A stretch of 64,000 nt of DNA from Stigmatella ashevillena. Its GTDB lineage: Bacteria; Myxococcota; Myxococcia; Myxococcales; Myxococcaceae. The stretch spans positions 8,550,425 to 8,614,424 of the forward strand of contig NZ_JAQNDM010000002.1 of assembly GCF_028368975.1 (NCBI RefSeq), in the 5' to 3' direction. A program made the position numbers and the translations under genes. The notes beneath the pieces are model-generated. The model had not been told where the DNA came from, searched no databases, and worked only from the letters and a program-made list of their open reading frames with translations. This document shows positions 1 through 64,000 of this stretch, one piece after another (within the stretch, counting starts at the first letter, position 1; each line of letters starts with the position of its first letter).

Positions 1-954
1 CTGCGTGCAGCGGAAGAGGCCATCGAGGTGGCCCTGGGGGAGGGAGGCGAAGAGGCCGAGCTGTGGCGTGCTTCCGCGATGGAGGGCTTGAATGCGCGAG
101 ATCGCGCGGCCTCCGCGGTCCGCGCGCTGAAAGAGTGGGAGGCGCTTCATGGGGAGCTCCAGGGCGAGGCCGCACAGCTCAAGGCCGGATTTCTCCAGGC
201 CCTGGGGAACATCGACACCGCATTGCTCCCCCGGGCCCGGTGGTTCATTCCGTTGAATCCGTACCGCAGAGAAGAAAGAGACTTGCTCGATCCAAGCGAG
301 CGAGACCGCGCCTGGTGGTTCTCCGCACGAGTCCATTGCGATGACCTGGTGGCCTCTTGGACGGTCCCGTCGGCGTCGAACTCCCCGCACCTGAAGAGTT
401 GCTCCGAGTGCCGTGAAGACCTGGAGGAGGCCGCTGCCATCGACAGCCCCCCCCTCCAGCACCTGAGCGCGGACGAGCTGTGGCGATTCGACATGGGGAT
501 GCTCTCCCCGGCGGAGCGGGCCCGGGTGGATGCCCACTCCTCGAAGTGCTCTGAATGTGCGCAGGCCCTGTTCGCCCTCGAGGAAGGGGATGCGGCCGTC
601 GAAGAGGCGCTCGGCCAGGAGGCAGGGGCTCCCGCAGCGCGGACCTCCCGTGCGTCTCAGGCTCCCCGTTCTGGGGCCCGCTCTCCCGAGCAGCGGGAGG
701 TGCTTGAGGAGCGGCGCGAGTTCCGCGTCTTCCTCGTGAGGGAGCGTCAGCGGGTGAGGCTGCTGGTGTCGCCGCTGGAGGGCCGCACCCTGACCGCCGC
801 GGTGTTTCTCACCCCGGGTAAGCCGTCGCTCAAGCCCATCCCCGGGCCCGAGGGGCTCTCCTTCGAACTGGGGGATGACACGGGTGGCCGCCGCTCGGCC
901 CACCTCTCGGTGCAGGCCGGGGGCGAGAAGCTGGAGCGAGACTTCTCGTTCTGA
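1..954 (+). CDS. Zinc-finger (anti-sigma-like) protein, 5' end cut off
   Basis: The reading frame is open from the first base, so the true start lies upstream; the first in-window start codon is a GTG at base 28. About 317 residues are visible. Two H-x3-C-x2-C motifs are seen (histidine codons at 388 and 535, each followed by two Cys codons). This is the pattern of the putative zinc-finger domain (zf-HC2) of anti-sigma factors. No transmembrane helix is visible in this part. The middle is Ala/Arg/Pro-rich and the C-terminal 80 residues look like a small beta-rich domain. A role in binding a sigma factor, or in zinc-dependent protein contact, is inferred from the motif only. It converges on the thioesterase gene downstream. 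Confidence 0.6.
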   Translation: MRAAEEAIEVALGEGGEEAELWRASAMEGLNARDRAASAVRALKEWEALHGELQGEAAQLKAGFLQALGNIDTALLPRARWFIPLNPYRREERDLLDPSERDRAWWFSARVHCDDLVASWTVPSASNSPHLKSCSECREDLEEAAAIDSPPLQHLSADELWRFDMGMLSPAERARVDAHSSKCSECAQALFALEEGDAAVEEALGQEAGAPAARTSRASQAPRSGARSPEQREVLEERREFRVFLVRERQRVRLLVSPLEGRTLTAAVFLTPGKPSLKPIPGPEGLSFELGDDTGGRRSAHLSVQAGGEKLERDFSF

Positions 955-977
955 AGCACCCGGGCGAAGCGTTTGAA

Positions 978-1448
978 TCAGTTGATGGCGGGGCTCTCGC
1001 CTGAAGCCCAGGGCAGGGTGGAGATCCGGACGACTCCTTGGGCCCGTGCGCAGATGTTGCCCTGCGCATCCCGGATACGGGCGGAGGCGAAGAGGGTGCT
1101 CTTGCCGTGGGAGTCGATCTCGGCTTCCGCTTCGAGGGAACTGCCCACCAGCGGGCGCTGGAAGCTGAGGGAGAGCTGCAAGGTGGCGCAGCGCCGGGTG
1201 GGATCCAGCAGCGCGGGCGTGCAGCCGATGGCCAGGTCGAACATGGCGGAGAGGACGGCGCCGTTGACGGCCGTGGTGCCCAGGCCCCCCAAGTGCTCGG
1301 GGCGTACCTCGGGCAGGGAGATGAGGACCTTGCGGCCCTCCGGGAAGGAGAGACGCACCCCCAGATGCCGCAGGGTCTGGCTCTGGGTGAATTGCTCCGC
1401 GTAGCGGTCCAACTGCTCCTGGGTGGGACGGGTGGGGGGGGCGGACAT
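978..1448 (-). CDS. PaaI-family hotdog-fold thioesterase
   Basis: A 156-residue protein that fits the single hotdog domain of the PaaI/YbdB acyl-CoA thioesterase family. It has the characteristic central helix with a small-residue start (NGAVLSAMFDLAIG, about residues 62-75) followed by the beta strands TLQLSLSFQRPL and EAEIDSHGKSTLFASARI. Members hydrolyse acyl-CoA thioesters in the cytoplasm; the substrate cannot be told from sequence. The start is an ATG. It is convergent with the upstream zinc-finger gene and divergent from the helicase gene, with about 90 bases between for both promoters. Confidence 0.85.
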   Translation of the reverse strand: MSAPPTRPTQEQLDRYAEQFTQSQTLRHLGVRLSFPEGRKVLISLPEVRPEHLGGLGTTAVNGAVLSAMFDLAIGCTPALLDPTRRCATLQLSLSFQRPLVGSSLEAEAEIDSHGKSTLFASARIRDAQGNICARAQGVVRISTLPWASGESPAIN

Positions 1449-1539
1449 GGCTGCACTCTATCGATGCAAGCAGCCAGGGGGGAGCAGGGCCCCTGAGGAT
1501 CGTCCTTCACCTGGGCCGGAAAGGCGTTAGAAGAGAGGG

Positions 1540-3885
1540 TTGCCGTCTCCTGGACCCGCCTTGAATACCCACGAACAAGCCCTTCTTGAAGATCTCAATC
1601 CCCCCCAGAAGGAGGCAGTCCTTCATGGGGAGGGCCCTCTGCTCGTCCTCTCCGGAGCAGGCAGCGGCAAGACCCGCGTCATCACCCGCCGGGTGGCGCA
1701 CCTGGTCAAGGTCCGCCGGGTGTTCCCCTGGCGGATCCTCGCCGTGACCTTCACCAACAAGGCCGCCCGGGAGATGCGCGAGCGCCTCGTCCAGCTCCTG
1801 GGAGTGCAAGCCCACGAACTGGTCGTCAGCACGTTCCACTCGTCCGCGGCGATGATCCTCCGCCGGGAGGCGGAGGCGGTGGGGCTCACCCGCAGCTTCG
1901 TCATCTATGACGACGGCGATCAGCTCAACATCGTCAAGCGCGCCATGCGCGAGGCCCGCGTGGAGCCCAGCATGCAGCCGCGCGAGATCCTCCACCGCAT
2001 CGATCAGGAGAAGAATGCCGCCCGCCTGCCCGAAGCCATGCAGGTGGACGTGGATGACGCGCGCGGCATGGTGGTGAAGCGGACGTACCAGACCTATCAG
2101 CGGCTGCTGCGGGCCGCGAACGCGGTGGATTTCGGAGACCTGCTGCTGTTGCTCGTCTCGCTGTTCCGGGATCGTCCGGACGTGCTGGAGAAGTACAAGC
2201 GGCGCTTCAGCCATGTGTTGGTGGACGAGTTCCAGGACACCAACCCGGTGCAGTACGAGTTGTTGCGCCTGCTGGCCCCGCCTCCGGGTGCCAACCTGGT
2301 GGTGGTGGGAGACGACGACCAGTCCATCTACCGCTGGCGAGGGGCCAGCGTGGACAACATCCTGGGCTTCCCGAATGCGTACCCGGGGGCCAAGGTGGTG
2401 AAGCTGGAGCAGAACTACCGCTCCGATCAGGCCATCCTCGAGGCGGCGCACGCGGTCATCTCCAAGAACCGGCGCCGCATGGCGAAGAAGCTCTGGAGCG
2501 AGCGGCAGCGGGGAGCGCACCTCCAATTGCTCATCCTTCGCGACGAGCGGGCCGAGGCGCAGGAGGTGGCCCGGCAGATCCATGCCCTTCAGCGAGAGGG
2601 CTTCATCAAGTACTCGGGCATGGCCGTGTTCTACCGGGTGAATGCCCAGAGCCGTGTGCTGGAAGAGGCGCTCCGGCTGGCGCGCGTGCCGTACACGCTG
2701 GTCAGTGGCCGCAGCTTCTACGACCGGGCCGAGGTGCGTGACGCGGCGGCCTACCTCCGCCTCATGGTCAACCCCCGCTCGGACGCGGACCTGCTGCGCA
2801 TCATCAACACCCCCGCGCGAGGCATTGGCGATACCACCGTGGAGCGGCTCACCACGCACGCGGACCATCAGGGCATCAGCCTCTACGAGGCCATTGCCGA
2901 GCCGGAGCAGATCCCCGCGCTCAACAGCGCCGCGGTGCGCCGGTTGGCGGGCGTCCATACGCTGCTCGCTTCTCTGAACAGCTTTGCTCAGGGCGCCAAG
3001 GATGCGGCGAGCGCCGTGGACGAGATGCTCCGGGAAACCCGGTTGGTGGAGTCCCTCACCGCCGAGGGCAGCGACGAGTCCCTCACCCGCGCGGAGAACC
3101 TCCGTGAATTCCTTGGCGCCGCGCAGGAGTTCGATCTGAACCGGGCCGCAGCCGCAGTGGCGGCAGCTACGGCGGTGTCCGAGGAGCCCGAGGAGCCGCC
3201 TCCGCCCGACTTGGACGCGGCCCCGCTGTCGGCGGATGTTCCTCCGCTTCAGTCCTTTCTGGAGCAGATCAGCCTGGTGGGCGATGCGGATGCCGAGGTG
3301 GGGGAGGGCAAGGTGGCGTTGATGACGCTGCATGCCGCGAAGGGCCTGGAGTTCGACGCGGTGTTCCTCACGGGCATGGAGGACAACGTCTTTCCCCACT
3401 CGCGTGCGCTCGTGGGCGAGGATCCGGATGAAGGGGAGGAGATGGCCGAGGAGCGTCGCCTCTGTTACGTGGGGTTCACCCGTGCGCGCAGGCGGCTCTT
3501 CGTGAGCCTCGCGCAGTGCCGCTCTCTTTTCGGCGAGCTGCGTTACAACCCTCCCTCCCGGTTCCTGCGGGATGTGCCACCCACGCTCTTTGGCATCGAC
3601 CCCTCCGTGCAGGAGGCTCCTCGCCCGCTGGCGGCTCCGGTGGCGCCTCGTCGCCGCTCCTACGAGGACGATGACGGCCCTCGCATCGATCGTTCCTACT
3701 CACAGGCGCCGGACATGGAAGGCGCGAGCGGGGATGTCCGGGGGATGCGCGTGCGCCATGAGACGTTCGGTGTGGGGCGCATCGTCTCCACGGATGGCTC
3801 AGGGCCCAATGCCAAGGTGACGGTGGAGTTCGGTGCAGGCGTTGGCCTCAAGCGCGTCATTGCCCGCTTCCTGCTGCCGGGGTGA
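1540..3885 (+). CDS. pcrA: ATP-dependent DNA helicase PcrA/UvrD
   Basis: A 781-residue superfamily 1A helicase, the usual length for PcrA/UvrD, which unwinds DNA 3' to 5' in excision repair and in clearing recombinase or stalled polymerase. Visible motifs: Q motif LNPPQKEAV, Walker A GAGSGKT (residues 39-45), motif Ia TFTNKAAREM, motif II DEFQD (229-233), motif III GDDDQSIYRWRG, motif IV NYRS, motif V TLHAAKGLEFD and motif VI YVGFTRARRRL. The C-terminal 45 residues form the Tudor-like domain typical of PcrA (RVRHETFGVGRI). A Pro/Ala/Glu-rich insert of about 35 residues lies near residue 545. An in-frame TAG at 1528 leaves only TTG 1540 or TTG 1561 as starts. An AAGAGAGGG tract directly abuts 1540, so the start is uncertain. 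Confidence 0.93.
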   Translation: MPSPGPALNTHEQALLEDLNPPQKEAVLHGEGPLLVLSGAGSGKTRVITRRVAHLVKVRRVFPWRILAVTFTNKAAREMRERLVQLLGVQAHELVVSTFHSSAAMILRREAEAVGLTRSFVIYDDGDQLNIVKRAMREARVEPSMQPREILHRIDQEKNAARLPEAMQVDVDDARGMVVKRTYQTYQRLLRAANAVDFGDLLLLLVSLFRDRPDVLEKYKRRFSHVLVDEFQDTNPVQYELLRLLAPPPGANLVVVGDDDQSIYRWRGASVDNILGFPNAYPGAKVVKLEQNYRSDQAILEAAHAVISKNRRRMAKKLWSERQRGAHLQLLILRDERAEAQEVARQIHALQREGFIKYSGMAVFYRVNAQSRVLEEALRLARVPYTLVSGRSFYDRAEVRDAAAYLRLMVNPRSDADLLRIINTPARGIGDTTVERLTTHADHQGISLYEAIAEPEQIPALNSAAVRRLAGVHTLLASLNSFAQGAKDAASAVDEMLRETRLVESLTAEGSDESLTRAENLREFLGAAQEFDLNRAAAAVAAATAVSEEPEEPPPPDLDAAPLSADVPPLQSFLEQISLVGDADAEVGEGKVALMTLHAAKGLEFDAVFLTGMEDNVFPHSRALVGEDPDEGEEMAEERRLCYVGFTRARRRLFVSLAQCRSLFGELRYNPPSRFLRDVPPTLFGIDPSVQEAPRPLAAPVAPRRRSYEDDDGPRIDRSYSQAPDMEGASGDVRGMRVRHETFGVGRIVSTDGSGPNAKVTVEFGAGVGLKRVIARFLLPG

Positions 3886-4219
3886 GCGTAAGTCCTCGCG
3901 CGAGCCCGTCGGGTTCCCCATTGACAGAGAGCAGAGGAGGATGGCTCAGCGCGACGGGCTGCGAGCCTCGGCCCAGAGAGACTTCGCCGTTGGGGTTCAG
4001 GCGCAGCGCCCAGTAGTCTACGGCACGGAGGTCGTCAGCGAAGTATCGTCGCTTGCGCTCGACGAGGGTGTCTACCCAGGTGCGCATTTGCGCCCGGCCG
4101 GTCGGAGGCATCGTCGTAAGCCTCCGCTCCGAGCCAGGGTGTTCGGCGCGGGCGTGCACCATGACCCATTGGCCAGCAGTCGGCGGTCCGGTATGCCGTA
4201 ACGAGTTGGGGCCACAGTT
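3857..4219 (-). other. Unrecognised minus-strand ORF, possibly a truncated gene
   Basis: This minus-strand frame has protein-like composition and GC-rich third positions from about 4219 down to its stop at 3857, overlapping the end of pcrA by 29 bases tail to tail. Its C-terminal part includes MRTWVDTLVERKRRYFADD and YWALRLNPNGEVSLG. I do not recognise the family. The same frame continues upstream to 4396, but there it lies antisense to the transposase remnant, so any original N-terminus is probably lost. It may be a decayed cargo or effector gene of the island, or chance coding in GC-rich DNA. Bases 4220-4310 hold nothing else I can identify. Confidence 0.25.
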
Positions 4220-4309
4220 GGGTGGTGCTGGCGAGTGCAGGTGTCCTGCTGTCCGGGTCGCTTCTTCAGTCTGCCGGTGCTCTTCCGAATCTAACTCAAC
4301 CAGAATGCC

Positions 4310-5032
4310 GCCGCTCGGTGGCACCTGAAGTACCGCACACGGCCCGAGCTGGCGGTAGACTTGCTGGAGTGCCTCTGTATGGCGTTTGCGGAGCACCGCT
4401 TTTCGTGGGACGGCGGACTCCGCCTATGGGGGCCAGAGCGTCTTGGGCCACCTTCCAGAAAACTGTGACTTGCTTAGCCGACTGCCTTTGGATGCGCGCT
4501 TGTTTGTCCCGCCTCCCGCGCAAGCCGGGAGCCCATGGTCGGCCTCGCAAGCGTGGCATGCGCGTACCTTCTCCGCAGCAAATGCTGGCGCAGCAGCACG
4601 CACGCTGGGGGGCGCACCACCTCTACGGCCGACAGGAAACGGTGTGCTTGGTGGAAACCGTGGCCTATTGGTGTCGTGGAACCCTTGACGGGAGGAAGTC
4701 CTCTTCAGGCTTTCTATTCCACGGACCTCTCACTGCCCGCTGAGCAGGTGTTAGCTGAGTACGCAGGCTGCTGGTCCATTGAAGAAGCCTTCCAAGACAG
4801 CAAGAGCCACCTGGGCTTCGAGGAGCCCCAGGGTTGGAGCCGCCTGGCGGTCCTCCGGACCGCTCCCTTGGTCATGCTGCTCTACAGCCTCACGGTGCTG
4901 TGGTTTGCCCAGCGTGGCCATCGTCTCTACAAATCAATAGGCGTCGACGTCAGCCGCGAGCAGATGGCAGCCCTCCACCTCGAGCGCTCCAACTTCCACG
5001 GCGAATGGAACTACACCCTTCGGCCAAACTGA
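4310..5032 (+). pseudogene. IS701-family transposase remnant, N-terminus lost and frameshifted
   Basis: The catalytic and C-terminal part of a DDE transposase can be read only by moving through several frames. Frame 2 (about 4310-4402) gives RPELAVDLLECLCMAFAEHRF. Frame 3 (about 4410-4520) gives DSAYGGQSVLGHLPENCDLL and LPLDARLFVPPPA. Frame 1 (about 4520-4700) gives KPGAHGRPRKRG and HHLYGRQETVCL. Frame 2 again (about 4700-5032) gives AFYSTDLSL, WSIEEAFQDSKSHLGFEEPQ and LRTAPLVMLLYSL. The DSAYGG aspartate and the glutamate of the WSIEEAF block fit two of the DDE residues of IS701-like elements. The N-terminal half with the first Asp is missing. At least three frameshifts make it a dead relic. 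No terminal inverted repeats were found. It ends exactly where the Rhs-like frame begins. Confidence 0.75.
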
Positions 5033-5033
5033 A

Positions 5034-6248
5034 ACTTTATTTCTGCGCGGCTCCTATGGTTGGTCCGGACTCCAACTCATTTGGGAAGAAGTTGTCACCT
5101 CCGCAGAACGCCCTCCTCTTCTTCGTGAGTACCTGTACCTGCCGGGCGGTAACACCCCTATTGCCTTCCACGAGGCAGGCAAGACGTTCTGGTTGCAGCA
5201 GGACACGCGTGGTGCCGTCATCCGCGCTTTCGACGAGGAGGGGCGAGTCGTCTGGAAGGCAAGCTATGACTCGTTTGGCCAAGCGCGCGTCGAGGTCGGA
5301 GCAGTCCGCCAACCTTGGCGCCTTGTCGGCCAATACGAGGACGAAGCTACCGGGCTTCATTACAATCTGGGACGGTATTACAGCCCCATCCTCAAATCAT
5401 ATCTCTCACGCGACCCATTCTGGTTCAAGCAGGGCGCGACGGCTTACAGCTACTGCAACAACGATCCATGGAACCGCATCGATCCCCATGGCCAGTGGGC
5501 GTGGATAGCGGCGGGGGCCATCATCGGCGCGGTCGTGGGCGGCGTTATGGCGGCCATGGAAGGAAAGAGCCCACTCCAAGTTGCTGCCGCTGCACTGGAG
5601 GGGGCCGTCGTTGGCGCTGCATTCGCGGTCAATCCATGGTTGGGCGCAGGCGCCTTTATGGCGGCGGATGTCCTGCGGCAAGGATTGGAGAATGGCTGGT
5701 CGAACATCTGTTTTGCATGTGCGGCGGCCAAGGCCCTTATTGTTCTTGCTGGAGGTTGGCTGCTGGGGCGGCTCGCGGGCTTCATCGGGCGCGGCCTTGT
5801 ACGGGCTGTGGGCAGCACCAAGTTAGCCTCCTCTGTTGGTGCATGGCTGCCACGATGGGCCCTGCGGCCGTGGGGCTTACCTAAATCCCTCAGAGGGTAC
5901 ATGATCGAGGGGCACCTTGGGGGAAAACTTCCCTATGGATTCCCTGTCATCGACAAATTTGCCAAGGGCGTGGCAACAAGCATCAAGTCCATCAATTTGC
6001 GCGCTCCGAGCTATCAGAATCCATCCCGGCTCTCTTCATTGATGAACGGGTATATCAACAAGCTCGCGAACTTCCGCGGAGCCTCTCGGATGGGCCAGAC
6101 CGTCAGCCAGGGCCAGATCCAGTCTCGAGTCATTGAGGTCGTCATCCCCAAAGGGGCGGCTACACCGGCGCAGCAGCAAGTCATCAATCAAGCCATCCAA
6201 AATGCTCGCAACCGTGGCATTGTGATGAAGGTAATCGAAATCCGATGA
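5034..6248 (+). CDS. Orphan Rhs C-terminal fragment with EC869-type nuclease toxin domain
   Basis: The frame is open from about 5034 and its first start codon is a TTG at 5193 (351 residues). It begins inside an Rhs core: [35 protein letters not shown] and [20 protein letters not shown], ending with the DPHG junction that separates core from variable tip. A glycine/alanine-rich hydrophobic pre-toxin segment follows. The last 115 residues resemble the CdiA-CT nuclease of E. coli EC869: from the TTG, E239, D254 and S263-I-K265 ([13 protein letters not shown], then [10 protein letters not shown]) suit a PD-(D/E)XK-like active site. Thousands of bases of upstream rhs are missing and a transposase relic abuts the fragment. 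It is therefore a displaced orphan tip whose expression is uncertain. The DNA is visibly less GC-rich than its neighbours, suggesting transfer. Confidence 0.8.
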
Positions 6249-6700
6249 GCGCTTCCACACAGAGTATACAAGTCTATGTTTTCGAGGATCGCTTCTACGT
6301 CCCAGATGTAGGCCGAACGGTGGAGGAGGTCAGTGTTGATATTGAGCCCGTCAGGACTGTCGCAGCGGTGGACGCCGCGGGCTTGGCTGGCGCGCTTCAA
6401 GCAACCATCGAACGAGGAAATCCACGAATTCCCACGCCCAATCGCAATTCCTACGAGCCCATCATCATCAAGGCTTCCAGTGCGAAGAGTTGGCGGGATT
6501 TTGAGAAGCGCGCGCTCTGCTTCATGATTACCCGGTACCCCGAGCACTTCGAGGTCGTTCCCTCGAAGCGGACTCGGGGCGGTCGGTGGGACTTCAATCA
6601 TTCCAATATTGGAACTCTGCCCAGTGAGGCTGGCGCCAGGGGGCTTGCTGCATGGCTGGTGGAGTATGTGAAGTCGGTAGAGAGCGCGACTTCCTCCTGA
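6245..6700 (+). CDS. Cognate immunity protein for the Rhs nuclease toxin
   Basis: A 151-residue protein whose ATG overlaps the toxin stop by four bases (ATGA), the arrangement expected of a toxin/immunity pair. It has no signal peptide or membrane helix, which fits a cytoplasmic inhibitor of a nuclease. The sequence shows an N-terminal strand-rich half (QSIQVYVFEDRFYVPD) and a helical C-terminus (GARGLAAWLVEYVKSV). Base composition and codon use are more AT-rich than the surrounding genes, as in the toxin tip. The assignment rests on position and size; similarity to the EC869-type CdiI immunity family is plausible but not verified. It may be retained to protect against siblings still delivering the toxin. 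Confidence 0.7.
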   Translation: MSASTQSIQVYVFEDRFYVPDVGRTVEEVSVDIEPVRTVAAVDAAGLAGALQATIERGNPRIPTPNRNSYEPIIIKASSAKSWRDFEKRALCFMITRYPEHFEVVPSKRTRGGRWDFNHSNIGTLPSEAGARGLAAWLVEYVKSVESATSS

Positions 6701-6902
6701 GCGCTCCTGTTTCTATCACCACAGCCACGAAGTCCGCCCTCTGCAGCCGTCCAAGAGAGGCGGTGCAGCCCCGTGGGATACAAACATGCCCCTGCTGCCC
6801 TTCGATGGAGCGCGGCAAGGTGCCCGGCTTGTGCAACTCAGGCACTCGGGGAGGGCCATAAGGCAGACAGGGGCGCACGAACCTGTAGAGAATCGCTCGG
6901 CC

Positions 6903-7976
6903 TCACGGCTTGGGGTCGCGGAGGGTCCAGGAGAGCACCCGTCCATCCAGGCCGACCACGAAGAGTTGGTCTTCAATCAGCACGGGCTCCGTGCGCAGCG
7001 GCGTATCCGCCTGAAGCGAGAAGAGGGGCGCCATCCCCTGGGAGTTCAGGGCCAGCAGTCGACCTTCCCGGCCACTGGTGGGGATGAGCAGCCACTCGCC
7101 CCGGATGGCCAGCCGCGTCACGAGGGGGGCGGGCAGGTCCGTGCTGGAGAGCGTCTCTCCCGAAGCGGGAGAGAGTGCGAGCAGCTGGATGGGTTCCGCC
7201 CCCACCCAGAGTTTTCCCAGGGCCACCGTTGGAGGGCTGGTGAGCAGGGAAGCGTGTTGTTTCTCCCAGCGAAGGGTCCCATCCAAAGCGTTCAGCGCCA
7301 CCACGCGGCCCGTCCTCGTGGTGACGTAGAGCGTCTCCGCCTCCCGGGCCAGTCCCAGGACCTGCTCCACGGGGTGGCGCCATCGGAGGGCGCCATCCTC
7401 CGGGGAGAGCGCCACCAGGCCCGAGTCTCCTTGCGCCACCACCAGGGTTCCTTCCACGAGGATCGGCGGTGGCAGCCGAGGAGTGGGTTGAGCGGGGGGC
7501 GTTTCCCGCTTGGGCGCTGGCCGTCTCCACCGCACCTGGCCTGTGTCCAGCGCATGGGCGCGGACGGCGCCCTCGGAATCCAGGACGTAGACGGACGCTT
7601 CGTCCGCCACCAGGTCCGTCAAGAGGGGGGGCTCACCGGTGAGGTGCCAGCGCTCCTGGGCGTTCTTCGTCTCCAGCCGAATCAGCTCTCCGCCCGTTGT
7701 TCCAACAATCACGGTGTTTCCGGCCCTCACGGGCCGTGACGCGATCTCCTGGGCGAACTTCAGCCGCCAGCCGGGCCTGCCCGTGCGGTCCAACCGGAGG
7801 AGGGCACCCGTCTCGGTCCCCACCAGGACGCTGTCCTCCAAGGCCACCAGCCCCGAGCGCGAGGAGGCATTGGGGGAGAACTCGAAGCGCCGCTCGGCGG
7901 GGCGCTGGCAGCCCGCCGTTCCTGTCATCAGGAGCACGAGCCACAGGAGGGTGCATGGACAGGCGCGTGGCAGCAT
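6903..7976 (-). CDS. PQQ-like beta-propeller repeat lipoprotein
   Basis: A 357-residue protein with a lipoprotein signal peptide ending in the lipobox TGTAGC (Cys about residue 23), so it is probably anchored to a membrane facing the periplasm. The rest is made of repeated blades of the PQQ-enzyme/BamB type, with recurring patterns such as GALLRLDRTGRPGWRL, GELIRLETKNAQERW, GAVRAHALDTGQVRW, SGLVALSPEDGALRW and GRVVALNALDGTLRW. BamB-like propellers act as scaffolds in outer-membrane assembly, but many myxobacterial paralogues have no known job, and I see no context tying this one to Bam. It is divergent from the adenosine deaminase gene. Confidence 0.8.
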   Translation of the reverse strand: MLPRACPCTLLWLVLLMTGTAGCQRPAERRFEFSPNASSRSGLVALEDSVLVGTETGALLRLDRTGRPGWRLKFAQEIASRPVRAGNTVIVGTTGGELIRLETKNAQERWHLTGEPPLLTDLVADEASVYVLDSEGAVRAHALDTGQVRWRRPAPKRETPPAQPTPRLPPPILVEGTLVVAQGDSGLVALSPEDGALRWRHPVEQVLGLAREAETLYVTTRTGRVVALNALDGTLRWEKQHASLLTSPPTVALGKLWVGAEPIQLLALSPASGETLSSTDLPAPLVTRLAIRGEWLLIPTSGREGRLLALNSQGMAPLFSLQADTPLRTEPVLIEDQLFVVGLDGRVLSWTLRDPKP

Positions 7977-8029
7977 GGTTTGAGGGAATGCATCTTCCGG
8001 CCCTCATGAGGGTTGGCAAGCAAGGAACT

Positions 8030-9196
8030 ATGAACATGGCTTCCATTCGTGACGACGAGCTGCCCAACGCCACGGGAATTCCTTCGGCTGCACGGCGCAC
8101 CGACATCTCCCCACCCCCCGCGCTGGAGGTCACCGAGGAGCTGCTCCACGCGTTGCCCAAGACGGATCTGCACTGCCACCTCGATGGCTCCATGAGGCTG
8201 AAGACCATCCTGGAGCTGGCCGAGCAGCAGAAGGTGAAGCTCCTCGCGGACACCGAGGACGGTCTGGCCCAGGCGATCCACATGGGGCAGGTGTGCAAGA
8301 GCCTCGATGAGTACCTCGTGGCCTTCGATGTCACCCTGTCCGTGCTGCAGACCGCCGAGGCGTTGTATCGCTCCGCCTACGAGCTGGCGGTGGACGCCTC
8401 CTCCGAGAACGTGCGCTACCTGGAGGTGCGCTACTCCCCCGCGCTGCACCTGCAGAAGGGGCTGAAGATGACCACGGTCATCGACTCGGTGCTCGAGGGG
8501 CTGCGCGCGGCCAAGCGCGAGACGGGCATCAAGTACGGCGTCATCGTCTGCGGCATCCGCCACATCAACCCGCAGACGTCCATGCGGCTGGCGGAGCTGA
8601 GCGTCGCCTACAAGAACCGGGGCGTCATCGGCTTCGACCTGGCCGGCGCCGAGGCGAGCTTCCCCGCCAAGGACCACAAGGACGCCTTCCAGCTCATCCT
8701 CAAGAACAACGTCAACTGCACCGCGCACGCCGGTGAGGCGTTCGGTCCCGAGTCCATCTCGCAGGCCATCCATTACCTGGGGGCTCACCGCATCGGCCAC
8801 GGCACGCGGCTGCGGGAGGACGGGGACCTGCTCAACTACGTGAACGACCACCGCATCCCGCTGGAGGTCTGTCCGACGTCCAACGTGCAGACCGGGGCGG
8901 TGACGAGCCTCGCCGCGCACCCGCTGAAGTTCTATTTCGACTACGGCCTCCGGGTGACCATCAACACCGACAACCGGCTCATCACCGATACCACCGTGAC
9001 GAAGGAACTGTGGGTCGCGCACAAGGAGCTGGGGCTGTCGCTGGAGGACCTCACCACCATCCTCGTCTCCGGCTTCAAGAGCGCCTTCCTGCCGTTCCGG
9101 GAGAAGCAGGACCTGCTGCGCAGCGTGAACCAGGAGATCGCCACCACCCTCGCCGCGTTCGAGACCCGGCCGAAGATGGTGAGACAGCCCGCCTGA
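8030..9196 (+). CDS. add: Adenosine deaminase
   Basis: A 388-residue protein from ATG 8030; ATG 8036 is equally possible and is better spaced from AAGGA at 8022-8026. It converts adenosine to inosine in purine salvage, using one zinc ion. Seen: the metal-binding KTDLHCHLDGS block, GVIGFDLAGAEASFP, NCTAHAGEAFGP with the catalytic-region His and Glu, HRIGHGTRL, LEVCPTSNVQTGAV, and NTDNRLITDT near the C-terminus. The metal-ligand Asp is present in NTDN; the second position is Asn, where animal enzymes have Asp, and I recall this as common in bacterial members. About 35 residues precede the first TIM-barrel strand. The downstream SDR gene starts 9 bases after its stop, so co-transcription is likely. 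Confidence 0.9.
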   Translation: MNMASIRDDELPNATGIPSAARRTDISPPPALEVTEELLHALPKTDLHCHLDGSMRLKTILELAEQQKVKLLADTEDGLAQAIHMGQVCKSLDEYLVAFDVTLSVLQTAEALYRSAYELAVDASSENVRYLEVRYSPALHLQKGLKMTTVIDSVLEGLRAAKRETGIKYGVIVCGIRHINPQTSMRLAELSVAYKNRGVIGFDLAGAEASFPAKDHKDAFQLILKNNVNCTAHAGEAFGPESISQAIHYLGAHRIGHGTRLREDGDLLNYVNDHRIPLEVCPTSNVQTGAVTSLAAHPLKFYFDYGLRVTINTDNRLITDTTVTKELWVAHKELGLSLEDLTTILVSGFKSAFLPFREKQDLLRSVNQEIATTLAAFETRPKMVRQPA

Positions 9197-9205
9197 GAGG
9201 CTCCC

Positions 9206-9985
9206 ATGGACCTCGAGCTTGCGGGGAAGGTGGTGCTCGTCACGGGAGGCTCGGAGGGGCTCGGCGCGGCCGTATGCGCCCGGCTCGTTCGCGAGGGGGC
9301 GCACGTGGCGCTCTGCGCCCGGAATGCGCAGCGGCTGGAAGCCACCGCCGCCGCCCTGCGCTCCCTGGGAGGACAGGTGTTCGCCCTGCCCACGGACGTG
9401 ACGCGCGCGGAAGAGTTGGAGCGCTTCGTCGAAGCGGCCCACGCGCGCTGGGGGCGGGTGGATGCGCTGGTGAACAACGCGGGCTCCTCGGCTGCGGGCC
9501 CCTTCAGCACGTTGAGCGATGCTCAGTGGGAGGAGGATCTCCAGCTCAAGCTGTTCGCCGCGGTGCGGGCAATCCGGCTGACCGTGCCGCACCTTCGCGC
9601 GGCCGGGGGCGGCGCCATCCTTAATGTGCTGTCCATCCGGGCGAAGGCCCCAGGCGCCCAGTCCATGCCTTCGTCGGTGACACGGGCTGCGGGCATGGCG
9701 CTCATGAAGGCCCTCTCCAAGGAGCTGGGGCCCGACCGGATCCGGGTGAATGCCTTGCTCGTGGGAATGATCGAGAGCAGCCAGTGGGCCCGCAGGGCCG
9801 AGGCGTCAGGCAAGCCCCCGGAAGAGCTGTATGCCCAGATGGGCCGTGATGCGGGGGTGCCGCTCGGGCGCATGGGACGGGCCGAGGAGTTCGCTGACGC
9901 GGCCGCCTTCCTCGTCTCGTCCCGGGCGTCGTACATCAGTGGGACGGCCATCAACGTGGATGGAGGGTTGTCCCCGGTGGTGTGA
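9206..9985 (+). CDS. SDR-family oxidoreductase with altered active site
   Basis: A 259-residue classical short-chain dehydrogenase/reductase. The nucleotide-binding TGGSEGLG loop (residues 13-20), NNAG near residue 90, and the C-terminal SGTAINVDGG block are all present. The catalytic Ser is kept at residue 143. At the normal YxxxK position the protein reads SSVTR, so Tyr becomes Ser156 and Lys becomes Arg160. It therefore belongs to an atypical SDR group with a changed proton relay, and its reaction cannot be assumed to be standard keto-reduction. It starts 9 bases after add and is probably in the same transcript. The substrate is unknown. Confidence 0.85.
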   Translation: MDLELAGKVVLVTGGSEGLGAAVCARLVREGAHVALCARNAQRLEATAAALRSLGGQVFALPTDVTRAEELERFVEAAHARWGRVDALVNNAGSSAAGPFSTLSDAQWEEDLQLKLFAAVRAIRLTVPHLRAAGGGAILNVLSIRAKAPGAQSMPSSVTRAAGMALMKALSKELGPDRIRVNALLVGMIESSQWARRAEASGKPPEELYAQMGRDAGVPLGRMGRAEEFADAAAFLVSSRASYISGTAINVDGGLSPVV

Positions 9986-9994
9986 ATCGGCGGC

Positions 9995-11191
9995 TCAACG
10001 TGCCGGGGAAGCCCGCGGCACGAGGAAGAGCAGCCGTCCCTTTTGCTTCATCATGCCGGCCGCCAGCTCCGCTTCAGGCCCTCGGCCCCAGAAGACATCC
10101 ACCCGTCCCGCCCCCCGGATGGCGCCGCCGGTGTCCTGGTTGAGGACGAACCGGGACAGGGGCTTCCACGCCACCTGTCCGTCCGCGGTGGCCACGGGCC
10201 GCTCGGTCTGGACGTAGGCGAGCGCGCCCCGGGGAAACAGCCGTGCATCCGTGGCGATGGACCGGCCCGGCGTCACCGGTCGGCCGAGGGAACCGACCGA
10301 GGTTCCCTCCAGGAAGCGGAAGAAGACGTAGGACTCATTGAAGTCCAGCACGCGGGTGCACTGGGCAGGGTTCAGGGAAAGCCACGTGCGCAGCGCCTGC
10401 ATCGACATGGCCTCGCGAGGAATGGCTCCTTCCTGGATGAGGAGCGAGCCAATGCTTCGGTAGGGCCGTCCGTTGGAGGCGGCATAGCCGACGCGTCGCT
10501 CCGTCCCGTCCGGCAGGCGCAGGATGCCGCTGCCCTGAACCTCCAGGAAGAAGAGCGCCACCGCATCCTTCGCCCAGGCCAGCTCCAGCTTCTGGCCCGC
10601 CAGCTTGCCGTCGCGGATCTCCGCCCGGCTCCAGTAGGGAACCACCCGCCGCCCGTCGAGCCGCCCGAAGACACGCTCCGCCTTGAAGCGCTCGGCGAAC
10701 GGCTCGAGGGGAATCTCCAGCAGATCTCCCGGGGGACCGTGGAGGGGGGTGGTGTACTCGCCGGTCTGGCTCAGGCTCGCTTCGATGAGGGGCTCGTAGT
10801 AGCCCGTGAAGAGCACCGTGCCGTCGTCTCCTCCCGCGGCCTCCATCCACTCGAAGTCTTCGAGCACGCGCCGGGTGAGCTCCGCCGGGGTCAGGCCGGT
10901 GGTGATGCGGGCACTGAGCCGCTCCAGGGCGCCTCGCATCTCGGTGGCGGTGACGGTGCGCTTTCCAAAGACGAAGCGCTGGTCCGCGGATTGTGCCTTG
11001 AGCCAGATCAGGCTCTGGGCAATCGCTGTCCGCAGGGTTTCGGCATCGCCATCGTCGCTCAGCTCCAGCGGATGCGAGACCTGAACGAGTGCTTCCTCGG
11101 GGCGGGTGATGGGAGGACGGGCCGCGCGTGGGCAGCCCGTGGCCAGCAGCAGCAGACACGTCGCCCACGAGAGGGCGGGAAGAAGGCGCAT
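9995..11191 (-). CDS. mltA: Membrane-bound lytic murein transglycosylase A
   Basis: A 398-residue lipoprotein (lipobox near LLLATGC, Cys about residue 20). Such enzymes cleave the MurNAc-GlcNAc bond of peptidoglycan from the outer membrane, leaving 1,6-anhydro ends. The MltA barrel is recognisable by VLFTGYYEPLIEASL, RVVPYWSRAEI, FFLEVQGSGILRLPDG, the GYAASNGRPYRSIG block, and the C-terminal 3D-type domain NQDTGGAIRGAGRVDVFWG. The Asp of RVDVFWG is in the place of the catalytic Asp of E. coli MltA. Length is close to the family norm. It is convergent with the SDR gene, with nine bases between the stops. Confidence 0.92.
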   Translation of the reverse strand: MRLLPALSWATCLLLLATGCPRAARPPITRPEEALVQVSHPLELSDDGDAETLRTAIAQSLIWLKAQSADQRFVFGKRTVTATEMRGALERLSARITTGLTPAELTRRVLEDFEWMEAAGGDDGTVLFTGYYEPLIEASLSQTGEYTTPLHGPPGDLLEIPLEPFAERFKAERVFGRLDGRRVVPYWSRAEIRDGKLAGQKLELAWAKDAVALFFLEVQGSGILRLPDGTERRVGYAASNGRPYRSIGSLLIQEGAIPREAMSMQALRTWLSLNPAQCTRVLDFNESYVFFRFLEGTSVGSLGRPVTPGRSIATDARLFPRGALAYVQTERPVATADGQVAWKPLSRFVLNQDTGGAIRGAGRVDVFWGRGPEAELAAGMMKQKGRLLFLVPRASPAR

Positions 11192-11200
11192 GCCCAGGGT

Positions 11201-12280
11201 CTATCGCGTACCGGCCATGGACGGCGCAAGCCCGGGAAACACCCGTCCGGCGCTCAGCCCGGCCCCGACGCCCAGCGCGAAGGCCAGCACGAGCAACAGA
11301 AAGGTCCCCAGCCCCGAGCGGGAGGGAGCCTTCCGGGGTTGGACTTGGGCAGGAGGGGCCTCCTGTTCATCCGGGATGAGCACCAGGACCTTGATGCCGC
11401 CGTAGAAGAGGGTGTCCACCAGCTCATTGAAGAACCGCTCGTACTCTTCGGCGCTGATGTCCATCGGTCGGCCGTAGCGGCTCTGGTGGCGCTTCACCAC
11501 CGCGGCGTGGTTGCGGAGCTGGGACTCCTTTTTCGACACATCCACCCAGCCACAGACGATCGCTGGGGCGGACTCCAGGTTCGAGACGAGGGAGATGGGC
11601 TGCCGGGCCAGGATGCCTCCCGCGGTGCTGGGGCCATCCGGCTCGTCGATTCGCAGCCGGTAGGAGGCCGGCCCATAGCTTCTCCGGGCGAACGCGGCCC
11701 GGACGAGATCCGCGATCACCGCGGCCTTGTTCGCGAACGCCGTGCGCAGCTTCTCCCCCGAAGGCGGTGGGCCCATGGAGGTGGCGCTCGCCGCGGTGAT
11801 GACCGAGGCCGGTTCGGAGGTCCCGCCCGGCGTGTAGTGGGGCTGGGTGATGACGGACAGCGGGCTGTGAAGGCCCCCGGAGGAGGGCCTGGGGGCCGGC
11901 TGGGCTGGGATTTCCAGCGGGGGGAGGGTGTACGGCCCGGTGGCCAGGGGGTCCGCCTCCTTCTGGGCGTCCCAGGGCAGGGCAGGGGCATCCAGCGCCC
12001 GGCGGGCACCTGTCTGTCGGCGGATGGGCCGGGTGGCGTCCTCGCTCGGCAGGGGAGCGATGGGGCCTCGCTTCTGGGGAGCCGGGGGGGTGGCGTCCTC
12101 TTCCGGCTCCTCCCAGTCGGGCTGGGGGGGCGCGTTGTTGGCGATGAGCCGGGTGGAATCGTCCGGGGCATTCCAGGAAGACTCTTCCTGAACGGGCTGC
12201 TCCTCCTCTTCCAGGGGCCGGACACGCGTCTCTTGGTTGGACACCACAGGGGGCCGCGGCTCTCGGTGTTTGCTCGCCAT
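11201..12280 (-). CDS. Hypothetical C-tail-anchored protein with disordered N-terminus
   Basis: A 359-residue protein I do not recognise. The first 170 residues are Pro/Glu/Arg-rich and look disordered. A compact region follows (about 175-300, containing GWVDVSKKESQLRNHAAV and DISAEEYERFFNELVDTLFY). One hydrophobic helix near the C-terminus (LGTFLLLVLAFALGVGAGL) suggests a tail anchor with the bulk of the protein in the cytoplasm. It lies nine bases upstream of mltA on the same strand and about 50 bases downstream of the histidine kinase stop, so it may be read with either. No catalytic motif is apparent. Confidence 0.6.
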   Translation of the reverse strand: MASKHREPRPPVVSNQETRVRPLEEEEQPVQEESSWNAPDDSTRLIANNAPPQPDWEEPEEDATPPAPQKRGPIAPLPSEDATRPIRRQTGARRALDAPALPWDAQKEADPLATGPYTLPPLEIPAQPAPRPSSGGLHSPLSVITQPHYTPGGTSEPASVITAASATSMGPPPSGEKLRTAFANKAAVIADLVRAAFARRSYGPASYRLRIDEPDGPSTAGGILARQPISLVSNLESAPAIVCGWVDVSKKESQLRNHAAVVKRHQSRYGRPMDISAEEYERFFNELVDTLFYGGIKVLVLIPDEQEAPPAQVQPRKAPSRSGLGTFLLLVLAFALGVGAGLSAGRVFPGLAPSMAGTR

Positions 12281-12327
12281 GTTCCTCCCCTTTCGTCACG
12301 GGTCGCAGCGCGACCCTTCTATCCTTT

Positions 12328-14793
12328 TCACGGAGTGTCCTGGGAGTCGATAGGCAAGGACACGGAGAAGCGGGTTCCCTGCCCGAGACCGGCACTCGTG
12401 GCCTGAATTGTGCCCCCGTGACGCTCGACGATTTCCCGGCAGATGGCCAGGCCGAGCCCCAAGCCTCCGGCGTAGTGCTGGGCTGCGTTCCGGGCCCGGT
12501 AGTAAGGGGTAAACAGGCTCGACAGGCTCTCGGCGGGCACGCCGATCCCCCGGTCCTCCACGTCGATGTGGACCCGGGATGCCTCGGCGCCGATGCGGAC
12601 TTGGATGGGCGTGTCCGGGGGAGAGTAGCGCGCTGCGTTTTCGATCAGGTTGGTCAACAGCTGGTCGAGGCGTTGCTCGTCCCAGACGCCGACCAGTCGG
12701 CTTTCGGGCAGTTCGAGCTGGATGGGCGCGCTCCGCTCGCGGCTGGAGTGCTGGATGCGGTCAGCCACCTCGCGCGCCAATGCCGTCAAATCCATGGAAG
12801 CGCGCTTCATGGACAGGCGCCCTCCTTGGAGGCGCGCCACATCCAGCATGTCCGAGACGAGCCGGGTGATGCGGTCCACCTGCCGCCGCAACCTCTCGAG
12901 TGTGGCGCGCTGCCGCTCCAGGGGGAGCACCTGGTTCTCGCTGGCTTGCCGCAGCAGCAGTTCGAGGGTTGCCTTGAGGGGCGTCAGCGGGGTGCGAAGC
13001 TCATGGCTGGCCATCGACAGGAACTGATCCCGGATGGTGATGGCCTCGCGCAGCTCCTTCTGCGTCTGTTCGATCCGGGCTGCCATCTCGTTGAAGCTCG
13101 CCGTGAGCTGTGCGACCTCATCATCTCCCTGGGTGGGGATGGGCTTCTCGAGCGACAGCGTCTTGAGCGCGGCGAAGCCATCCCGGAGAGCCTCCAAGCG
13201 CTGGGCCACGTCGCGGCCGACCCATTGGGACAGCAGGAGCGAAATGGCCCCTGCCAGCAGTGCCACCGCCACGACGATGGCGCTCAGCCGTGTCACGGGC
13301 GCGAAGGCTTGGCGCAGGTGAGAAACCACCACGACCACCCAGGGGGTGTCCGGCACCTGGGCGTGGGCGATGAGGAGCCGCTGTCCGGAGGCGTCGAACG
13401 TCTCCAGGATGCCTTCGGACATCGAGAGCGCGTCCTCTTTCACGAAGGAGAGAATGGGGGCCCGCGTGAGCACTCCGCCCCGCTCTGTTTCCCTCAGCAG
13501 GCGTCCGTCTCGTCTGTCGAAGATTTCGACATGGTAGCTCCGCGAGGCGAGCGTCGACTGATGTCCCAGCCGCAGCAGGGAGACCCCTCCCACAAAGACA
13601 CTCGGGTTCGGACTTCCAGGAGGGACTTGGGAGGAGAACACCACGACGGGAAATCCCGAAGCGTTGCGGAAGGGCTGGGACAGGTACACCTGGCTCGAGG
13701 CCTTGGCTCCCTGGAAGTAGTCCCGGTGCGAGAAGTTGCCCTGCACGGGTCCGGTCCTGGGGGACGACTGCACCACGTCCCCCTGGCCATCCAGCATCCA
13801 GACCTCGTCGAACTGTCCAGAGGACTGTTCGAGAAGCTCGAAGCGCTTGCGCAGGGCGGCCTGCTCCCGCGCTCGTGCCCACTCCTGCAGCGAGGGATCC
13901 TGAACCTGGAGGGACACCAGGGCGCGGGCGATGGACGCGCTCTGCTCCAGCCAGGCCGCCTCGGCCAGGACCGCCTGTTGCGCCTTGCCTCGCAGTTCGC
14001 GCTCGATGGCCTTCTGCGCGAGGACCGAGGCCAGCGCCCCCACGGCGATGATGGGCAGGACCGAGGCGAACGCCATGCCGCGGAACAACCGCCAGCGGAC
14101 CCCGGAGGGCTGGGGCAGCCGCTTCAGGAACGCGAGCAGCAGGCAGGCCAGGGACACGACCGTGTAGAGCTCCATTCCCGTCCAGGAACTCGCGGCGGCC
14201 AGGATGACGGCCAGGGTGGCGAACAGGACGCAGAGCACGCCCACGGCGAGCCGGTCCAGGGCCTGTTGGCGGCGCACCCGGCCCACGGCGAGCAGGACGC
14301 CAGAGCCCAGGAACAGCAGGGCCACGGGGAGCGCCACGGGCTTGAGCCCCGCGCTGAGGGTGGGGCTGGCTTGGGGGGGGCCGAACAACATGAGCACGCC
14401 AAACGACAGGGCCACCGCGGTCAGAAAACCGGGCAGCAGGGAGCGATCCCGCCAGCGGGGAAGCGACTCCAGGATGAGGCAGGCCGCCATCAACGGATAG
14501 AGGATGCCCCCCGTCAGCCCGCGGAAGATGACGGAGGAGGTCCACCAGTAGATCGTCAGCGGCGCCAGGAACAGGGCTCGCCCGAGCCAGCCAAACCAGG
14601 CAGGCCAGTCGCTGTACAGCATGGCGGCGATCATCATCGCCGAGCCCACCAGGAACGCGGAGCCGAGCAACCGGATAGAGGGGTAGATGGGCTGGAAGAC
14701 CCGCGCGCCAAACTCGTACGGCACGTACACCATCGTGATACCGACGAGCAGCCCGAACGCGGCCGCGACTTGATCGACACGGACTCGAATCAA
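12328..14793 (-). CDS. Membrane sensor histidine kinase with Cache sensor and HAMP
   Basis: An 821-residue kinase when read from TTG 14793, which has GGGGAAG 7 bases upstream; the frame stays open to a TTG at 14850 but that start lacks support. Order: about seven hydrophobic helices (residues 5-230), a further helix, an extracytoplasmic dCache-like segment (DEVWMLDGQGDVVQSSP, then NFSHRDYFQGAK), another helix (VAVALLAGAISLLLSQWVG), HAMP, HisKA with the phospho-accepting His in MASHELRTPL, and HATPase_c with LLTNLIENAARYS, DRGIGVP and AGGLGLGLAI. It probably senses a small external ligand and phosphorylates a response regulator, none of which is adjacent. The large multi-helix N-terminal module ahead of the Cache domain is unusual. 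Confidence 0.85.
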   Translation of the reverse strand: MIRVRVDQVAAAFGLLVGITMVYVPYEFGARVFQPIYPSIRLLGSAFLVGSAMMIAAMLYSDWPAWFGWLGRALFLAPLTIYWWTSSVIFRGLTGGILYPLMAACLILESLPRWRDRSLLPGFLTAVALSFGVLMLFGPPQASPTLSAGLKPVALPVALLFLGSGVLLAVGRVRRQQALDRLAVGVLCVLFATLAVILAAASSWTGMELYTVVSLACLLLAFLKRLPQPSGVRWRLFRGMAFASVLPIIAVGALASVLAQKAIERELRGKAQQAVLAEAAWLEQSASIARALVSLQVQDPSLQEWARAREQAALRKRFELLEQSSGQFDEVWMLDGQGDVVQSSPRTGPVQGNFSHRDYFQGAKASSQVYLSQPFRNASGFPVVVFSSQVPPGSPNPSVFVGGVSLLRLGHQSTLASRSYHVEIFDRRDGRLLRETERGGVLTRAPILSFVKEDALSMSEGILETFDASGQRLLIAHAQVPDTPWVVVVVSHLRQAFAPVTRLSAIVVAVALLAGAISLLLSQWVGRDVAQRLEALRDGFAALKTLSLEKPIPTQGDDEVAQLTASFNEMAARIEQTQKELREAITIRDQFLSMASHELRTPLTPLKATLELLLRQASENQVLPLERQRATLERLRRQVDRITRLVSDMLDVARLQGGRLSMKRASMDLTALAREVADRIQHSSRERSAPIQLELPESRLVGVWDEQRLDQLLTNLIENAARYSPPDTPIQVRIGAEASRVHIDVEDRGIGVPAESLSSLFTPYYRARNAAQHYAGGLGLGLAICREIVERHGGTIQATSAGLGQGTRFSVSLPIDSQDTP

Positions 14794-15046
14794 TGAAGAG
14801 CTTCCCGGGGCCGGTAGTCCATGGGGCGGCGAGGCGAAACAGAATGACAAGCCAGGGCGGGAGAGTCCAACGAGAAGCGCCCGCGGGCCTGATTCGCGGT
14901 GAATGCGGAGAGGGCGCGCGGCGCGTCCCCGGACGGGGCGGGGCTGTGATAATTCCTGGCGCCCAGCGCACCCCGCGGGTGGAATCGCGCCGGGACGGGC
15001 CCTGCGCCCAGAACGAAGCTCACGCCAATCATTTCAGGGAGGGAAG

Positions 15047-15493
15047 ATGGAATACACGTCTGGAACGCCAGGGCCGCCGAGCGGGGATGCCCGGGAGAAG
15101 GTGAACCTGCCCGCGATCCTGCTGATGGTCACCGGAGGCATCGGGATCGCCTTTGCCTTGCTGGGGGCCGTGCAGTCCCTCACGGGGGGCAGCGCCGCGC
15201 AGATGGATCAGCTCCTGAGCGACCCGAACATTCCCGAGGGGCTCAAGACGTTCGCCGCGGCTTCGAGCAAGGGCGGCATCTTCGTCAACCTGCTCAGCCT
15301 GGCCCTCAACGGCCTGGTCTTCTTTGGCGCCTTGAAGATGAAGAACCTGGAGAGCTACGGGCTGGCGATGGCGGCTTCCATCATCGCCCTCATCCCGTGC
15401 TTCGGGTGTTACTGCATCGGCATCCCAGTGGGCATCTGGTCGCTCATCACGCTCAACAAACCCGAGGTGAAGGGCGCCTTCCGGCCCAGCTAG
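15047..15493 (+). CDS. Small multi-pass membrane protein, unknown function
   Basis: A 148-residue protein starting at ATG 15047 behind a clear CAGGGAGGGA ribosome-binding site. It has a short polar N-terminus and three hydrophobic stretches (AILLMVTGGIGIAFALLGAV, GGIFVNLLSLALNGLVFFG and a long C-terminal one including IIALIPCFGCYCIGIPVGIW that may cross twice). The last ends with the WSLITLNKPEVK pattern that recurs in small myxobacterial membrane proteins of unknown role. It is divergent from the histidine kinase, with a 250-base intergenic region in which I see no clear promoter match. Confidence 0.7.
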   Translation: MEYTSGTPGPPSGDAREKVNLPAILLMVTGGIGIAFALLGAVQSLTGGSAAQMDQLLSDPNIPEGLKTFAAASSKGGIFVNLLSLALNGLVFFGALKMKNLESYGLAMAASIIALIPCFGCYCIGIPVGIWSLITLNKPEVKGAFRPS

Positions 15494-15504
15494 CCCCGCG
15501 CGCC

Positions 15505-16047
15505 TCAGGGCTCGGGCAGGGGGGCACGTCCCTGTCCCGGGCCTTCGCCAGCCGCTGAGCGGAGCACCAGGGGCTGGCGTTTCTGCATCCGCGTGCAGAC
15601 CAGGTGCACCTCCGAGGTGAGGATGCGCCGGGCCGCGTGCAGGGGGACGTAGCCCCGCGCACGGTAGAAGGGCTCCGCGTTGAGGCTGGCATCCAGGGTC
15701 ATCGCCCGGACATTCGCGCGCCACGCCAGCGTCTCCAGCGCGGACAGCAGCGCGGAGCCTACGCCCAGGCCCACCGTGTCCGGCGAGACGTAGAGCGCTT
15801 CCAGCTCTCCCCGGACCGGATCGAGCTGTCCGAAGCCCACCAACTGGTCCTCTTGCTCGGCCACCAGCACCGTCCGGGGGGGATCCGCTGGCAGATAGGC
15901 CTCTGGCCGCAGGAGCTCCACCCAGGTTCTCAATTCATGAGAGGAATAGGCCCCCTGGCAGAGCGAGGTGATGGAGCGGGTGTGGAGCCGCCAGAGCGCA
16001 TGCTGGTCGCCCGCGGACGCCGCGCGCAGGTTCAGGCGTGAGGCCAT
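15505..16047 (-). CDS. GNAT-family N-acetyltransferase
   Basis: A 180-residue acyltransferase of the Gcn5-related (GNAT) fold. It shows the opening LRAASAGDQHALWRLH, strand 4 VLVAEQEDQLVGFGQLD, and motif A VSPDTVGLGVGSALLSALE with the acetyl-CoA pyrophosphate loop (VGLGVGS). These are followed by LDASLNAEPFYRARGYV, the usual motif B. The acceptor molecule cannot be predicted. The last 25 residues are a low-complexity Gly/Pro tail. It is convergent with the small membrane protein gene and lies seven bases downstream of glgC on the same strand. Confidence 0.85.
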   Translation of the reverse strand: MASRLNLRAASAGDQHALWRLHTRSITSLCQGAYSSHELRTWVELLRPEAYLPADPPRTVLVAEQEDQLVGFGQLDPVRGELEALYVSPDTVGLGVGSALLSALETLAWRANVRAMTLDASLNAEPFYRARGYVPLHAARRILTSEVHLVCTRMQKRQPLVLRSAAGEGPGQGRAPLPEP

Positions 16048-16054
16048 GAGGAGC

Positions 16055-17284
16055 TCATGTCACCTTCATGCCCTTGGGGATGACCACCACGCCGCCCGAG
16101 GTGACATGGAAGCGGCGGCGATCCTCCTCCAGGTCATACCCGATGGTCATTCCGGGAGGGATTTCCACGTTCTTGTCGATGATGGCGCGGCGGATCCGGC
16201 ACCGCCTGCCAATGGTGACGTTCTCGAAGAGGATGCAGTCTTCGACCTCCGAGTAGGAGTTGACGCGCACCTTGGGAGAGAGCACCGAGCGCTTCACCCC
16301 GCTGCCCGAGATGATGCAGCCCTCGGACACCAGGGAGTCCATGGCCCGTCCCACGCGGTGGTTGGGCTCGTCGGCGAAGACGAACTTGGCCGGCGGGAGG
16401 TTGTTTGGCTGGGTGTAGATGGGCCACCGGTCATTGTAGAGGTTGAAGATGGGGTTCACCTCCACCAGGTCCATGTTGGACTGGTAGTACACGTCGATGT
16501 TCCCCACATCGCGCCAGTAGCCGCGCTCCTTCTCCTCCTGGCCCGCGACCCGGTTCTGGGCGAAGTCGTACACGTAGACGGGGGCGTGCTTGTACAGCTC
16601 GCTGATGATGGACTTGCCGAAGTCGTGCGCGCTCGTCTCGTCCGCCGCGTCGCGAACCACCTCCTGCACCAGCACGTTGGTGGAGAAGAGGTAGTTGCCC
16701 ATGGAGGCCAGGCACATCTTCGGGTTGCCCGGCATGGGGGGCGGGTCCTTGGGCTTCTCGAGGAACTGGCGCATCTGCCCGTCGGGCCCCACGTCGATGA
16801 TGCCGAACTCCCGGCCCTGCTCGATGGGCACCGGGATGGCCGCCACCGTGCACGCGGCCTTCTTGGTGATGTGGAAGTCCAACATCTCCCGCGCGTCCAT
16901 CCGGTACACGTGGTCCGCGCCGAAGACGAAGATGTAGTCCGGCTCTTCGTCCGTGATGATGTTGAGGTTCTGGTAGATGGCGTCCGCGCTGCCCTTGTAC
17001 CAGTCGAGCCCGGTGCGCATCTGCGCCGGGACGGCCTCCACGTAGTGGCCGAGGAAGGCTGTCATCCGCCACGTGCGTGACAGGTGGTTGTTCAGCGAGT
17101 CGCTCTTGTACTGCGTGAGGACTTTCATCCGGTACACGCCGGAGTTCGCGAAATTGGAGAGAACGAAGTCGATGATGCGATACCGGCCTCCGAACGGTAC
17201 CGCCGGCTTCGCGCGCTCGCGCGTGAGCGGCTCGAGCCGGGTTCCCGCACCACCTGCCAGAATCATCGCCAACAGCTTTGCCAT
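16055..17284 (-). CDS. glgC: Glucose-1-phosphate adenylyltransferase (ADP-glucose pyrophosphorylase)
   Basis: A 409-residue enzyme of normal length that makes ADP-glucose from glucose-1-phosphate and ATP, the committed step of bacterial glycogen synthesis. Seen: the nucleotidyl-transferase signature [48 protein letters not shown] with the metal-binding Asp, the glucose-1-phosphate region GREFGIIDV and [17 protein letters not shown], and a C-terminal left-handed beta-helix ([31 protein letters not shown]). It pairs functionally with the glycogen debranching enzyme and maltooligosyltrehalose synthase encoded 12-16 kb away. Confidence 0.95.
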
Positions 17285-17505
17285 AGGCGCGGCACGTTAG
17301 CCGCGTGCGCTCGTCCGACAAGGCCGCTTGCGTCAGGCCCGCGCCGTTCGTTGAGTGCACAACCGCCTGGGGCAGGCCGCGAGCGCCCCCGCAGGGGGCC
17401 ATGGGCCGGAAAACGGGAGGGCAACCCCCCCGCCTACTCGATGGGTGTGGCGGAGTGTTACCTACATGGCTTCCGCTCCCCGAAGCGTGCTAATTCTGGT
17501 TCTCG

Positions 17506-18387
17506 ATGGCTGCCGATGAAACTCGGGTCACCAAGATCTCCACGATCACCGTCGGAAAGGCGGCCAATCGAGATTGCTGCCTCGTCCAGATCCATGGTCC
17601 GGAGCTGGGCAAGAAGTATGTGATCGAAGACGTGGAGTACACGATTGGCCGCGACGAGGGGAACCACATCGTCGTGGACCTGGACAACGTCTCGCGCCGA
17701 CACGCGCGCATCCTCGTGCGGCAAGGCCGCATGTTCGTCGAGGATCTGGGGTCCACCAACGGCACCTACCTGAATGACGAGGAGGTGCGTCAGGCCCAGC
17801 CGCTGCGCAGCGGAGACCTCATCAAGGTCGGTGGCTCCATCTTCAAGTTCCTCGATGGAGACAACATCGAGACCCAGTACCACGAGACGATCTACACGCT
17901 GACCATCGCGGACGGTCTGACCGGGGTGAGCAACAAGCGCTACTTCCTCGAGTATCTCGAGCGGGAGATGGGGCGCTCGCACCGCTACCACCGGGCGTTG
18001 TCGCTGATGATCTTCGACATCGACCACTTCAAGAAGATCAACGATGTGCACGGGCACCTGGCGGGCGACCACGTGCTGCGGGAGCTGGCCCAGTCCGTCA
18101 AGCGCTTGGTTCGCCGCGAGCAGTGCTTCGCGCGCTACGGCGGCGAGGAGTTCGCGCTGGTGATGCCCGAGGATGGGCCGGACAAGGCGCGCCTGTTCGC
18201 GGAGAAGATCCGCAAGCTCGTCGAAGAGCGGACGTTCATGTTCGAGGACAAGGAGATCCCCGTCACCATCTCCATCGGCGTGGCCGACATGACGGCGGAC
18301 ATGACCGAGCCGACCCAGTTCATCAAGGTGTCGGACGCGAACCTGTACCGGGCCAAGAAGGCCGGCCGCAACCGGGTCATCGGGTAG
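17506..18387 (+). CDS. FHA-domain diguanylate cyclase
   Basis: A 293-residue cytoplasmic protein with an N-terminal forkhead-associated domain (residues 28-120: YTIGRDEGNHIVV, NVSRRHARI, VEDLGSTNGTYLN), which binds phosphothreonine peptides, and a C-terminal GGDEF domain (about 130-293). The active-site loop is GGEEF (212-216), preceded by MIFDIDHFKKIND with the metal-binding Asp, so cyclic-di-GMP synthesis is expected. The inhibitory I-site, normally RxxD, reads RREQ (203-206), so product inhibition by the usual mechanism is doubtful. FHA input suggests coupling to Ser/Thr protein kinases, which are abundant in myxobacteria. It is divergent from glgC. Confidence 0.93.
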   Translation: MAADETRVTKISTITVGKAANRDCCLVQIHGPELGKKYVIEDVEYTIGRDEGNHIVVDLDNVSRRHARILVRQGRMFVEDLGSTNGTYLNDEEVRQAQPLRSGDLIKVGGSIFKFLDGDNIETQYHETIYTLTIADGLTGVSNKRYFLEYLEREMGRSHRYHRALSLMIFDIDHFKKINDVHGHLAGDHVLRELAQSVKRLVRREQCFARYGGEEFALVMPEDGPDKARLFAEKIRKLVEERTFMFEDKEIPVTISIGVADMTADMTEPTQFIKVSDANLYRAKKAGRNRVIG

Positions 18388-18393
18388 GCGAGG

Positions 18394-19149
18394 GTGGCGG
18401 ACGACGGTCCATCCAAGTGGCTCCGGGCCGTGTTCGTGCTCGGCGGCGTGGCACTGCTGGGCGTGGCCGCGGCGTGGCCCTCGCTGCCCAAGGCGGGTGC
18501 CTCCCGCGTGGAAGTGGGCGAGGCGCTGAGCGGGGTGGACACCGGCCAGTCGTACGCGTGGGTGCTCAAGACCCGCTACGGTGCTGCGCTCGTGGATGCG
18601 GGCGGGGACGTGGAGGGCCGGGCGCTGCTGAAGGAGCTGTCCGTGCTGGGGCTGAGCCCCGAGGATGTGCACAGCATCCTCATCACCCACGGCCACATGG
18701 ACCACTGGGCCGGCGCGCACCTCTTTCCCAATGCCCGGGTGTGGGTCGGGCCAGGCGAGGCCGCCATCCTCCGCGGCCAGTTTCCCCTGACGAGCCCCGT
18801 GGGCCGGGTGACGGGCCTGTTGCCTCGGCCGCCCGTGCCGCAGCGCTTGGAGTCCGTGCGCGACGGGGAGGAGTTGGCGCTGGATGGGGAGAAGGTGCTC
18901 GCCATCCACGTGCCGGGGCACACCCCGGGGAGCACGATGTACCTGTGGCGCGATGTCCTCTTCACCGGGGACTCGCTCGTGCGCAGCAACAGCGGCCTGG
19001 CGCCCGCGCCCTTCGTGCTGTCGGAGAGCCGTTCGCAGAACGTCTCGTCCCTGCACAAGTTGCTCGAGGTGCCCTTCACGCACACCGCGGATGGGCACTC
19101 CGGTGTCACGGACAATGCCCGCGAGGAGCTGCGCGGGCTGCTCCGCTAG
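18394..19149 (+). CDS. MBL-fold metallo-hydrolase, membrane-anchored
   Basis: A 251-residue protein starting at GTG 18394, only six bases after the diguanylate cyclase stop. An N-terminal hydrophobic helix (AVFVLGGVALLGVAAAWPSL) is either an anchor or an uncleaved signal. The metallo-beta-lactamase fold follows, with the zinc motif HGHMDH (residues 99-104), then HVPGHTPGSTMYLWRD, FTGDSLV and the late DGHSG. All standard metal ligands appear present. Family members hydrolyse thioesters, lactones, phosphodiesters and other bonds; the substrate is not predictable. It is convergent with elbE. Confidence 0.85.
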   Translation: MADDGPSKWLRAVFVLGGVALLGVAAAWPSLPKAGASRVEVGEALSGVDTGQSYAWVLKTRYGAALVDAGGDVEGRALLKELSVLGLSPEDVHSILITHGHMDHWAGAHLFPNARVWVGPGEAAILRGQFPLTSPVGRVTGLLPRPPVPQRLESVRDGEELALDGEKVLAIHVPGHTPGSTMYLWRDVLFTGDSLVRSNSGLAPAPFVLSESRSQNVSSLHKLLEVPFTHTADGHSGVTDNAREELRGLLR

Positions 19150-19150
19150 G

Positions 19151-20179
19151 TCAGGTGCCCTCGCGCTTCTCCGCCAGGTGGCCCTTGATGCCCGGCAGCG
19201 CCTTGGGCGGCATCTTCGTATAGATGTACTGGACGGTGTCGTTCAGCGTCTGCTGGGGATCTCTCGCCACGAAGCCCAGCTCGCGCTCCGCCTTCGTGGT
19301 GTCCACGTAGAAATAGTGCTCGGCGATGTCCACTTCCTGGGGATCCAGGGCGGCCGTCGTGCCTCGCAGTTTGGCCCAGCGCTCCAGCAGGTGGGCCCCC
19401 AGGACGTTCACCTTCGAGGGCAGGTGGAGCCGGGGTGCCGCCACGCCGGTGAGCCGCTCCAGCCGGTCGAAGAAGTCCGTCATCGACAGGTTTACGCCCA
19501 TCAGGTGGCGGCCGTAGAGCTCCCCGCGTGTCAGCGCCTGGAAGAACCCCTCCGCCGCGTCCCGGGCGTCCACGAAGGAAATCCCGCCGCCGGGCATGGC
19601 GGGAAGCTCCCGGTTGAGGAACTTCACCACCGTCCACGTGGAGGAGAGCCGGTCATCCCCAGGCCCCATCAGCAGGCTCGGGTTGAGCACCACCAAGGGG
19701 AGGGAGTGCTTGCGGCAGAACTCGAGCGTCAGCTTCTCCTCGTAGATCTTCGAGAGGTAGTACGGCCAGCGCCCCACCACGGTGATGGGGTAGTCGTCCT
19801 CCTCGGTGCCAATGCGCTCTTCCTTGGAGACGGCGATGGCGCCGGAGGTGGAGGCGAGGATGAACCGCTTCACCCCAGCCTCGCGCACGTCCTTGAGCAG
19901 CTCGCGCGTGGCGTTCACGTGCAGCTCGTACATCTGCCGCGCGTCCCGGTCCCGGAAGGAGACCAGGCCCGCGAGGTGGTAGACGGCCTCCACCCCTTGC
20001 AGGGCGCGGCGCACCGCCTCGCGGTCCTTGAGGTCTCCGGGGACGAACTCCGCCCGGGCCAGGCTGGGCAGGGTGGGCTTCGTCCGGCCAATGAGCCGCA
20101 CCTCGTGGCCCGCCTCGAGCAGCTTGGGCACCAGGTGGATGCCCAGAAAACCGGTGCCTCCCGTCACGAGCAGCTTCAC
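19151..20179 (-). CDS. elbE: NAD-dependent epimerase/dehydratase (extended SDR), last gene of ether-lipid operon
   Basis: A 342-residue extended SDR. It has the Rossmann loop TGGTGFLG at the N-terminus, VYHLAGLVSF, and the catalytic Tyr and Lys in PYYLSKIYEE. Its ATG overlaps the stop of the large elbD gene by four bases, so the two are translationally coupled. As the fifth gene in transcription order it matches ElbE of the myxobacterial elbABCDE ether-lipid cluster as I remember it; the match rests on gene order and predicted products, not on alignment. A 3-beta-hydroxysteroid-dehydrogenase-like oxidation or reduction of a lipid intermediate is plausible. Confidence 0.8.
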   Translation of the reverse strand: MKLLVTGGTGFLGIHLVPKLLEAGHEVRLIGRTKPTLPSLARAEFVPGDLKDREAVRRALQGVEAVYHLAGLVSFRDRDARQMYELHVNATRELLKDVREAGVKRFILASTSGAIAVSKEERIGTEEDDYPITVVGRWPYYLSKIYEEKLTLEFCRKHSLPLVVLNPSLLMGPGDDRLSSTWTVVKFLNRELPAMPGGGISFVDARDAAEGFFQALTRGELYGRHLMGVNLSMTDFFDRLERLTGVAAPRLHLPSKVNVLGAHLLERWAKLRGTTAALDPQEVDIAEHYFYVDTTKAERELGFVARDPQQTLNDTVQYIYTKMPPKALPGIKGHLAEKREGT

Positions 20180-23100
20180 GCGTCCTGTCCTCCACCGGGC
20201 CTGAGGGCCTTGCGCTGCTCCTGCGGGGTGGCCTTGGCGTCGATGTTCAGCACTCCGCCCTCCCGCAGCGCCTTCACCGCGTCTTCCGCCAGCCGAGTGG
20301 CATAGCGGTAGCTCTCCGAGCGCGCCATGCCTTGCGTCAGGGTCCTCAGGTCCGTGTGCTTCAACGCCGGGCCGATGTGGACCTCCAGCTTCTTGGACTT
20401 GGGGAACATCGTGCCCTTGGGGAGCGCCTCGAAGGTGCCCCGCAGGTAGAGCGGCAGCACGTCCACCTCATAGGAGAGCGCCAGGTAGCCCAGCGTGGGC
20501 TTGAACTCCAGCAGCTCTCCGGTCGGTGAGCGCGTGCCCTCCGGGAAGATGAGCAGGTTGTAGCCCAGCCGCAGCGACTCTCCGGCGAGGCGCAGCGATT
20601 CGCGCAGGCTGCCGTGCCGGTCCATGGGAATGAGGTCCGTGAAGTTCTCGAAGTAGGCGCGCTTGAGCGGCGTGTCGAAGAAGTAGTCCCGGGCCGCCAG
20701 CGCCACCAGCTTCTGGCCCTGCTCCTGGAGCACCGTGCGGATGAGCCCCGCGTCCAGGTGGCTGGCGTGGTTGGCGATGACGAGGAAGTTGCGGTTCTGC
20801 GGCACGAACGGTCGGCCTGTCACCTTCACGTCGAAGACGCCGCCGTAGAGCACCTGCTGGCCCAGGGTGAGCAGCTGCCGACCCAGGTCCGCCGCCAGCT
20901 GGGGCACCGGAATCTCCACCTCCTCGGAGCGCTTGTTCTCCTCGGAGATCTCCTTGGCGCGGGTCTCCGCGGCGGGCCGCTTTCCCGAGGCGACGATCAG
21001 CTTGCGCAGGTCCTCCACCGTGTTCACCTGCGTCAAGTCGTTCACGGCGGGCAGGGGGACACCGGCCTGCTCCAGCGCCACGGACAGCTCGGTGAGCATC
21101 AGCGAGTCGAAGCCGAGATCCCCGGCCAGGTTCGCTTCGGGGCGCACGTCGGACAGGGGCCGGTTCACCACCTCGGCGACGAGCGGGTAGAGCCAGTCGC
21201 TCACGCCGCCCGTCGTGGGGTGGGCCACCTTCTCGCGGGCCTTCTCGCCGCTGGAGGCCAGGCGCTCCAGGCGCTTGAGCTCCTCCACCACCAGCTTGCG
21301 CTTCACCTTGCGCGTGGAGGTGCGAGGCAGCTCCCCGTCCCAGAAGCGCAGCACCTTCACCCGCCGGTAGAAGGGCATCTCCGCGCTCACCTCGCGGAAG
21401 TGGACCTCCAACTCGCGGCGCACCTCGTCTCGCGGCCGATCCTTGTAGTCCGGCACGCACAGGCAGGCGACCTTCTCGCCTCCGGCCTCGTCCAGCAGGC
21501 CGACGATGGACAGCTCCTTGAGGTGCTCGTGGGTGCCGTACTGCTCCTCGAGCTCGTCCGGGTAGACGTTCTTCCCGTTGGCATCGATGATGACGTCCTT
21601 CTTGCGGCCCACCAGATACAGCCGCCCCTCGTCATCCAGCCGCCCCAGATCCCCTGTGTAGAGCCAGCCTTCCTTGAGGACGGCCTCGGTGGCTTCCCGG
21701 TCCCCGAAGTAGCCGGCCATGATGTTGGGGCCCTTGGCCAGCACCTCGCCGATGCCCTCGTTGTCCGGCTGGTCGATGCGGAACTCGATGCCGGGCAGGG
21801 CCTTGCCCACCGTGCCGGGCTGGCGCTTGTTGGTGCCCTCCGCCACGGACAGCACCGGGGCCGCTTCGGTCAGGCCGTAGCCTTCGGTGATGTTGAAGCC
21901 AAAGGCGTGGAAGGCCTTGTGCACATCGTCCGGCAGCGCCGAGCCGCCCGACACCAGGAACTTGATGCGCCCGCCGAACTTGCGGTGCACCGGCCAGAAC
22001 AACAGCTTGCCCAGGTTGATCGAGCTGCGGTTGCGCAGCTCCCCATGGGTCGCCTGGAGGGCCTTGATGGCCTGCTCGATGATGGGCGGACGAGAGGAGA
22101 TCTCCTGGGTGATCTTCCGGTGGAGGAGCTGCCACACCGCCGGCACGCCGATCATCGCCGTCACCCGGCCGGTCTCGAACACGTCGCCCAGCCGGTCCGC
22201 GGTGAGCTCGTCGATGTAAGAGATTTCCGCTCCCCGGGAGAACGGGGTGAGGAAGCCGGCGGAGAACTCGAACGTGTGGTGCAGGGGGAGGATGGAGAGC
22301 AGCCCATCGCCCACGCCGATGGAGAAGGCGCCGGCCAGCTTCGCCACCAGCGAGGCGAAGTTGCGGTGGGTGAGCATCACGCCCTTGGGGTTGCCCGTGG
22401 TGCCCGAGGTGAAGATGAGGCTCGCCACGTCGTCCGCCGCGGCCGTCTTGCGCACGGGCCCGATGCCGTCGGGATAGGCGGGGTCGCCCCCCATGGCCTC
22501 GCCGAGGCCGAGCACCTGGGTGGGGTGCTCACCCGAGGTCAGTGACTGGGTCAGGCCGGGATACTCCTCGGCGGACTGGTCCGACAGCAGGCACACCCGG
22601 GCCTGGGACCGGCGCGCGATGTTGAGGACTTCCGCCTCGGTGAGCGCGGGATCCACCGGGACGACGGTGGCCCCGGCGCGCAGAATGCCGAAGTAGGCCG
22701 TGCCCCACTCGGGCCGGTTCTCCGAGACCAGGAGCACCCGGTCTCCATGCTTCACGCCCGCGCGCAGGAGCGCGCTGCCAATGCGGCCCGCATAGCGGTG
22801 CACCTCGCCATAGGTGAGGCGCTCCTCGCGCTCCCCGGAGACCATGCGGAAGGCCACCCGGTGCCGCCATGCGTGCACGGAGGCCTCGAAGAGCTCCAGC
22901 AGATCCCGGTACGCGGAGATGACGGTGCGCCGCTTCGTCTCTTCCTCCAGGCCGGGGAAGACGAACTTCTCCAGGCCAGGAAGGTGGGTCTCCAGCCAGT
23001 ACTCGCGCCAGTTGATGTTCTCGGGATCCCAGGGAATCTTCGCCCGGTCCGAAGGCAGCATCCGCGTGTAGACGGAGCGCGTGTTGTCGCAGCGGAAGAC

Positions 23101-24588
23101 GTAGCGGTTCTCCCAGAGGAAGGGGAGGAACAGCTCGATGAGCTGGCTGAGGCCGGAGGCTTGCTCCTCCACGTCGTCCAGCTTCACCTTCGCCCGGTCC
23201 AGCAGGGCCTGGACGGTGGGAGCGCCCCAGGCGGGCCGCACCTCGTCGATGACCTGCTTGAGCAGGCGCGCGCCCTTGGCGAAGGCGGGGGCGCTGAGGC
23301 TCTCGAACCGCTGGCGCGTGACAGGCTGCGGCTCGATGCGCGCGCGGACCTCGTTGAGCAGCGCGTTGCCCCCCTCCTTGTTGCGGTAGTAGCGGCGGCG
23401 GTAGAGGCCCACCAGCTCCACCGAGCGGCTGGCGTAGAAGGGGTTCTCGTCGCCGGAGGCCAGGTGGTAGACGCGCCGCTCGTTCACCGTGAGGGCATGG
23501 GCGGTGATGCCGAGGGTGGCGCCCGCCACCTGATCCACCGGGATGATGTCCAGGATGGTCTTGAACCCGGAGGGGATGCCGCGCTGTCCCTTGATGCCGG
23601 CGAACGCCAGGGGGGCGGAGGTGGTGAAGCCCTCGTTCCAGCCGGGGAAGGGGAAGTGGCGCGAGGTCTCCACGATGGAGGGCCGGACGATGGAGTAGCG
23701 CAAGCCGGGCGTGGCGGCCATGACCTGCTCGCCCAGGCTCTTGGTGTACGTGTACGTGTTGGGCCAACCCCAGTGCTGGGCGCGCTCCATGCCGGCCCGC
23801 ACCAGCTCGGTGGTGAGCCACAGCTTGCGCTCGCGGCCCACGGCCAGACGCAGGGTTTTCTCGTCCCGGCTGTCGCGGCCTTCCTCGGCCAGCCGGTCCA
23901 GCGCCTTCTTGCGGAACAGCGAGGTGAGGGCCTTGTCATCGGCCTGCTCGCGCAGGCGTGCGACGATGCGCTCGGCGTCCTTCAGCTCCTGCTCCAGGCT
24001 GAAGTCGCGCCCATCCATCTCGTCCTTCTTCGGGAAGTAGCCGGCCACCTCCTCGTCCTCGAAGACGAGGCCGCTGCGGTTGCCCGCGACGAAGGCGGTG
24101 GACATGTGGATGAGCGGGGCGCTCCACTTGAGCGCCAGGTCCACCGAGTACTTCACGCCGTGGGTGTTGACGTTGAGGCCCACCTCCAACGAGGGGTTGA
24201 AGGACACCAGCCCCGCGCAGTTGACGATGGCGGACACCTGGCCGGTCAGCTCGTCCGCCTGCGCCTCGGTGAGGCCCATGAGCGGATCGGTGATGTCGCC
24301 ATCGAGCACCTGGCACTTCTGGCGGATGAACGCCAGCGCGGCCTCCTCACCGAGCGCGTCGCGCAGCGGCTGGAAGGGCTCGCTGATGGCCACCTTGTCG
24401 AAGAAGCGGCGCTCGGCGGAGGCGGCGCTGCCCTTGCGGACGAGCACGTAGACCTTGTCCAGCGCCTGACCGTAGTGCGTCAGGAGCATGGAGAGGGTCA
24501 CCTTGCCCACGAAGCCGGTGGACCCGGCGAAGAGCAGGCGCTTGCCGGTGAAGGCGTGAGAGACGTTCAGTTCGGGCAGCTGGCTCAT
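20176..24588 (-). CDS. elbD: Multidomain ether-lipid synthase (acyl reductase, AMP-ligase, ACP, acyltransferase)
   Basis: A protein of about 1470 residues, one of the largest in the window. Domains in order: a fatty-acyl reductase of the SDR/male-sterility type (GSTGFVGK near residue 24, NTYTYTKSLGEQ later); an acyl-CoA-synthetase-like adenylation domain (IFTSGTTGNPKGVMLTH, EGYGLTEAAPVLS, LYTGDLGRLDDEGRL); an acyl-carrier domain with the phosphopantetheine site LGFDSLMLTEL; and a PlsC-type acyltransferase with NHASHLD and FPEGTRSPTGELLEFKP. This architecture and its place as fourth of five genes fit ElbD, reported to make iso-branched ether lipids needed for fruiting-body formation and sporulation in Myxococcus and Stigmatella. 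Start taken at ATG 24588; a TTG lies six bases upstream. Confidence 0.85.
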   Translation of the reverse strand: MSQLPELNVSHAFTGKRLLFAGSTGFVGKVTLSMLLTHYGQALDKVYVLVRKGSAASAERRFFDKVAISEPFQPLRDALGEEAALAFIRQKCQVLDGDITDPLMGLTEAQADELTGQVSAIVNCAGLVSFNPSLEVGLNVNTHGVKYSVDLALKWSAPLIHMSTAFVAGNRSGLVFEDEEVAGYFPKKDEMDGRDFSLEQELKDAERIVARLREQADDKALTSLFRKKALDRLAEEGRDSRDEKTLRLAVGRERKLWLTTELVRAGMERAQHWGWPNTYTYTKSLGEQVMAATPGLRYSIVRPSIVETSRHFPFPGWNEGFTTSAPLAFAGIKGQRGIPSGFKTILDIIPVDQVAGATLGITAHALTVNERRVYHLASGDENPFYASRSVELVGLYRRRYYRNKEGGNALLNEVRARIEPQPVTRQRFESLSAPAFAKGARLLKQVIDEVRPAWGAPTVQALLDRAKVKLDDVEEQASGLSQLIELFLPFLWENRYVFRCDNTRSVYTRMLPSDRAKIPWDPENINWREYWLETHLPGLEKFVFPGLEEETKRRTVISAYRDLLELFEASVHAWRHRVAFRMVSGEREERLTYGEVHRYAGRIGSALLRAGVKHGDRVLLVSENRPEWGTAYFGILRAGATVVPVDPALTEAEVLNIARRSQARVCLLSDQSAEEYPGLTQSLTSGEHPTQVLGLGEAMGGDPAYPDGIGPVRKTAAADDVASLIFTSGTTGNPKGVMLTHRNFASLVAKLAGAFSIGVGDGLLSILPLHHTFEFSAGFLTPFSRGAEISYIDELTADRLGDVFETGRVTAMIGVPAVWQLLHRKITQEISSRPPIIEQAIKALQATHGELRNRSSINLGKLLFWPVHRKFGGRIKFLVSGGSALPDDVHKAFHAFGFNITEGYGLTEAAPVLSVAEGTNKRQPGTVGKALPGIEFRIDQPDNEGIGEVLAKGPNIMAGYFGDREATEAVLKEGWLYTGDLGRLDDEGRLYLVGRKKDVIIDANGKNVYPDELEEQYGTHEHLKELSIVGLLDEAGGEKVACLCVPDYKDRPRDEVRRELEVHFREVSAEMPFYRRVKVLRFWDGELPRTSTRKVKRKLVVEELKRLERLASSGEKAREKVAHPTTGGVSDWLYPLVAEVVNRPLSDVRPEANLAGDLGFDSLMLTELSVALEQAGVPLPAVNDLTQVNTVEDLRKLIVASGKRPAAETRAKEISEENKRSEEVEIPVPQLAADLGRQLLTLGQQVLYGGVFDVKVTGRPFVPQNRNFLVIANHASHLDAGLIRTVLQEQGQKLVALAARDYFFDTPLKRAYFENFTDLIPMDRHGSLRESLRLAGESLRLGYNLLIFPEGTRSPTGELLEFKPTLGYLALSYEVDVLPLYLRGTFEALPKGTMFPKSKKLEVHIGPALKHTDLRTLTQGMARSESYRYATRLAEDAVKALREGGVLNIDAKATPQEQRKALRPGGGQDA

Positions 24589-24616
24589 GTCCAACTCGGG
24601 GCGCGAGGGGCGCGGT

Positions 24617-26245
24617 TCAGAGCTTCACATCCGCGAGCAGGGTGGGCGCGATGCGCATCAGGCTGATGGTGGCCGAGCGTCCCATGAAGCCGCGGGCCTC
24701 CTCGATGGCCTCGGTGAGGGTGTCGGTCCGGTCCCAGCCGAGCAGGGCGGGCACGTGGTTGTTCTCCGCCCCGGCGACGATGACCTTGCCCACGTGCTGG
24801 CGGCCGTTCTCGCCCCAGTACCACATATAGAAGGGGTGCACGCCGTGGTAGGCGTTGCCCTTGCGGTACAGGTGCACGTAGCTGGGGTTCTCCGCGAACT
24901 CGCGCTCGTACTTGTGTTCCAGCTTCATCGAGTCCCGCGTCTCCGGGAGGATGCGGTTGAAGAACTCGATGTAGCTGGGGTGGTGCTCCGGATCGAACTC
25001 GTCGTAGGCCGGGTGCAGGAGGATGAGCACCCCGCCCTTCTTCACCAGCGGAATGCCGCGGTTGAGGTTGAAGAAGTAGCCCAGCCCCATCACCTGCACG
25101 AGCAGCGGGTTGAGGATGGAGTTGACGCTGTAGGGGGAGATGAACGGGATGGGGAAGATGACGATGTCGCTCTGCCCCTGCACCGGCACCGAGTACTGCT
25201 TCCAGCTCGTCTCCAGCGTCTTGACGTGGACGGGCTCGGTGGCTCCGGCGAAGACGCCCGTGACGTCATAGGGCGCCGGGATGGCGCTGAGCACCTTGCG
25301 CGCCGCGGCGCGCGGCATCTTCCCCAGCGCGAAGCGCAGCGCCTGGAACTTGAGCCGGTCCGCCTCGGTGTAGTCCTCTTCCTTCTTGGCCAGGAAGTCC
25401 GTGGGGCCGCCGAACATGCGGTTGTTCAGCGTGGTTTCGATGTGGAAGACCTTGAGGTGCTTGTCGATGACCGTGCCGATGCGCGAGTTGCTCTTGTAGA
25501 GCGCGCTGGCCTTGGGCTCCATGTAGCTGTCGGAGTCGCGGATGGTCTTCGGGTTGTGGTGCGCCCGCAGGGAGGCGTAGTTCGTCACGCCGGTGCCCAT
25601 GGACTTGTGCCCGCCGTTCATGGGCACGAAGTTGACGTTGACGTAGACGATGAGGTCGCTCTCGGCCACGCGGCGGTTGACGGCCACCACCTCGTTGTGG
25701 GCGGTGCGCTCCAACTCGACGATGCCGTCGGGGTCTTCCGCGTCGTGGTTGTAGTAGCGGTCCGGGTAGTAGGCATCGAAGATCTTCGTGCCCACCATGC
25801 GCCGCATCTCGCCCTCTGTCATGCGGCGGTGCAGGGCGTTGGCGATGAGCAGGTGGACATCGTCCACGCCGCTGTCGGCCGCCAGCTCCAGGACGATCTC
25901 GAGGATGCTCTGCCGCACGTCTGGGGTGACCATGGGCGGCAGCGGCACCGAGATGTCGTCGATGACGCAGGTGAGCTTCATGCCCGGCCGGAGCAGCGCA
26001 TGCAGCGGGTCCATGCCCTCCGGGTGGTTGATGGCCCAGCGGATGGCGGCCTTGACGTTGGGCACCCCTTCCATGGGGGGCCGGGGGAAGATGACCCGCG
26101 TGCCAACCGGCAGGTCTTCCAGCAGGAAGTTCTCTCCCGAGAAGAGGGCGCGGGGGGGACTTCCCTTCTCGGTGATGACGACCTGGCTTTCCTCGTCGTA
26201 GAGCTTCTGGAGCGTCTTGATAGGGCGCATGGGAGGGCTTTTCAC
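24617..26245 (-). CDS. elbC: LarA/DUF2088-like protein of the ether-lipid operon
   Basis: A 542-residue protein resembling the lactate-racemase catalytic domain family (DUF2088): VIDDISVPLPPM near residue 100, then ADSGVDDVHLLIANALHRRM, VNVNFVPMNGGHKSMGTGV and, near the end, VIVAGAENNHVPALLG. A GTG start at 26245 overlaps the stop of the upstream HAD gene by four bases; ATG 26230 is an alternative. LarA itself needs a nickel-pincer cofactor; whether this relative does cannot be judged here. It is the third gene of the putative elb operon, 28 bases ahead of elbD. Its step in ether-lipid synthesis is unknown. Confidence 0.75.
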   Translation of the reverse strand: MKSPPMRPIKTLQKLYDEESQVVITEKGSPPRALFSGENFLLEDLPVGTRVIFPRPPMEGVPNVKAAIRWAINHPEGMDPLHALLRPGMKLTCVIDDISVPLPPMVTPDVRQSILEIVLELAADSGVDDVHLLIANALHRRMTEGEMRRMVGTKIFDAYYPDRYYNHDAEDPDGIVELERTAHNEVVAVNRRVAESDLIVYVNVNFVPMNGGHKSMGTGVTNYASLRAHHNPKTIRDSDSYMEPKASALYKSNSRIGTVIDKHLKVFHIETTLNNRMFGGPTDFLAKKEEDYTEADRLKFQALRFALGKMPRAAARKVLSAIPAPYDVTGVFAGATEPVHVKTLETSWKQYSVPVQGQSDIVIFPIPFISPYSVNSILNPLLVQVMGLGYFFNLNRGIPLVKKGGVLILLHPAYDEFDPEHHPSYIEFFNRILPETRDSMKLEHKYEREFAENPSYVHLYRKGNAYHGVHPFYMWYWGENGRQHVGKVIVAGAENNHVPALLGWDRTDTLTEAIEEARGFMGRSATISLMRIAPTLLADVKL

Positions 26246-26907
26246 TTCAGATCGAGGATGGGCCAGTTGTAGGCCCGCGCGATCGAACGCAGGCGCATGT
26301 CCGGGTTGACCGCCGTGGGCCGGCCGACGATGGCCAGCATGGCGTAGTCCGAGGAACTGTCCGAATAGCCGTGGCAGTGGGCCAACGACAAGCCCTCTTT
26401 GGCGCAGTAGTCGCGGATGGCGTTGGCCTTGTTGGCCCCTTCGATGATGGGCGGAATCACCTTGCCGGTGGCCTTGCCCCCCACGAACTGCATCTTGTTG
26501 GCGATGAGCTCGTCGGCGCCCAGGTAGCGGGCGAGCGGGCGCATGGCAAAGTCCAGCGCCCCGGTAACGAGCACGATGCGGCAGCCCGAGCGGCGGGCCT
26601 CGGCGATGAGGTCCTTGGACTGCTCATAGAGGGCCGGCTTGAGGACGTCCTCGAACATGTCCTCGGCGACCGTCAGGAGCCGGTCCTCGCTGAGCCCCTC
26701 GTAGTACCGGTAGAAGAACTCGTTGAAGACCTTGCGATTGAAGGAATCCAGGACACCGAACAGCGGCAGGCTGGCGACCGTGCTGAGGGTGCGCCCCGCC
26801 ATGCCCAGGATCGAGCCGCGGTTCATCGCGTAATAGGCGTAGACGTGAACGACATTCGTCTTCACGAGCGTCCCGTCGACATCATAGAAGGCAGCTTTGG
26901 CGGGCAT
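26242..26907 (-). CDS. elbB: HAD-superfamily (subclass IB) phosphatase
   Basis: A 221-residue hydrolase related to SerB and CicA. Motif I is DVDGTL with the nucleophilic Asp at residue 9, motif II is LVTGA, motif III uses the Lys of NKANAIRDY, and motif IV is GYSDSSSDYAML. A helical cap lies between motifs I and II (GMAGRTLSTVASLPLFG). It probably removes phosphate from a lipid or glycerol intermediate in the cytoplasm. It overlaps the following elbC start by four bases and lies 72 bases after elbA, consistent with the second place in the elb operon. Confidence 0.85.
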   Translation of the reverse strand: MPAKAAFYDVDGTLVKTNVVHVYAYYAMNRGSILGMAGRTLSTVASLPLFGVLDSFNRKVFNEFFYRYYEGLSEDRLLTVAEDMFEDVLKPALYEQSKDLIAEARRSGCRIVLVTGALDFAMRPLARYLGADELIANKMQFVGGKATGKVIPPIIEGANKANAIRDYCAKEGLSLAHCHGYSDSSSDYAMLAIVGRPTAVNPDMRLRSIARAYNWPILDLK

Positions 26908-26979
26908 GTGGCTGGCGGCTTCCTGACACTCCTGTTCGGGTGTGTCAACGGCGCCGGAAGGGGGGATTTCCGGTCAGGC

Positions 26980-27957
26980 CTACAGCCAGCCCTTCTCCTG
27001 ATACCAGCGGGCACTTCTGCGGATGGAGTCCCCCAGTTCCCGGCGTGGCCGGAACCCCAGCAGCCGCTCCGCCTTGGCGCCGGAGCAGGTCCAGGCGGGG
27101 GCCAGGAGTTGACGCGCCAACTTCCGGTTCAGGGGCAGCTTGCGGCCCGTGGCCTGGGTGACGAGGTCCGCCCCGGCGGCCAGCGCCCGGAGCACCCAAG
27201 GGGGCAGGTGGATGGTCCGGGGGTGAAGCCCCAACTCCCGGGCGCCGATGTCCTGAAGCTCTTCCAGAGAGAGGAATTGGGGGCCTGCCACGAAGAAGGC
27301 CTGGCCCAGGGCTTCCGGGCGCTCGGCCAACAGGAGCAACAGGTCCACCACGTCCTCCACGTCCACCAAGGTCAGGGGCCGGGGGCCACCGCCAATCTCC
27401 AGCCGGATGCCGCGATGCACCAGCTTGAAGAAAGTGAGGTTTTCGTGATCTCCCGGACCCAGGATGCGGGGGGGCCGTGCCACCGTCACCGGCAGCCGGT
27501 CTGCATAGGAGAGGACGATGCGCTCGGCCTCGGCCTTGCTCTCTCCGTACCACTCGGCCGGATGAAAGGGGTCCTCCTCCACGTGGGGCCGCTCCCGCGA
27601 GGAGGGGCCGGAGGCGGACAGGGAGCCGCAGAGCACCAGCCGGGCGCGGCTCCCCGCCTGCACGAGGGCCTCACACAGGTGGCGCGTGCCCTCGGCGTTG
27701 ACGCGCATGAAGTCCTCGCGCACGGCGGCCCGGCGGATGCCCGCCAGGTGGAACACCACGTCACAGCCTGCTACAGCCTGCTTCAGCGTCTCCGGAGCGG
27801 TCACGTCTCCGTCCACCCGGTTGTAGGGGAGCCCAGCGAGCCCTGACACGTCGCTGGTGCGCCGCAGCAAACACGTCACTGCGTCGCCGCGCGCGGTCAA
27901 CGCACGGGCGAGCCAGGTTCCCAAGAAGCCATTTCCACCGGTGATGAGGACATTCAT
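26980..27957 (-). CDS. elbA: NAD-dependent epimerase/dehydratase, first gene of ether-lipid operon
   Basis: A 325-residue extended SDR with the nucleotide loop TGGNGFLG at residues 6-13, VFHLAGIRR, LCGSLSASGP, and the catalytic pair in YGESKAEAERI. It resembles 3-beta-HSD-like dehydrogenases, as does elbE at the other end of the operon. The start is an ATG directly downstream of a 258-base intergenic region that must hold the operon promoter and the divergent SWIB-gene promoter. The gene name follows the order of the known elb cluster and is less certain than for elbD. Confidence 0.8.
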   Translation of the reverse strand: MNVLITGGNGFLGTWLARALTARGDAVTCLLRRTSDVSGLAGLPYNRVDGDVTAPETLKQAVAGCDVVFHLAGIRRAAVREDFMRVNAEGTRHLCEALVQAGSRARLVLCGSLSASGPSSRERPHVEEDPFHPAEWYGESKAEAERIVLSYADRLPVTVARPPRILGPGDHENLTFFKLVHRGIRLEIGGGPRPLTLVDVEDVVDLLLLLAERPEALGQAFFVAGPQFLSLEELQDIGARELGLHPRTIHLPPWVLRALAAGADLVTQATGRKLPLNRKLARQLLAPAWTCSGAKAERLLGFRPRRELGDSIRRSARWYQEKGWL

Positions 27958-28186
27958 GTGCGGCTGTTTTCAAAACCAAATACATCACGGCGGCAAGGGA
28001 AAATCCGACCAGGGAATTACTTGCGCCCTGGCGTAAACCCGAGGATCAACGCTCCATGCGCCGAGGGGGCCGAAGCGATTCCAGGGGCAGTTCTCCGAGG
28101 GAAAAACGCACGGGAGGGCTGTTTTTCGGCCTCGGGCGTGCTACTACGCCCCCACGGCTCTAGATTGTTCATGCCGTAATCAACGT

Positions 28187-28205
28187 CCCCTTCGGAGGGG
28201 AGGAG
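28187..28205 (+). promoter_or_regulatory. Small hairpin next to the SWIB gene ribosome-binding site
   Basis: CCCCT and AGGGG form a five-base-pair stem with loop TCGG, and the AGGAG ribosome-binding site at 28201-28205 follows it directly, ten bases before the ATG. The hairpin could stabilise the 5' end or affect ribosome access. This is a structural observation only. Confidence 0.3.
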
Positions 28206-28215
28206 ACAGAACCGA

Positions 28216-28536
28216 ATGGCCGCAAAGAAGGCTGCTGCGAAGAAGACCGCTGCGAAGAAGGCTGCTCCCGCCGCGAAGAAGGCCGCGGGTGCCAAGAAGC
28301 CGAACGCCGCGTTCATGAAGGAGTTCAACCCCACGCCCGAACTCGCCGCCGTCGTCGGGGACAAGCCGCTTCCTCGCACTGCGGTCATCAAGAAGCTGTG
28401 GGATTACTTCAAGAAGAATGGTCTCAACCAGGGCCAGCTCATCAACCTGGATGACAACCTCAAGAAGGTCTACGGCAACAAGAAGCAGATCAAGATGACC
28501 GAGGTCGCCGGAGCCTTCAAGCACCTGAAGGAGTAG
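28216..28536 (+). CDS. SWIB-domain protein with histone-H1-like lysine/alanine tail
   Basis: A 106-residue basic protein. Residues 1-30 are an Ala/Lys repeat (AAKKAAAKKTAAKKAAPAAK) like the tails of bacterial histone-H1-like proteins. Residues 34-106 are an SWIB/MDM2 domain (LAAVVGDKPLPRTAVIKKLW, NLDDNLKKVYG, VAGAFKHLKE), a fold known from chromatin-remodelling complexes and also found fused to topoisomerases or alone in some bacteria. The tail should bind DNA non-specifically and the SWIB part a protein partner, so a nucleoid-associated role is inferred. It is monocistronic, with a strong ribosome-binding site upstream and a clear terminator downstream. Confidence 0.9.
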   Translation: MAAKKAAAKKTAAKKAAPAAKKAAGAKKPNAAFMKEFNPTPELAAVVGDKPLPRTAVIKKLWDYFKKNGLNQGQLINLDDNLKKVYGNKKQIKMTEVAGAFKHLKE

Positions 28537-28573
28537 TCTCGGCAGGCGCGCCCCTCTGGGCACGCGAGAATTC

Positions 28574-28611
28574 GAGGGCTCGCCGTGAGTACGGTGAGCC
28601 CTCTCTCTTTT
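28574..28611 (+). terminator. Rho-independent terminator of the SWIB gene
   Basis: A 13-base-pair stem with one G-T pair (GAGGGCTCGCCGT and ACGGTGAGCCCTC), a four-base loop GAGT, and a TCTCTTTT tail. It starts 38 bases after the stop codon. This is the clearest terminator in the window. Confidence 0.85.
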
Positions 28612-28702
28612 GGGGAGAGACCGCGGCCGAGCGTTGGAAAGAGGGCGGACGGACAGATGACCACTGGCCAACGGCCCCGAGAGGTTCTACCTCTTTGCCC
28701 CG

Positions 28703-31700
28703 ATGCTGCTCGACGGATCGAAAGAGGCGAAGGCCGCTGTGCCGGAACAGGCGGAGCGGGAGGCGGCCCTGGTGGCCGATGGGCTGTACACGCGGCTCCG
28801 TGAGGAGCTGCTGGCGAGCGCCCGGGACACGCCCCTGTCCACCTACCGGGTTCAACTCCATCAAGGCTTCCGCTTCGAGGACGCGCGCGCGGTGGTGCCG
28901 TACCTGGCCCGGCTGGGGGTGAGCGATTTGTATGCCTCCCCGTACCTGAAGGCCACGCCGGGCAGTACCCACGGGTACGACTGCGTGGACCATCAGCAGA
29001 TCAACCCCGAGGTGGGCTCGGCGGAAGACCACCAGGCGCTCTGCCAGACGCTGAAGGAGCACCACCTGGGGCATGTGGTGGATGTGGTGCCCAACCACAT
29101 GGGCATCGAGCGCCTCAATCCCCTGTGGTTCGACGTGCTGGAGAACGGTCCGTCCTCGCTGTACGCGAAGTACTTCGACATCGACTGGGCCCCGGTGAAG
29201 GCCGAGCTGCGGGACAAGGTGCTTCTGCCCATCCTGGGAGACCAGTACGGCATGGTCCTGGAGCGGGGCGAGCTGAAGTTGACCTTCCGGGAGGGGGCCT
29301 TCTTCATCCAGTACTATGACCATTTCCTACCGTTGGCCCCCCGTCAGTATGGCTATGTGCTGAGCCAGGAGCTGGAGGGGCTGGTGGCGAAGCTGGGGGA
29401 GAGCCACCCGCAGCTCATCGAGCTCCAGTCCATCCTCACCGCCATCGAGCACCTGCCCTCGCGCACGGAGACGGAGCGGGCCAAGGTCATCGAGCGCAAC
29501 CGCGAGAAGGAGGTCATCAAGCGGCGGCTCGCGGCGCTGGTCGAGAGCAGCCCGGACGTGGCCACCTTCGTGGCCGCCCGGGTGGACGCCGTCAACGGCA
29601 CCCCAGGCAACCCGCGCTCCTTCGATCAATTGGACACGCTGCTGTCGCACTGCTGCTACCGGTTGGCGCACTGGCGCGTGGCCGGCGAGGAGATCAACTA
29701 CCGGCGCTTCTTCGACATCAATGGGCTGGCCGCCATCCGCGTGGAGGATCCGGACGTCTTCGACGAGGCCCATACCCGTATCTTCGACTGGCTGCGCGAG
29801 GGCTGCGTCACGGGGCTGCGCATCGATCATCCCGACGGCTTGTTCGATCCCACGGCTTACTTCCTCCGGCTCCAGGAGCGCTTCTTCCTGGAGCGGGCCA
29901 AGGTGCATTTCCAGGCGGAGCACGGGGCACAGGACGCGCGCTGGTCAGCGGTGGAGCAGCGCCTGGCGCAGCGATGGCGGGAAGAGGCGGGGCAGGATCC
30001 CGCCTCGCCGCTGCGCAAGGCCCTCTACGTGGTGGTGGAGAAGATCCAGGGGGGCAAGGAGCGCATCCCCGAGGTGTGGGCCGTGCATGGCACCACCGGC
30101 TACCGCTTCGCCAACGCGGTGTGCGGCCTCTTCGTTCAGCCGGAGGCAGAGAAGCCGCTGACGGAGACGTACCACCGCTTCCTCGGTGAGACGCCCGACT
30201 TCGAGCAGTTGGTCTACGAGAAGAAGCAGTTCATCATGCGCACGGCCATGTCGAGCGAGATCAACATGCTCGCCCATGAGCTGAACCGCATCTCGGAGAT
30301 GAACCGCCGCACCCGGGACTTCACGCTCAACAGCTTGCGGCGGGCGCTCGTGGAGTTCATCGCGCTGTTTCCCGTGTACCGCACCTACGTGGACGGGTGG
30401 CGGCCAGAGCTGGATGCCCGGGACGTGCAGTACATCGAGTGGACCATCTCCCGGGCCAAGGCGAACAACGCCATCACCAACACCAGCATCTTCGACTTCC
30501 TGAGCGACATCCTCCTGATGCGCTACCCGGAGCACCTGAACGAGAACGAGCGGGCGGAGATGCTGCGCTTCGCCATGAAGCTGCAGCAGGTGACTGGGCC
30601 GGTGATGGCCAAGGGGCTGGAGGACACCTCCTTCTACATCTACAACCGGCTCGTCTCGCTCAACGAGGTGGGCGGAGAGCCTGAGCATTTCGGCATCAAC
30701 ACCGCCACCTTCCACCAGCGCAACCAGGAGCGCGCGGACCACTGGCCCGCGAGCCTGCTCACCACCAGCACGCACGACACCAAGCGCAGCGAGGATGTGC
30801 GGGCCCGGCTGAACGTGCTCACCGAGCTGCCCGAGGTGTGGCGCCAGAAGGTTCAGCACTGGGCGCAGCTCAATGCCCGGCATGTCACCTTGTTGCCCTC
30901 CGGAGTCGCCCCTTCGCGCAACGACGAGTACCTGCTCTACCAGACGCTCGTGGGCGCATGGCCGATGGGCGAGTCCGTCCCGGCCAAGGAGTTCGAGGCC
31001 TTCCATCACCGGGTACGCGATTACATGGCCAAGGCCCTGAAGGAGGCCAAGGTCCGCACCTCGTGGACCAGCCCGGATGCCGACTATGACGGGGCGGTGG
31101 CCCGCTTCGTGGACGCCTGCTTCGATGCGAAGCAGTCCTCGGCCTTCCTGGACGATGTGCGCCAGTTCAAGCGCCACATCGAGCGGGCAGGCCAGCACAA
31201 CGCGCTGGGTCAACTGGTGCTCAAGCTGGCGTCTCCTGGGGTGGTGGACACCTACCAGGGGTGTGAGTTGTGGGATCTGTCCCTGGTGGATCCGGACAAC
31301 CGCAGGCCGGTGGACTACACGGTGCGCGCCCAACTTCTGGAGGCGCTGGACGCGGCGTCCGCGAAGGACCGTCAGGCGCTGTGTGCCCGTCTGGCCGCCG
31401 AGATGGACGATGGGCAGGTGAAGCTCTTCGTGCTCGCTGAGAGCTTGCGGCTGCGCCAGCGCCAGCCTGCCGTGTTCCGCGCGGGGGCCTACCGGGTGCT
31501 GGAGCTGTCCGGTCCCCGGTCCCAGGCGGCCGTGGCGTTTGCCCGAGAGCGGGAGGGGGCGGTGGTGCTGACCGCCGTGCCGCGGTTCACGCTGAGTGCG
31601 CTGGGGGAGGTGGGTGGGCTTGCCCGCGCCTATGAAGGCACTTTCGTGGACCTTCCGGAGGCGTATGGGGGCATGATGTTCCAGGACGTGTTTACCGGGC

Positions 31701-31800
31701 GCCAGGTACGGCCAGAGCGGGGAGCGACGGGTGGCGTGGTGCTGCCCCTGGCTCCGTTGCTCTCGGGATTCCCGGTCGTCTTGCTGGAGAGGAGTCCTGG

Positions 31801-31804
<4 letters not shown>
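28703..31804 (+). CDS. treY: Maltooligosyltrehalose synthase
   Basis: A 1033-residue GH13 enzyme that turns the reducing end of maltodextrins into an alpha,alpha-1,1 linkage, the first step of the TreYZ trehalose route. Seen: STYRVQLHQGFRFEDARAVV, YLARLGVSDLYASPYLKAT, GSTHGYDCVDH, HVVDVVPNHMGI, LRIDHPDGLFDP with the catalytic Asp, KIQGGKERIPE, GTTGYRF, and late TSTHDTKRSEDVRAR and PGVVDTYQGCELWD. ATG 28703 has no good ribosome-binding site; a GTG near 28739 follows GAGGCGAAGG and may be the true start. Its stop overlaps glgX by four bases. No treZ lies in the window. Confidence 0.92.
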
Positions 31805-33951
<2,147 letters not shown>

Positions 33952-34014
33952 CCAGCAGGCCGGGGACGCGTTAGGCAGTAGTGTTTCCCCATTCGCACCA
34001 CTCGGGATCCGCAC

Positions 34015-34965
34015 GTGAATACGCAAGCCGCGCTCTGGGTAGGCTTCAATCTCTTCGTCATCGCGATGCTCGCGATCGATCTGGGCCTCTTCCACCGCAA
34101 GGACCATGCGGTGACGCCGAAGGAGGCCGGGCTCTGGACGGGGGTGTGGATCACCCTCAGCCTGATGTTCTGCGCGGGCATCTGGTACTTCTCGGGCCCC
34201 GTTCCCGCGCTGCAATGGCTCACCGCCTACGTCGTCGAGTACTCGCTGTCGGTCGACAACCTGTTCGTCTTCCTGATGGTGTTCAGCTACTTCCGGGTGG
34301 CGGCGGAGCACCAGCACCGGGTTCTCTTCTGGGGCATCGTCGGCGCCTTCATCATGCGCGCGGTGCTCATCATCGCCGGGGCAGCACTGGTAACGCGCTT
34401 CCACTGGCTCATCTACGTCTTCGGCGCCTTCCTCGTCTTCACCGCCGTGAAGATGCTGGTGTCCAAGGACGAGGAGGTGGATCCGGAGCAGAAGTGGGTG
34501 GTGCGGATGGCCCGCAAGACGCTGCCCGTGGCGCGGCTGGGAGAGGGCAGCCGCTTCTTCGTGACCGAGGACGGGCGGCGCAAGGTGACGCCGCTGTTCG
34601 TGGTGTTGCTGGTGGTGGAGGCCACGGATCTGCTCTTCGCCCTGGACTCCATCCCCGCGGTGTTGGGCATCAGCCAGGACGCGTTCATCATCTACACGTC
34701 CAACGTGTGCGCCATCCTCGGGCTGCGCTCGCTGTTCTTCGTGGTGGCCAGCCTCATGGACAAGTTCCACTTCCTCAAGGTGGGCCTCTCGGGAATCCTG
34801 GGGTTCGTGGGCGTGAAGATGTTGATCACCTACTTCGATATCCACGTTCCCATCGGGCTGTCGTTGGGGGTGATCGCCGGCATCCTGGTGGCCAGCATCG
34901 TGGCCTCGCTCATCTGGCCGAAGGCACCGAATCCGGGCCACGACCGCGAGAGCGCGAAGACCTGA
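34015..34965 (+). CDS. TerC-family integral membrane protein
   Basis: A 316-residue protein from GTG 34015 with about eight membrane helices. It carries the TerC signatures: AIDLGLFHRKDHAVTPKEA, VVEYSLSVDNLFVFLMVFSY, and VEATDLLFALDSIPAVLGIS with the acidic membrane residues, then SNVCAILGLRSLFF. TerC/Alx/MeeF proteins are linked to tellurite resistance and to manganese export or metal loading of secreted proteins. No riboswitch fits in the 63-base gap upstream. A terminator follows, so the gene is probably monocistronic. Confidence 0.9.
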   Translation: MNTQAALWVGFNLFVIAMLAIDLGLFHRKDHAVTPKEAGLWTGVWITLSLMFCAGIWYFSGPVPALQWLTAYVVEYSLSVDNLFVFLMVFSYFRVAAEHQHRVLFWGIVGAFIMRAVLIIAGAALVTRFHWLIYVFGAFLVFTAVKMLVSKDEEVDPEQKWVVRMARKTLPVARLGEGSRFFVTEDGRRKVTPLFVVLLVVEATDLLFALDSIPAVLGISQDAFIIYTSNVCAILGLRSLFFVVASLMDKFHFLKVGLSGILGFVGVKMLITYFDIHVPIGLSLGVIAGILVASIVASLIWPKAPNPGHDRESAKT

Positions 34966-34966
34966 G

Positions 34967-34985
34967 CGCCCCCTGGGGGCGTTTT
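34967..34985 (+). terminator. Probable rho-independent terminator after the TerC gene
   Basis: CGCCCC, loop CTG, GGGGCG, then TTTT. The short GC-only stem begins just after the TGA stop and lies before the apaG ribosome-binding site. Confidence 0.6.
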
Positions 34986-35023
34986 CCTTGCAACCTGAGC
35001 CCGTCCCGGCTCAAGGTGGAGAC

Positions 35024-35407
35024 ATGTCCACGACGACCACCGAGGGCATCCGGATCACCGTGAAGCCCGCTTACTGGCCCGAGCGCAGTGCCCCGGAGTC
35101 CGGGCACTATGCGTTCATGTACACGGTGGAGATCGCCAATGTGGGGAACCTCCCCGCCCAATTGCGCAGCCGCCATTGGGTCATCACCGACGCCCAAGGG
35201 CGCATCGAAGAAGTTCGCGGGGAGGGTGTGGTGGGCAAGCAGCCCCGCCTGGAGCCCGGCGAGCGCTTCGAGTACACGAGCTGGGCCATGTTGCGCACCT
35301 CCTTCGGTTCCATGCGGGGCAGCTACGCGCTGGTCCGCCCGAACGGACTGCCGTTCGAAGCCCAGATTGGCGAGTTCGCTTTGACTTTGCCCAACGCGTT
35401 GCACTGA
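35024..35407 (+). CDS. apaG: ApaG-domain protein (Co2+/Mg2+ efflux protein ApaG)
   Basis: A 127-residue ApaG protein, the normal length, starting at ATG 35024 behind AAGGTGGAG. The fibronectin-like beta-sandwich is recognisable: GIRITVKPAYWPERS, YAFMYTVEIANVGNLPAQL, SRHWVITDAQGRIEEVRGEGVVG, then FEYTSWAMLRTSFGSMRGSY. ApaG mutants in enterobacteria alter cobalt sensitivity and the fold also occurs in some F-box proteins, but the biochemical role is unsettled. Its stop lies five bases before hemH, so the two genes are probably co-transcribed. Confidence 0.92.
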   Translation: MSTTTTEGIRITVKPAYWPERSAPESGHYAFMYTVEIANVGNLPAQLRSRHWVITDAQGRIEEVRGEGVVGKQPRLEPGERFEYTSWAMLRTSFGSMRGSYALVRPNGLPFEAQIGEFALTLPNALH

Positions 35408-35412
35408 GCACC

Positions 35413-36507
35413 ATGCCCACCGTGAAGAAGGGGCTGCTGCTGGTCAACCTGGGAACGCCGGATGCTCCGGAGACGGGGGCGGTGCGCCGCTACCTGCGCG
35501 AGTTCCTGAGCGATCCCCGGGTGCTGGACATCCATCCGGTGGGGCGGTGGATGCTGCTCAACCTGATCATCCTGCCCTTCCGGCCCGCCCGAAGCGCCGA
35601 GGCCTATCAGAAGGTGTGGACGAAGGAGGGCTCCCCCCTGCTCGTGCATGGCCGTGCCCTGGCCGTGGCCGTGGCCGGACGTCTGGCGGGCGAGTACGAG
35701 GTGGCGCTGGCCATGCGCTACGGCAATCCCTCCCTTCCCGAGGCGGTGCGGGCGCTCCGGGCCCGTGGGGTGTCGGAGTTCACTGTGCTGCCGCTCTATC
35801 CGCAGGAGGCCACCTCCAGTTCCAGCTCCACCCGGGCCCGCGTCTACGAGGTGCTCGCCGAGCCCTGGGATGTGTCACCGGTGAGGTCGCTCCCGGCCTT
35901 TCATGATGATCCGGGCTTCTTGGATGCCTTCGCGGAGGTGGCGCGGCCCGTCATTGCCGGGGCGCGTGCGGACCACGTCCTCTTCAGCTACCACGGGTTG
36001 CCCGAGCGCCACATGCGCAAGAGCGATCCGTCCGGGCAGCACTGCCTGGCTTCCGCGGGCTGCTGTGACGTGCTCACGGAGGTGAACCGGAACTGCTACC
36101 GCGCCCAGTGCTTCGCCACCACGAGGGCCCTGGTGGAGCGCCTGGGCTTGGCGAGCGGCGCCTACACCACCTCGTTCCAGTCGCGGCTGGGGCGCACGCC
36201 GTGGGTGAAGCCCTACACGGATCTGGTCCTCCCGGAGCTGGCGCAGAAGGGTGTGCGGCGGCTGGCGGTGATGTGCCCGGCTTTCGTGGCCGACTGCCTG
36301 GAGACGCTGGAAGAGATTGGCCTGCGGGCCCGGGAGCAGTTTCTCGGCTGCGGGGGCGAGTCGCTCACGCTGGTCCCCTCGCTGAACGCCCACCCCACGT
36401 GGGTGGACGCCGTGTGCAACTTGGTGCGAGGGGCCGAGCGCGCCGCGCCTGCCCTTATTTCAGGGCCTCGAGCTTCAGCTCCGCCGGAACTCCCTCCAGC
36501 GGGGTGA
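35413..36507 (+). CDS. hemH: Ferrochelatase with internal cysteine cluster
   Basis: A 364-residue enzyme that inserts ferrous iron into protoporphyrin IX, the last step of haem synthesis. Seen: GLLLVNLGTPDAPETGAVRRYL, LDIHPVGRW, PLYPQEATSSSSSTRARVYE, the catalytic His in FSYHGLPERHMRK, the substrate-binding SRLGRTPWVKPYT, and CPAFVADCLETLEEIG with the conserved Glu. An internal stretch holds Cys 211, 217, 218, 228 and 233, consistent with a [2Fe-2S] cluster ligated inside the chain, as I recall for Myxococcus-type ferrochelatases. The last 53 bases overlap the 3' end of the convergent lipoprotein gene. Confidence 0.95.
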   Translation: MPTVKKGLLLVNLGTPDAPETGAVRRYLREFLSDPRVLDIHPVGRWMLLNLIILPFRPARSAEAYQKVWTKEGSPLLVHGRALAVAVAGRLAGEYEVALAMRYGNPSLPEAVRALRARGVSEFTVLPLYPQEATSSSSSTRARVYEVLAEPWDVSPVRSLPAFHDDPGFLDAFAEVARPVIAGARADHVLFSYHGLPERHMRKSDPSGQHCLASAGCCDVLTEVNRNCYRAQCFATTRALVERLGLASGAYTTSFQSRLGRTPWVKPYTDLVLPELAQKGVRRLAVMCPAFVADCLETLEEIGLRAREQFLGCGGESLTLVPSLNAHPTWVDAVCNLVRGAERAAPALISGPRASAPPELPPAG

Positions 36508-37486
36508 GCCGCAGCGCGTACTTGCCCTCGGGCAGTTGGGCCGTGGCGCTGGCCGGGGACTTGGGGGTGTAGCCCTCCGTCCTCGCGGAGAGCGAGCCTT
36601 GCCAGGCGCGCCAGCGGCCCGCCTTCACCAGGAACTCGCCGCGTCCCGTCACCGTCACCACCATGCTCACGTCGCGTGGGGTGCCCGTGGGTTTCTCCTG
36701 CTCCTTTTCGTGTTCGTGCTCGTCCTTCTCCTTCTTCTTTCCCAGGGGGGACTTGCCGTGGCCCTGGAGTTTGATCCGGGAAGGGCCCGCCAACGGAGAG
36801 AGCACGCCACTGACGCTCTCATGGAGGTCATACTCGAGCGTGGCCACCCGATCGTCTCCCTCGGGGGTCAGGGCGGTGAGCTTCACGCTGTTGCGCCGGT
36901 CGGACTTCTTCGTGGCGAAGCCGGGCCCCAGCGGGGCCGGGTCCACGAGGTCCATTCCCAGCGACCACTTGTCCCCCAGGCCGACCCGCTCCCTGGGCAG
37001 CTCCAGCATCAGGTCCGCCAGGGTGTGCATGGTTTTGTCGAGGCCATCCAGCACGAAGCCCCGCTCGCTGACGGTGCCCGTGTCGGGAGGTCCCCCCGAC
37101 GGGACGACGCGAAGGAGGATGTCGCCTGTCTCGGGTTGCTGGAGGACATAGACGATGTTCAAGGCTTTCGAGGAGGCGGGTTCTGAAGCCGGGGCCTCCT
37201 GGGCGCCCTTGCCCTTCTTCTTGGCGGGGGCCGGGGCGGCGTCAGCGCCCTTCTCGGGCGTGCCCTCCAGGCGCAGCGCGATGGGAGAATCCACGGCGAG
37301 CTTCCAGCGCAGCAGCACCTTGTTGGGATCCGGGGCCTCGGCGGGCCGCGCCACCTCGGCCTGAGGGGGTGGGGGAGCCTCGTAACCCGCGGGACGGGGG
37401 ATGGGCTCCATCTCTCCAGGCGGCGGTTCCTTGCACGCGAAGAGGGTACACAGGCTGAGGACGAGACCGGGGAGGCTGCGCTTCAC
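36455..37486 (-). CDS. Hypothetical lipoprotein
   Basis: A 343-residue protein with a lipoprotein signal (SLCTLFACKEPPPGEM, Cys about residue 18), so it is probably in the outer membrane or periplasm. A Pro/Glu-rich linker follows, then Ala/Lys-rich stretches (KKKGKGAQEAPA and KKEKDEHEHEKEQEKP) that look disordered, separating beta-strand-rich segments such as SLGMDLVDPAPLGPGF and MVVTVTGRGEFLVKAGRW. I do not recognise an enzyme family. It is convergent with hemH and overlaps it. Confidence 0.65.
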   Translation of the reverse strand: MKRSLPGLVLSLCTLFACKEPPPGEMEPIPRPAGYEAPPPPQAEVARPAEAPDPNKVLLRWKLAVDSPIALRLEGTPEKGADAAPAPAKKKGKGAQEAPASEPASSKALNIVYVLQQPETGDILLRVVPSGGPPDTGTVSERGFVLDGLDKTMHTLADLMLELPRERVGLGDKWSLGMDLVDPAPLGPGFATKKSDRRNSVKLTALTPEGDDRVATLEYDLHESVSGVLSPLAGPSRIKLQGHGKSPLGKKKEKDEHEHEKEQEKPTGTPRDVSMVVTVTGRGEFLVKAGRWRAWQGSLSARTEGYTPKSPASATAQLPEGKYALRLTPLEGVPAELKLEALK

Positions 37487-37543
37487 GAAGGCACACTCCT
37501 TGGGAGAAGCGAAGAGCGGGATATCGGAGTTGGGGGCGGGGCA

Positions 37544-38515
37544 TCAAGTGCCCGGGGAACGGGGAGCGGCGGCGCGGGCGAGGCGGTCGCGCACGGCCAG
37601 GCCCAATCCCCTCGCGGTGGGAAGGCAGGCGATGAGGAGGTCCAGGCCCGCGAGGTCCGCCTCGCGCAGGCGCAGGTACAGGTCATGCGCCGCCCCCGCG
37701 GGGTCCTCGGGGATGTCGAAACGGGGCAATCCGGGGGGCAACGCCAGGGTGGCAGGGCCCAGCACGCCCACCCGGAGCCCCTGGGCCCGCAGGGCCTGCG
37801 CCCGAGCGGCGGCGTCCGCGGCCTCCACGAGCATCACCCCCGCGCGAGGGGCATAGTGTGAGGCCAGGGAGCCGGAGACGCGCACGGACGACGCGGCGCG
37901 GACCGGGACGGGGCGCCCCAGGACGCGCTCCAGCTCCTCGGCCGCCAGGCCCCCGGGCCGGAGGATGGCGGGGTCTTCCGAGCTGAGATCCACAATGGTG
38001 GATTCCACGCCCACCGTGCAGGGGCCTCCATCGAGGACGAGGTCCACCTCGTTTCCCAGGTCCTCGCGGACGTGGTCGGCGGTGGTGGGGCTGACCCGGC
38101 CGAACCGGTTGGCGCTGGGGGCCGCCAGTCCGCCGCCCAGGGCGGAGAGGACGGCGAGCGCCAGGGGGTGGTGGGGAACGCGCAAGGCGACGGTGTCCTG
38201 GCCGCCCGTGACGGCGTCGGTGGCGCGCGGAGTCCGGCGCAGCACCAACGTGAGTGGCCCGGGCCAGAAGGCGGCGGCCAGCGTCCAGGCTTCGGGGGGG
38301 ATGTCGCGGGCCCAGGCGGTGAGGGCCTCGGCCTGGGGCAGGTGGACGATGAGGGGGTGGGTGGCGGGCCGACCCTTGATGGCGAAGACGCGGCGCACGG
38401 CCAGCTCGTCCTCGGCGTTGGCGGCCAGCCCATACACCGTCTCTGTTGGCAGGGCGATGACGCCTCCGCTCCTCAGGATTTCCACTGCACGGTCAACGGG
38501 CTCCGGGTTAAGCAT
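37544..38515 (-). CDS. L-threonylcarbamoyladenylate synthase (Sua5 type)
   Basis: A 323-residue Sua5/YwlC-type enzyme: an N-terminal YrdC domain (residues 1-190) plus the C-terminal Sua5 domain. It makes threonylcarbamoyl-AMP from threonine, bicarbonate and ATP for the t6A modification of tRNAs that read ANN codons. Seen: GGVIALPTETVYGLAANA, FAIKGRPATHPLIVHL, FWPGPLTLVL, VALRVPHHPLALAVL, APSANRFGRVSPTTADHV, and VGVESTIVDLS with LRPGG. The Sua5 part begins with SGSLASHYAPRAGV. It is encoded alone and is divergent from the TIGR01777 gene. Confidence 0.93.
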   Translation of the reverse strand: MLNPEPVDRAVEILRSGGVIALPTETVYGLAANAEDELAVRRVFAIKGRPATHPLIVHLPQAEALTAWARDIPPEAWTLAAAFWPGPLTLVLRRTPRATDAVTGGQDTVALRVPHHPLALAVLSALGGGLAAPSANRFGRVSPTTADHVREDLGNEVDLVLDGGPCTVGVESTIVDLSSEDPAILRPGGLAAEELERVLGRPVPVRAASSVRVSGSLASHYAPRAGVMLVEAADAAARAQALRAQGLRVGVLGPATLALPPGLPRFDIPEDPAGAAHDLYLRLREADLAGLDLLIACLPTARGLGLAVRDRLARAAAPRSPGT

Positions 38516-38547
38516 GCGCGGCCTGCACTGTTGCGCTGGGAGGGGTC

Positions 38548-39978
38548 ATGGGCAAGTCACGGGTGTTCGATGCGCGCAGCCGGATGCCAGTTTCCGCCGA
38601 GGAGCTGTTCGCCTGGCATACCCGGGAGGGGGCCTTCGAGCGTCTGACGCCCCCGTGGGAAACCATGGAAGTCCTGGAGCGCCAAGGGGAGGGGATTCAC
38701 GAAGGGGCGAAGGCGGTGATGCGGATGCGCCTGGGGCCGGTGCCGAGAAAGTGGGTGGCTCGGCACACGCAGTATGTGGAGGGCGCGCTCTTCCAGGATG
38801 AGCAGGAGTCGGGTCCCTTCGCGCGGTGGGTGCATACCCACCGGATGGTGCCCGAGTCGCCCGCGTCCTCGAGCATGGAGGACATGGTGGAATACGCCCT
38901 TCCCCTGGGCCTGCTGGGGCAGGGGGTGGGGGGCGGGTTTGCTCGCCGGACGCTGGAGCGGATGTTCTCGTACCGGCACGCGGTCCTCCGGGCGGACCTT
39001 CGCCGGCATGCCGCCTTCGCGGAGCAGGGCCCTCTCACGGTGGCGGTGAGCGGGGCCACGGGGCTGGTGGGCCGTGCGCTCGTGCCCTTCCTGACCGCCG
39101 GGGGCCACCGGGTGCGGCGGCTGGTGCGGGGGCGCCCGGAGGCGGCGCGGGGTGACGTGGTCTGGAACCCATCCCAGGGAGCGCTCGATACCGCCGCCCT
39201 GGAGGGCGTGGACGCGGTGGTGCACCTGGCGGGTGAGAACGTGGCGCAGCGCTGGACACCCGCGGCCCAGGAGCGCATCCGCCGCAGCCGCACGGAGGGC
39301 ACGCGGGTGGTGTGTGAAGCCCTGGCGCGGTTGAAGCGCAAGCCCCGCGTCCTGGTGAGTGCCTCGGCCGTTGGCTTCTACGGGGACCGGGGGGAAGAGG
39401 TCCTGACGGAGGCCAGCGGTTCGGGAGAGGGGTTTCTGGCCAGCGTGGTCCGGGACTGGGAGGCGGCGGTGGCCCCCGCGCGGGAGGCGGGCATCCGGGT
39501 GGTGCACCTGCGCATTGGCGTCGTGATGGACGCCCGGGGGGGCGCGCTGGCGAAGCTGGTGCCCGCGTTCCTTCTGGGCGGAGGGGGGCGCGTGGGCAGT
39601 GGCCAGCAGTGGATGAGCTGGGTGTCGCTCGAGGATGTGCTGGGGCTGGCGCACTTCGCCCTGATGAAGCCTGAGCTGAGCGGGCCCGTCAATGCGGTGG
39701 CGCCCCGGGCCGTGCGCCAGGAAGAGTTCGCCCGGATCCTGGGACGGGTGCTCTCGCGGCCCTCGGTGTTCCCGCTGCCCGCCGTGGCGGTGCGCACCGT
39801 GTTCGGCCAGATGGGCCAGGAGGCGCTGCTGGATGGCGCCCACGTGCGTCCCGAGGTCGCCGAGCGCCAGGGCTTCTCCTTCTTGCACCCGGAGTTGGAG
39901 GAGGCCCTGCGCTTCACGCTCGGGCGTACCACCGCGGGGGCCCAGTTCATGCACGGCCTGGCCGCCAAAGTCCCTTGA
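38548..39978 (+). CDS. TIGR01777-family epimerase fused to SRPBCC domain
   Basis: A 476-residue two-domain protein. Residues 1-155 form a SRPBCC/START-like ligand-binding domain (MPVSAEELFAWHTREGAFER, VARHTQYVEGALFQDEQ). Residues 163-476 form a TIGR01777-type extended SDR related to YfcH: SGATGLVGRALVPFL, VWNPSQGALD, VVHLAGENVAQRWTP, LVSASAVGFYGDRGEE, HLRIGVVMDARGGAL, SWVSLEDVLGL. The fusion is common in actinobacteria and myxobacteria. The substrate is unknown, and the SRPBCC part suggests a hydrophobic one. The YxxxK site is represented only by FYGDRGEE, where Lys is not conserved, as I recall for this family. Confidence 0.88.
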   Translation: MGKSRVFDARSRMPVSAEELFAWHTREGAFERLTPPWETMEVLERQGEGIHEGAKAVMRMRLGPVPRKWVARHTQYVEGALFQDEQESGPFARWVHTHRMVPESPASSSMEDMVEYALPLGLLGQGVGGGFARRTLERMFSYRHAVLRADLRRHAAFAEQGPLTVAVSGATGLVGRALVPFLTAGGHRVRRLVRGRPEAARGDVVWNPSQGALDTAALEGVDAVVHLAGENVAQRWTPAAQERIRRSRTEGTRVVCEALARLKRKPRVLVSASAVGFYGDRGEEVLTEASGSGEGFLASVVRDWEAAVAPAREAGIRVVHLRIGVVMDARGGALAKLVPAFLLGGGGRVGSGQQWMSWVSLEDVLGLAHFALMKPELSGPVNAVAPRAVRQEEFARILGRVLSRPSVFPLPAVAVRTVFGQMGQEALLDGAHVRPEVAERQGFSFLHPELEEALRFTLGRTTAGAQFMHGLAAKVP

Positions 39979-40039
39979 CAATCATCTCGGGTGAGCCATT
40001 TAGGACGCGCATTTTTCCGCACGGTACAGAGGGTCCCCG

Positions 40040-40981
40040 ATGATTCAGGTGGAAGGGCTCAGCAAGTACTACGGCGAGCATGCGGCGGTTCGAGATCTCT
40101 CCTTTTCCATCGGCAAGGGCGAGGTCATCGGCTTCCTGGGGCTCAATGGCGCTGGGAAGACGACGACACTGAAAATCCTGGGGTGTGTGTTGTTGCCCAC
40201 CTCGGGCCGGGTCGTCATCGACGGGTTCGACGTGGTGAAGAATCCCCACGAGGTCCGTCAGCGCATCGGATTTCTGCCGGACACGCCGCCGCTGTACGAC
40301 GAGATGACGGTGGGGGAGTACCTGGCGTTCGTGGCCCAGCTGCGCGGGGTTCAGGCGAAGGACGCCAAGGCCCACGTCGCCGAGGCAGAGGAAAAGACGG
40401 GCCTGCGGGAGGTGGATGGGGTGCTCATCTCCACGCTCAGCCACGGTTACCGGCAGCGCGTGGGGGTGGCGCAGGCGCTGGTGCATCGGCCTGCGTTTCT
40501 CATCTTGGATGAGCCCACGAGCGGGTTGGACCCGGCGCAGATTCGCGGCATGCGCGAGCTGATCCGGGGCCTCAAGGGCTCTCACACGGTGCTCGTCTCC
40601 AGCCACATCCTGCCGGAGATCAGCGAGACGTGTGACCGGCTGCTCATCGTCCATGGCGGACAGCTCGTGGCGCAAGGCGCGGAGGAAGAACTGGCGCGCA
40701 AGATGGGCGGTGGCTCCATCGAGGTGGAGGTCCGCGGGGACAAGGCGCGGGCGGTCGAGGCGCTCCAGGCCATCGGGCCGGTGAGCGTGACGCACGAGGA
40801 GGGTGGGGTGGTGGGGTTGCGCGTGGAGGCCTCGCCGGAGCTGCGGCCGAGGGTGGCGCAAGTGCTGGTAGGCGCGGGCCTGGAGTTGCTGCGGCTGGAC
40901 CGTGGCGCGGAGCGGCTGGAGTCCATCTTCCTGCGGCTGACGCAGAGTGGCGGAATCGTTTCCCGGGAGGTGGCCTCGTGA
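40040..40981 (+). CDS. ABC transporter ATP-binding protein (GldA-like)
   Basis: A 313-residue ATPase. It shows Walker A GLNGAGKTTTLKIL, Q-loop region IGFLPDTPPLYDEMTVGEYL, signature LSHGYRQRVGVAQAL, Walker B FLILDEPTSGLDP, and the H-loop VSSHILPEI. A C-terminal extension of about 85 residues (EVRGDKARAVEALQAIGPV) is usual for the GldA/NatA class. It energises the membrane proteins encoded next. Its stop overlaps the permease start by four bases. The start ATG 40040 lies in a 60-base gap after the TIGR01777 gene, where the operon promoter must be. Confidence 0.9.
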   Translation: MIQVEGLSKYYGEHAAVRDLSFSIGKGEVIGFLGLNGAGKTTTLKILGCVLLPTSGRVVIDGFDVVKNPHEVRQRIGFLPDTPPLYDEMTVGEYLAFVAQLRGVQAKDAKAHVAEAEEKTGLREVDGVLISTLSHGYRQRVGVAQALVHRPAFLILDEPTSGLDPAQIRGMRELIRGLKGSHTVLVSSHILPEISETCDRLLIVHGGQLVAQGAEEELARKMGGGSIEVEVRGDKARAVEALQAIGPVSVTHEEGGVVGLRVEASPELRPRVAQVLVGAGLELLRLDRGAERLESIFLRLTQSGGIVSREVAS

Positions 40982-41700
40982 AGGCGCTGCTCATTGCCCG
41001 TCGCGAGCTCGCGGGTTACCTGCGCACGCTCAGCGGCTACATCATCATCGCGGTCATCCTGGGGTTGAACGGGTTGTTCTTCAACGCGTTCGCCCTGGGC
41101 AAGGCGGCGGAGCGCTCCGCGACGGTGCTGTCCAACTTCTTCTACTACTCGAGCGGCTTCACCATCGTGGCCTCCGTGTTCATCTCCATGCGCCTGCTGG
41201 CCGAGGAGCGGCAGTCGGGCACGTTGCCGCTGCTGTACTCCTCGCCGGTGAGAGACCGGGACATCGTGCTGGGCAAGTACCTGGCCGGGCTGGTGTTCCT
41301 GGCCCTCTACCTGGCCTGCACGGTCTACATGCCGCTGATGGTGATGGTGAACGGCAAGGTGTCCGCCGGGCACATCGCCGCGGGCTACCTGGGGCTGCTG
41401 CTGCTGGGCAGCGCGTCCCTGGCGGTGGGCACGTTCGGCTCGGCGCTGGCGCGCAATCAGCTCCTGGCCGCCATCCTCACCGCGTGCATGCTGGTGGGGC
41501 TCATCGTTTGCTGGCTGCTGGCGCGCATCACCGCCCAGCCCTTGTCGGATGTGTTCAGCGCGCTGTCCTTGTGGAACCAGCACTTCCCGCCCTTCCAGGC
41601 CGGGCTGGTGCACGTCCGGGACGTTGCCTATTACCTGCTCGTCACCTACGTGGCGCTCTTCGGGGCCACGCGGGTGCTCGAGGCGCGGAGGTGGCGATGA
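40978..41700 (+). CDS. ABC-2 type permease (GldF-like)
   Basis: A 240-residue membrane protein with about six helices (GYIIIAVILGLNGLFFNAF, FFYYSSGFTIVASVFISMRL, YLAGLVFLALYLACTVYMPL, IAAGYLGLLLLGSASLAVG, LLAAILTACMLVGLIVCWLL, and a C-terminal one). The block MRLLAEERQSGTLPLLYSSP is the cytoplasmic coupling segment typical of ABC-2 permeases of the GldF/NosY group. It overlaps both neighbours by four bases, so the transporter subunits are translationally coupled. Confidence 0.88.
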   Translation: MKALLIARRELAGYLRTLSGYIIIAVILGLNGLFFNAFALGKAAERSATVLSNFFYYSSGFTIVASVFISMRLLAEERQSGTLPLLYSSPVRDRDIVLGKYLAGLVFLALYLACTVYMPLMVMVNGKVSAGHIAAGYLGLLLLGSASLAVGTFGSALARNQLLAAILTACMLVGLIVCWLLARITAQPLSDVFSALSLWNQHFPPFQAGLVHVRDVAYYLLVTYVALFGATRVLEARRWR

Positions 41701-43553
41701 ACCCGCGGGGAAGCAGTCTTTCGTCGACGGTGCTGTTCGTGGCCGTGCTGGTGGGCAGCCTCATCGCCGAGCGCATCGCCGGCGCGGGCACCTCTCTCAC
41801 CGCCGTCATGGTGATCCGGCTCGGGGTGCTCCTGGCGATCATCGCCTGGGGCGCCGTGCGCAGTGTGCGGGTGAGCGGTGAGCGCCGGGTGCTGTGGCGC
41901 TGGACGCTGCTCTGTTACGGGGTGGCCTTCCTGGGTCTGCTGCTCTACACCGCCCAGTCGGAGCTGGGGACCCGGCTGTTGGGCTCGCCCCTCGCGCAAG
42001 CCGCGCCGAAGTGGGCCGTGGCCTTCCAGGTGCTCTTCCCCGCGCTGATCGTCTTGGGGCTGGTGCCGCTGGCGCTGCTGGAGGTCTCGGCCGCGGCCAT
42101 GGTGCGCGCGCCGGTGCTGGAGACGGAGCGGGCCCGGGGCGCGCTCTTCTCGGGCCTGGGCACGGCCTTCGTGCTCATCTTCGCCTTCTCGGCCATGTAC
42201 GTGGCCACCCAGCTCGATGCGACCTGGGACCTGTCCTATTTCCGCACCGCACGGCCAGGGGAGTCCATGCGCAAGGTGGTGCGGGGCCTCAACGAGCCCC
42301 TTCAGGTGACGTCCTTCTTCCCACCGGCCAATGACGTGGGAGACCAGGTGGAGCAGTACCTCCGCGAGCTCGGCCAGGAGTCTCCCCAGCTCCAGGTGGA
42401 GCGGTTGGACCAAGCCGTGGAACCGGTCCGGGCGCGGACCCTGGGGGTGACCACCAACGGCGTGGTCGTCTTCTCCAAGGGAGACAAGCGCGAGGTCTAC
42501 ACGGTGGGGCTGGAGCTGGACCGGGCCCGCGGACAGTTGCAGCGGTTGGACCAGGAGGCCCAGCGGCGGTTGCTGACGGTGGCCCGTCCCCGGCGGGTCG
42601 TTTACTTCACCACCGGTCATGGGGAGCGCTCGGATGGGCGCGGGGTGCCGGGGGAGACGCCCCGGCCGGGCATCAACCAGCTCAAGGAGCTGATCCGAGC
42701 ACAGAACGCGGAGTTGCAGAACCTGGGGGCTTCCGAGGGCTTGGGTTCGGAGGTTCCGCGTGACGCGGCGGTGGTGATCCTCATGGGCCCCACGAAGGAG
42801 TTTCTCCCCGAGGAGGTGGCGGCCCTTCGCGAGTACGAGGAGCGGGGCGGAAGGCTGTGGATCGCGTTGGATCCCGACGGCCCCTCGTATGATGCGCTGC
42901 TGGAGCCGTTGGGCCTGCGCTACCTGAACACGCCCCTTGCCAATGATCAGGTGTTCTTCCGGACGACGCGTCAGTTGAGCGATCGGGGGAACCTGGGAAC
43001 GGCCACGTTCTCCTCGCATCCCTCCGCGTCCACGCTGTCCTCGTTGGGCACTCAGGCCCCGGTGGCCTTCTTGAGCGCGGGGGCGCTGGAGCCGCGCAAC
43101 CCGCTGCCCCCTGGGTTGGGACAGGACATCACGGTGAAGTCCCATGAGGCGACGTTCCTCGACAAGGACCGCGACTTCACGGAGGACCCCGGGGAGGAGC
43201 GCCGCCCCTGGCCGCTCGTGGTGGCCGTGGAGAAGGCCACCCAGGGCAAGGACGTCATGAGGGCCGTGGTGATGGCCGACTCGGATGCGCTGTCGGACGG
43301 GGTGGTGCCGAACCTGGCCAATTCCTACTTGGTGTTGGACACGCTGCGCTGGCTCACCGGCGAGGAATCCATCTCCGGGGCTGTGTCCAGTGAGGAGGAC
43401 GTTCCCATCCAGCATACGCGTGAGCAGGACGTCGCCTGGTTCTACACGACCGTCTTCCTGGGCCCTGTGCTGGTGTTGGGGGTGGGCTTCTTCGTGACCC
43501 GGCGGCGAGGCAAGCGGGCGCCGCGGGATGTGGTGGAAGGGAGTGCACGATGA
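41697..43553 (+). CDS. GldG-family ABC transporter accessory protein
   Basis: A 618-residue protein from ATG 41697, overlapping the permease stop (ATGA). It has four N-terminal hydrophobic helices within the first 185 residues, a large extracytoplasmic domain of the GldG/ABC_transp_aux type (LNEPLQVTSFFPPAND, VVYFTTGHGERSDGRG, AAVVILMGPTKEFLPEEVAAL, GGRLWIALDPDGPSYD), and a final helix (FLGPVLVLGVGFFVTRRRG). The domain resembles the type-1 glutamine-amidotransferase-like fold of IFT52/GldG proteins. In Flavobacterium GldAFG supports gliding; the role here is open. Confidence 0.85.
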   Translation: MNPRGSSLSSTVLFVAVLVGSLIAERIAGAGTSLTAVMVIRLGVLLAIIAWGAVRSVRVSGERRVLWRWTLLCYGVAFLGLLLYTAQSELGTRLLGSPLAQAAPKWAVAFQVLFPALIVLGLVPLALLEVSAAAMVRAPVLETERARGALFSGLGTAFVLIFAFSAMYVATQLDATWDLSYFRTARPGESMRKVVRGLNEPLQVTSFFPPANDVGDQVEQYLRELGQESPQLQVERLDQAVEPVRARTLGVTTNGVVVFSKGDKREVYTVGLELDRARGQLQRLDQEAQRRLLTVARPRRVVYFTTGHGERSDGRGVPGETPRPGINQLKELIRAQNAELQNLGASEGLGSEVPRDAAVVILMGPTKEFLPEEVAALREYEERGGRLWIALDPDGPSYDALLEPLGLRYLNTPLANDQVFFRTTRQLSDRGNLGTATFSSHPSASTLSSLGTQAPVAFLSAGALEPRNPLPPGLGQDITVKSHEATFLDKDRDFTEDPGEERRPWPLVVAVEKATQGKDVMRAVVMADSDALSDGVVPNLANSYLVLDTLRWLTGEESISGAVSSEEDVPIQHTREQDVAWFYTTVFLGPVLVLGVGFFVTRRRGKRAPRDVVEGSAR

Positions 43554-44617
43554 ACACGCGAGGGGTATGGGTGCAAGGCGTGCTCGCCGTGGTGGGGTTG
43601 GTGGCGGCGTTCTTCGTCTGGCAGCGCGAGCCCGAGGGGATTCCAGGAGAGGTGACGGTCCTGGACGTTTCCAAGCGGTCGCTCCAGCGGGTGCGGTACG
43701 AAGATGCATCCCGCACGGCGGAGCTGTACCGCGATCCCAACGATGAAGAGACGGTCTGGCTTCAGCTCGGGACCAAGTCTCCCCCGCTGCCGGCTGTCAC
43801 CACGCCGGAGGGTGTCGCGGATGGCGGTGTCGCGGATGGCGGTGTCGCGGATGGCGGTGTCGCGGATGGAGGGGCAGCGGATGCGGGTGTTCCTGCTCCC
43901 CCCGCACCTCCCAGGCAGCTGCGCGGCAACGAGATGGCGAAGAACCTGTTTGCCCGGCTCGTGCCGTTGAAGGCCACGCGAGCCCTGGGGGAACTCGACG
44001 AGAAGAAGCAGGAGGAACTCGGACTGACGAACAGTCCCCGGAAGCTGACGCTGACGGTGGACGGGCGCGAGCAATCCTTCACCCTGGCCTCTCCTTCGGG
44101 GACTTCCTGGGGCAGCCCGTACCTGCGCCGCGAGGATGGCCGGGTCTTCTTGCTGGGCCCCGCGCTTCTGCCGGACTTGGAGAATGCCTCGAGCCGTCTC
44201 GTGGACCGTCGCAAGCACACCTTCGAGATGGGTGACTTCGACGCCTTCACGGTGTTCCAAGGTAAGGCTTCGCGCGCCTTCGTGGTGAATGGCAAGCCGC
44301 CGTCGCCCGTGACGGTCGCTCCGCAAGGCACCCCGGACAAGCAGGATGAGTTCGCCCGGAACTGGTTTGATCGCGTGTGGCGGCTCGTGCCTTCGGAGCT
44401 GCTCGGGAAGGGCGAAGAGCCTCCCGGTGGGGCGCCCGAGGAAGTCTTCCGGGTGGAGTTCCGCAAGGGGGAGAAGCAGACAGGTTTCGCCCTCGTGGCG
44501 AGGGGCGTCAAAGGCGACTTCTATCTGCGGACCGAGCAGTTGCCGGGCTGGGCAAAGCTGCCCTCCGGCGTGGACACGCTCGCCTCGGAGGCCGTCAAGG
44601 TGAGCCAGGGCCATTGA
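43550..44617 (+). CDS. DUF4340-domain protein of the GldAFG operon
   Basis: A 355-residue protein with one N-terminal helix (GVLAVVGLVAAFFVWQREP) as anchor or signal and the rest outside the membrane. The pattern LDVSKRSLQRVRYED and the later LVDRRKHTFEMGDFDAFTVF fit the DUF4340 family that often follows gldG-like genes. Residues near 85-110 carry a GVADG repeat encoded by a 15-base tandem repeat. It overlaps the gldG-like stop by four bases, completing a four-gene coupled operon. The molecular function is unknown. Confidence 0.8.
   Translation: MNTRGVWVQGVLAVVGLVAAFFVWQREPEGIPGEVTVLDVSKRSLQRVRYEDASRTAELYRDPNDEETVWLQLGTKSPPLPAVTTPEGVADGGVADGGVADGGVADGGAADAGVPAPPAPPRQLRGNEMAKNLFARLVPLKATRALGELDEKKQEELGLTNSPRKLTLTVDGREQSFTLASPSGTSWGSPYLRREDGRVFLLGPALLPDLENASSRLVDRRKHTFEMGDFDAFTVFQGKASRAFVVNGKPPSPVTVAPQGTPDKQDEFARNWFDRVWRLVPSELLGKGEEPPGGAPEEVFRVEFRKGEKQTGFALVARGVKGDFYLRTEQLPGWAKLPSGVDTLASEAVKVSQGH
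43811..43870 (+). repeat. Four tandem copies of a 15-base repeat inside the DUF4340 gene
   Basis: The unit GGTGTCGCGGATGGC occurs at 43811, 43826, 43841 and 43856, the last copy with a final A. It encodes a flexible GVADG linker, and in-frame copy-number change would alter linker length without breaking the gene. Confidence 0.95.
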
Positions 44618-44624
44618 GCCCCGT

Positions 44625-45041
44625 TCATGCCCTCGCTGGGCTCACGCGCCGCAGCCCGGCGTATTGCAGCCCGGCGAAGGCGGCGACCGCCAGCGCCTGG
44701 CCCAGGGTGAAGAGGTAGCCCAGGGCCGTGGGGTCCGCCCATCCGGTCACGAGCAGCAGCACGCTGTCGAGGGCCCACAGCAGGTTGTAGCCCACGATGG
44801 CCCAGACGAGGCGCTGGGGGATGGAGGCCTTGGAAGAGAGAAACACCAACAGGGCGGCGAAGGGCAGCAGGCTGAGGCCGGCGGTCCTCAGCAGGGCCAC
44901 GTTCAGCCCCAGGAGGCTGCCCAGCGGGCTGGCGGCGATCAGCATCAAGGCCCCCGTGGCGCCACTGACAGCCCCATCGGCCAGCAAGGCACGGCGAAGC
45001 AGATTCCACGGGGCCGTCGTTACCGCAGTCGTTGTGCTCAT
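44625..45041 (-). CDS. Small integral membrane protein, unknown function
   Basis: A 138-residue protein from ATG 45041, preceded by AGGAGA at good spacing. Four hydrophobic helices are visible (GAVSGATGALMLIAASPLGS, LSLLPFAALLVFLSS, VWAIVGYNLLWALDSVLLLV, YLFTLGQALAVAAFAGLQY). The pattern resembles small SPW/DUF-type membrane proteins of unknown function. It is divergent from an XRE-family regulator gene 113 bases away, so it may be that regulator's target. Confidence 0.75.
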   Translation of the reverse strand: MSTTTAVTTAPWNLLRRALLADGAVSGATGALMLIAASPLGSLLGLNVALLRTAGLSLLPFAALLVFLSSKASIPQRLVWAIVGYNLLWALDSVLLLVTGWADPTALGYLFTLGQALAVAAFAGLQYAGLRRVSPARA

Positions 45042-45154
45042 CTCACGCGTTCTCCTGTGAAGGGTGGCGCCGCGTCGGGCGAACCACCCTGGGTTCAGGC
45101 ACAAAATGCGTGGCCGGGGTTCCGGAGTCGATTACCTCTGAGGGAATTGGCGGG

Positions 45155-46012
45155 ATGACGTCATGGGCCTATCGTCGGGTCATGACGATCCCGAGCGCCT
45201 CGTCAGGCCGTCCCGTGGGAGAGCTGTTGCGCGTGTGGCGCGAGCGCCGGGGGCTCAGTCAGCTCCACCTGGCGTGCCGCGCGGAGGTCTCCAGCCGGCA
45301 CGTCAGCTTCCTGGAAACAGGCCGCTCTCAGCCCAGCCGGGAGATGCTGCTCCACCTCGCCGAGGAGCTGGAGATTCCGCTGCGTGAGCGGAATGCCTTG
45401 CTGATGGCCGCCGGGTATGCCCCCGTCTACGCCGAGAGGAGCCTCGATGATCCTGCCCTCCAGGCCACACGGGAAGCCGTCGAACTCGTGCTCAAGGGGC
45501 ACGAGCCCTATCCCGCGCTCGCCGTGGACAGGCACTGGAGACTGGTGTCCGCCAATCGCGCCCTGGGCCTGCTGTTGACTGGCATCGCGCCCGAGTTGCT
45601 CCAGCCGCCGGTCAATGTCCTGCGGCTCAGCCTGCACCCTTCGGGGCTTGCGCCGCGCATCATCAACCTGGAGCAGTGGCGGGAGCATCTGCTGACGCGC
45701 TTGCGCCATCAGGTCGAACTCACGGCCGATCCGGTCCTCTCCGCGCTCCATGAAGAGCTTCGGGGTTACTCGGCGCAGAAGCCCCGCTCCCGAGGGACAG
45801 ACCGGGAGCACGAGGCGGCGGCGGTGGTCGTCCCCCTTCGCCTGGAGACGGCCGTGGGGAACCTCTCGTTCTTCAGCACCATCACCGTCTTCGGCACCCC
45901 CATCGACATCACCCTCTCGGAGCTGGCGATCGAGGCCTTCTTCCCGGCGGACCCAGCGACCGCCGAGGCGTTGCGGCGGCTGGTCGGCGAGGCTGCGCAG
46001 AAGGCCCCGTGA
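45155..46012 (+). CDS. XRE-family regulator with MmyB-like ligand-binding domain
   Basis: A regulator of 285 residues from ATG 45155 (GAGGG about 10 bases upstream) or 276 from ATG 45182. The N-terminal helix-turn-helix (GELLRVWRERRGLSQLHLA, EVSSRHVSFLETGRSQPSRE) is followed by the MmyB-type domain: YPALAVDRHWRLVSANRALG, LRLSLHPSGLAPRIINLEQW and FGTPIDITLSELAIEAFFPA. MmyB-like proteins bind a small hydrophobic ligand and usually control an adjacent divergent oxidoreductase or membrane gene. Here the divergent gene encodes a four-helix membrane protein, its likely target. Confidence 0.88.
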   Translation: MTSWAYRRVMTIPSASSGRPVGELLRVWRERRGLSQLHLACRAEVSSRHVSFLETGRSQPSREMLLHLAEELEIPLRERNALLMAAGYAPVYAERSLDDPALQATREAVELVLKGHEPYPALAVDRHWRLVSANRALGLLLTGIAPELLQPPVNVLRLSLHPSGLAPRIINLEQWREHLLTRLRHQVELTADPVLSALHEELRGYSAQKPRSRGTDREHEAAAVVVPLRLETAVGNLSFFSTITVFGTPIDITLSELAIEAFFPADPATAEALRRLVGEAAQKAP

Positions 46013-46127
46013 GCCGGGCTGCCTGCACCGTTCCTGGGCAGCCCGGACTCCCAGGGCTCCCATGCTCGGGTCTCCACCGAGGGGTGCTGGCAGGTGGGCG
46101 AGGCTTGGGTTAGAGGCGCATGACCCC

Positions 46128-47417
46128 ATGGCATCTCCCCTGGCTTCTCCCCGCCCCCTGTCCGTTTTCCGCCATCGCGACTTCCGGTTCTACCAACTGG
46201 CCCGGCTGTGCGCGGTGCTGGCCGTCCAGATTGAGTCGGTGGCCATTGGCTGGCAGATCTACACACTGACCGGGAGTGCTCTGGCGCTGGGCTACACGGG
46301 CCTGGCGCAGTTCCTGCCCTTCTTCGTCTTCGCCCTGTTCGGCGGCCAGTTGGCGGACCGGGTGGACCGCCGCGCCATCCTGGTGGTGTGCCAGGCGGTC
46401 ATGCTGCTGTGCAGTTTGTTGCTCCTCGCCTTCACGCTGGGCCACATCGAGGACGTGCGCTTCGTCTATGGGGTGCTGGTGCTCTTCGGGACGGCGCGGG
46501 CCTTCTATGCGCCCGCGGGCTCGGCGCTGACGCCTCGCTTGGTCCCCGCCGAGGACCTCACGCGTGCGGTGGCCATCAATTCCACCAGTTGGCAGGTGGC
46601 CACCATCGCGGGCCCCGCGGTGGGCGGGTTGCTGTACGGCTGGGCGGGGGCCGAGGGCGCCTACATCGGCTCTGCCTCGCTGTGCGCGCTCAGCGTGGTG
46701 TGGATGCTGGCCTTGAAGGTGAGGACAGGGCGCTCCTCCCATTCATCGTTCTCCATGGAGTCGCTGCTGGCGGGGTTCCGGTTCGTGCGCCGCCAGCGGT
46801 TGCTGCTGGGCAGCATCACCCTGGACCTGTTCGCCGTGCTGTTCGGCGGGGCGGTGGCGTTGCTGCCCATCTACGCGCGGGACGTGCTGCACACGGGCCC
46901 CTGGGGCATGGGCTTGCTGCGCAGCGCTCCCGCCCTGGGGGCTGCTGGTGTTGCCGTCGTTCTGGCCTCTCGTCCGCTGGGCAATCGGGCGGGATGGAAG
47001 ATGTTCATCTCGGTGGCCATCTTCGGCGTGGCGACGCTCGTCTTCGGGCTCAGCCACTGGCTCCCCCTGTCCGTGGTGGCCCTGGCGGTGGCAGGGGCGG
47101 CGGACATGGTGAGCGTGGTGGTGCGCGGCACGCTGGAGATGGTGGCCACGCCGGACGAGATGCGCGGCCGCGTGGGGGCGGTGAACATGATGTGCGTGGG
47201 TGCTTCCAATGAGCTGGGGGAGTTCCGTGCGGGCGCCTTCGCCGAGCACCTGGGGCCGGTGACCGCGGTGATTTCCGGTGCGGTAGGCACGCTGGTGGTG
47301 GTGGCGCTCTGGGCCCTGGCCTTTCCCGAGCTGCGGCGGGTGGACGAACTGGAGCAGGCGGCTCGCGAGCCACTTCCGGACGAGGGAGGCGCCGTGGCCA
47401 CTCCTTCCTCGCACTGA
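46128..47417 (+). CDS. MFS exporter (EntS-like)
   Basis: A 429-residue transporter starting at ATG 46128 with 12 predicted helices. LSVFRHRDFRFYQLARL opens the protein, then IGWQIYTLTGSALALGYTGL, and the MFS motif A equivalent FGGQLADRVDRRAIL between helices 2 and 3. The second half has RPLGNRAGWKMFISVAIFG and EMVATPDEMRGRVGAVNMM. This layout fits the enterobactin-exporter (EntS) group of drug or siderophore exporters. No siderophore genes are near, so the substrate is unknown. It follows the XRE regulator on the same strand after a 115-base gap. Confidence 0.87.
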   Translation: MASPLASPRPLSVFRHRDFRFYQLARLCAVLAVQIESVAIGWQIYTLTGSALALGYTGLAQFLPFFVFALFGGQLADRVDRRAILVVCQAVMLLCSLLLLAFTLGHIEDVRFVYGVLVLFGTARAFYAPAGSALTPRLVPAEDLTRAVAINSTSWQVATIAGPAVGGLLYGWAGAEGAYIGSASLCALSVVWMLALKVRTGRSSHSSFSMESLLAGFRFVRRQRLLLGSITLDLFAVLFGGAVALLPIYARDVLHTGPWGMGLLRSAPALGAAGVAVVLASRPLGNRAGWKMFISVAIFGVATLVFGLSHWLPLSVVALAVAGAADMVSVVVRGTLEMVATPDEMRGRVGAVNMMCVGASNELGEFRAGAFAEHLGPVTAVISGAVGTLVVVALWALAFPELRRVDELEQAAREPLPDEGGAVATPSSH

Positions 47418-47433
47418 GTTTTCCAGGAGGGGC

Positions 47434-48324
47434 TTAGCGGTTCTCTTCCCGCTTGAGCCGGAGCCGGATGTCCGTGAAGTGGTACGGCGCCCAGGGGCCG
47501 GTGAACTGGAACGTCAGCATCGCGTGGTTCGCGGCGAGCGACTTGACCCTCGCATCGAAGGCGGCTTCCTGATCCCGGGCCACGAGGAAGGCCGCGTTGA
47601 GCAGCATCCGCTCTCCTACGGGGCTCACCACCCGGGTCGCCGCGGCCACGGGCCTCAGGGTGTCCACGATGGTGCTCCCTTGCTGCCGGGCCCGCTCCCG
47701 GAGCGCTTCTTCCATTTTGCGCTCATACTCCAGACGGGCCGGAGTGCCGGGGGGTTGTCCCGAGAGGCGTCCCAACTCCGCGTCCGTCGACTCCAGCTCC
47801 CGGGCAACCCTGTCCTGATCCCAGAGCACCTTGAGCCCCAGCTCGACATGCCCCTCCAGCCGGTCCAGCACACCGGTAAAGGCGTCGTGGGCCGAGCGCA
47901 GCAGCTCCGTGACCTCGTCAGGGCCCGGAAAGGTGAGGCCAAACGCCGTGGGCAGCAAGGTGTGGCCGTGGATCACCGCATCCTGGACACGGTGGTGGGC
48001 CAGCAGGTTGTCACGCGTGGGATCCGGTACGCCCCGGGGGCCTTTCGACACCACCGCTCCCAGTCCCCGGTACAGGATCGTCCACACCGCGGAGGGCGGC
48101 ACCCCCAGTCCAATGGGGCCAAAGTCCAGCGCTTCCTCGGTGCGCAGCACGCCATAGACGTACAGCCCGTGCGCCTGGGAGAGGCCTTCGGGCGCGGCGG
48201 CGGCGGCGCGAAGGGGCTCGGGCTCGGCGACGGGCACAGCGGTGTCCGCAGCCGCGCGCGGACGGCGCTTCGCCGGGCGTTTCGCGGCTCGAGAACTGCC
48301 TTTCCGGACGGGGGGCCGGGCCAT
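47434..48324 (-). CDS. GvpL/GvpF-family gas vesicle protein
   Basis: A 296-residue protein with a basic Arg/Ala/Lys-rich N-terminal extension of about 50 residues, then the GvpL/GvpF domain: GLYVYGVLRTEEALDFGP, AVVSKGPRGVPDP, LLAHHRVQDAVIHGHTLLP, GHVELGLKVLWD, and the closing FTGPWAPYHFTDIRL, very typical of the family. GvpF and GvpL are accessory or minor shell components of gas vesicles. The start is three bases after the upstream response-regulator stop, so it is the last gene of a tight operon that begins with a GvpA-like gene. No other gvp gene is in the window, so buoyancy is not implied. Confidence 0.88.
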   Translation of the reverse strand: MARPPVRKGSSRAAKRPAKRRPRAAADTAVPVAEPEPLRAAAAAPEGLSQAHGLYVYGVLRTEEALDFGPIGLGVPPSAVWTILYRGLGAVVSKGPRGVPDPTRDNLLAHHRVQDAVIHGHTLLPTAFGLTFPGPDEVTELLRSAHDAFTGVLDRLEGHVELGLKVLWDQDRVARELESTDAELGRLSGQPPGTPARLEYERKMEEALRERARQQGSTIVDTLRPVAAATRVVSPVGERMLLNAAFLVARDQEAAFDARVKSLAANHAMLTFQFTGPWAPYHFTDIRLRLKREENR

Positions 48325-48327
48325 GGC

Positions 48328-48741
48328 TCACCGTGCCGGAAGTGTTTTGCGCACTGCCAGCATCCGCCTTACTTCTTCCACCAGCGCATCGGGTAGGCAC
48401 GGCTTGATGACGAAGGAGTCGCAGCCCGCATCCTGCGCTCCGCCGGGTTGGCCCGTCAGGGCGTGGCCGGTCAGGGCCACCACGGGGATGGTCTTCGTGC
48501 GCTCATCGTTCTTGAGCCGGCGCGTGGCTTCCCATCCGTCGATGACAGGCAGAGACAGGTCCATCAGGATGACGTCTGGCAAGAGTTCGAAGGCCTTGTC
48601 CAGCGCCTCGGCACCGTTCTTCGCTTCGGCCACCCGGAAGCCCGAGAACTCCAGGTACTCGGCGTACATCTCGCGTGCATCCTGGTAGTCGTCGACGACC
48701 AGGACGAGCGGCTTGGGTCCTTCCTCAGGGGGATTACTCAT
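48328..48741 (-). CDS. CheY-like single-domain response regulator
   Basis: A 137-residue receiver domain alone. Acidic pocket VVDDYQ (Asp17, Asp18), phosphoacceptor Asp61 in LMDLSLPVIDGWEATRR, conserved Thr in VVALTGHA, and the Lys of SFVIKP. No DNA-binding output is present, so it acts by protein contact or as a phosphate relay. Its ATG overlaps the histidine kinase stop by four bases (ATGA), and the GvpF/L gene follows after three bases. The kinase next to it is the obvious partner. Confidence 0.92.
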   Translation of the reverse strand: MSNPPEEGPKPLVLVVDDYQDAREMYAEYLEFSGFRVAEAKNGAEALDKAFELLPDVILMDLSLPVIDGWEATRRLKNDERTKTIPVVALTGHALTGQPGGAQDAGCDSFVIKPCLPDALVEEVRRMLAVRKTLPAR

Positions 48742-50423
48742 GTGCGCCTCGTGCGCCGCGGTAGATGCAGTGTGAAGGTGGAGCCCTGACCCAGCGCGCT
48801 TTGAACGGTGATGCGTCCTCCCAGCATGGCCGCCAGACGCCGACAGATGGACAGGCCCAGGCCCGTGCCGCCATAGGCACGGGTGGGGGAGCTGTCCACT
48901 TGCTGGAAGTCATCGAAAATCTTCTCCTGGTGCTCCTGCGCGATGCCGATGCCGGTGTCCTTCACGGAGATGAGCACCAGCGACACGGAGGACTGGTACT
49001 CCGCGTTCACCTGGACGGAACCTTCATGGGTGAATTTGAGTGAGTTGGACAGCAGGTTGAGGACGATCTGCTTCACCTTCTGCCGGTCGCTGTGGACCTC
49101 GGGGAGCCGGGCGGGCAGGGCGGTGTCCACCACGAGCTTCGTGCGCGCGATGATGGGGTCTAGCTCCGCCATCACCTCCTGGATGAGCTCCGGCAACTCG
49201 AAGTCCGACAGGTTGAGCGGCATCCGCCCCGCCTCGATGCGGGTGATGTCGAGGATCTCGTTGATGACCTGGAGCAGGTGCCGCCCGTTGGAGTCGATGC
49301 GCTGAAGGTTGCGCTTCTGCGTGGGCATCATCTCCCCGGACACACCCTGGAGCAGCATGTTGGTATAGCCGAGGATGGCGTTGAGCGGGGTTCGGAACTC
49401 GTGGGACATGTTGGCCAGGAACTGGGACTTGGCCGCGCTGGCCTGCTCGAGCTGGAGCGCCTGCCGGCGCAGCTTCTCGTTCTGCTCGGCCAGCTCCGCG
49501 GTGGCCGTGTGGACCTTGGCCTCCAGCTCACTGGAGGCCGTCTTGAGCTGCTCCAGCAGCCGGGCCTTCTCGCGCGTCTCGGTCCGGTCGTGCAGCAGGG
49601 TGACGATGGAGGCCGTCTCTCCCTGGTCCGTGAGCACCTTGCTGGCCACGGCCTCCATGGGCAGGGGCGTGCCCGTGGCAGGCTCGAGCAGGTGCAACTC
49701 TCCGCGCCAGCGCCGTGCGCCGCCTTGCGAGAGCAGGTGGGAGAGGAACGAGGAGAAGTGCGCGTCGTTGGTGCGCACGCGCCGCCGGGAGGCCTCGCCG
49801 TTGTCGGCCGGGGTGGAGAAGAGCCGCTCGGCCGGATCATTCATCAGCACGATGCTCCCAGAAGGGTCCGTGAGGATGATGGGGTTGGCCACCGAGTCGA
49901 GGATGAGATCCAAGCGCAGCCGCTCCGAGCGGGCCTCCTGCTCCGAGGCGCGCAGCCGCCGGTAGCTCTCGCCGAGGGCCTGGGTGGCGCGTCCCAGGTC
50001 CGTCACATTGCGCAGCACGCTCACCACGCCCAGCAGGCCATTCGCTTCGCGCATCGGGGTGGTGACCAGCTCGAAGAGCAGGTCCGTGCCCTGGAGCGGA
50101 TCCACCAGGGACAGCTCCCGCCGGCGCACGCTGGAGGCGCCCCCCGTGGCGGCACTGGCGAGCGCGGTGGCGAAGAGGTGCTGGTTGAGTTCCACCGCCC
50201 GGCGGTGCCCCTCGCTGGCCCCCTCGCCCGCGACCAGCAGCTCGCGCGCCCGCGCGTTGGCGATGTGCAGGTGGCCCTCGGCGTTGGTGAACAGCAGCGG
50301 ATCGGTGACCGCGTCCAGCAGGCGCAGCAAGATGAGCTGCTCCTGAGAGGGAGCCGGGGAGCCAGGGCTCGACGGCTCCCCGGTCTGGGCGTTGGAAGGC
50401 AGCAGGGGCGCGGTGGAGGACAA
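48738..50423 (-). CDS. Soluble PAS-domain sensor histidine kinase
   Basis: A 561-residue kinase from TTG 50423, with GGAG about nine bases upstream inside the end of the preceding gene. Two PAS domains (about residues 33-140 and 165-275; LFTNAEGHLHIANARARELL and IILTDPSGSIVLMNDPAERL) are followed by a long coiled coil (LEAKVHTATAELAEQNEKLR). HisKA carries its His in LANMSHEFRTPLNAI. HATPase_c has LLSNSLKFTHEG, KDTGIGIAQEH and GGTGLGLSI. No membrane helix is present, so it senses an internal signal. It is coupled to the receiver protein downstream and to the GvpA-like gene upstream. Confidence 0.93.
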   Translation of the reverse strand: MSSTAPLLPSNAQTGEPSSPGSPAPSQEQLILLRLLDAVTDPLLFTNAEGHLHIANARARELLVAGEGASEGHRRAVELNQHLFATALASAATGGASSVRRRELSLVDPLQGTDLLFELVTTPMREANGLLGVVSVLRNVTDLGRATQALGESYRRLRASEQEARSERLRLDLILDSVANPIILTDPSGSIVLMNDPAERLFSTPADNGEASRRRVRTNDAHFSSFLSHLLSQGGARRWRGELHLLEPATGTPLPMEAVASKVLTDQGETASIVTLLHDRTETREKARLLEQLKTASSELEAKVHTATAELAEQNEKLRRQALQLEQASAAKSQFLANMSHEFRTPLNAILGYTNMLLQGVSGEMMPTQKRNLQRIDSNGRHLLQVINEILDITRIEAGRMPLNLSDFELPELIQEVMAELDPIIARTKLVVDTALPARLPEVHSDRQKVKQIVLNLLSNSLKFTHEGSVQVNAEYQSSVSLVLISVKDTGIGIAQEHQEKIFDDFQQVDSSPTRAYGGTGLGLSICRRLAAMLGGRITVQSALGQGSTFTLHLPRRTRRT

Positions 50424-50427
50424 GACG

Positions 50428-50637
50428 CTACGCTCCGGTCCCCGTCAGTCCTGGGGGGGGCGCGGGCGCCTCCAGGTGGGTGTCTACGGCCTCGACGGTG
50501 ATGCGGAGCTTCTCCGTGCCGGGCAGCGGGCTCGCCAGCGTCGCGTTGGGACGCACATCGAACCGGATGCCCTGATCCAGGGCACGGTCAAGGATGTCGA
50601 CGAGGCTGGTGATTCCGGGGTTTCGTGCGACGGGCAT
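50428..50637 (-). CDS. GvpA/GvpJ-like small gas vesicle protein, divergent
   Basis: A 69-residue protein starting at ATG 50637 behind AGGAG at seven bases. SLVDILDRALDQGIRFDV lines up with the conserved first helix of GvpA/GvpJ (SL-x-E/D-x-LDR-x-LDKGI pattern), and EKLRITVEAVDTHLE lines up with the second-helix end (EARVVVASVDTYLK-like). The intervening strand hairpin, normally hydrophobic, reads NATLASPLPG and is divergent. It is the first gene of a four-gene operon that ends in GvpF/L, which strengthens the call. It is too divergent to assume that it forms a normal gas vesicle shell. The C-terminus is a short Pro/Gly tail. Confidence 0.6.
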   Translation of the reverse strand: MPVARNPGITSLVDILDRALDQGIRFDVRPNATLASPLPGTEKLRITVEAVDTHLEAPAPPPGLTGTGA

Positions 50638-50854
50638 CCGGGACTCCTGCGGGGGACTCCTCCCGCCTTTCTTTCATAGCGCGCCCAGCCGTGGGTCCCT
50701 CAGGGTTTTGGCGAAGGTCCGCAAATGGCCAACACCTGAGCGGCCACTCTGTTGCCTCGGACACACCCCTCTCCTCCGGAGTGGGAGAGCAGCCAGGGAG
50801 GCAGGCCCAGGCAGGCGCCTTACCGGGCTCCAGGGCCATCCCTAGCCTTGGTCC

Positions 50855-52402
50855 ATGAAGGAAGAGCGAATCCACAAGTCTCTTTGGACAACGACGGCGC
50901 ATGGCAGACGTTTCCCCGTGTTGTCAGGCGACATGACGGTGGACGTGGTCATCGTGGGTGGGGGCATCACCGGGCTCACCACGGCCCTGTTGCTCAAGCG
51001 GGCCGGCAAGAAGGTGGCGGTGCTGGAGATGAACCGGTTGCTGTCCGGCCAGACCGGGCAGACCACCGCGCACCTCACGGAGCTGCTCGACACCCCCTAT
51101 TCCACGCTGCGCTCGGACTTTGGCGAGAGGGGGGCGCGCATGGCCGCGGCCTCCAGCCGGGCCGCCATCGAGCAGATCGCCACGCTCGTCCAGGAGCTGG
51201 GCATTGACTGTGGCTTCCAGCGGGTGCCCCTGTACCGCTATGCGGAAACCCCCCAGCAACTGCACGAGCTGGAGAAGGAGGTTGCTGCGGCGCAGGAAGC
51301 GGGGCTGATGGTCCGCTTCACCCATGGCACGCCGCTGCCCTTTCCCGTGAAGGGCGCGCTGCGGCTGGAGGACCAGGCGCAGTTCCACCCCCGCGAGTAC
51401 CTGCTGGCGATCGCCGAGCGAATCGAGGGGGATGGCTGCTTCATCTTCGAGGAGACGCGCGTGGTGGAGGTGCAGGACGGCACGCCCTGCCGCGTCGTCA
51501 CCGACCGGGGAACCGTCATCGCGGGGGACGTGGTGGAGGCGACGAACAGCCCCCTCAACCGCGTCTTCATGCACACGAAGATCTACCCGTACCGAACCTA
51601 CGCGGTGGCCGGTCCGTTGGAGGGCCCCCTGGAGCCGGGCCTCTATTACGACAGCCAGGAGCCCTACCACTACATCCGGACGCAGCGCGTCCAGGGCGTG
51701 AACTACCTCATCGTGGGCGGTGAGGATCACAAGGTGGGCTCGGAGACGGACACGGAGAAGTCTTTCGCGGCCCTGGAGGCTTACGCACTGCGTCGATTCC
51801 CCATCACGGCGCTCACCCACCGGTGGTCTGGCCAGGTCATCGAACCGGCGGATGGTCTGGCGTTCATCGGCCGCAACAGCGCCTCGATGCACACCTATGT
51901 GGCCACGGGACTGTCAGGAACCGGAATGACGTGGGGAACGCTGGCGGGGATGATCCTCTCGGATCTCATCCTCGGACGGCAGAACCCGTATGCCTCGCTG
52001 TATGACGCCACGCGCGTGAAGGTCCGGGCAGGGGCCAAGGACTTCATCCAGGAGAATGCGGATGTGGCCTTCCGGTTCGTCGCCGATCGCCTCTCCCGGC
52101 CCTGCGGACGCTCGCTGGCGGAGGTTGCTCCGGGCGAGGGGAAGATCCTCGAGGTGGCCGGGCAGAAGGTCGCCGTCTACCGGGAAGAGAGCGGCGCCTG
52201 CCATGCCGTGTCCCCGGTGTGCACGCACCTGGGCTGCCACGTGAACTGGAACACTGCGGAGCGCTCCTGGGACTGCCCCTGCCATGGCGCCCGCTTCAGC
52301 CCCACCGGCAAGGTCCTCAATGGTCCGGCCGTGAAGGACCTCGCATCCAAGAAGCTTCCACCCGAGGCGAATCAAGCACCATCTGACGGAGAGACACCAT
52401 GA
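50855..52402 (+). CDS. FAD-dependent oxidoreductase with C-terminal Rieske domain
   Basis: A 515-residue protein. Residues 30-400 form a DAO-type flavin domain (VDVVIVGGGITGLTTALLLK for FAD binding, GLSGTGMTWGTLAGMILSDL near its end). Residues 425-500 form a Rieske domain with CTHLGC and CPCHGARF, giving the two Cys and two His that bind a [2Fe-2S] cluster. The combination is a known fusion (sometimes called YhfW-like) whose natural substrate is not established; electron flow from an amine or other donor through FAD to the cluster is likely. The stop overlaps the next gene (ATGA), which encodes a hemerythrin. Confidence 0.92.
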   Translation: MKEERIHKSLWTTTAHGRRFPVLSGDMTVDVVIVGGGITGLTTALLLKRAGKKVAVLEMNRLLSGQTGQTTAHLTELLDTPYSTLRSDFGERGARMAAASSRAAIEQIATLVQELGIDCGFQRVPLYRYAETPQQLHELEKEVAAAQEAGLMVRFTHGTPLPFPVKGALRLEDQAQFHPREYLLAIAERIEGDGCFIFEETRVVEVQDGTPCRVVTDRGTVIAGDVVEATNSPLNRVFMHTKIYPYRTYAVAGPLEGPLEPGLYYDSQEPYHYIRTQRVQGVNYLIVGGEDHKVGSETDTEKSFAALEAYALRRFPITALTHRWSGQVIEPADGLAFIGRNSASMHTYVATGLSGTGMTWGTLAGMILSDLILGRQNPYASLYDATRVKVRAGAKDFIQENADVAFRFVADRLSRPCGRSLAEVAPGEGKILEVAGQKVAVYREESGACHAVSPVCTHLGCHVNWNTAERSWDCPCHGARFSPTGKVLNGPAVKDLASKKLPPEANQAPSDGETP

Positions 52403-52887
52403 ACGCCATTGATCTGCTCGAGGACCAGCACGAAGAGGTGAAGAAGCTGTTCAAGCAGTACGAGAACCTCAAGGACGGCGCGGATGCGGAGCGCCGGAAG
52501 ATCTTCGAGAAAATCGCCGACCGGTTGGCGGCCCATGCCAGCATCGAGGAGCTGTACTTCTATCCTTCGGTGAAGGCGGCGCGCACGGAGGACAAGCTGT
52601 ACGAGGCGGTGGAGGAGCACCTGGCCGCCAAGCGCATCATCGCGGACCTGCTCCAGATGGAGCCGGACGATGAGTCCTTCGACGCGAAGATGAAGGTGCT
52701 CCGGGAGAGCATCGACCACCACGTGGAGGAAGAAGAGGAGGATCTCTTTCCGAAGGTGCGCAAGCTCTTGAACGATGAGCAGCTCCTGGTGCTCGGCATC
52801 CAGATGAAGGAAGAGTTCGACGAGATGATGGACGCCGAGCCGCGCTACGAAGTGCCGATGCAGACGGACGCCGCAGCGCCCCTCTGA
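52399..52887 (+). CDS. Hemerythrin HHE domain protein
   Basis: A 162-residue four-helix protein that probably binds a di-iron centre. Metal-ligand candidates: His in LLEDQHEEVKKLF, HASIEELYFYP, VEEHLAAKRI, and the late DHHVEEEEEDLFP. Single-domain hemerythrins bind oxygen or nitric oxide or store iron; the direct link to the FAD-Rieske oxidoreductase, through a four-base overlap, suggests a shared redox or oxygen-related task. No membrane segment is present, so the protein should be cytoplasmic. Confidence 0.92.
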   Translation: MNAIDLLEDQHEEVKKLFKQYENLKDGADAERRKIFEKIADRLAAHASIEELYFYPSVKAARTEDKLYEAVEEHLAAKRIIADLLQMEPDDESFDAKMKVLRESIDHHVEEEEEDLFPKVRKLLNDEQLLVLGIQMKEEFDEMMDAEPRYEVPMQTDAAAPL

Positions 52888-52930
52888 ACTTGCGTGCAGT
52901 CCTCGCGCGGGGGTGGCAGCATGGTTCTCC

Positions 52931-53620
52931 ATGCCCGCTTCCCCGCGCGCCGCTGTTTCCTTGCCGGACGCCTTCACTGTTTCCGCTCGCCGGGCACTGG
53001 CCCGCGCGGATCCCTCGCTGGCCGCCCTGATGCGAAAGGTGGGGCCCTTCCGGCTCCAGCTCAAACCGCTGCTCAGCCCTTTCGCGGCGCTGGCTGAGTC
53101 CATCATCTATCAGCAGCTTCACGGCCGTGCGGCGGCCACCATCTTCGCCCGGCTGTGCGAGCGGGTAGGGGGTGGCACGGGCCTCACGCCCGAGGCCCTC
53201 CTGGCCACGCCGGTCGATGCGCTGAGGGCCGCGGGGGTGTCGGGTGCCAAGGCCGCGGCGCTGAAGGATCTGGCCGAGAAGACCCGGGCGGGAACGGTGC
53301 CCTCCCTGGCCCAGGTGCGGCGTCTGAGCGATGAGGCGCTGATCGAGCGGTTCACCGAAGTGCGCGGCATCGGTCAATGGACGGTGGAGATGCTGCTCAT
53401 CTTCCAGTTGGGCCGCCCGGACGTCCTGCCCGTGGACGATTACGCCATCCGCAAGGGCTTCATGTTCCTTCAGGGCTTGAAGGAGTCTCCTCGGCCCCGG
53501 GAGGTGCTGGCGTACGGAGAGCGGTGGCGTCCCTGGCGCAGCGTGGCGAGTTGGTACCTGTGGCGCTCGCTGGAACTGCCGGAGATCCAGGAAGCGTCGC
53601 GCCGCGCCAAGAAGGACTGA
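52931..53620 (+). CDS. DNA-3-methyladenine glycosylase II family protein (AlkA-like)
   Basis: A 229-residue base-excision repair glycosylase from ATG 52931; a GTG at 52913 is possible. It has ESIIYQQLHGRAAATIFARL, the helix-hairpin-helix FTEVRGIGQWTVEMLLIF, and the catalytic-Asp region RPDVLPVDDYAIRKG. It excises alkylated purines such as 3-methyladenine. It is shorter than E. coli AlkA and lacks its N-terminal domain, as is usual in many bacteria. It lies 43 bases after the hemerythrin gene on the same strand. Confidence 0.9.
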   Translation: MPASPRAAVSLPDAFTVSARRALARADPSLAALMRKVGPFRLQLKPLLSPFAALAESIIYQQLHGRAAATIFARLCERVGGGTGLTPEALLATPVDALRAAGVSGAKAAALKDLAEKTRAGTVPSLAQVRRLSDEALIERFTEVRGIGQWTVEMLLIFQLGRPDVLPVDDYAIRKGFMFLQGLKESPRPREVLAYGERWRPWRSVASWYLWRSLELPEIQEASRRAKKD

Positions 53621-53739
53621 AGGCGCCGGGCATTCGATGCCTTTTGCCGCCTGCCTGCTCCATCGCCAAGAGGAGGAGGGATGTGTTGCCGCACGGCTGC
53701 GGCGTCCTCACCCCTTACGGCAAAAGGAGCGCACCGCGC

Positions 53740-54891
53740 ATGAGAGCATTGACCTACCAGGGCCCCTCCAGGGTCCGTGTGGAAACCAAGCCCGACCCAC
53801 GCATCGAGCATCCCCAGGACGTCATCTTGAAGGTGACCCGGGCGGCGATCTGTGGCTCGGACCTTCACCTGTTGCATGGCCTGGTGCCGGACACCCGCGT
53901 GGGCTGTACCTTCGGCCATGAGTTCACCGGCGTGGTCGAGGACATGGGCCGCGAGGTGAAGAGCCTGCGCAAGGGGGACCGCGTCGTGGTGCCCTTCAAC
54001 ATCTCGTGTGGCTCCTGCTTCTACTGTCAGCGCCACTTGACGGCCCTCTGTGAGAACTCCAACCCGGCCAGCGACGTGGCCTCGGGGGTGTACGGCTACT
54101 CGCACACCACGGGTGGGTTCGAGGGGGGCCAGGCCGAGTACGTCCGCGTGCCCTACGCGGACGTGGGGCCGATGAAGATTCCAGACGACATGGAGGAGGA
54201 GGAGGTGCTCTTCCTCAGCGACATCTTCCCCACCGGCTACCAGGGCGCGGAGATGGGGGAAATCAAAGCCGGTGAGACGGTGGTGGTCTTTGGCGCGGGG
54301 CCCGTGGGCCTGTTCGCCATGAAGTCCGCGTGGCTGATGGGGGCCGGCCGCGTCATCGCGGTGGACCACGTTCCCTACCGGCTGGCCTTCGCCGAGCAGT
54401 TCGCGAAGGTGGAGACGGTGAACTTCAAGGAGGTGGGGGACGTGGTGATGCACCTCCGGGAGATGTGCGGAGGCCGGGGCGCGGACGTGTGCATTGACGC
54501 GGTGGGCATGGAGGCGGAAGGCTCGAAGATGCACACCGTGCTGGGCCTGGTGATGAAGGCGGAGGCGGGGGCGCCCACCGCCATCAACTGGTGCATCGAC
54601 GCTGTGCGCAAGGGGGGCAACGTCTCCATCATCGGCGTGTATGGGCCGCCCTGGAACCTGGTATCGATCGGCACGGCGATGAACAAGGGGCTCACGCTGC
54701 GGATGAACCAGTGCAACGTGCGCCGCTACATGCCCCACCTGCTGGAGCACATCCGGTCCGGACGCGTGGATGCGAAGGGCATCATCACCCACCGCTTCTC
54801 GCTGGAGGATGCGCCCCAGGCCTACCACCTGTTCGCCCAGAAGCGGGACAACTGCGTGAAGTGCGTCCTGGCGCCTCACGGCCACGCGTGA
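53740..54891 (+). CDS. Zinc-dependent alcohol dehydrogenase (formaldehyde-dehydrogenase-like)
   Basis: A 383-residue medium-chain dehydrogenase from ATG 53740 with AAAAGGAG upstream. Catalytic zinc ligands are in CGSDLHLLHG and GHEFTGVVEDMG; the structural zinc site is CGSCFYCQRHLTALC. The Rossmann loop is FGAGPVGLFAMKSAWLMGAG. The extended middle (AVGMEAEGSKMHTVLGLVMK) is typical of the glutathione-independent formaldehyde dehydrogenase-like group, which uses NAD and often acts on aldehydes or polyols. The next gene follows after 15 bases, so co-transcription is likely. Confidence 0.92.
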   Translation: MRALTYQGPSRVRVETKPDPRIEHPQDVILKVTRAAICGSDLHLLHGLVPDTRVGCTFGHEFTGVVEDMGREVKSLRKGDRVVVPFNISCGSCFYCQRHLTALCENSNPASDVASGVYGYSHTTGGFEGGQAEYVRVPYADVGPMKIPDDMEEEEVLFLSDIFPTGYQGAEMGEIKAGETVVVFGAGPVGLFAMKSAWLMGAGRVIAVDHVPYRLAFAEQFAKVETVNFKEVGDVVMHLREMCGGRGADVCIDAVGMEAEGSKMHTVLGLVMKAEAGAPTAINWCIDAVRKGGNVSIIGVYGPPWNLVSIGTAMNKGLTLRMNQCNVRRYMPHLLEHIRSGRVDAKGIITHRFSLEDAPQAYHLFAQKRDNCVKCVLAPHGHA

Positions 54892-54906
54892 CGAGAGGAG
54901 ACAGCC

Positions 54907-55296
54907 ATGCAGAACTCAATGATCAAGGGCAGGGGAGTGGATGCCGCGCCAGAGCAGCGGCCCGGTGTGCCCATGGAGACCGAGCCGCAGCCGCTGGCGG
55001 GCGCTCAGTCGCCCATCGCGCAGCAGCACGCGGACGTGCCCGTGTTCAAGCACGGAGGCCGTGCGCGGATGCCGCCCGTGTATGGCACGGCGATTCCCCC
55101 CAAGGGAATGAGCGGCGTGGTGCGCAAGCTGGCCTACCACTACCCGGACCACTGGACGCGGCACTGGATGATGCTGCTCGCAGCGGACCGGATGGATGTG
55201 TGGGAGCACCGGATCCTGAGGTTTCTTCCCGCGGGGCTTGCCGTGGTCTCGGTCGCAGCCATCGGCGGGCTGACGTGGAAGCTCAGCCGTCGCTAA
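54907..55296 (+). CDS. Hypothetical tail-anchored protein paired with the dehydrogenase
   Basis: A 129-residue protein with a polar N-terminal half, a conserved-looking middle (GMSGVVRKLAYHYPDHWTRH, MLLAADRMDVWEHR) and one C-terminal membrane helix (FLPAGLAVVSVAAIGGLTW) followed by KLSRR, so the body should face the cytoplasm. Its start, 15 bases after the dehydrogenase stop, makes it a likely operon partner, perhaps a membrane anchor for that enzyme. The last 14 bases overlap the convergent permease gene. I do not recognise a family. Confidence 0.7.
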   Translation: MQNSMIKGRGVDAAPEQRPGVPMETEPQPLAGAQSPIAQQHADVPVFKHGGRARMPPVYGTAIPPKGMSGVVRKLAYHYPDHWTRHWMMLLAADRMDVWEHRILRFLPAGLAVVSVAAIGGLTWKLSRR

Positions 55297-56545
55297 GGAG
55301 CGTTTGAGGCGGACCGCTTCGGGGGCGCGTTCGCAGTCCCCGGAGCGGCACCAGCAGGAAGAGGAAGGCCACGGAGAGGCCTGTGCCCAGGAGAAACGCC
55401 TGGGCATAGCTCCAGTGCGCTTGGCCCACGAGCAATCCGCCGATGGGGCCTCCAGGGGCCTTGCCCAGCACCTCGAGGCTGGCGAACAGCGTGTAGTGGG
55501 TGGCGCCGATGCGCGGGTCGACCTGCGACATCATGAAGGCGAACATCACCGTGGTCAGCGCGCCGCCAAAGAATTCCTCGGCCATGGTGACGCCGATGAT
55601 GCTGGCGTCCGACACGCCCCACTGTGCCAACCACCACCGGCCCGCCAGCGGCAGGATGCGCAGTCCCGCGGTCAGCCAGAGGGCGCCCAGCAAGGGCATC
55701 CGGGTGGCGATCAGACCTCCTGCCGTGGAGCCCAGCAGCGAGGCCACCATCCCCCACGTTCCCACCCAGAGGCCAATCTGCTCGGGGCGAATCCCCACGT
55801 GGACCAGAAACACCTTGAAGAGCACATCTGACAGGGACTCGCCGAACTTGTAGGTGGCGATGAAGAGCAGCACCCAGCCTGTGCCCGGCAGGAGGAACGC
55901 CTCCCGGAGCCGGGCCAGCACCTCGCGCCAGGAGGTCCGTTCCGAGGTTTGCTCCGAGGCCCGCTCCCGGGGGGCGGGTTCGCGGGCGAAGACGGTGATC
56001 AGGAAGACGGCGAGGCTGAGCCCCGCCATGGACAGGAACAAGCCCCGCCATCCGATGGACTGGCTGGCCCAAACGAGGAGTCCCCCTCCGGTGAGCATGC
56101 CCAGCTTGTAGCCCACCACCTGCGCCGTGTTGCCCAGGCCCATCTCCTCGGGTCGCAGCAGGTCCACCGCGAGCCCGTCCACCGCGATGTCCTGCGTGGC
56201 GGCCAGCAGGTTCATCAGGAAGATGAGGCCCAGCAGGACGGGCAGCGCTCCCTCGACGGGCACGAAGGCCGCCACGGCACACGTGGCCGCCAGGGCCGCC
56301 TGGAGCGGGAGGATCCAGGACTTGCGTCGGCCGATGCGCGGGGAACCGTAGCGATCCACGAGCGGTGCCCAGAGCGCCTTGAACATCCAAGGAAGGGAGA
56401 GCAGCCCGAGAAAGCCGATGGCGGTGACCGAGACGCCCTGCGTCCGCAGGTAGACGGGCAGGGCGGTGGCCTGGAAGCCGAAGGGCATGCCTTGGACGAA
56501 GTAGAGCGCGCCGAGCAGGCCCAGCTTGGACGGTGAAAGCTTCAC
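55283..56545 (-). CDS. AmpG-like MFS permease
   Basis: A 420-residue MFS protein with 12 predicted helices. Features of the AmpG/acetyl-CoA-transporter group: ALYFVQGMPFGFQATALPVYL, LPWMFKALWAPLVDRYGSPR, IGRRKSWILPLQ, LAATQDIAVDGLAVDLL, VGYKLGMLTGGGLL, and GALTTVMFAFMMSQVDPRIGATHYTL. AmpG imports anhydro-muropeptides for cell-wall recycling. MltA, encoded elsewhere in the window, makes such products, but that link is only functional. The start overlaps the aminotransferase stop by four bases, so the two are translationally coupled. Confidence 0.85.
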   Translation of the reverse strand: MKLSPSKLGLLGALYFVQGMPFGFQATALPVYLRTQGVSVTAIGFLGLLSLPWMFKALWAPLVDRYGSPRIGRRKSWILPLQAALAATCAVAAFVPVEGALPVLLGLIFLMNLLAATQDIAVDGLAVDLLRPEEMGLGNTAQVVGYKLGMLTGGGLLVWASQSIGWRGLFLSMAGLSLAVFLITVFAREPAPRERASEQTSERTSWREVLARLREAFLLPGTGWVLLFIATYKFGESLSDVLFKVFLVHVGIRPEQIGLWVGTWGMVASLLGSTAGGLIATRMPLLGALWLTAGLRILPLAGRWWLAQWGVSDASIIGVTMAEEFFGGALTTVMFAFMMSQVDPRIGATHYTLFASLEVLGKAPGGPIGGLLVGQAHWSYAQAFLLGTGLSVAFLFLLVPLRGLRTRPRSGPPQTLLSDG

Positions 56546-57828
56546 GGAGCCGAGGGAAGCCGCGTGTACTGCATCACCATCGCCTCGAGCCGTGTGAGGG
56601 CCTTGTCCAGGACGTCCATGGAGGGGCCGAACGACAGGCGCACGTAGGTGCGGAAGCGCGAGGCGCGGGCGCGGCGCTTGCCGGGATTCACGTCGAAGAA
56701 CTCTCCTGGCACACAGATGATCTTCTGCTCCAGGGCCGCGCGGAAGAAGCCCATGCCATCATTGAGCGGAGGGGGCAGCCCCGCCACGTTGCCCCAGACA
56801 TAGAACGTCCCATCCGGCGGGCGATCCGTGCGGATTCCCAGCCGCTCCAGCCGGGAGTGGAACCGGTCCCGCTTCTCGCGGAAGGCCGTGTTGATGGCCA
56901 GGGTCTCCTCCACCACGGGCTGCTCCTCCAGCAAGGGCAGGGCGGCGCGCTGCAACGGCCGGGAGCCCCCGCCATCCAGGAAGCTGCCCGCGCTGGAGAC
57001 CGCCTCGATGACCTGGCGGGGCGCGATCGTCCACGTCATCCGCCAGCCGGGATAACGCCAGTTCTTCGTGAGGCCGTCGAAGAGCACCACCGGATCCCGG
57101 TTCACGTCCTCCACGTAGCGCGCGGCGCTCTCGGTGGGCAGGTGGCCGGGACGCCCCGTCCACACATAGTGGGAGTAGAACTCGTCGATGAGCAGCACGC
57201 ACTCCTGTTCGCGGGCCACGCCCACCCAGCGCGCCAACTCCTCGCCGTGCACCAGCTTCCCCGTGGGATTGCAGGGGTTGGAGAAGAGCAGGGCGGACAG
57301 GCCTCGCCCCTGCACCTCGCGCCGCAGATCCTCGTGGGTGAAGGCGTAACCGCGCTCGCCCTCCAGGAGGATGGGGATGGAGGTGAACGCCTTGAAGACG
57401 TCCAGCAGCTCCTCATAGGCGGTGTAGTCCGGCAGGAAGTGGCCCAGGTTCACCGCGCCCAGGCTGGCCGCGGCGCGGGTGAGCGCCGCGCGGCCTCCTC
57501 CCGACAGACACACGTTCTCCGCGCTGTACTGGCTGGGCATCCCGCGCCGGTAGAGGCGGTTGTACAAGCTGGCGACGGCCTCGCGGACCTCCCACAGCCC
57601 GGCCACCGGCGCGTACTCCAGGTCTCCCACATCCACGGCGACCTGTTCCACCCGGGGCGGCGCGCCGGGCAGCGCGCCCGTCTCGGGCTGGCCCTGGCCC
57701 AGATTGCACCACTCGGGATCGGCCGGGCGGTAGCCGCGGCGGCCTGCTTCGGTGGTGACGTAGATGACACCCGTGCGCGGCACGGTACGAAACGCTGGAA
57801 TGGGTGTTTCTTCGCTCACGCCGCGCAC
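56542..57828 (-). CDS. Class I/II PLP-dependent aminotransferase
   Basis: A 428-residue fold-type I aminotransferase. Seen: QGQPETGALPGAPPR, LEYAPVAGLWEVREAVASLY, SNPCNPTGKLVHGEEL, LIDEFYSHYVW with the PLP-interacting Asp and Tyr, and the Schiff-base Lys in FDGLTKNWRYPGWRM; the C-terminal Arg lies in TYVRLSFGPSMD. Start taken at GTG 57828; GTG 57819 is possible. The substrate is not predictable. Coupling to an AmpG-like permease suggests that the imported compound, perhaps an amino-acid-containing muropeptide product, feeds this enzyme. Confidence 0.88.
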   Translation of the reverse strand: MRGVSEETPIPAFRTVPRTGVIYVTTEAGRRGYRPADPEWCNLGQGQPETGALPGAPPRVEQVAVDVGDLEYAPVAGLWEVREAVASLYNRLYRRGMPSQYSAENVCLSGGGRAALTRAAASLGAVNLGHFLPDYTAYEELLDVFKAFTSIPILLEGERGYAFTHEDLRREVQGRGLSALLFSNPCNPTGKLVHGEELARWVGVAREQECVLLIDEFYSHYVWTGRPGHLPTESAARYVEDVNRDPVVLFDGLTKNWRYPGWRMTWTIAPRQVIEAVSSAGSFLDGGGSRPLQRAALPLLEEQPVVEETLAINTAFREKRDRFHSRLERLGIRTDRPPDGTFYVWGNVAGLPPPLNDGMGFFRAALEQKIICVPGEFFDVNPGKRRARASRFRTYVRLSFGPSMDVLDKALTRLEAMVMQYTRLPSAP

Positions 57829-57863
57829 GCTACTGGAGGTTGGGCCTGAGTGCCCGTCTTCCG

Positions 57864-58340
57864 TTACTCGCCCAGCGTGGCGCGCAAGAACCAGGCGTGC
57901 TTCTCGAACTCGGTGATGGCGCCCGTCAGCAGATCCACCGTGTCCGTGTCCTGGTGCTGCTCGCCCACCTTCCGGCTCTCACGCAGGCCGGCCAGGTACA
58001 CGTCGAACCGCTCGGCGAGCAGTTTCACATGGTCCAGGTCCTTCACCGTGTCTTGCTGGTACTCCGGAATGCGGCTGCTCTTCGCCACGTGCCGGGTGGT
58101 GCCGTAGGCCCGGGCACCCAGCGTCACCGCGCGCTCGGCGATCGCGTCATTGTGGCCCGCGAGGCTCACCGCGAAGGTCTCGAACAGCGGGTGCAGCGCC
58201 GCGAACTGCGGGCCCTTGATGTTCCAGTGGGCCACCTTGATCTGGCTGTGCAGGTCCAGTCCGTCCGCCAGCCGCTCATTCAGCGACGCGGCGATGGGGG
58301 TACGAGCTTGCTCGGAGAGAGGGCTTGGGCTGCGGTACAT
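57864..58340 (-). CDS. dps: Dps-family ferritin-like DNA protection protein
   Basis: A 158-residue Dps/miniferritin. The ferroxidase signature is complete: AHWNIKGPQFAALHPLFETF (His38, His50, Glu54) and NDAIAER (Asp65, Glu69). The protein stores iron with peroxide as oxidant and protects DNA; the short N-terminus has few lysines, so direct DNA binding is uncertain. ATG start with AAAGGA about eight bases upstream. It lies on the same strand as ahpD and ahpC but is separated by 130 bases containing a possible terminator, so it probably has its own promoter. Confidence 0.94.
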   Translation of the reverse strand: MYRSPSPLSEQARTPIAASLNERLADGLDLHSQIKVAHWNIKGPQFAALHPLFETFAVSLAGHNDAIAERAVTLGARAYGTTRHVAKSSRIPEYQQDTVKDLDHVKLLAERFDVYLAGLRESRKVGEQHQDTDTVDLLTGAITEFEKHAWFLRATLGE

Positions 58341-58415
58341 GGTGTCGTCCTTTCGGTAGGAGGGAGGGCAGTGCGTTCTTCGTGAAAGCTTGGATGCGCG
58401 AGTCCCAAAGACAGA

Positions 58416-58445
58416 GCGCCCCCCGGTGCATTCACCAGGAGGCGC
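58416..58445 (-). terminator. Possible terminator after ahpD
   Basis: On the minus strand GCGCC-TCCT-GGTG, loop AATG, CACC-GGGG-GGCGC forms a stem with a 4x4 internal loop, followed by a T-rich stretch. It lies 25 bases after the ahpD stop. Moderate support only. Confidence 0.4.
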
Positions 58446-58470
58446 CCATGACAGCTCGGTTCAGAACCGC

Positions 58471-58995
58471 TTATGACTCCAGGCCGACCGCCGCGGCATG
58501 GATGACGGCCGCGATGCGGACCGCGTCGTGCACCTGATCCTCCGAGAGGCCGCCTTCGATGACGACCTTCTCATGGGACTGCACGCACATCTCGCAGCCG
58601 TTGATGGCGCTGACGGCCAGGCAGACCAGCTCGAAGTCCACCTTGTTCGTCAGCACCTGGGCCAGACGGTTCATCCGAAGCCCCGGGCGCTTGGTCGAGT
58701 AGGACTCCTTCCCGATCATGTGCCGGAACCGGTAGTACACGTTGTTCATCCCCATCAGCGAGGCCGCGGCGCGGGCGTCCTCGATGACGGGCTCGGGGTT
58801 GGCCAGGGCCTTCTTCGCCTCGTTGAGCACGGCTTCCTTCAGCCGCTCATTCCGGGCGGCGAAGGCGCACGCGACGGCCACACCCCAACGCTGCTCCGGG
58901 GTGAGGCTGCCACCTTCCAGGACGGCCTGGAGGTTGAGGCGGGTGTCCTTGTGGGAATCCGCGAGCTCCCCGCGGATGACTTCGATCGAGGCCAT
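58471..58995 (-). CDS. ahpD: Alkyl hydroperoxide reductase subunit AhpD
   Basis: A 174-residue AhpD protein of normal length. The active-site motif is CEMCVQSHEK (Cys134, Cys137, His141), matching the Cys-x2-Cys-x3-His proton-relay site of mycobacterial AhpD, which reduces the partner peroxiredoxin AhpC. Other family features are NLQAVLEGGSLTPEQRWGVA, NVYYRFRHMIG and GLRMNRLAQVL. Its ATG lies six bases after the ahpC stop, so the pair forms one operon driven from the sigma-54-type promoter ahead of ahpC. Confidence 0.94.
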   Translation of the reverse strand: MASIEVIRGELADSHKDTRLNLQAVLEGGSLTPEQRWGVAVACAFAARNERLKEAVLNEAKKALANPEPVIEDARAAASLMGMNNVYYRFRHMIGKESYSTKRPGLRMNRLAQVLTNKVDFELVCLAVSAINGCEMCVQSHEKVVIEGGLSEDQVHDAVRIAAVIHAAAVGLES

Positions 58996-59001
58996 GGTGA
59001 A

Positions 59002-59556
59002 CTACCCCGCCTTCGCCAGCTTCGAGGTGAGCGTCTCCTCACCCTTCTGCCAGTTGCAGGGGCACAGCTCGTCGGTCTGGAACGCGTCCAGGGTGCGCAC
59101 CACCTCCGAGACATTGCGGCCCACCGACAGGTCGTTCACCGACACGTGGCGGATGATGCCCTCGGGATCGATGATGAAGGTCGCGCGCAGCGCCACGCCC
59201 TCCTGCTTGTGGAGGATGCCCAGGGCGTTGGTCAGCTCGTGCTTCAGGTCCGCCAGCATGGGGAAGGGCAGGTTCTTCAGGTCCGCGTGGTGCGTGCGCC
59301 ACGCGTGGTGCACGAACTCGCTGTCGGTGCTCAGGCCCAGCACCTGCGCGTCGCGGTCGTTGAAGTCCTTGTTCTTCTTCCCGAACTCGGCGATCTCGGT
59401 CGGGCAGATGAAGGTGAAGTCCTTGGGCCACGCAAACAGGATGATCCACTTACCCTTGTAGCTGTCCTGGGTGATGGTCGTGAACTCCTTGCCCTTCTCG
59501 AGGCTCACGGTGGCCTTCACGGAGAAATTCGGAAGCTTGTCGCCAACGGTCAGCAT
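59002..59556 (-). CDS. ahpC: Alkyl hydroperoxide reductase subunit AhpC (peroxiredoxin)
   Basis: A 184-residue 2-Cys peroxiredoxin that reduces organic peroxides and hydrogen peroxide. The peroxidatic Cys51 lies in FTFICPTEIAEFG; resolving cysteines Cys165 and Cys167 lie in DELCPCNWQKGEE. This CPCNW arrangement is the AhpD-dependent (mycobacterial) type rather than the AhpF-dependent type. ATG start with AAGGAG nine bases upstream. The leader runs about 63 bases from a near-consensus -24/-12 promoter. The divergent gene encodes a sigma-54 activator. Confidence 0.95.
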   Translation of the reverse strand: MLTVGDKLPNFSVKATVSLEKGKEFTTITQDSYKGKWIILFAWPKDFTFICPTEIAEFGKKNKDFNDRDAQVLGLSTDSEFVHHAWRTHHADLKNLPFPMLADLKHELTNALGILHKQEGVALRATFIIDPEGIIRHVSVNDLSVGRNVSEVVRTLDAFQTDELCPCNWQKGEETLTSKLAKAG

Positions 59557-59629
59557 GTCGTTTGACTCCTTGGGGGGTGAGGACCCGTCGCCACGACGGG
59601 CCGAAAGTTGATGCGTCAGCTACCACTAG

Positions 59630-59645
59630 AGCAGGGGTCGTGCCA
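59630..59645 (-). promoter_or_regulatory. Sigma-54 (-24/-12) promoter of ahpC-ahpD
   Basis: Read on the minus strand the site is TGGCACG-ACCC-CTGCT, against the sigma-54 consensus TGGCACG-N4-TTGCW. The GG and GC elements are intact and there is one mismatch, C for T, in the -12 element; it is preceded by C, as the consensus prefers. The predicted start is near 59619, about 63 bases before the ahpC ATG. The neighbouring divergent gene encodes a sigma-54 activator. Confidence 0.75.
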
Positions 59646-59668
59646 GAAAAACGGCCTCAATCTATTCA

Positions 59669-59711
59669 AGAGGTTACGCGAACAGCCTCTGGAAAAGCCC
59701 CGCCGGAGAGG
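59669..59711. promoter_or_regulatory. Candidate activator-binding repeats upstream of the ahpC promoter
   Basis: AGAGG at 59669, CCTCT at 59686 and AGAGG at 59707 form alternating inverted half-sites, 24-66 bases upstream of the -24 element. They could bind the adjacent activator, though five-base half-sites can arise by chance. Confidence 0.3.
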
Positions 59712-59776
59712 TGAATAACGGCATCTCGGTACGCTTTGCCACTGCAATTTCGGTGGGCACTGACTATTCGTGTGAC

Positions 59777-61363
59777 ATGGTGGACGAATCGAAGGGGAGC
59801 ACCTCCCTGGAGCGGTTGGCGGAGGACAAGGACCTCCTCGAACTGGCGAGCGCGGAGCCCTCGGTGTCGGAGCTGCTCCGGAGGGGTCTGGATTGGGTAA
59901 CCCGTATCGCCCGGTTTGATCTGGCGACGCTCTTTCTTTTGAGGGACGCCCGTCTGGTGGCCGTGGCGGCGCGCGGGCCGCTGGCCAATGCCCAGGTCCG
60001 GGGCCACGTGCTCGAGCTGGCGCGCTTTCCCCAGGTCCGGCAGGCCCTGGAGACGCGCCGCGCGCGCGCCTTCACCGAAGAGGACCACACGGGAGAGGGG
60101 GACCCCTTCGATGGGGTGTTGGACCTGCCGCCGGGACACTCGTGCATGGTGGTGCCGCTGTGCTCGGGGGAGCGGTGCTACGGCGTGCTCACCTTGGACC
60201 GGGCCGAGTGCGAAACCTACGCCCCGTCCGTGGTGGAGCTGGTCGAGGTGTACGGACAGATCCTCGCCACGGCGCTCCAGAACGCCGAGCAGCGCGCCAC
60301 CTTCGAGCGGATGCACCGGCAGGACCGCGAGCACGCCAGGCTGCTGGAGTCCGAGCTGGGCGGAGACTCGGAAGGCATCCTCGAGACGAGCCTGAGCCCG
60401 GTGATGAGGGACTTGGCGCGGCGGGCCCGCCAGGTGGCCGAGACGGACACGCCGGTGCTGCTGCTGGGAGAGACGGGGACGGGCAAGGAGCGGCTGGCCC
60501 GGGCCATCCACCGGTGGAGTGCCCGGGCGGATCAGCCCTTCGTCACCCTCAACTGCGCGGCCATTCCCGCGGGCCTGTTGGAGAGCGAACTTTTCGGCCA
60601 CGTGAAGGGCTCCTTCACCGGCGCCATCAAGGACCGGGCCGGCCGCTTCCAGATGGCGCATCGCGGTACACTGCTGCTGGATGAGATCGGCGAGCTGCCG
60701 GTGGACTTGCAGGCCAAGCTGCTGCGGGCCCTGCAGGAGAAGACCTTCGAGCCGGTGGGCAGCGACCGGATGGTGCGCGCGGATGTCCGCATCCTGGCGG
60801 CCACCCACGTGGACTTGCAGCAGGCCATCGCCCAGCGGCGCTTCCGGGAGGATCTGTACTACCGGCTGAGCGTCTTCCCGCTGCGGCTGCCTCCCCTGCG
60901 GGAGCGGCGCGAAGACCTGGCTCAGTTGTGTGCCTTCCTGCTGGCGGAGCAGGTCCGGCGGACGGGACGGCGTGGCATGCGGGTGAGCCCCGAGGGGCTG
61001 GCGCGGCTGGCGGCCTATGACTGGCCAGGAAACCTGCGCGAGCTGGCCAATGTGTTGGAGCGAGCCACCATTCTTTCACCGGGATTGGAACTGGGTCCGC
61101 AGTCCTTCGAGTTGCCCACACGGGCTCACCAGGACGTCGTGCCCGAGATCCGGCCGGCCGTGATGGCGCTGGAGGACGTGCCCACGCTGGCCAGGGTGCA
61201 ACGGGAACACATTCTCCGGGTGCTCTCCCTCACCAAGGGACGCATCTACGGACCGGGCGGGGCGGCGGAGCTGCTGGGGCTCAAGCCTTCCACGCTCCAG
61301 AGCCGCATGAAGAAGCTGGGCATCGCGCGTCAGGATCAATTCGTCATTGAAGGTCCACGCTGA
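59777..61363 (+). CDS. Sigma-54-dependent transcriptional activator with GAF domain
   Basis: A 528-residue enhancer-binding protein from ATG 59777; a GTG at 59711 directly abuts GGAGAG and is an alternative. Order: GAF sensor (residues 15-170, FDLATLFLLRDARLVAVAARG and CMVVPLCSGERCYGVLTLDR), AAA+ domain with Walker A GETGTGKE, the sigma-54 contact loop as GSFTGA, Walker B TLLLDEIGELP and the arginine-finger region FREDLYYRLSVFPLRLPPLR, then a Fis-type helix-turn-helix (GGAAELLGLKPSTLQSRMKKLG). It is divergent from ahpC-ahpD, whose promoter carries -24/-12 elements, so it is the likely activator of peroxide defence. The GAF domain may sense peroxide, NO or metal. Confidence 0.93.
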   Translation: MVDESKGSTSLERLAEDKDLLELASAEPSVSELLRRGLDWVTRIARFDLATLFLLRDARLVAVAARGPLANAQVRGHVLELARFPQVRQALETRRARAFTEEDHTGEGDPFDGVLDLPPGHSCMVVPLCSGERCYGVLTLDRAECETYAPSVVELVEVYGQILATALQNAEQRATFERMHRQDREHARLLESELGGDSEGILETSLSPVMRDLARRARQVAETDTPVLLLGETGTGKERLARAIHRWSARADQPFVTLNCAAIPAGLLESELFGHVKGSFTGAIKDRAGRFQMAHRGTLLLDEIGELPVDLQAKLLRALQEKTFEPVGSDRMVRADVRILAATHVDLQQAIAQRRFREDLYYRLSVFPLRLPPLRERREDLAQLCAFLLAEQVRRTGRRGMRVSPEGLARLAAYDWPGNLRELANVLERATILSPGLELGPQSFELPTRAHQDVVPEIRPAVMALEDVPTLARVQREHILRVLSLTKGRIYGPGGAAELLGLKPSTLQSRMKKLGIARQDQFVIEGPR

Positions 61364-61574
61364 CCCGGCTGGGTGAGAACAGCCCTGTGAAACATCCTGC
61401 GTGAGTCTGGAACGCCCCGCGCGTGTGCTCCGCCGGTTCGTAAAACGTCGCGGGCAGTGGCTGCCTTTGAGGGAAAGGTAGCGCTACACTCGTGCTCGCT
61501 CTTCGGACAACAGGGCGAGCCGCAAGCGCTCGTTGACGAGGGGACTGCCACGCCATCCCTTGAGGGCTTGCTGT

Positions 61575-64000
61575 ATGAATATTCGCGCCGCGACCTATGC
61601 CATTCTGGGCAGTCTGTTTTGGTCTCCCGCGAGCTGGGCGGAGGAGGATTTCGCCACCACCGAGGAGAGACGCTTCACGTCGCAGGAGGACTTCGCCCAG
61701 GGCAGCGTGTCGGGCCTTGAGCCCCTCACGGCCACGCCTGGGCAGCTCGAGGTCGACATCGGGGTGAAACAGCCCCCCTACCTGTGGATTGGAAATCCCA
61801 GCACGGGATTTGTCATCAAGGTCGACTCGCGCACGGGAAAGCACGTGGCCCGGTATCACTCGGTGCTGATCAGGAACTGGGATAACTCCAGCCCGACAGT
61901 GAACCCCCCGGGCACCGGATGCAATGCGCCCTCCCTGGCGGCGGTGGACGCCGCGGGCAACGCCTTCGTCGTCAACAGCGGCACCTGCTCTGGGGCCTTT
62001 GCCTCTCTCACGAAGTACGCGGGTTCGTCGGCCGCCTGTGTGGACCGCAATGGCAACGGGGTGATTGACACCTCCTTCGACGAGGACGGTGACGGCAACA
62101 TCAATACGGGCAGCCCCATCGAATTTCCCGGCCAGAATGACGAGTGCATCCTCTGGACGAAGAACTACGCGGAGGGGGGTGATCAGGGCCGCTCGCTCGT
62201 GGTGGACGCGGATCAGAACGTCTGGGCCGCAGGATACACCTCCTCGAAGCTCTACAAGATCAACGGACAGACGGGCGCGGTGCTGAACACCATCGACCTC
62301 AAGGCCGAGACGGGCATCGCGACCCAGATCCAGGGGCTGGCCATTGGGCCGGGAGGGTTTCTCTACGCCACGGATACGTCGGCGCAGCGGCTTGTCCGGA
62401 AGATCAAGCTCGATGCGGCGACCGGCCACCATGTGGTGGCCTCGGTCGAAACGACGACGCCCACTTATGGCATCTCCGTGGATGCCCAGGGCAGGGTGTG
62501 GACGGGTTCCGAATCCGACTCGGCTTCGGGCCCGCTGCGAGTGAACTTCGAGACGGGCAAGGCCGAGTCGGTGGGCAGTGGCTGCACGGGCCGTTCCCGC
62601 GGGACTGCGGTGGATGCTCAAGGCCGCGTCTGGGTGGCGTGCTGGACCCGTCGCCTGCTGATGGGCCTGGGGCCGAATGGCAGCGTGCTGGGCATGTGGA
62701 CGCTGAGCGAGCGCCCCGAGGGGGTGGCCGTGGATTCGAGCGGGAAGATCTGGCTCAATTCCAGCAGCAGTTCCCTCTTGTGGCGGGTCGATCCGGCGGT
62801 GCCGTCGTCCAGCCAGAGCTTCTCGGGGGGCACTGCCCCGCTGTCGCTGGGAGACTCGACGGGCTACCAGCATCACCAGTTCATCCTGAGTGAGGGCACC
62901 TGGAGCGTGGTTCACGATGGCGGCCGGGAGTCGATGCAGTGGGGCCGCGTCGCTTGGAACATGGAGCCCTCGGGATTCGAGCCGCCCGAAAGCATCACCG
63001 TTCAGGTGAGGGCCGCGAACACGCCGCAGGCGCTGTCGGCGCAGGCCTTCTCGGCCGTGCCGAACAACCAGCCCTTCTCCGGCCCCAAGGGGCGCTTCGT
63101 CGAGGTCAAGGTCACGCTGCGCGCGAAGAACTTCAGCGGCAGCCCGGTGCTCAGTGATCTTTCCCTCTCCTCGTACAACAACCCGCCCGTGGCCCAGTGC
63201 CAGAGCCAGAACGTCTGCGCCGGTTTGACCTGCACGGCCGACGTCAGTGTGAACAACGGCTCGTATGATCCCGATCAAGAGTCCCTCGCCTTCTCCTACT
63301 CGCCTCCGGGGCCCTACTCGATTGGCCAGCGCCCGGTGGAGATGACGGTCTCCGACGCGCTCGAGAGCGCGAAGTGCAGCGCCACGGTGCGTGTGCGGGA
63401 TTGCGACCTGCCGGTCATCACCTGCGCGGCGCCCTCTGTGTTCGAGTGCACGGAGAACGGGTCCGCCCGGGTGACGCCCCCGGGGGCGCAGGCCACCGAT
63501 CGGTGCTCCGCGGTGAGCGTCAGTGGACCGGGGATGGCGCTGTATCCGCTGGGCACGACGTCCCTGTTGTATAGGGCGGAGGACGCGGCGGGAAACACAG
63601 CGACCTGCGGCACTTCCATCGAAGTGCGGGACACGCTCGCCCCTTCGATTTCCTGCCCCGCGCCCGTGACCGCCGAGTGTGTGGCGGGAGGGGCCACGAG
63701 CGATGGCGTGGGCACCGCGAGTGCCACCGACAGGTGCTCCACCGCGCAGGTGGTGGCTCCCTCTCCCGTCCGTGTTCCGGTCGGCGGTGAAGTGCTCTTG
63801 ACGTTCGCGGCGCAGGACGCAGCCGGGAACAGGTCGGATTGTTCCACCCCGTTCAAGGTCGTCGACACGCAGGCCCCCCTTCTCCAGCTCAAGGGGGCGG
63901 CCCTCGAGCGCTTGGAGTGCGGTTCCTCCTTCGGTGACGCGGGCGCGGAGGCGAGCGATGCGTGTATGGGAGATCTGAGTTCCCAGGTGGTGGCCACCGG
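61575..64000 (+). CDS. Large secreted propeller/HYR-domain protein, 3' end cut off
   Basis: The frame starts at ATG 61575 with GAGGG about eight bases upstream and runs open to the window edge (at least 808 residues). A signal peptide ends near residue 22 (SLFWSPASWAEE). Residues 40-410 look like a beta-propeller of NHL/Vgb type, with repeats such as GRSLVVDADQNVWAAG, IQGLAIGPGGFLYATD and RGTAVDAQGRVWVACW. A calcium-loop-like DRNGNGVID and DEDGDGNINT lie near residue 160. From about residue 560 on, Cys-containing HYR/Ig-like repeats occur (AEDAAGNTATC, AAQDAAGNRSDCS). Such proteins are usually exported adhesins or matrix components. Function and full length are unknown. Confidence 0.8.
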   Translation, partial: MNIRAATYAILGSLFWSPASWAEEDFATTEERRFTSQEDFAQGSVSGLEPLTATPGQLEVDIGVKQPPYLWIGNPSTGFVIKVDSRTGKHVARYHSVLIRNWDNSSPTVNPPGTGCNAPSLAAVDAAGNAFVVNSGTCSGAFASLTKYAGSSAACVDRNGNGVIDTSFDEDGDGNINTGSPIEFPGQNDECILWTKNYAEGGDQGRSLVVDADQNVWAAGYTSSKLYKINGQTGAVLNTIDLKAETGIATQIQGLAIGPGGFLYATDTSAQRLVRKIKLDAATGHHVVASVETTTPTYGISVDAQGRVWTGSESDSASGPLRVNFETGKAESVGSGCTGRSRGTAVDAQGRVWVACWTRRLLMGLGPNGSVLGMWTLSERPEGVAVDSSGKIWLNSSSSSLLWRVDPAVPSSSQSFSGGTAPLSLGDSTGYQHHQFILSEGTWSVVHDGGRESMQWGRVAWNMEPSGFEPPESITVQVRAANTPQALSAQAFSAVPNNQPFSGPKGRFVEVKVTLRAKNFSGSPVLSDLSLSSYNNPPVAQCQSQNVCAGLTCTADVSVNNGSYDPDQESLAFSYSPPGPYSIGQRPVEMTVSDALESAKCSATVRVRDCDLPVITCAAPSVFECTENGSARVTPPGAQATDRCSAVSVSGPGMALYPLGTTSLLYRAEDAAGNTATCGTSIEVRDTLAPSISCPAPVTAECVAGGATSDGVGTASATDRCSTAQVVAPSPVRVPVGGEVLLTFAAQDAAGNRSDCSTPFKVVDTQAPLLQLKGAALERLECGSSFGDAGAEASDACMGDLSSQVVAT

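What the first reader, a model, noticed from the sequence alone, without database searches (positions are those of the whole stretch)
47434..50637. Gas-vesicle-like proteins wrapped around a two-component system in one tight operon
Four minus-strand genes are packed with gaps of 4, -4 and 3 bases: a GvpA/GvpJ-like 69-residue protein, a soluble double-PAS histidine kinase, a CheY-like receiver, and a GvpF/L protein with a basic N-terminal extension. Gas vesicle shell or accessory genes normally sit with gvpN, gvpK, gvpG and other gvp genes, not interleaved with signalling proteins. The GvpA-like protein keeps the first-helix LDRALDQGI pattern but has a changed strand region, so it may form a different assembly. 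A shell or scaffold that responds to, or serves as platform for, the kinase-receiver pair would be a new use of gas vesicle folds. The gene calls are from sequence; the joint function is inference.
Basis: partly seen in the sequence, partly recalled or inferred. Interest (0 to 1): 0.8.

Follow-up and report, generated by a model that had tools for sequence, protein, structure and literature searches.

The report
Gas-vesicle remnant in signalling operon
In predatory soil bacteria, a kinase-and-receiver signalling pair that sits inside complete gas-vesicle gene clusters of related bacteria has been kept together with only two gas-vesicle genes, one of them reduced to the short helix its chaperone is known to grip, which suggests that gas-vesicle parts were recycled for signalling.

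Summary
The four genes are real and tightly packed (gaps 4, -4, 3). GvpF/L is certain. The 69-aa protein is a degenerate GvpA: below Pfam's cut-off, but orthologous by position. The order gvpA-like > histidine kinase > receiver > gvpF was called intact in 45 of 147 genomes of the class; 36 of these 45 have no GvpK. Complete gvp clusters of other Myxococcota carry the same kinase-receiver pair between a normal gvpA and gvpF, and five Gemmatimonadota clusters have a related kinase directly after gvpA. So this is most likely a gas-vesicle cluster reduced around its own kinase pair. In the reduced GvpA only residues 2-26 are strongly constrained (dN/dS 0.17 against 0.60 for the rest); the hydrophobic wall hairpin is gone. 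In Halobacterium helix alpha1 alone binds GvpF. Best reading: a signalling unit in which a GvpA-derived docking peptide and GvpF work with a soluble PAS kinase and a single-domain receiver. A new shell is unlikely. Twelve relatives lack both gvp genes beside the pair, and their kinase lacks both PAS domains. The mechanism is inference; I found no experiment.

The parts
50428..50637 (-). gvpA-like gene, 69 aa (degenerate GvpA)
   Evidence: ORF; PF00741 16.2 bits, below cut-off; NCBIfam GvpA E 1.6e-4; PDB 8gbs E 0.0047 and 7r1c E 0.021 over residues 3-66 and 3-56; in the place of the normal HK-adjacent GvpA of full clusters
50557..50637 (-). residues 1-27: N-terminus plus helix alpha1, proposed GvpF-docking segment
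   Evidence: best conserved stretch in 46 units; omega of residues 2-26 is 0.17, bootstrap 0.09-0.26; corresponds to Halobacterium fragment A1-22, which binds GvpF
50433..50436 (-). GGAG in the last gvpA-like codons, likely Shine-Dalgarno of the kinase
   Evidence: GGAG in all 46 units; stop, 4 nt, HK start in 45 of 46, 5 nt in L066
48738..50423 (-). soluble PAS-PAS histidine kinase, 561 aa; PAS about 50318-49998 and 49916-49587, HisKA about 49433-49227, HATPase_c about 49088-48753
   Evidence: Pfam; 58 relatives in the class score 594-1122 bits, partial or shortened ones 320-555; best paralogues in four genomes about 192 bits
48328..48741 (-). single-domain receiver (CheY/DivK-like), overlaps the HK by 4 nt
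   Evidence: PF00072 84.5 bits; omega 0.08
47434..48324 (-). gvpF (GvpF/L) with basic N-terminal tail (about residues 1-52); PF06386 about 48168-47473
   Evidence: PF06386 213 bits; PDB 6l5d E 9.5e-15, 4qsg E 2.2e-10; basic tail also in several full-cluster GvpF proteins
50855..52402 (+). divergent neighbour: FAD-dependent oxidoreductase with Rieske domain (context, not part of the unit)
   Evidence: PF01266 + PF00355; found in 31 of 47 unit stretches, some of which are cut by contig ends, and beside the HK-receiver pair in 12 of 12 loci without gvp genes
52399..52887 (+). hemerythrin-like protein (context)
   Evidence: PF01814; homologue (53-56%) in full-cluster stretches L089, L095, L097, L102, all of one genus

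Best explanation
The operon is a gas-vesicle gene cluster reduced to a signalling unit. SHOWN: full clusters of other Myxococcota have gvpJ-gvpA-HK-receiver-gvpF followed by further gvp genes up to gvpK; the unit keeps only gvpA, HK, receiver and gvpF; its GvpA has lost the hydrophobic hairpin but keeps helix alpha1 under selection about as strong as on the kinase; GvpF stays a full-length, selected protein in the 45 intact units. INFERRED: the reduction itself (from position and sequence), and the mechanism. The GvpA remnant is a GvpF-docking peptide. The GvpA(alpha1)-GvpF complex is an input to, or the effector of, the soluble PAS kinase and its single-domain receiver, which has no DNA-binding domain and so should act by protein contact. 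In the ancestral clusters the same parts would let the kinase report on, or control, the chaperoned GvpA pool before shell assembly.
For: Four-gene order called intact in 45 genomes. HK-receiver lies between gvpA and gvpF in full clusters L089, L091, L094, L099, L100, L101, L114 and, on broken contigs, in G002, G004 and G006. Kinase orthology is clean: 58 relatives at 594-1122 bits against paralogues at about 192 or less. omega: gvpA 2-26 0.17 (0.09-0.26), gvpA 27-end 0.60 (0.50-0.72), gvpF domain 0.33 (0.28-0.39), HK kinase core 0.14, receiver 0.08; 22 disjoint species pairs. Alpha1 residues D14, R15 and G20 are kept in 46/46 and D18 in 45/46. Fragment A1-22 of Halobacterium GvpA binds GvpF (rf 41); fragments 20-47 and 44-76 do not (PMC7688916 passages). 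In the PMC11445434 system GvpF binding to the shell protein shows once GvpG is removed (passages), and the window's genome has no GvpG over the cut-off. Absence of gvpA and gvpF goes with absence of both PAS domains: by blastp no PAS region in 12/12 loci without gvp genes, PAS region in 49/49 unit loci examined. Neighbour genes shared with some full clusters.
Against: Other residues that affected GvpF binding in Halobacterium are mostly not kept: K19 is R or Q in 46/46, R28 is kept in 14/46, E40 in 10/46. The alpha1 data come from a haloarchaeon. One genome (G106) has a frameshifted gvpF with gvpA-like, HK and receiver present. The joint absence of PAS and gvp genes is only one or two events on the tree. 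Shared neighbours were found in 6 of 12 full-cluster stretches searched, five of them in one genus. No direct evidence that kinase or receiver touches GvpF or GvpA. Alpha1 could be kept for some other contact.
Confidence: 0.5

Rival explanations
1. Slow decay: only HK and receiver are selected; gvpA-like and gvpF are passengers left by their place on either side of the kinase pair and are being lost.
For: GvpA tail omega 0.60 and gvpF domain 0.33 against 0.08 for the receiver and 0.14 for the kinase core; 12 genomes have HK-receiver with no gvp gene beside it; gvpF is frameshifted in G106.
Against: Alpha1 omega 0.17 over 22 species pairs is not neutral; 45 genomes keep all four frames open although gvpF has drifted to 39-51% identity with the window's outside the window's own group; the 12 genomes without the gvp genes also lack both PAS domains, as if these depended on each other.
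Confidence: 0.22
2. The gvpA-like ORF is mainly a leader: its ribosomes deliver translation to the kinase, whose Shine-Dalgarno lies in its last codons.
For: GGAG, stop, 4 nt, start is kept in 45 of 46, which also explains the conserved end of the protein.
Against: A leader needs no protein-level conservation of its first 26 residues; synonymous change there is near normal (pS 0.129 against 0.15 in HK). Kinase orthologues exist without any gvpA beside them.
Confidence: 0.1
3. One reading: the 69-aa protein forms a new shell or scaffold that serves the kinase-receiver pair.
For: GvpA homology; a short RIVV-like core persists in most units.
Against: Hairpin identity 0.26; GRAVY -0.14 (range -0.85 to 0.26) with no overlap with 65 normal GvpA proteins (1.06 to 1.51); indels within the hairpin; no GvpK in 36 of 45 unit genomes.
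Confidence: 0.1
4. The unit regulates or supplies a complete gvp cluster elsewhere in the genome.
For: 9 of 45 unit genomes have GvpK, i.e. a separate gvp cluster.
Against: 36 of 45 have no GvpK. In the four of the nine separate clusters that I fetched (L083, L086, L087, L088) no relative of this HK or receiver was found.
Confidence: 0.05

Closest known systems
GvpA / PF00741 gas-vesicle wall protein
   Same: N-terminus and helix alpha1, length, position before HK-receiver-gvpF; PDB 8gbs and 7r1c align over residues 3-66 and 3-56
   Different: Hydrophobic beta-hairpin and alpha2 lost; below Pfam's cut-off
GvpF/L (PF06386; PDB 4qsg, 6l5d)
   Same: Full-length domain, 213 bits
   Different: In the window's genome it stands without the other accessory Gvp proteins tested; basic N-terminal tail
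Serratia ATCC 39006 gvp locus with gvrA, gvrB, gvrC
   Same: Regulators encoded inside a gvp locus (PMC4982088 passages)
   Different: GvrA is a sigma54 NtrC-like regulator; here HK plus single-domain receiver lie between gvpA and gvpF, and the rest of the cluster is absent
gvp clusters with ArsA-like ATPase (PMC2963123 passages)
   Same: An ArsA-like ATPase gene of about 630 aa is also in the full Myxococcota cluster L089
   Different: The passages I saw do not mention a kinase; the unit has no ATPase, GvpG or GvpK gene beside it

Membership tests
GvpA (PF00741) | Score over the curated cut-off (25 bits) | tested here: not met
   16.2 bits; NCBIfam 21.8 bits with cut-off 112
GvpA (PF00741) | Helix alpha1 pattern LDRxLDxG with essential charges | tested here: met
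   D14, R15, G20 in 46/46, D18 in 45/46; but K19 is replaced by R (36) or Q (10)
GvpA (PF00741) | Hydrophobic beta-hairpin that faces the gas | tested here: not met
   mean GRAVY -0.14 against 1.31 and 1.36; identity 0.26
[quoted passage not shown]
   AlphaFold2 gives only helix 12-21, mean pLDDT 57, but the control, a normal GvpA, also fails to give the known hairpin
GvpA (PF00741) | Orthology to shell GvpA | tested here: met
   Same position upstream of HK-receiver-gvpF; same MPVER...SLxDVLDRxLD start in most units; no tree of GvpA itself was made
GvpF/L (PF06386) | Full-length match over cut-off | tested here: met
   213.2 bits, profile 1-244 of 245; 4qsg, 6l5d
Gas-vesicle gene cluster | GvpK, GvpG, GvpN or further GvpA/J in the genome | tested here: not met
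   Own genome: none over cut-off
Gas-vesicle gene cluster | Makes gas vesicles | not testable with these tools
   needs electron microscopy or flotation
Two-component system | HisKA + HATPase_c kinase with adjacent receiver | tested here: met
   start/stop overlap of 4 nt
Serratia-type gvr regulation | NtrC-like sigma54 activator in the operon | tested here: not met
   receiver is 137 aa with only PF00072 over its cut-off

The most novel reading that the evidence does not exclude
A gas-vesicle shell protein has been turned into a signalling peptide: GvpF bound to the GvpA-derived helix is the ligand or the phospho-controlled effector of a PAS kinase/receiver pair. In the full clusters of at least two phyla the same kinase is a previously unrecognised assembly checkpoint that reads the state of chaperoned GvpA.
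Probability: 0.35. Interest if true: 0.85.

Novelty: new variant of a known kind. Interest (0 to 1): 0.63.

Why it matters
If true, Gvp proteins have a life outside gas vesicles, and GvpF can be studied apart from the ten or so proteins that usually obscure it. It gives a natural two-protein test of the claim that alpha1 alone is the GvpF-binding site, a set of natural losses (12 genomes) to compare, and a candidate kinase that couples signalling to gas-vesicle assembly in bacteria where the role of gvp genes is unclear.

Tried and rejected
AlphaFold2 on the 69-aa protein gave helix 12-21 and no hairpin, but the control with a normal Chloroflexi GvpA gave a long helix instead of the known hairpin, so both models were set aside and no fold search was run.

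The extra N-terminal domain of Myxococcus/Corallococcus kinases (about 145 aa) looked like a GAF domain. Pfam found nothing for three examples, a profile against PDB sequences gave only one match at E 0.91, and hhalign against the Chloroflexi GAF region gave a probability of 0.35%. I call it an unassigned N-terminal domain; my notes and script labels that say 'GAF' or 'GAF-only' mean this domain.

Overlapping-gene or RNA constraint as the cause of alpha1 conservation: rejected because synonymous change there is near that of the kinase. Weak gvpA-like hits in L225 and L228 (28-29 bits) overlap the kinase ORF and match only the variable tail; rejected. Orthology of the Acidobacteria (L122, 195 bits) and Chloroflexi (L126, 239 bits) kinases is not claimed: the scores are near those of ordinary paralogues. 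The first genome-contig scan with the single protein found nothing. An apparent 786-aa frame from gvpA into the kinase in L093 (a 61%-complete genome) is read as a frame error, since the kinase is split over two frames.

Rows left out of counts: the gvpA alignment and omega rest on 46 sequences (45 loci plus the window). The 45 complete units leave out L049 (contig end), L061 (G102, its other three genes are on another contig, L236), L073 and L077 (contig ends before gvpA), L045 (G068, kinase frame broken) and L110 (G106, gvpF frameshifted). G065 and G067 were not fetched as long stretches. Start codons of gvpF are uncertain in several units.
Full report
WHAT IS THERE. Four minus-strand genes lie at 50428-50637, 48738-50423, 48328-48741 and 47434-48324, with gaps of 4, -4 and 3. 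Pfam gives two PAS domains, HisKA and HATPase_c for the second, a lone receiver for the third and full-length GvpL_GvpF (213 bits) for the fourth. The 69-aa protein reaches only 16.2 bits with PF00741, below the cut-off of 25. It does align along residues 7-55 and 2-55 with two NCBIfam GvpA models (E 1.6e-4 and 1.8e-4, below their cut-offs) and along residues 3-66 and 3-56 with the solved GvpA chains 8gbs and 7r1c (E 0.0047 and 0.021). The own genome (10.95 Mb, 2 contigs) has no other PF00741 match, no other PF06386 match over the cut-off, no GvpK match and no GvpG or GvpN match over the cut-off.

CONSERVATION OF THE UNIT. Of the 147 genomes of the class that are held, 73 have GvpF/L, 27 GvpK, 31 a PF00741 match over the cut-off and 75 a relative of this kinase at E <= 1e-80. 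I fetched 60 stretches. All four genes in order, all frames open, were called in 45 genomes including the own; contig ends make this a lower bound. Of these 45, 36 have no GvpK, and 34 have neither GvpK nor a PF00741 match over the cut-off. In 45 of 46 gvpA-like genes the kinase starts 4 nt after the gvpA stop (5 nt in one), with GGAG inside the last gvpA codons in all 46. HK and receiver overlap by 4 nt in 44 of 45 unit rows; the exception, L045, has a broken kinase frame. Named holders from the second scan, which kept the best 80 of 552 relatives: Hyalangium versicolor, Citreicoccus inhibens, Corallococcus sicarius, Pyxidicoccus caerfyrddinensis, and, with contigs that begin after gvpA, Myxococcus vastator and M. 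xanthus AM003.

WHERE IT COMES FROM. In other Myxococcota the same HK and receiver lie inside complete gvp clusters, between a normal gvpA and a gvpF: gvpJ-like, gvpA, HK, receiver, gvpF, gvpG, ATPase, gvpF/L, gvpF/L, gvpK (L089, L094, L099, L100 and L114, a Labilithrix MAG). L101 lacks a found gvpG and ATPase; L091 runs to a contig end; in G002, G004 and G006 the cluster is broken over contigs. In five Gemmatimonadota loci (L116, L120, L121, L129, L130) and one of an unidentified bacterium (L119), a related kinase (456-498 bits to the L089 kinase) directly follows gvpA; no receiver was found there. An Acidobacteria locus (L122) and a Chloroflexi locus (L126) also have a kinase after gvpA, but their scores (195 and 239) are too low for me to claim orthology. 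In the 60 remaining loci of that scan (L133-L192: Bacillota, Actinomycetota and others) the best kinase match is 149 bits. The window kinase is cleanly orthologous within the class: 58 relatives score 594-1122 bits, the best paralogues in four genomes about 192. Neighbours give modest support for reduction in place: the ADH gene upstream of the unit is also beside the full cluster L091 (74% identity); a hemerythrin gene lies near clusters L089, L095, L097 and L102 and a piece of the DNA-glycosylase gene near L098, all five of one genus; six of the 12 full-cluster stretches searched show no shared neighbour.

WHAT HAPPENED TO GVPA. Between units, the 14 residues of alpha1 are 0.83 identical on average and the hairpin 0.26 (anchored on LDxG, without gaps, so indels lower the second value). 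In 18 normal HK-adjacent GvpA proteins the values are 0.94 and 0.92, in 47 other shell GvpA proteins 0.95 and 0.80. Hairpin hydropathy is -0.14 (range -0.85 to 0.26) in units, 1.31 (1.28-1.40) and 1.36 (1.06-1.51) in the other two sets, with no overlap. Over 22 disjoint species pairs, omega (Nei-Gojobori, pair bootstrap, codon bias not modelled) is 0.17 (0.09-0.26) for residues 2-26 and 0.60 (0.50-0.72) for the rest; gvpF domain 0.33, HK PAS region 0.23, kinase core 0.14, receiver 0.08. So the first 26 residues are selected as a protein about as strongly as the kinase, while the wall part is only weakly constrained. Structure prediction did not help: the 69-aa protein gives only helix 12-21, but the control with a normal GvpA also fails to give the known hairpin.

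WHY DOCKING. In Halobacterium, GvpF gives a higher signal with GvpA fragment 1-22 (alpha1) than with whole GvpA, and almost none with fragments 20-47 and 44-76. Single changes at R15, K19, G20, D24, A27, R28, G33 and E40 weaken the signal (PMC7688916, passages; PMC9372576, passages). A second group, in another gvp system, postulates GvpF as the primary partner and likely chaperone of the shell protein; there the contact shows only when GvpG, which outcompetes GvpF, is removed (PMC11445434, passages). In units R15 and G20 are kept in 46/46, D24 as D in 35 and E in 8; K19 became R or Q; R28 is kept in 14 and E40 in 10. So the minimal site is kept and the wall-side contacts are mostly gone. Together with the retention of exactly one other gvp gene, gvpF, this is my case for a docking peptide. 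It is inference.

NATURAL LOSSES. Twelve genomes (G042, G043-G048, G073-G076, G121) have the kinase-receiver pair beside the FAD/Rieske oxidoreductase gene, as in many units, but no gvpA-like and no gvpF beside it, and the PAS region is missing from their kinase while the N-terminal domain is present (12 of 12). Three of them (G043, G045, G048) have a separate gvp cluster with GvpK elsewhere. All 49 unit loci examined keep the PAS region; seven of the 49 (L033-L035, L048, L079, L080, L082), like the window, show no N-terminal domain. On the kinase tree the 12 are one supported group of 11 plus G042 on a long branch, so one or two events. This suggests, but does not prove, that the PAS domains serve the gvp side. 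Against the reading: G106 has a frameshifted gvpF with the other three genes present.

WHAT IS KNOWN. Regulators inside a gvp locus are known in Serratia (gvrA-C; GvrA is a sigma54 NtrC-like regulator; PMC4982088, passages), and ArsA-like ATPases in gvp clusters are known (PMC2963123, passages). I found no paper on this kinase, this unit or a GvpA reduced to alpha1 in the searches (open-access library only; I read listings, and passages of five papers).

VERDICT. The evolutionary reading (a gas-vesicle cluster reduced around its own kinase-receiver pair) I hold at about 0.9. The docking-signalling mechanism I hold at 0.5, slow decay at 0.22, a new shell at 0.1.

Noticed in passing
L116, L119, L120, L121, L129, L130: gvp clusters of Gemmatimonadota (L119: unidentified bacterium) carry a PAS-PAS histidine kinase directly after gvpA; I found no description of it in my paper searches.
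   Followed up: partly
L223-L234: Twelve genomes have the HK-receiver pair without gvp genes beside it and without the PAS region, next to the FAD/Rieske oxidoreductase gene.
   Followed up: yes
window 48169-48324; L089, L091, L094, L100, L114, L122: GvpF of this cluster type often has a lysine/arginine-rich N-terminal tail, present in Stigmatella and many Myxococcus units and apparently absent in several others (start codons uncertain).
   Followed up: partly
HK orthologues in Myxococcus/Corallococcus, e.g. L062, L059, and full clusters L089, L091: About 145-aa N-terminal domain with no Pfam match, absent from the window's kinase and its seven nearest relatives.
   Followed up: partly
L110:6463-6870: gvpF of G106 is frameshifted and shortened while gvpA-like, HK and receiver are present.
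   Followed up: partly
window 50855-53620: FAD/Rieske oxidoreductase, hemerythrin and HhH-GPD DNA glycosylase genes run divergently from the unit here and in many relatives; a redox link to the PAS kinase is possible.
   Followed up: no
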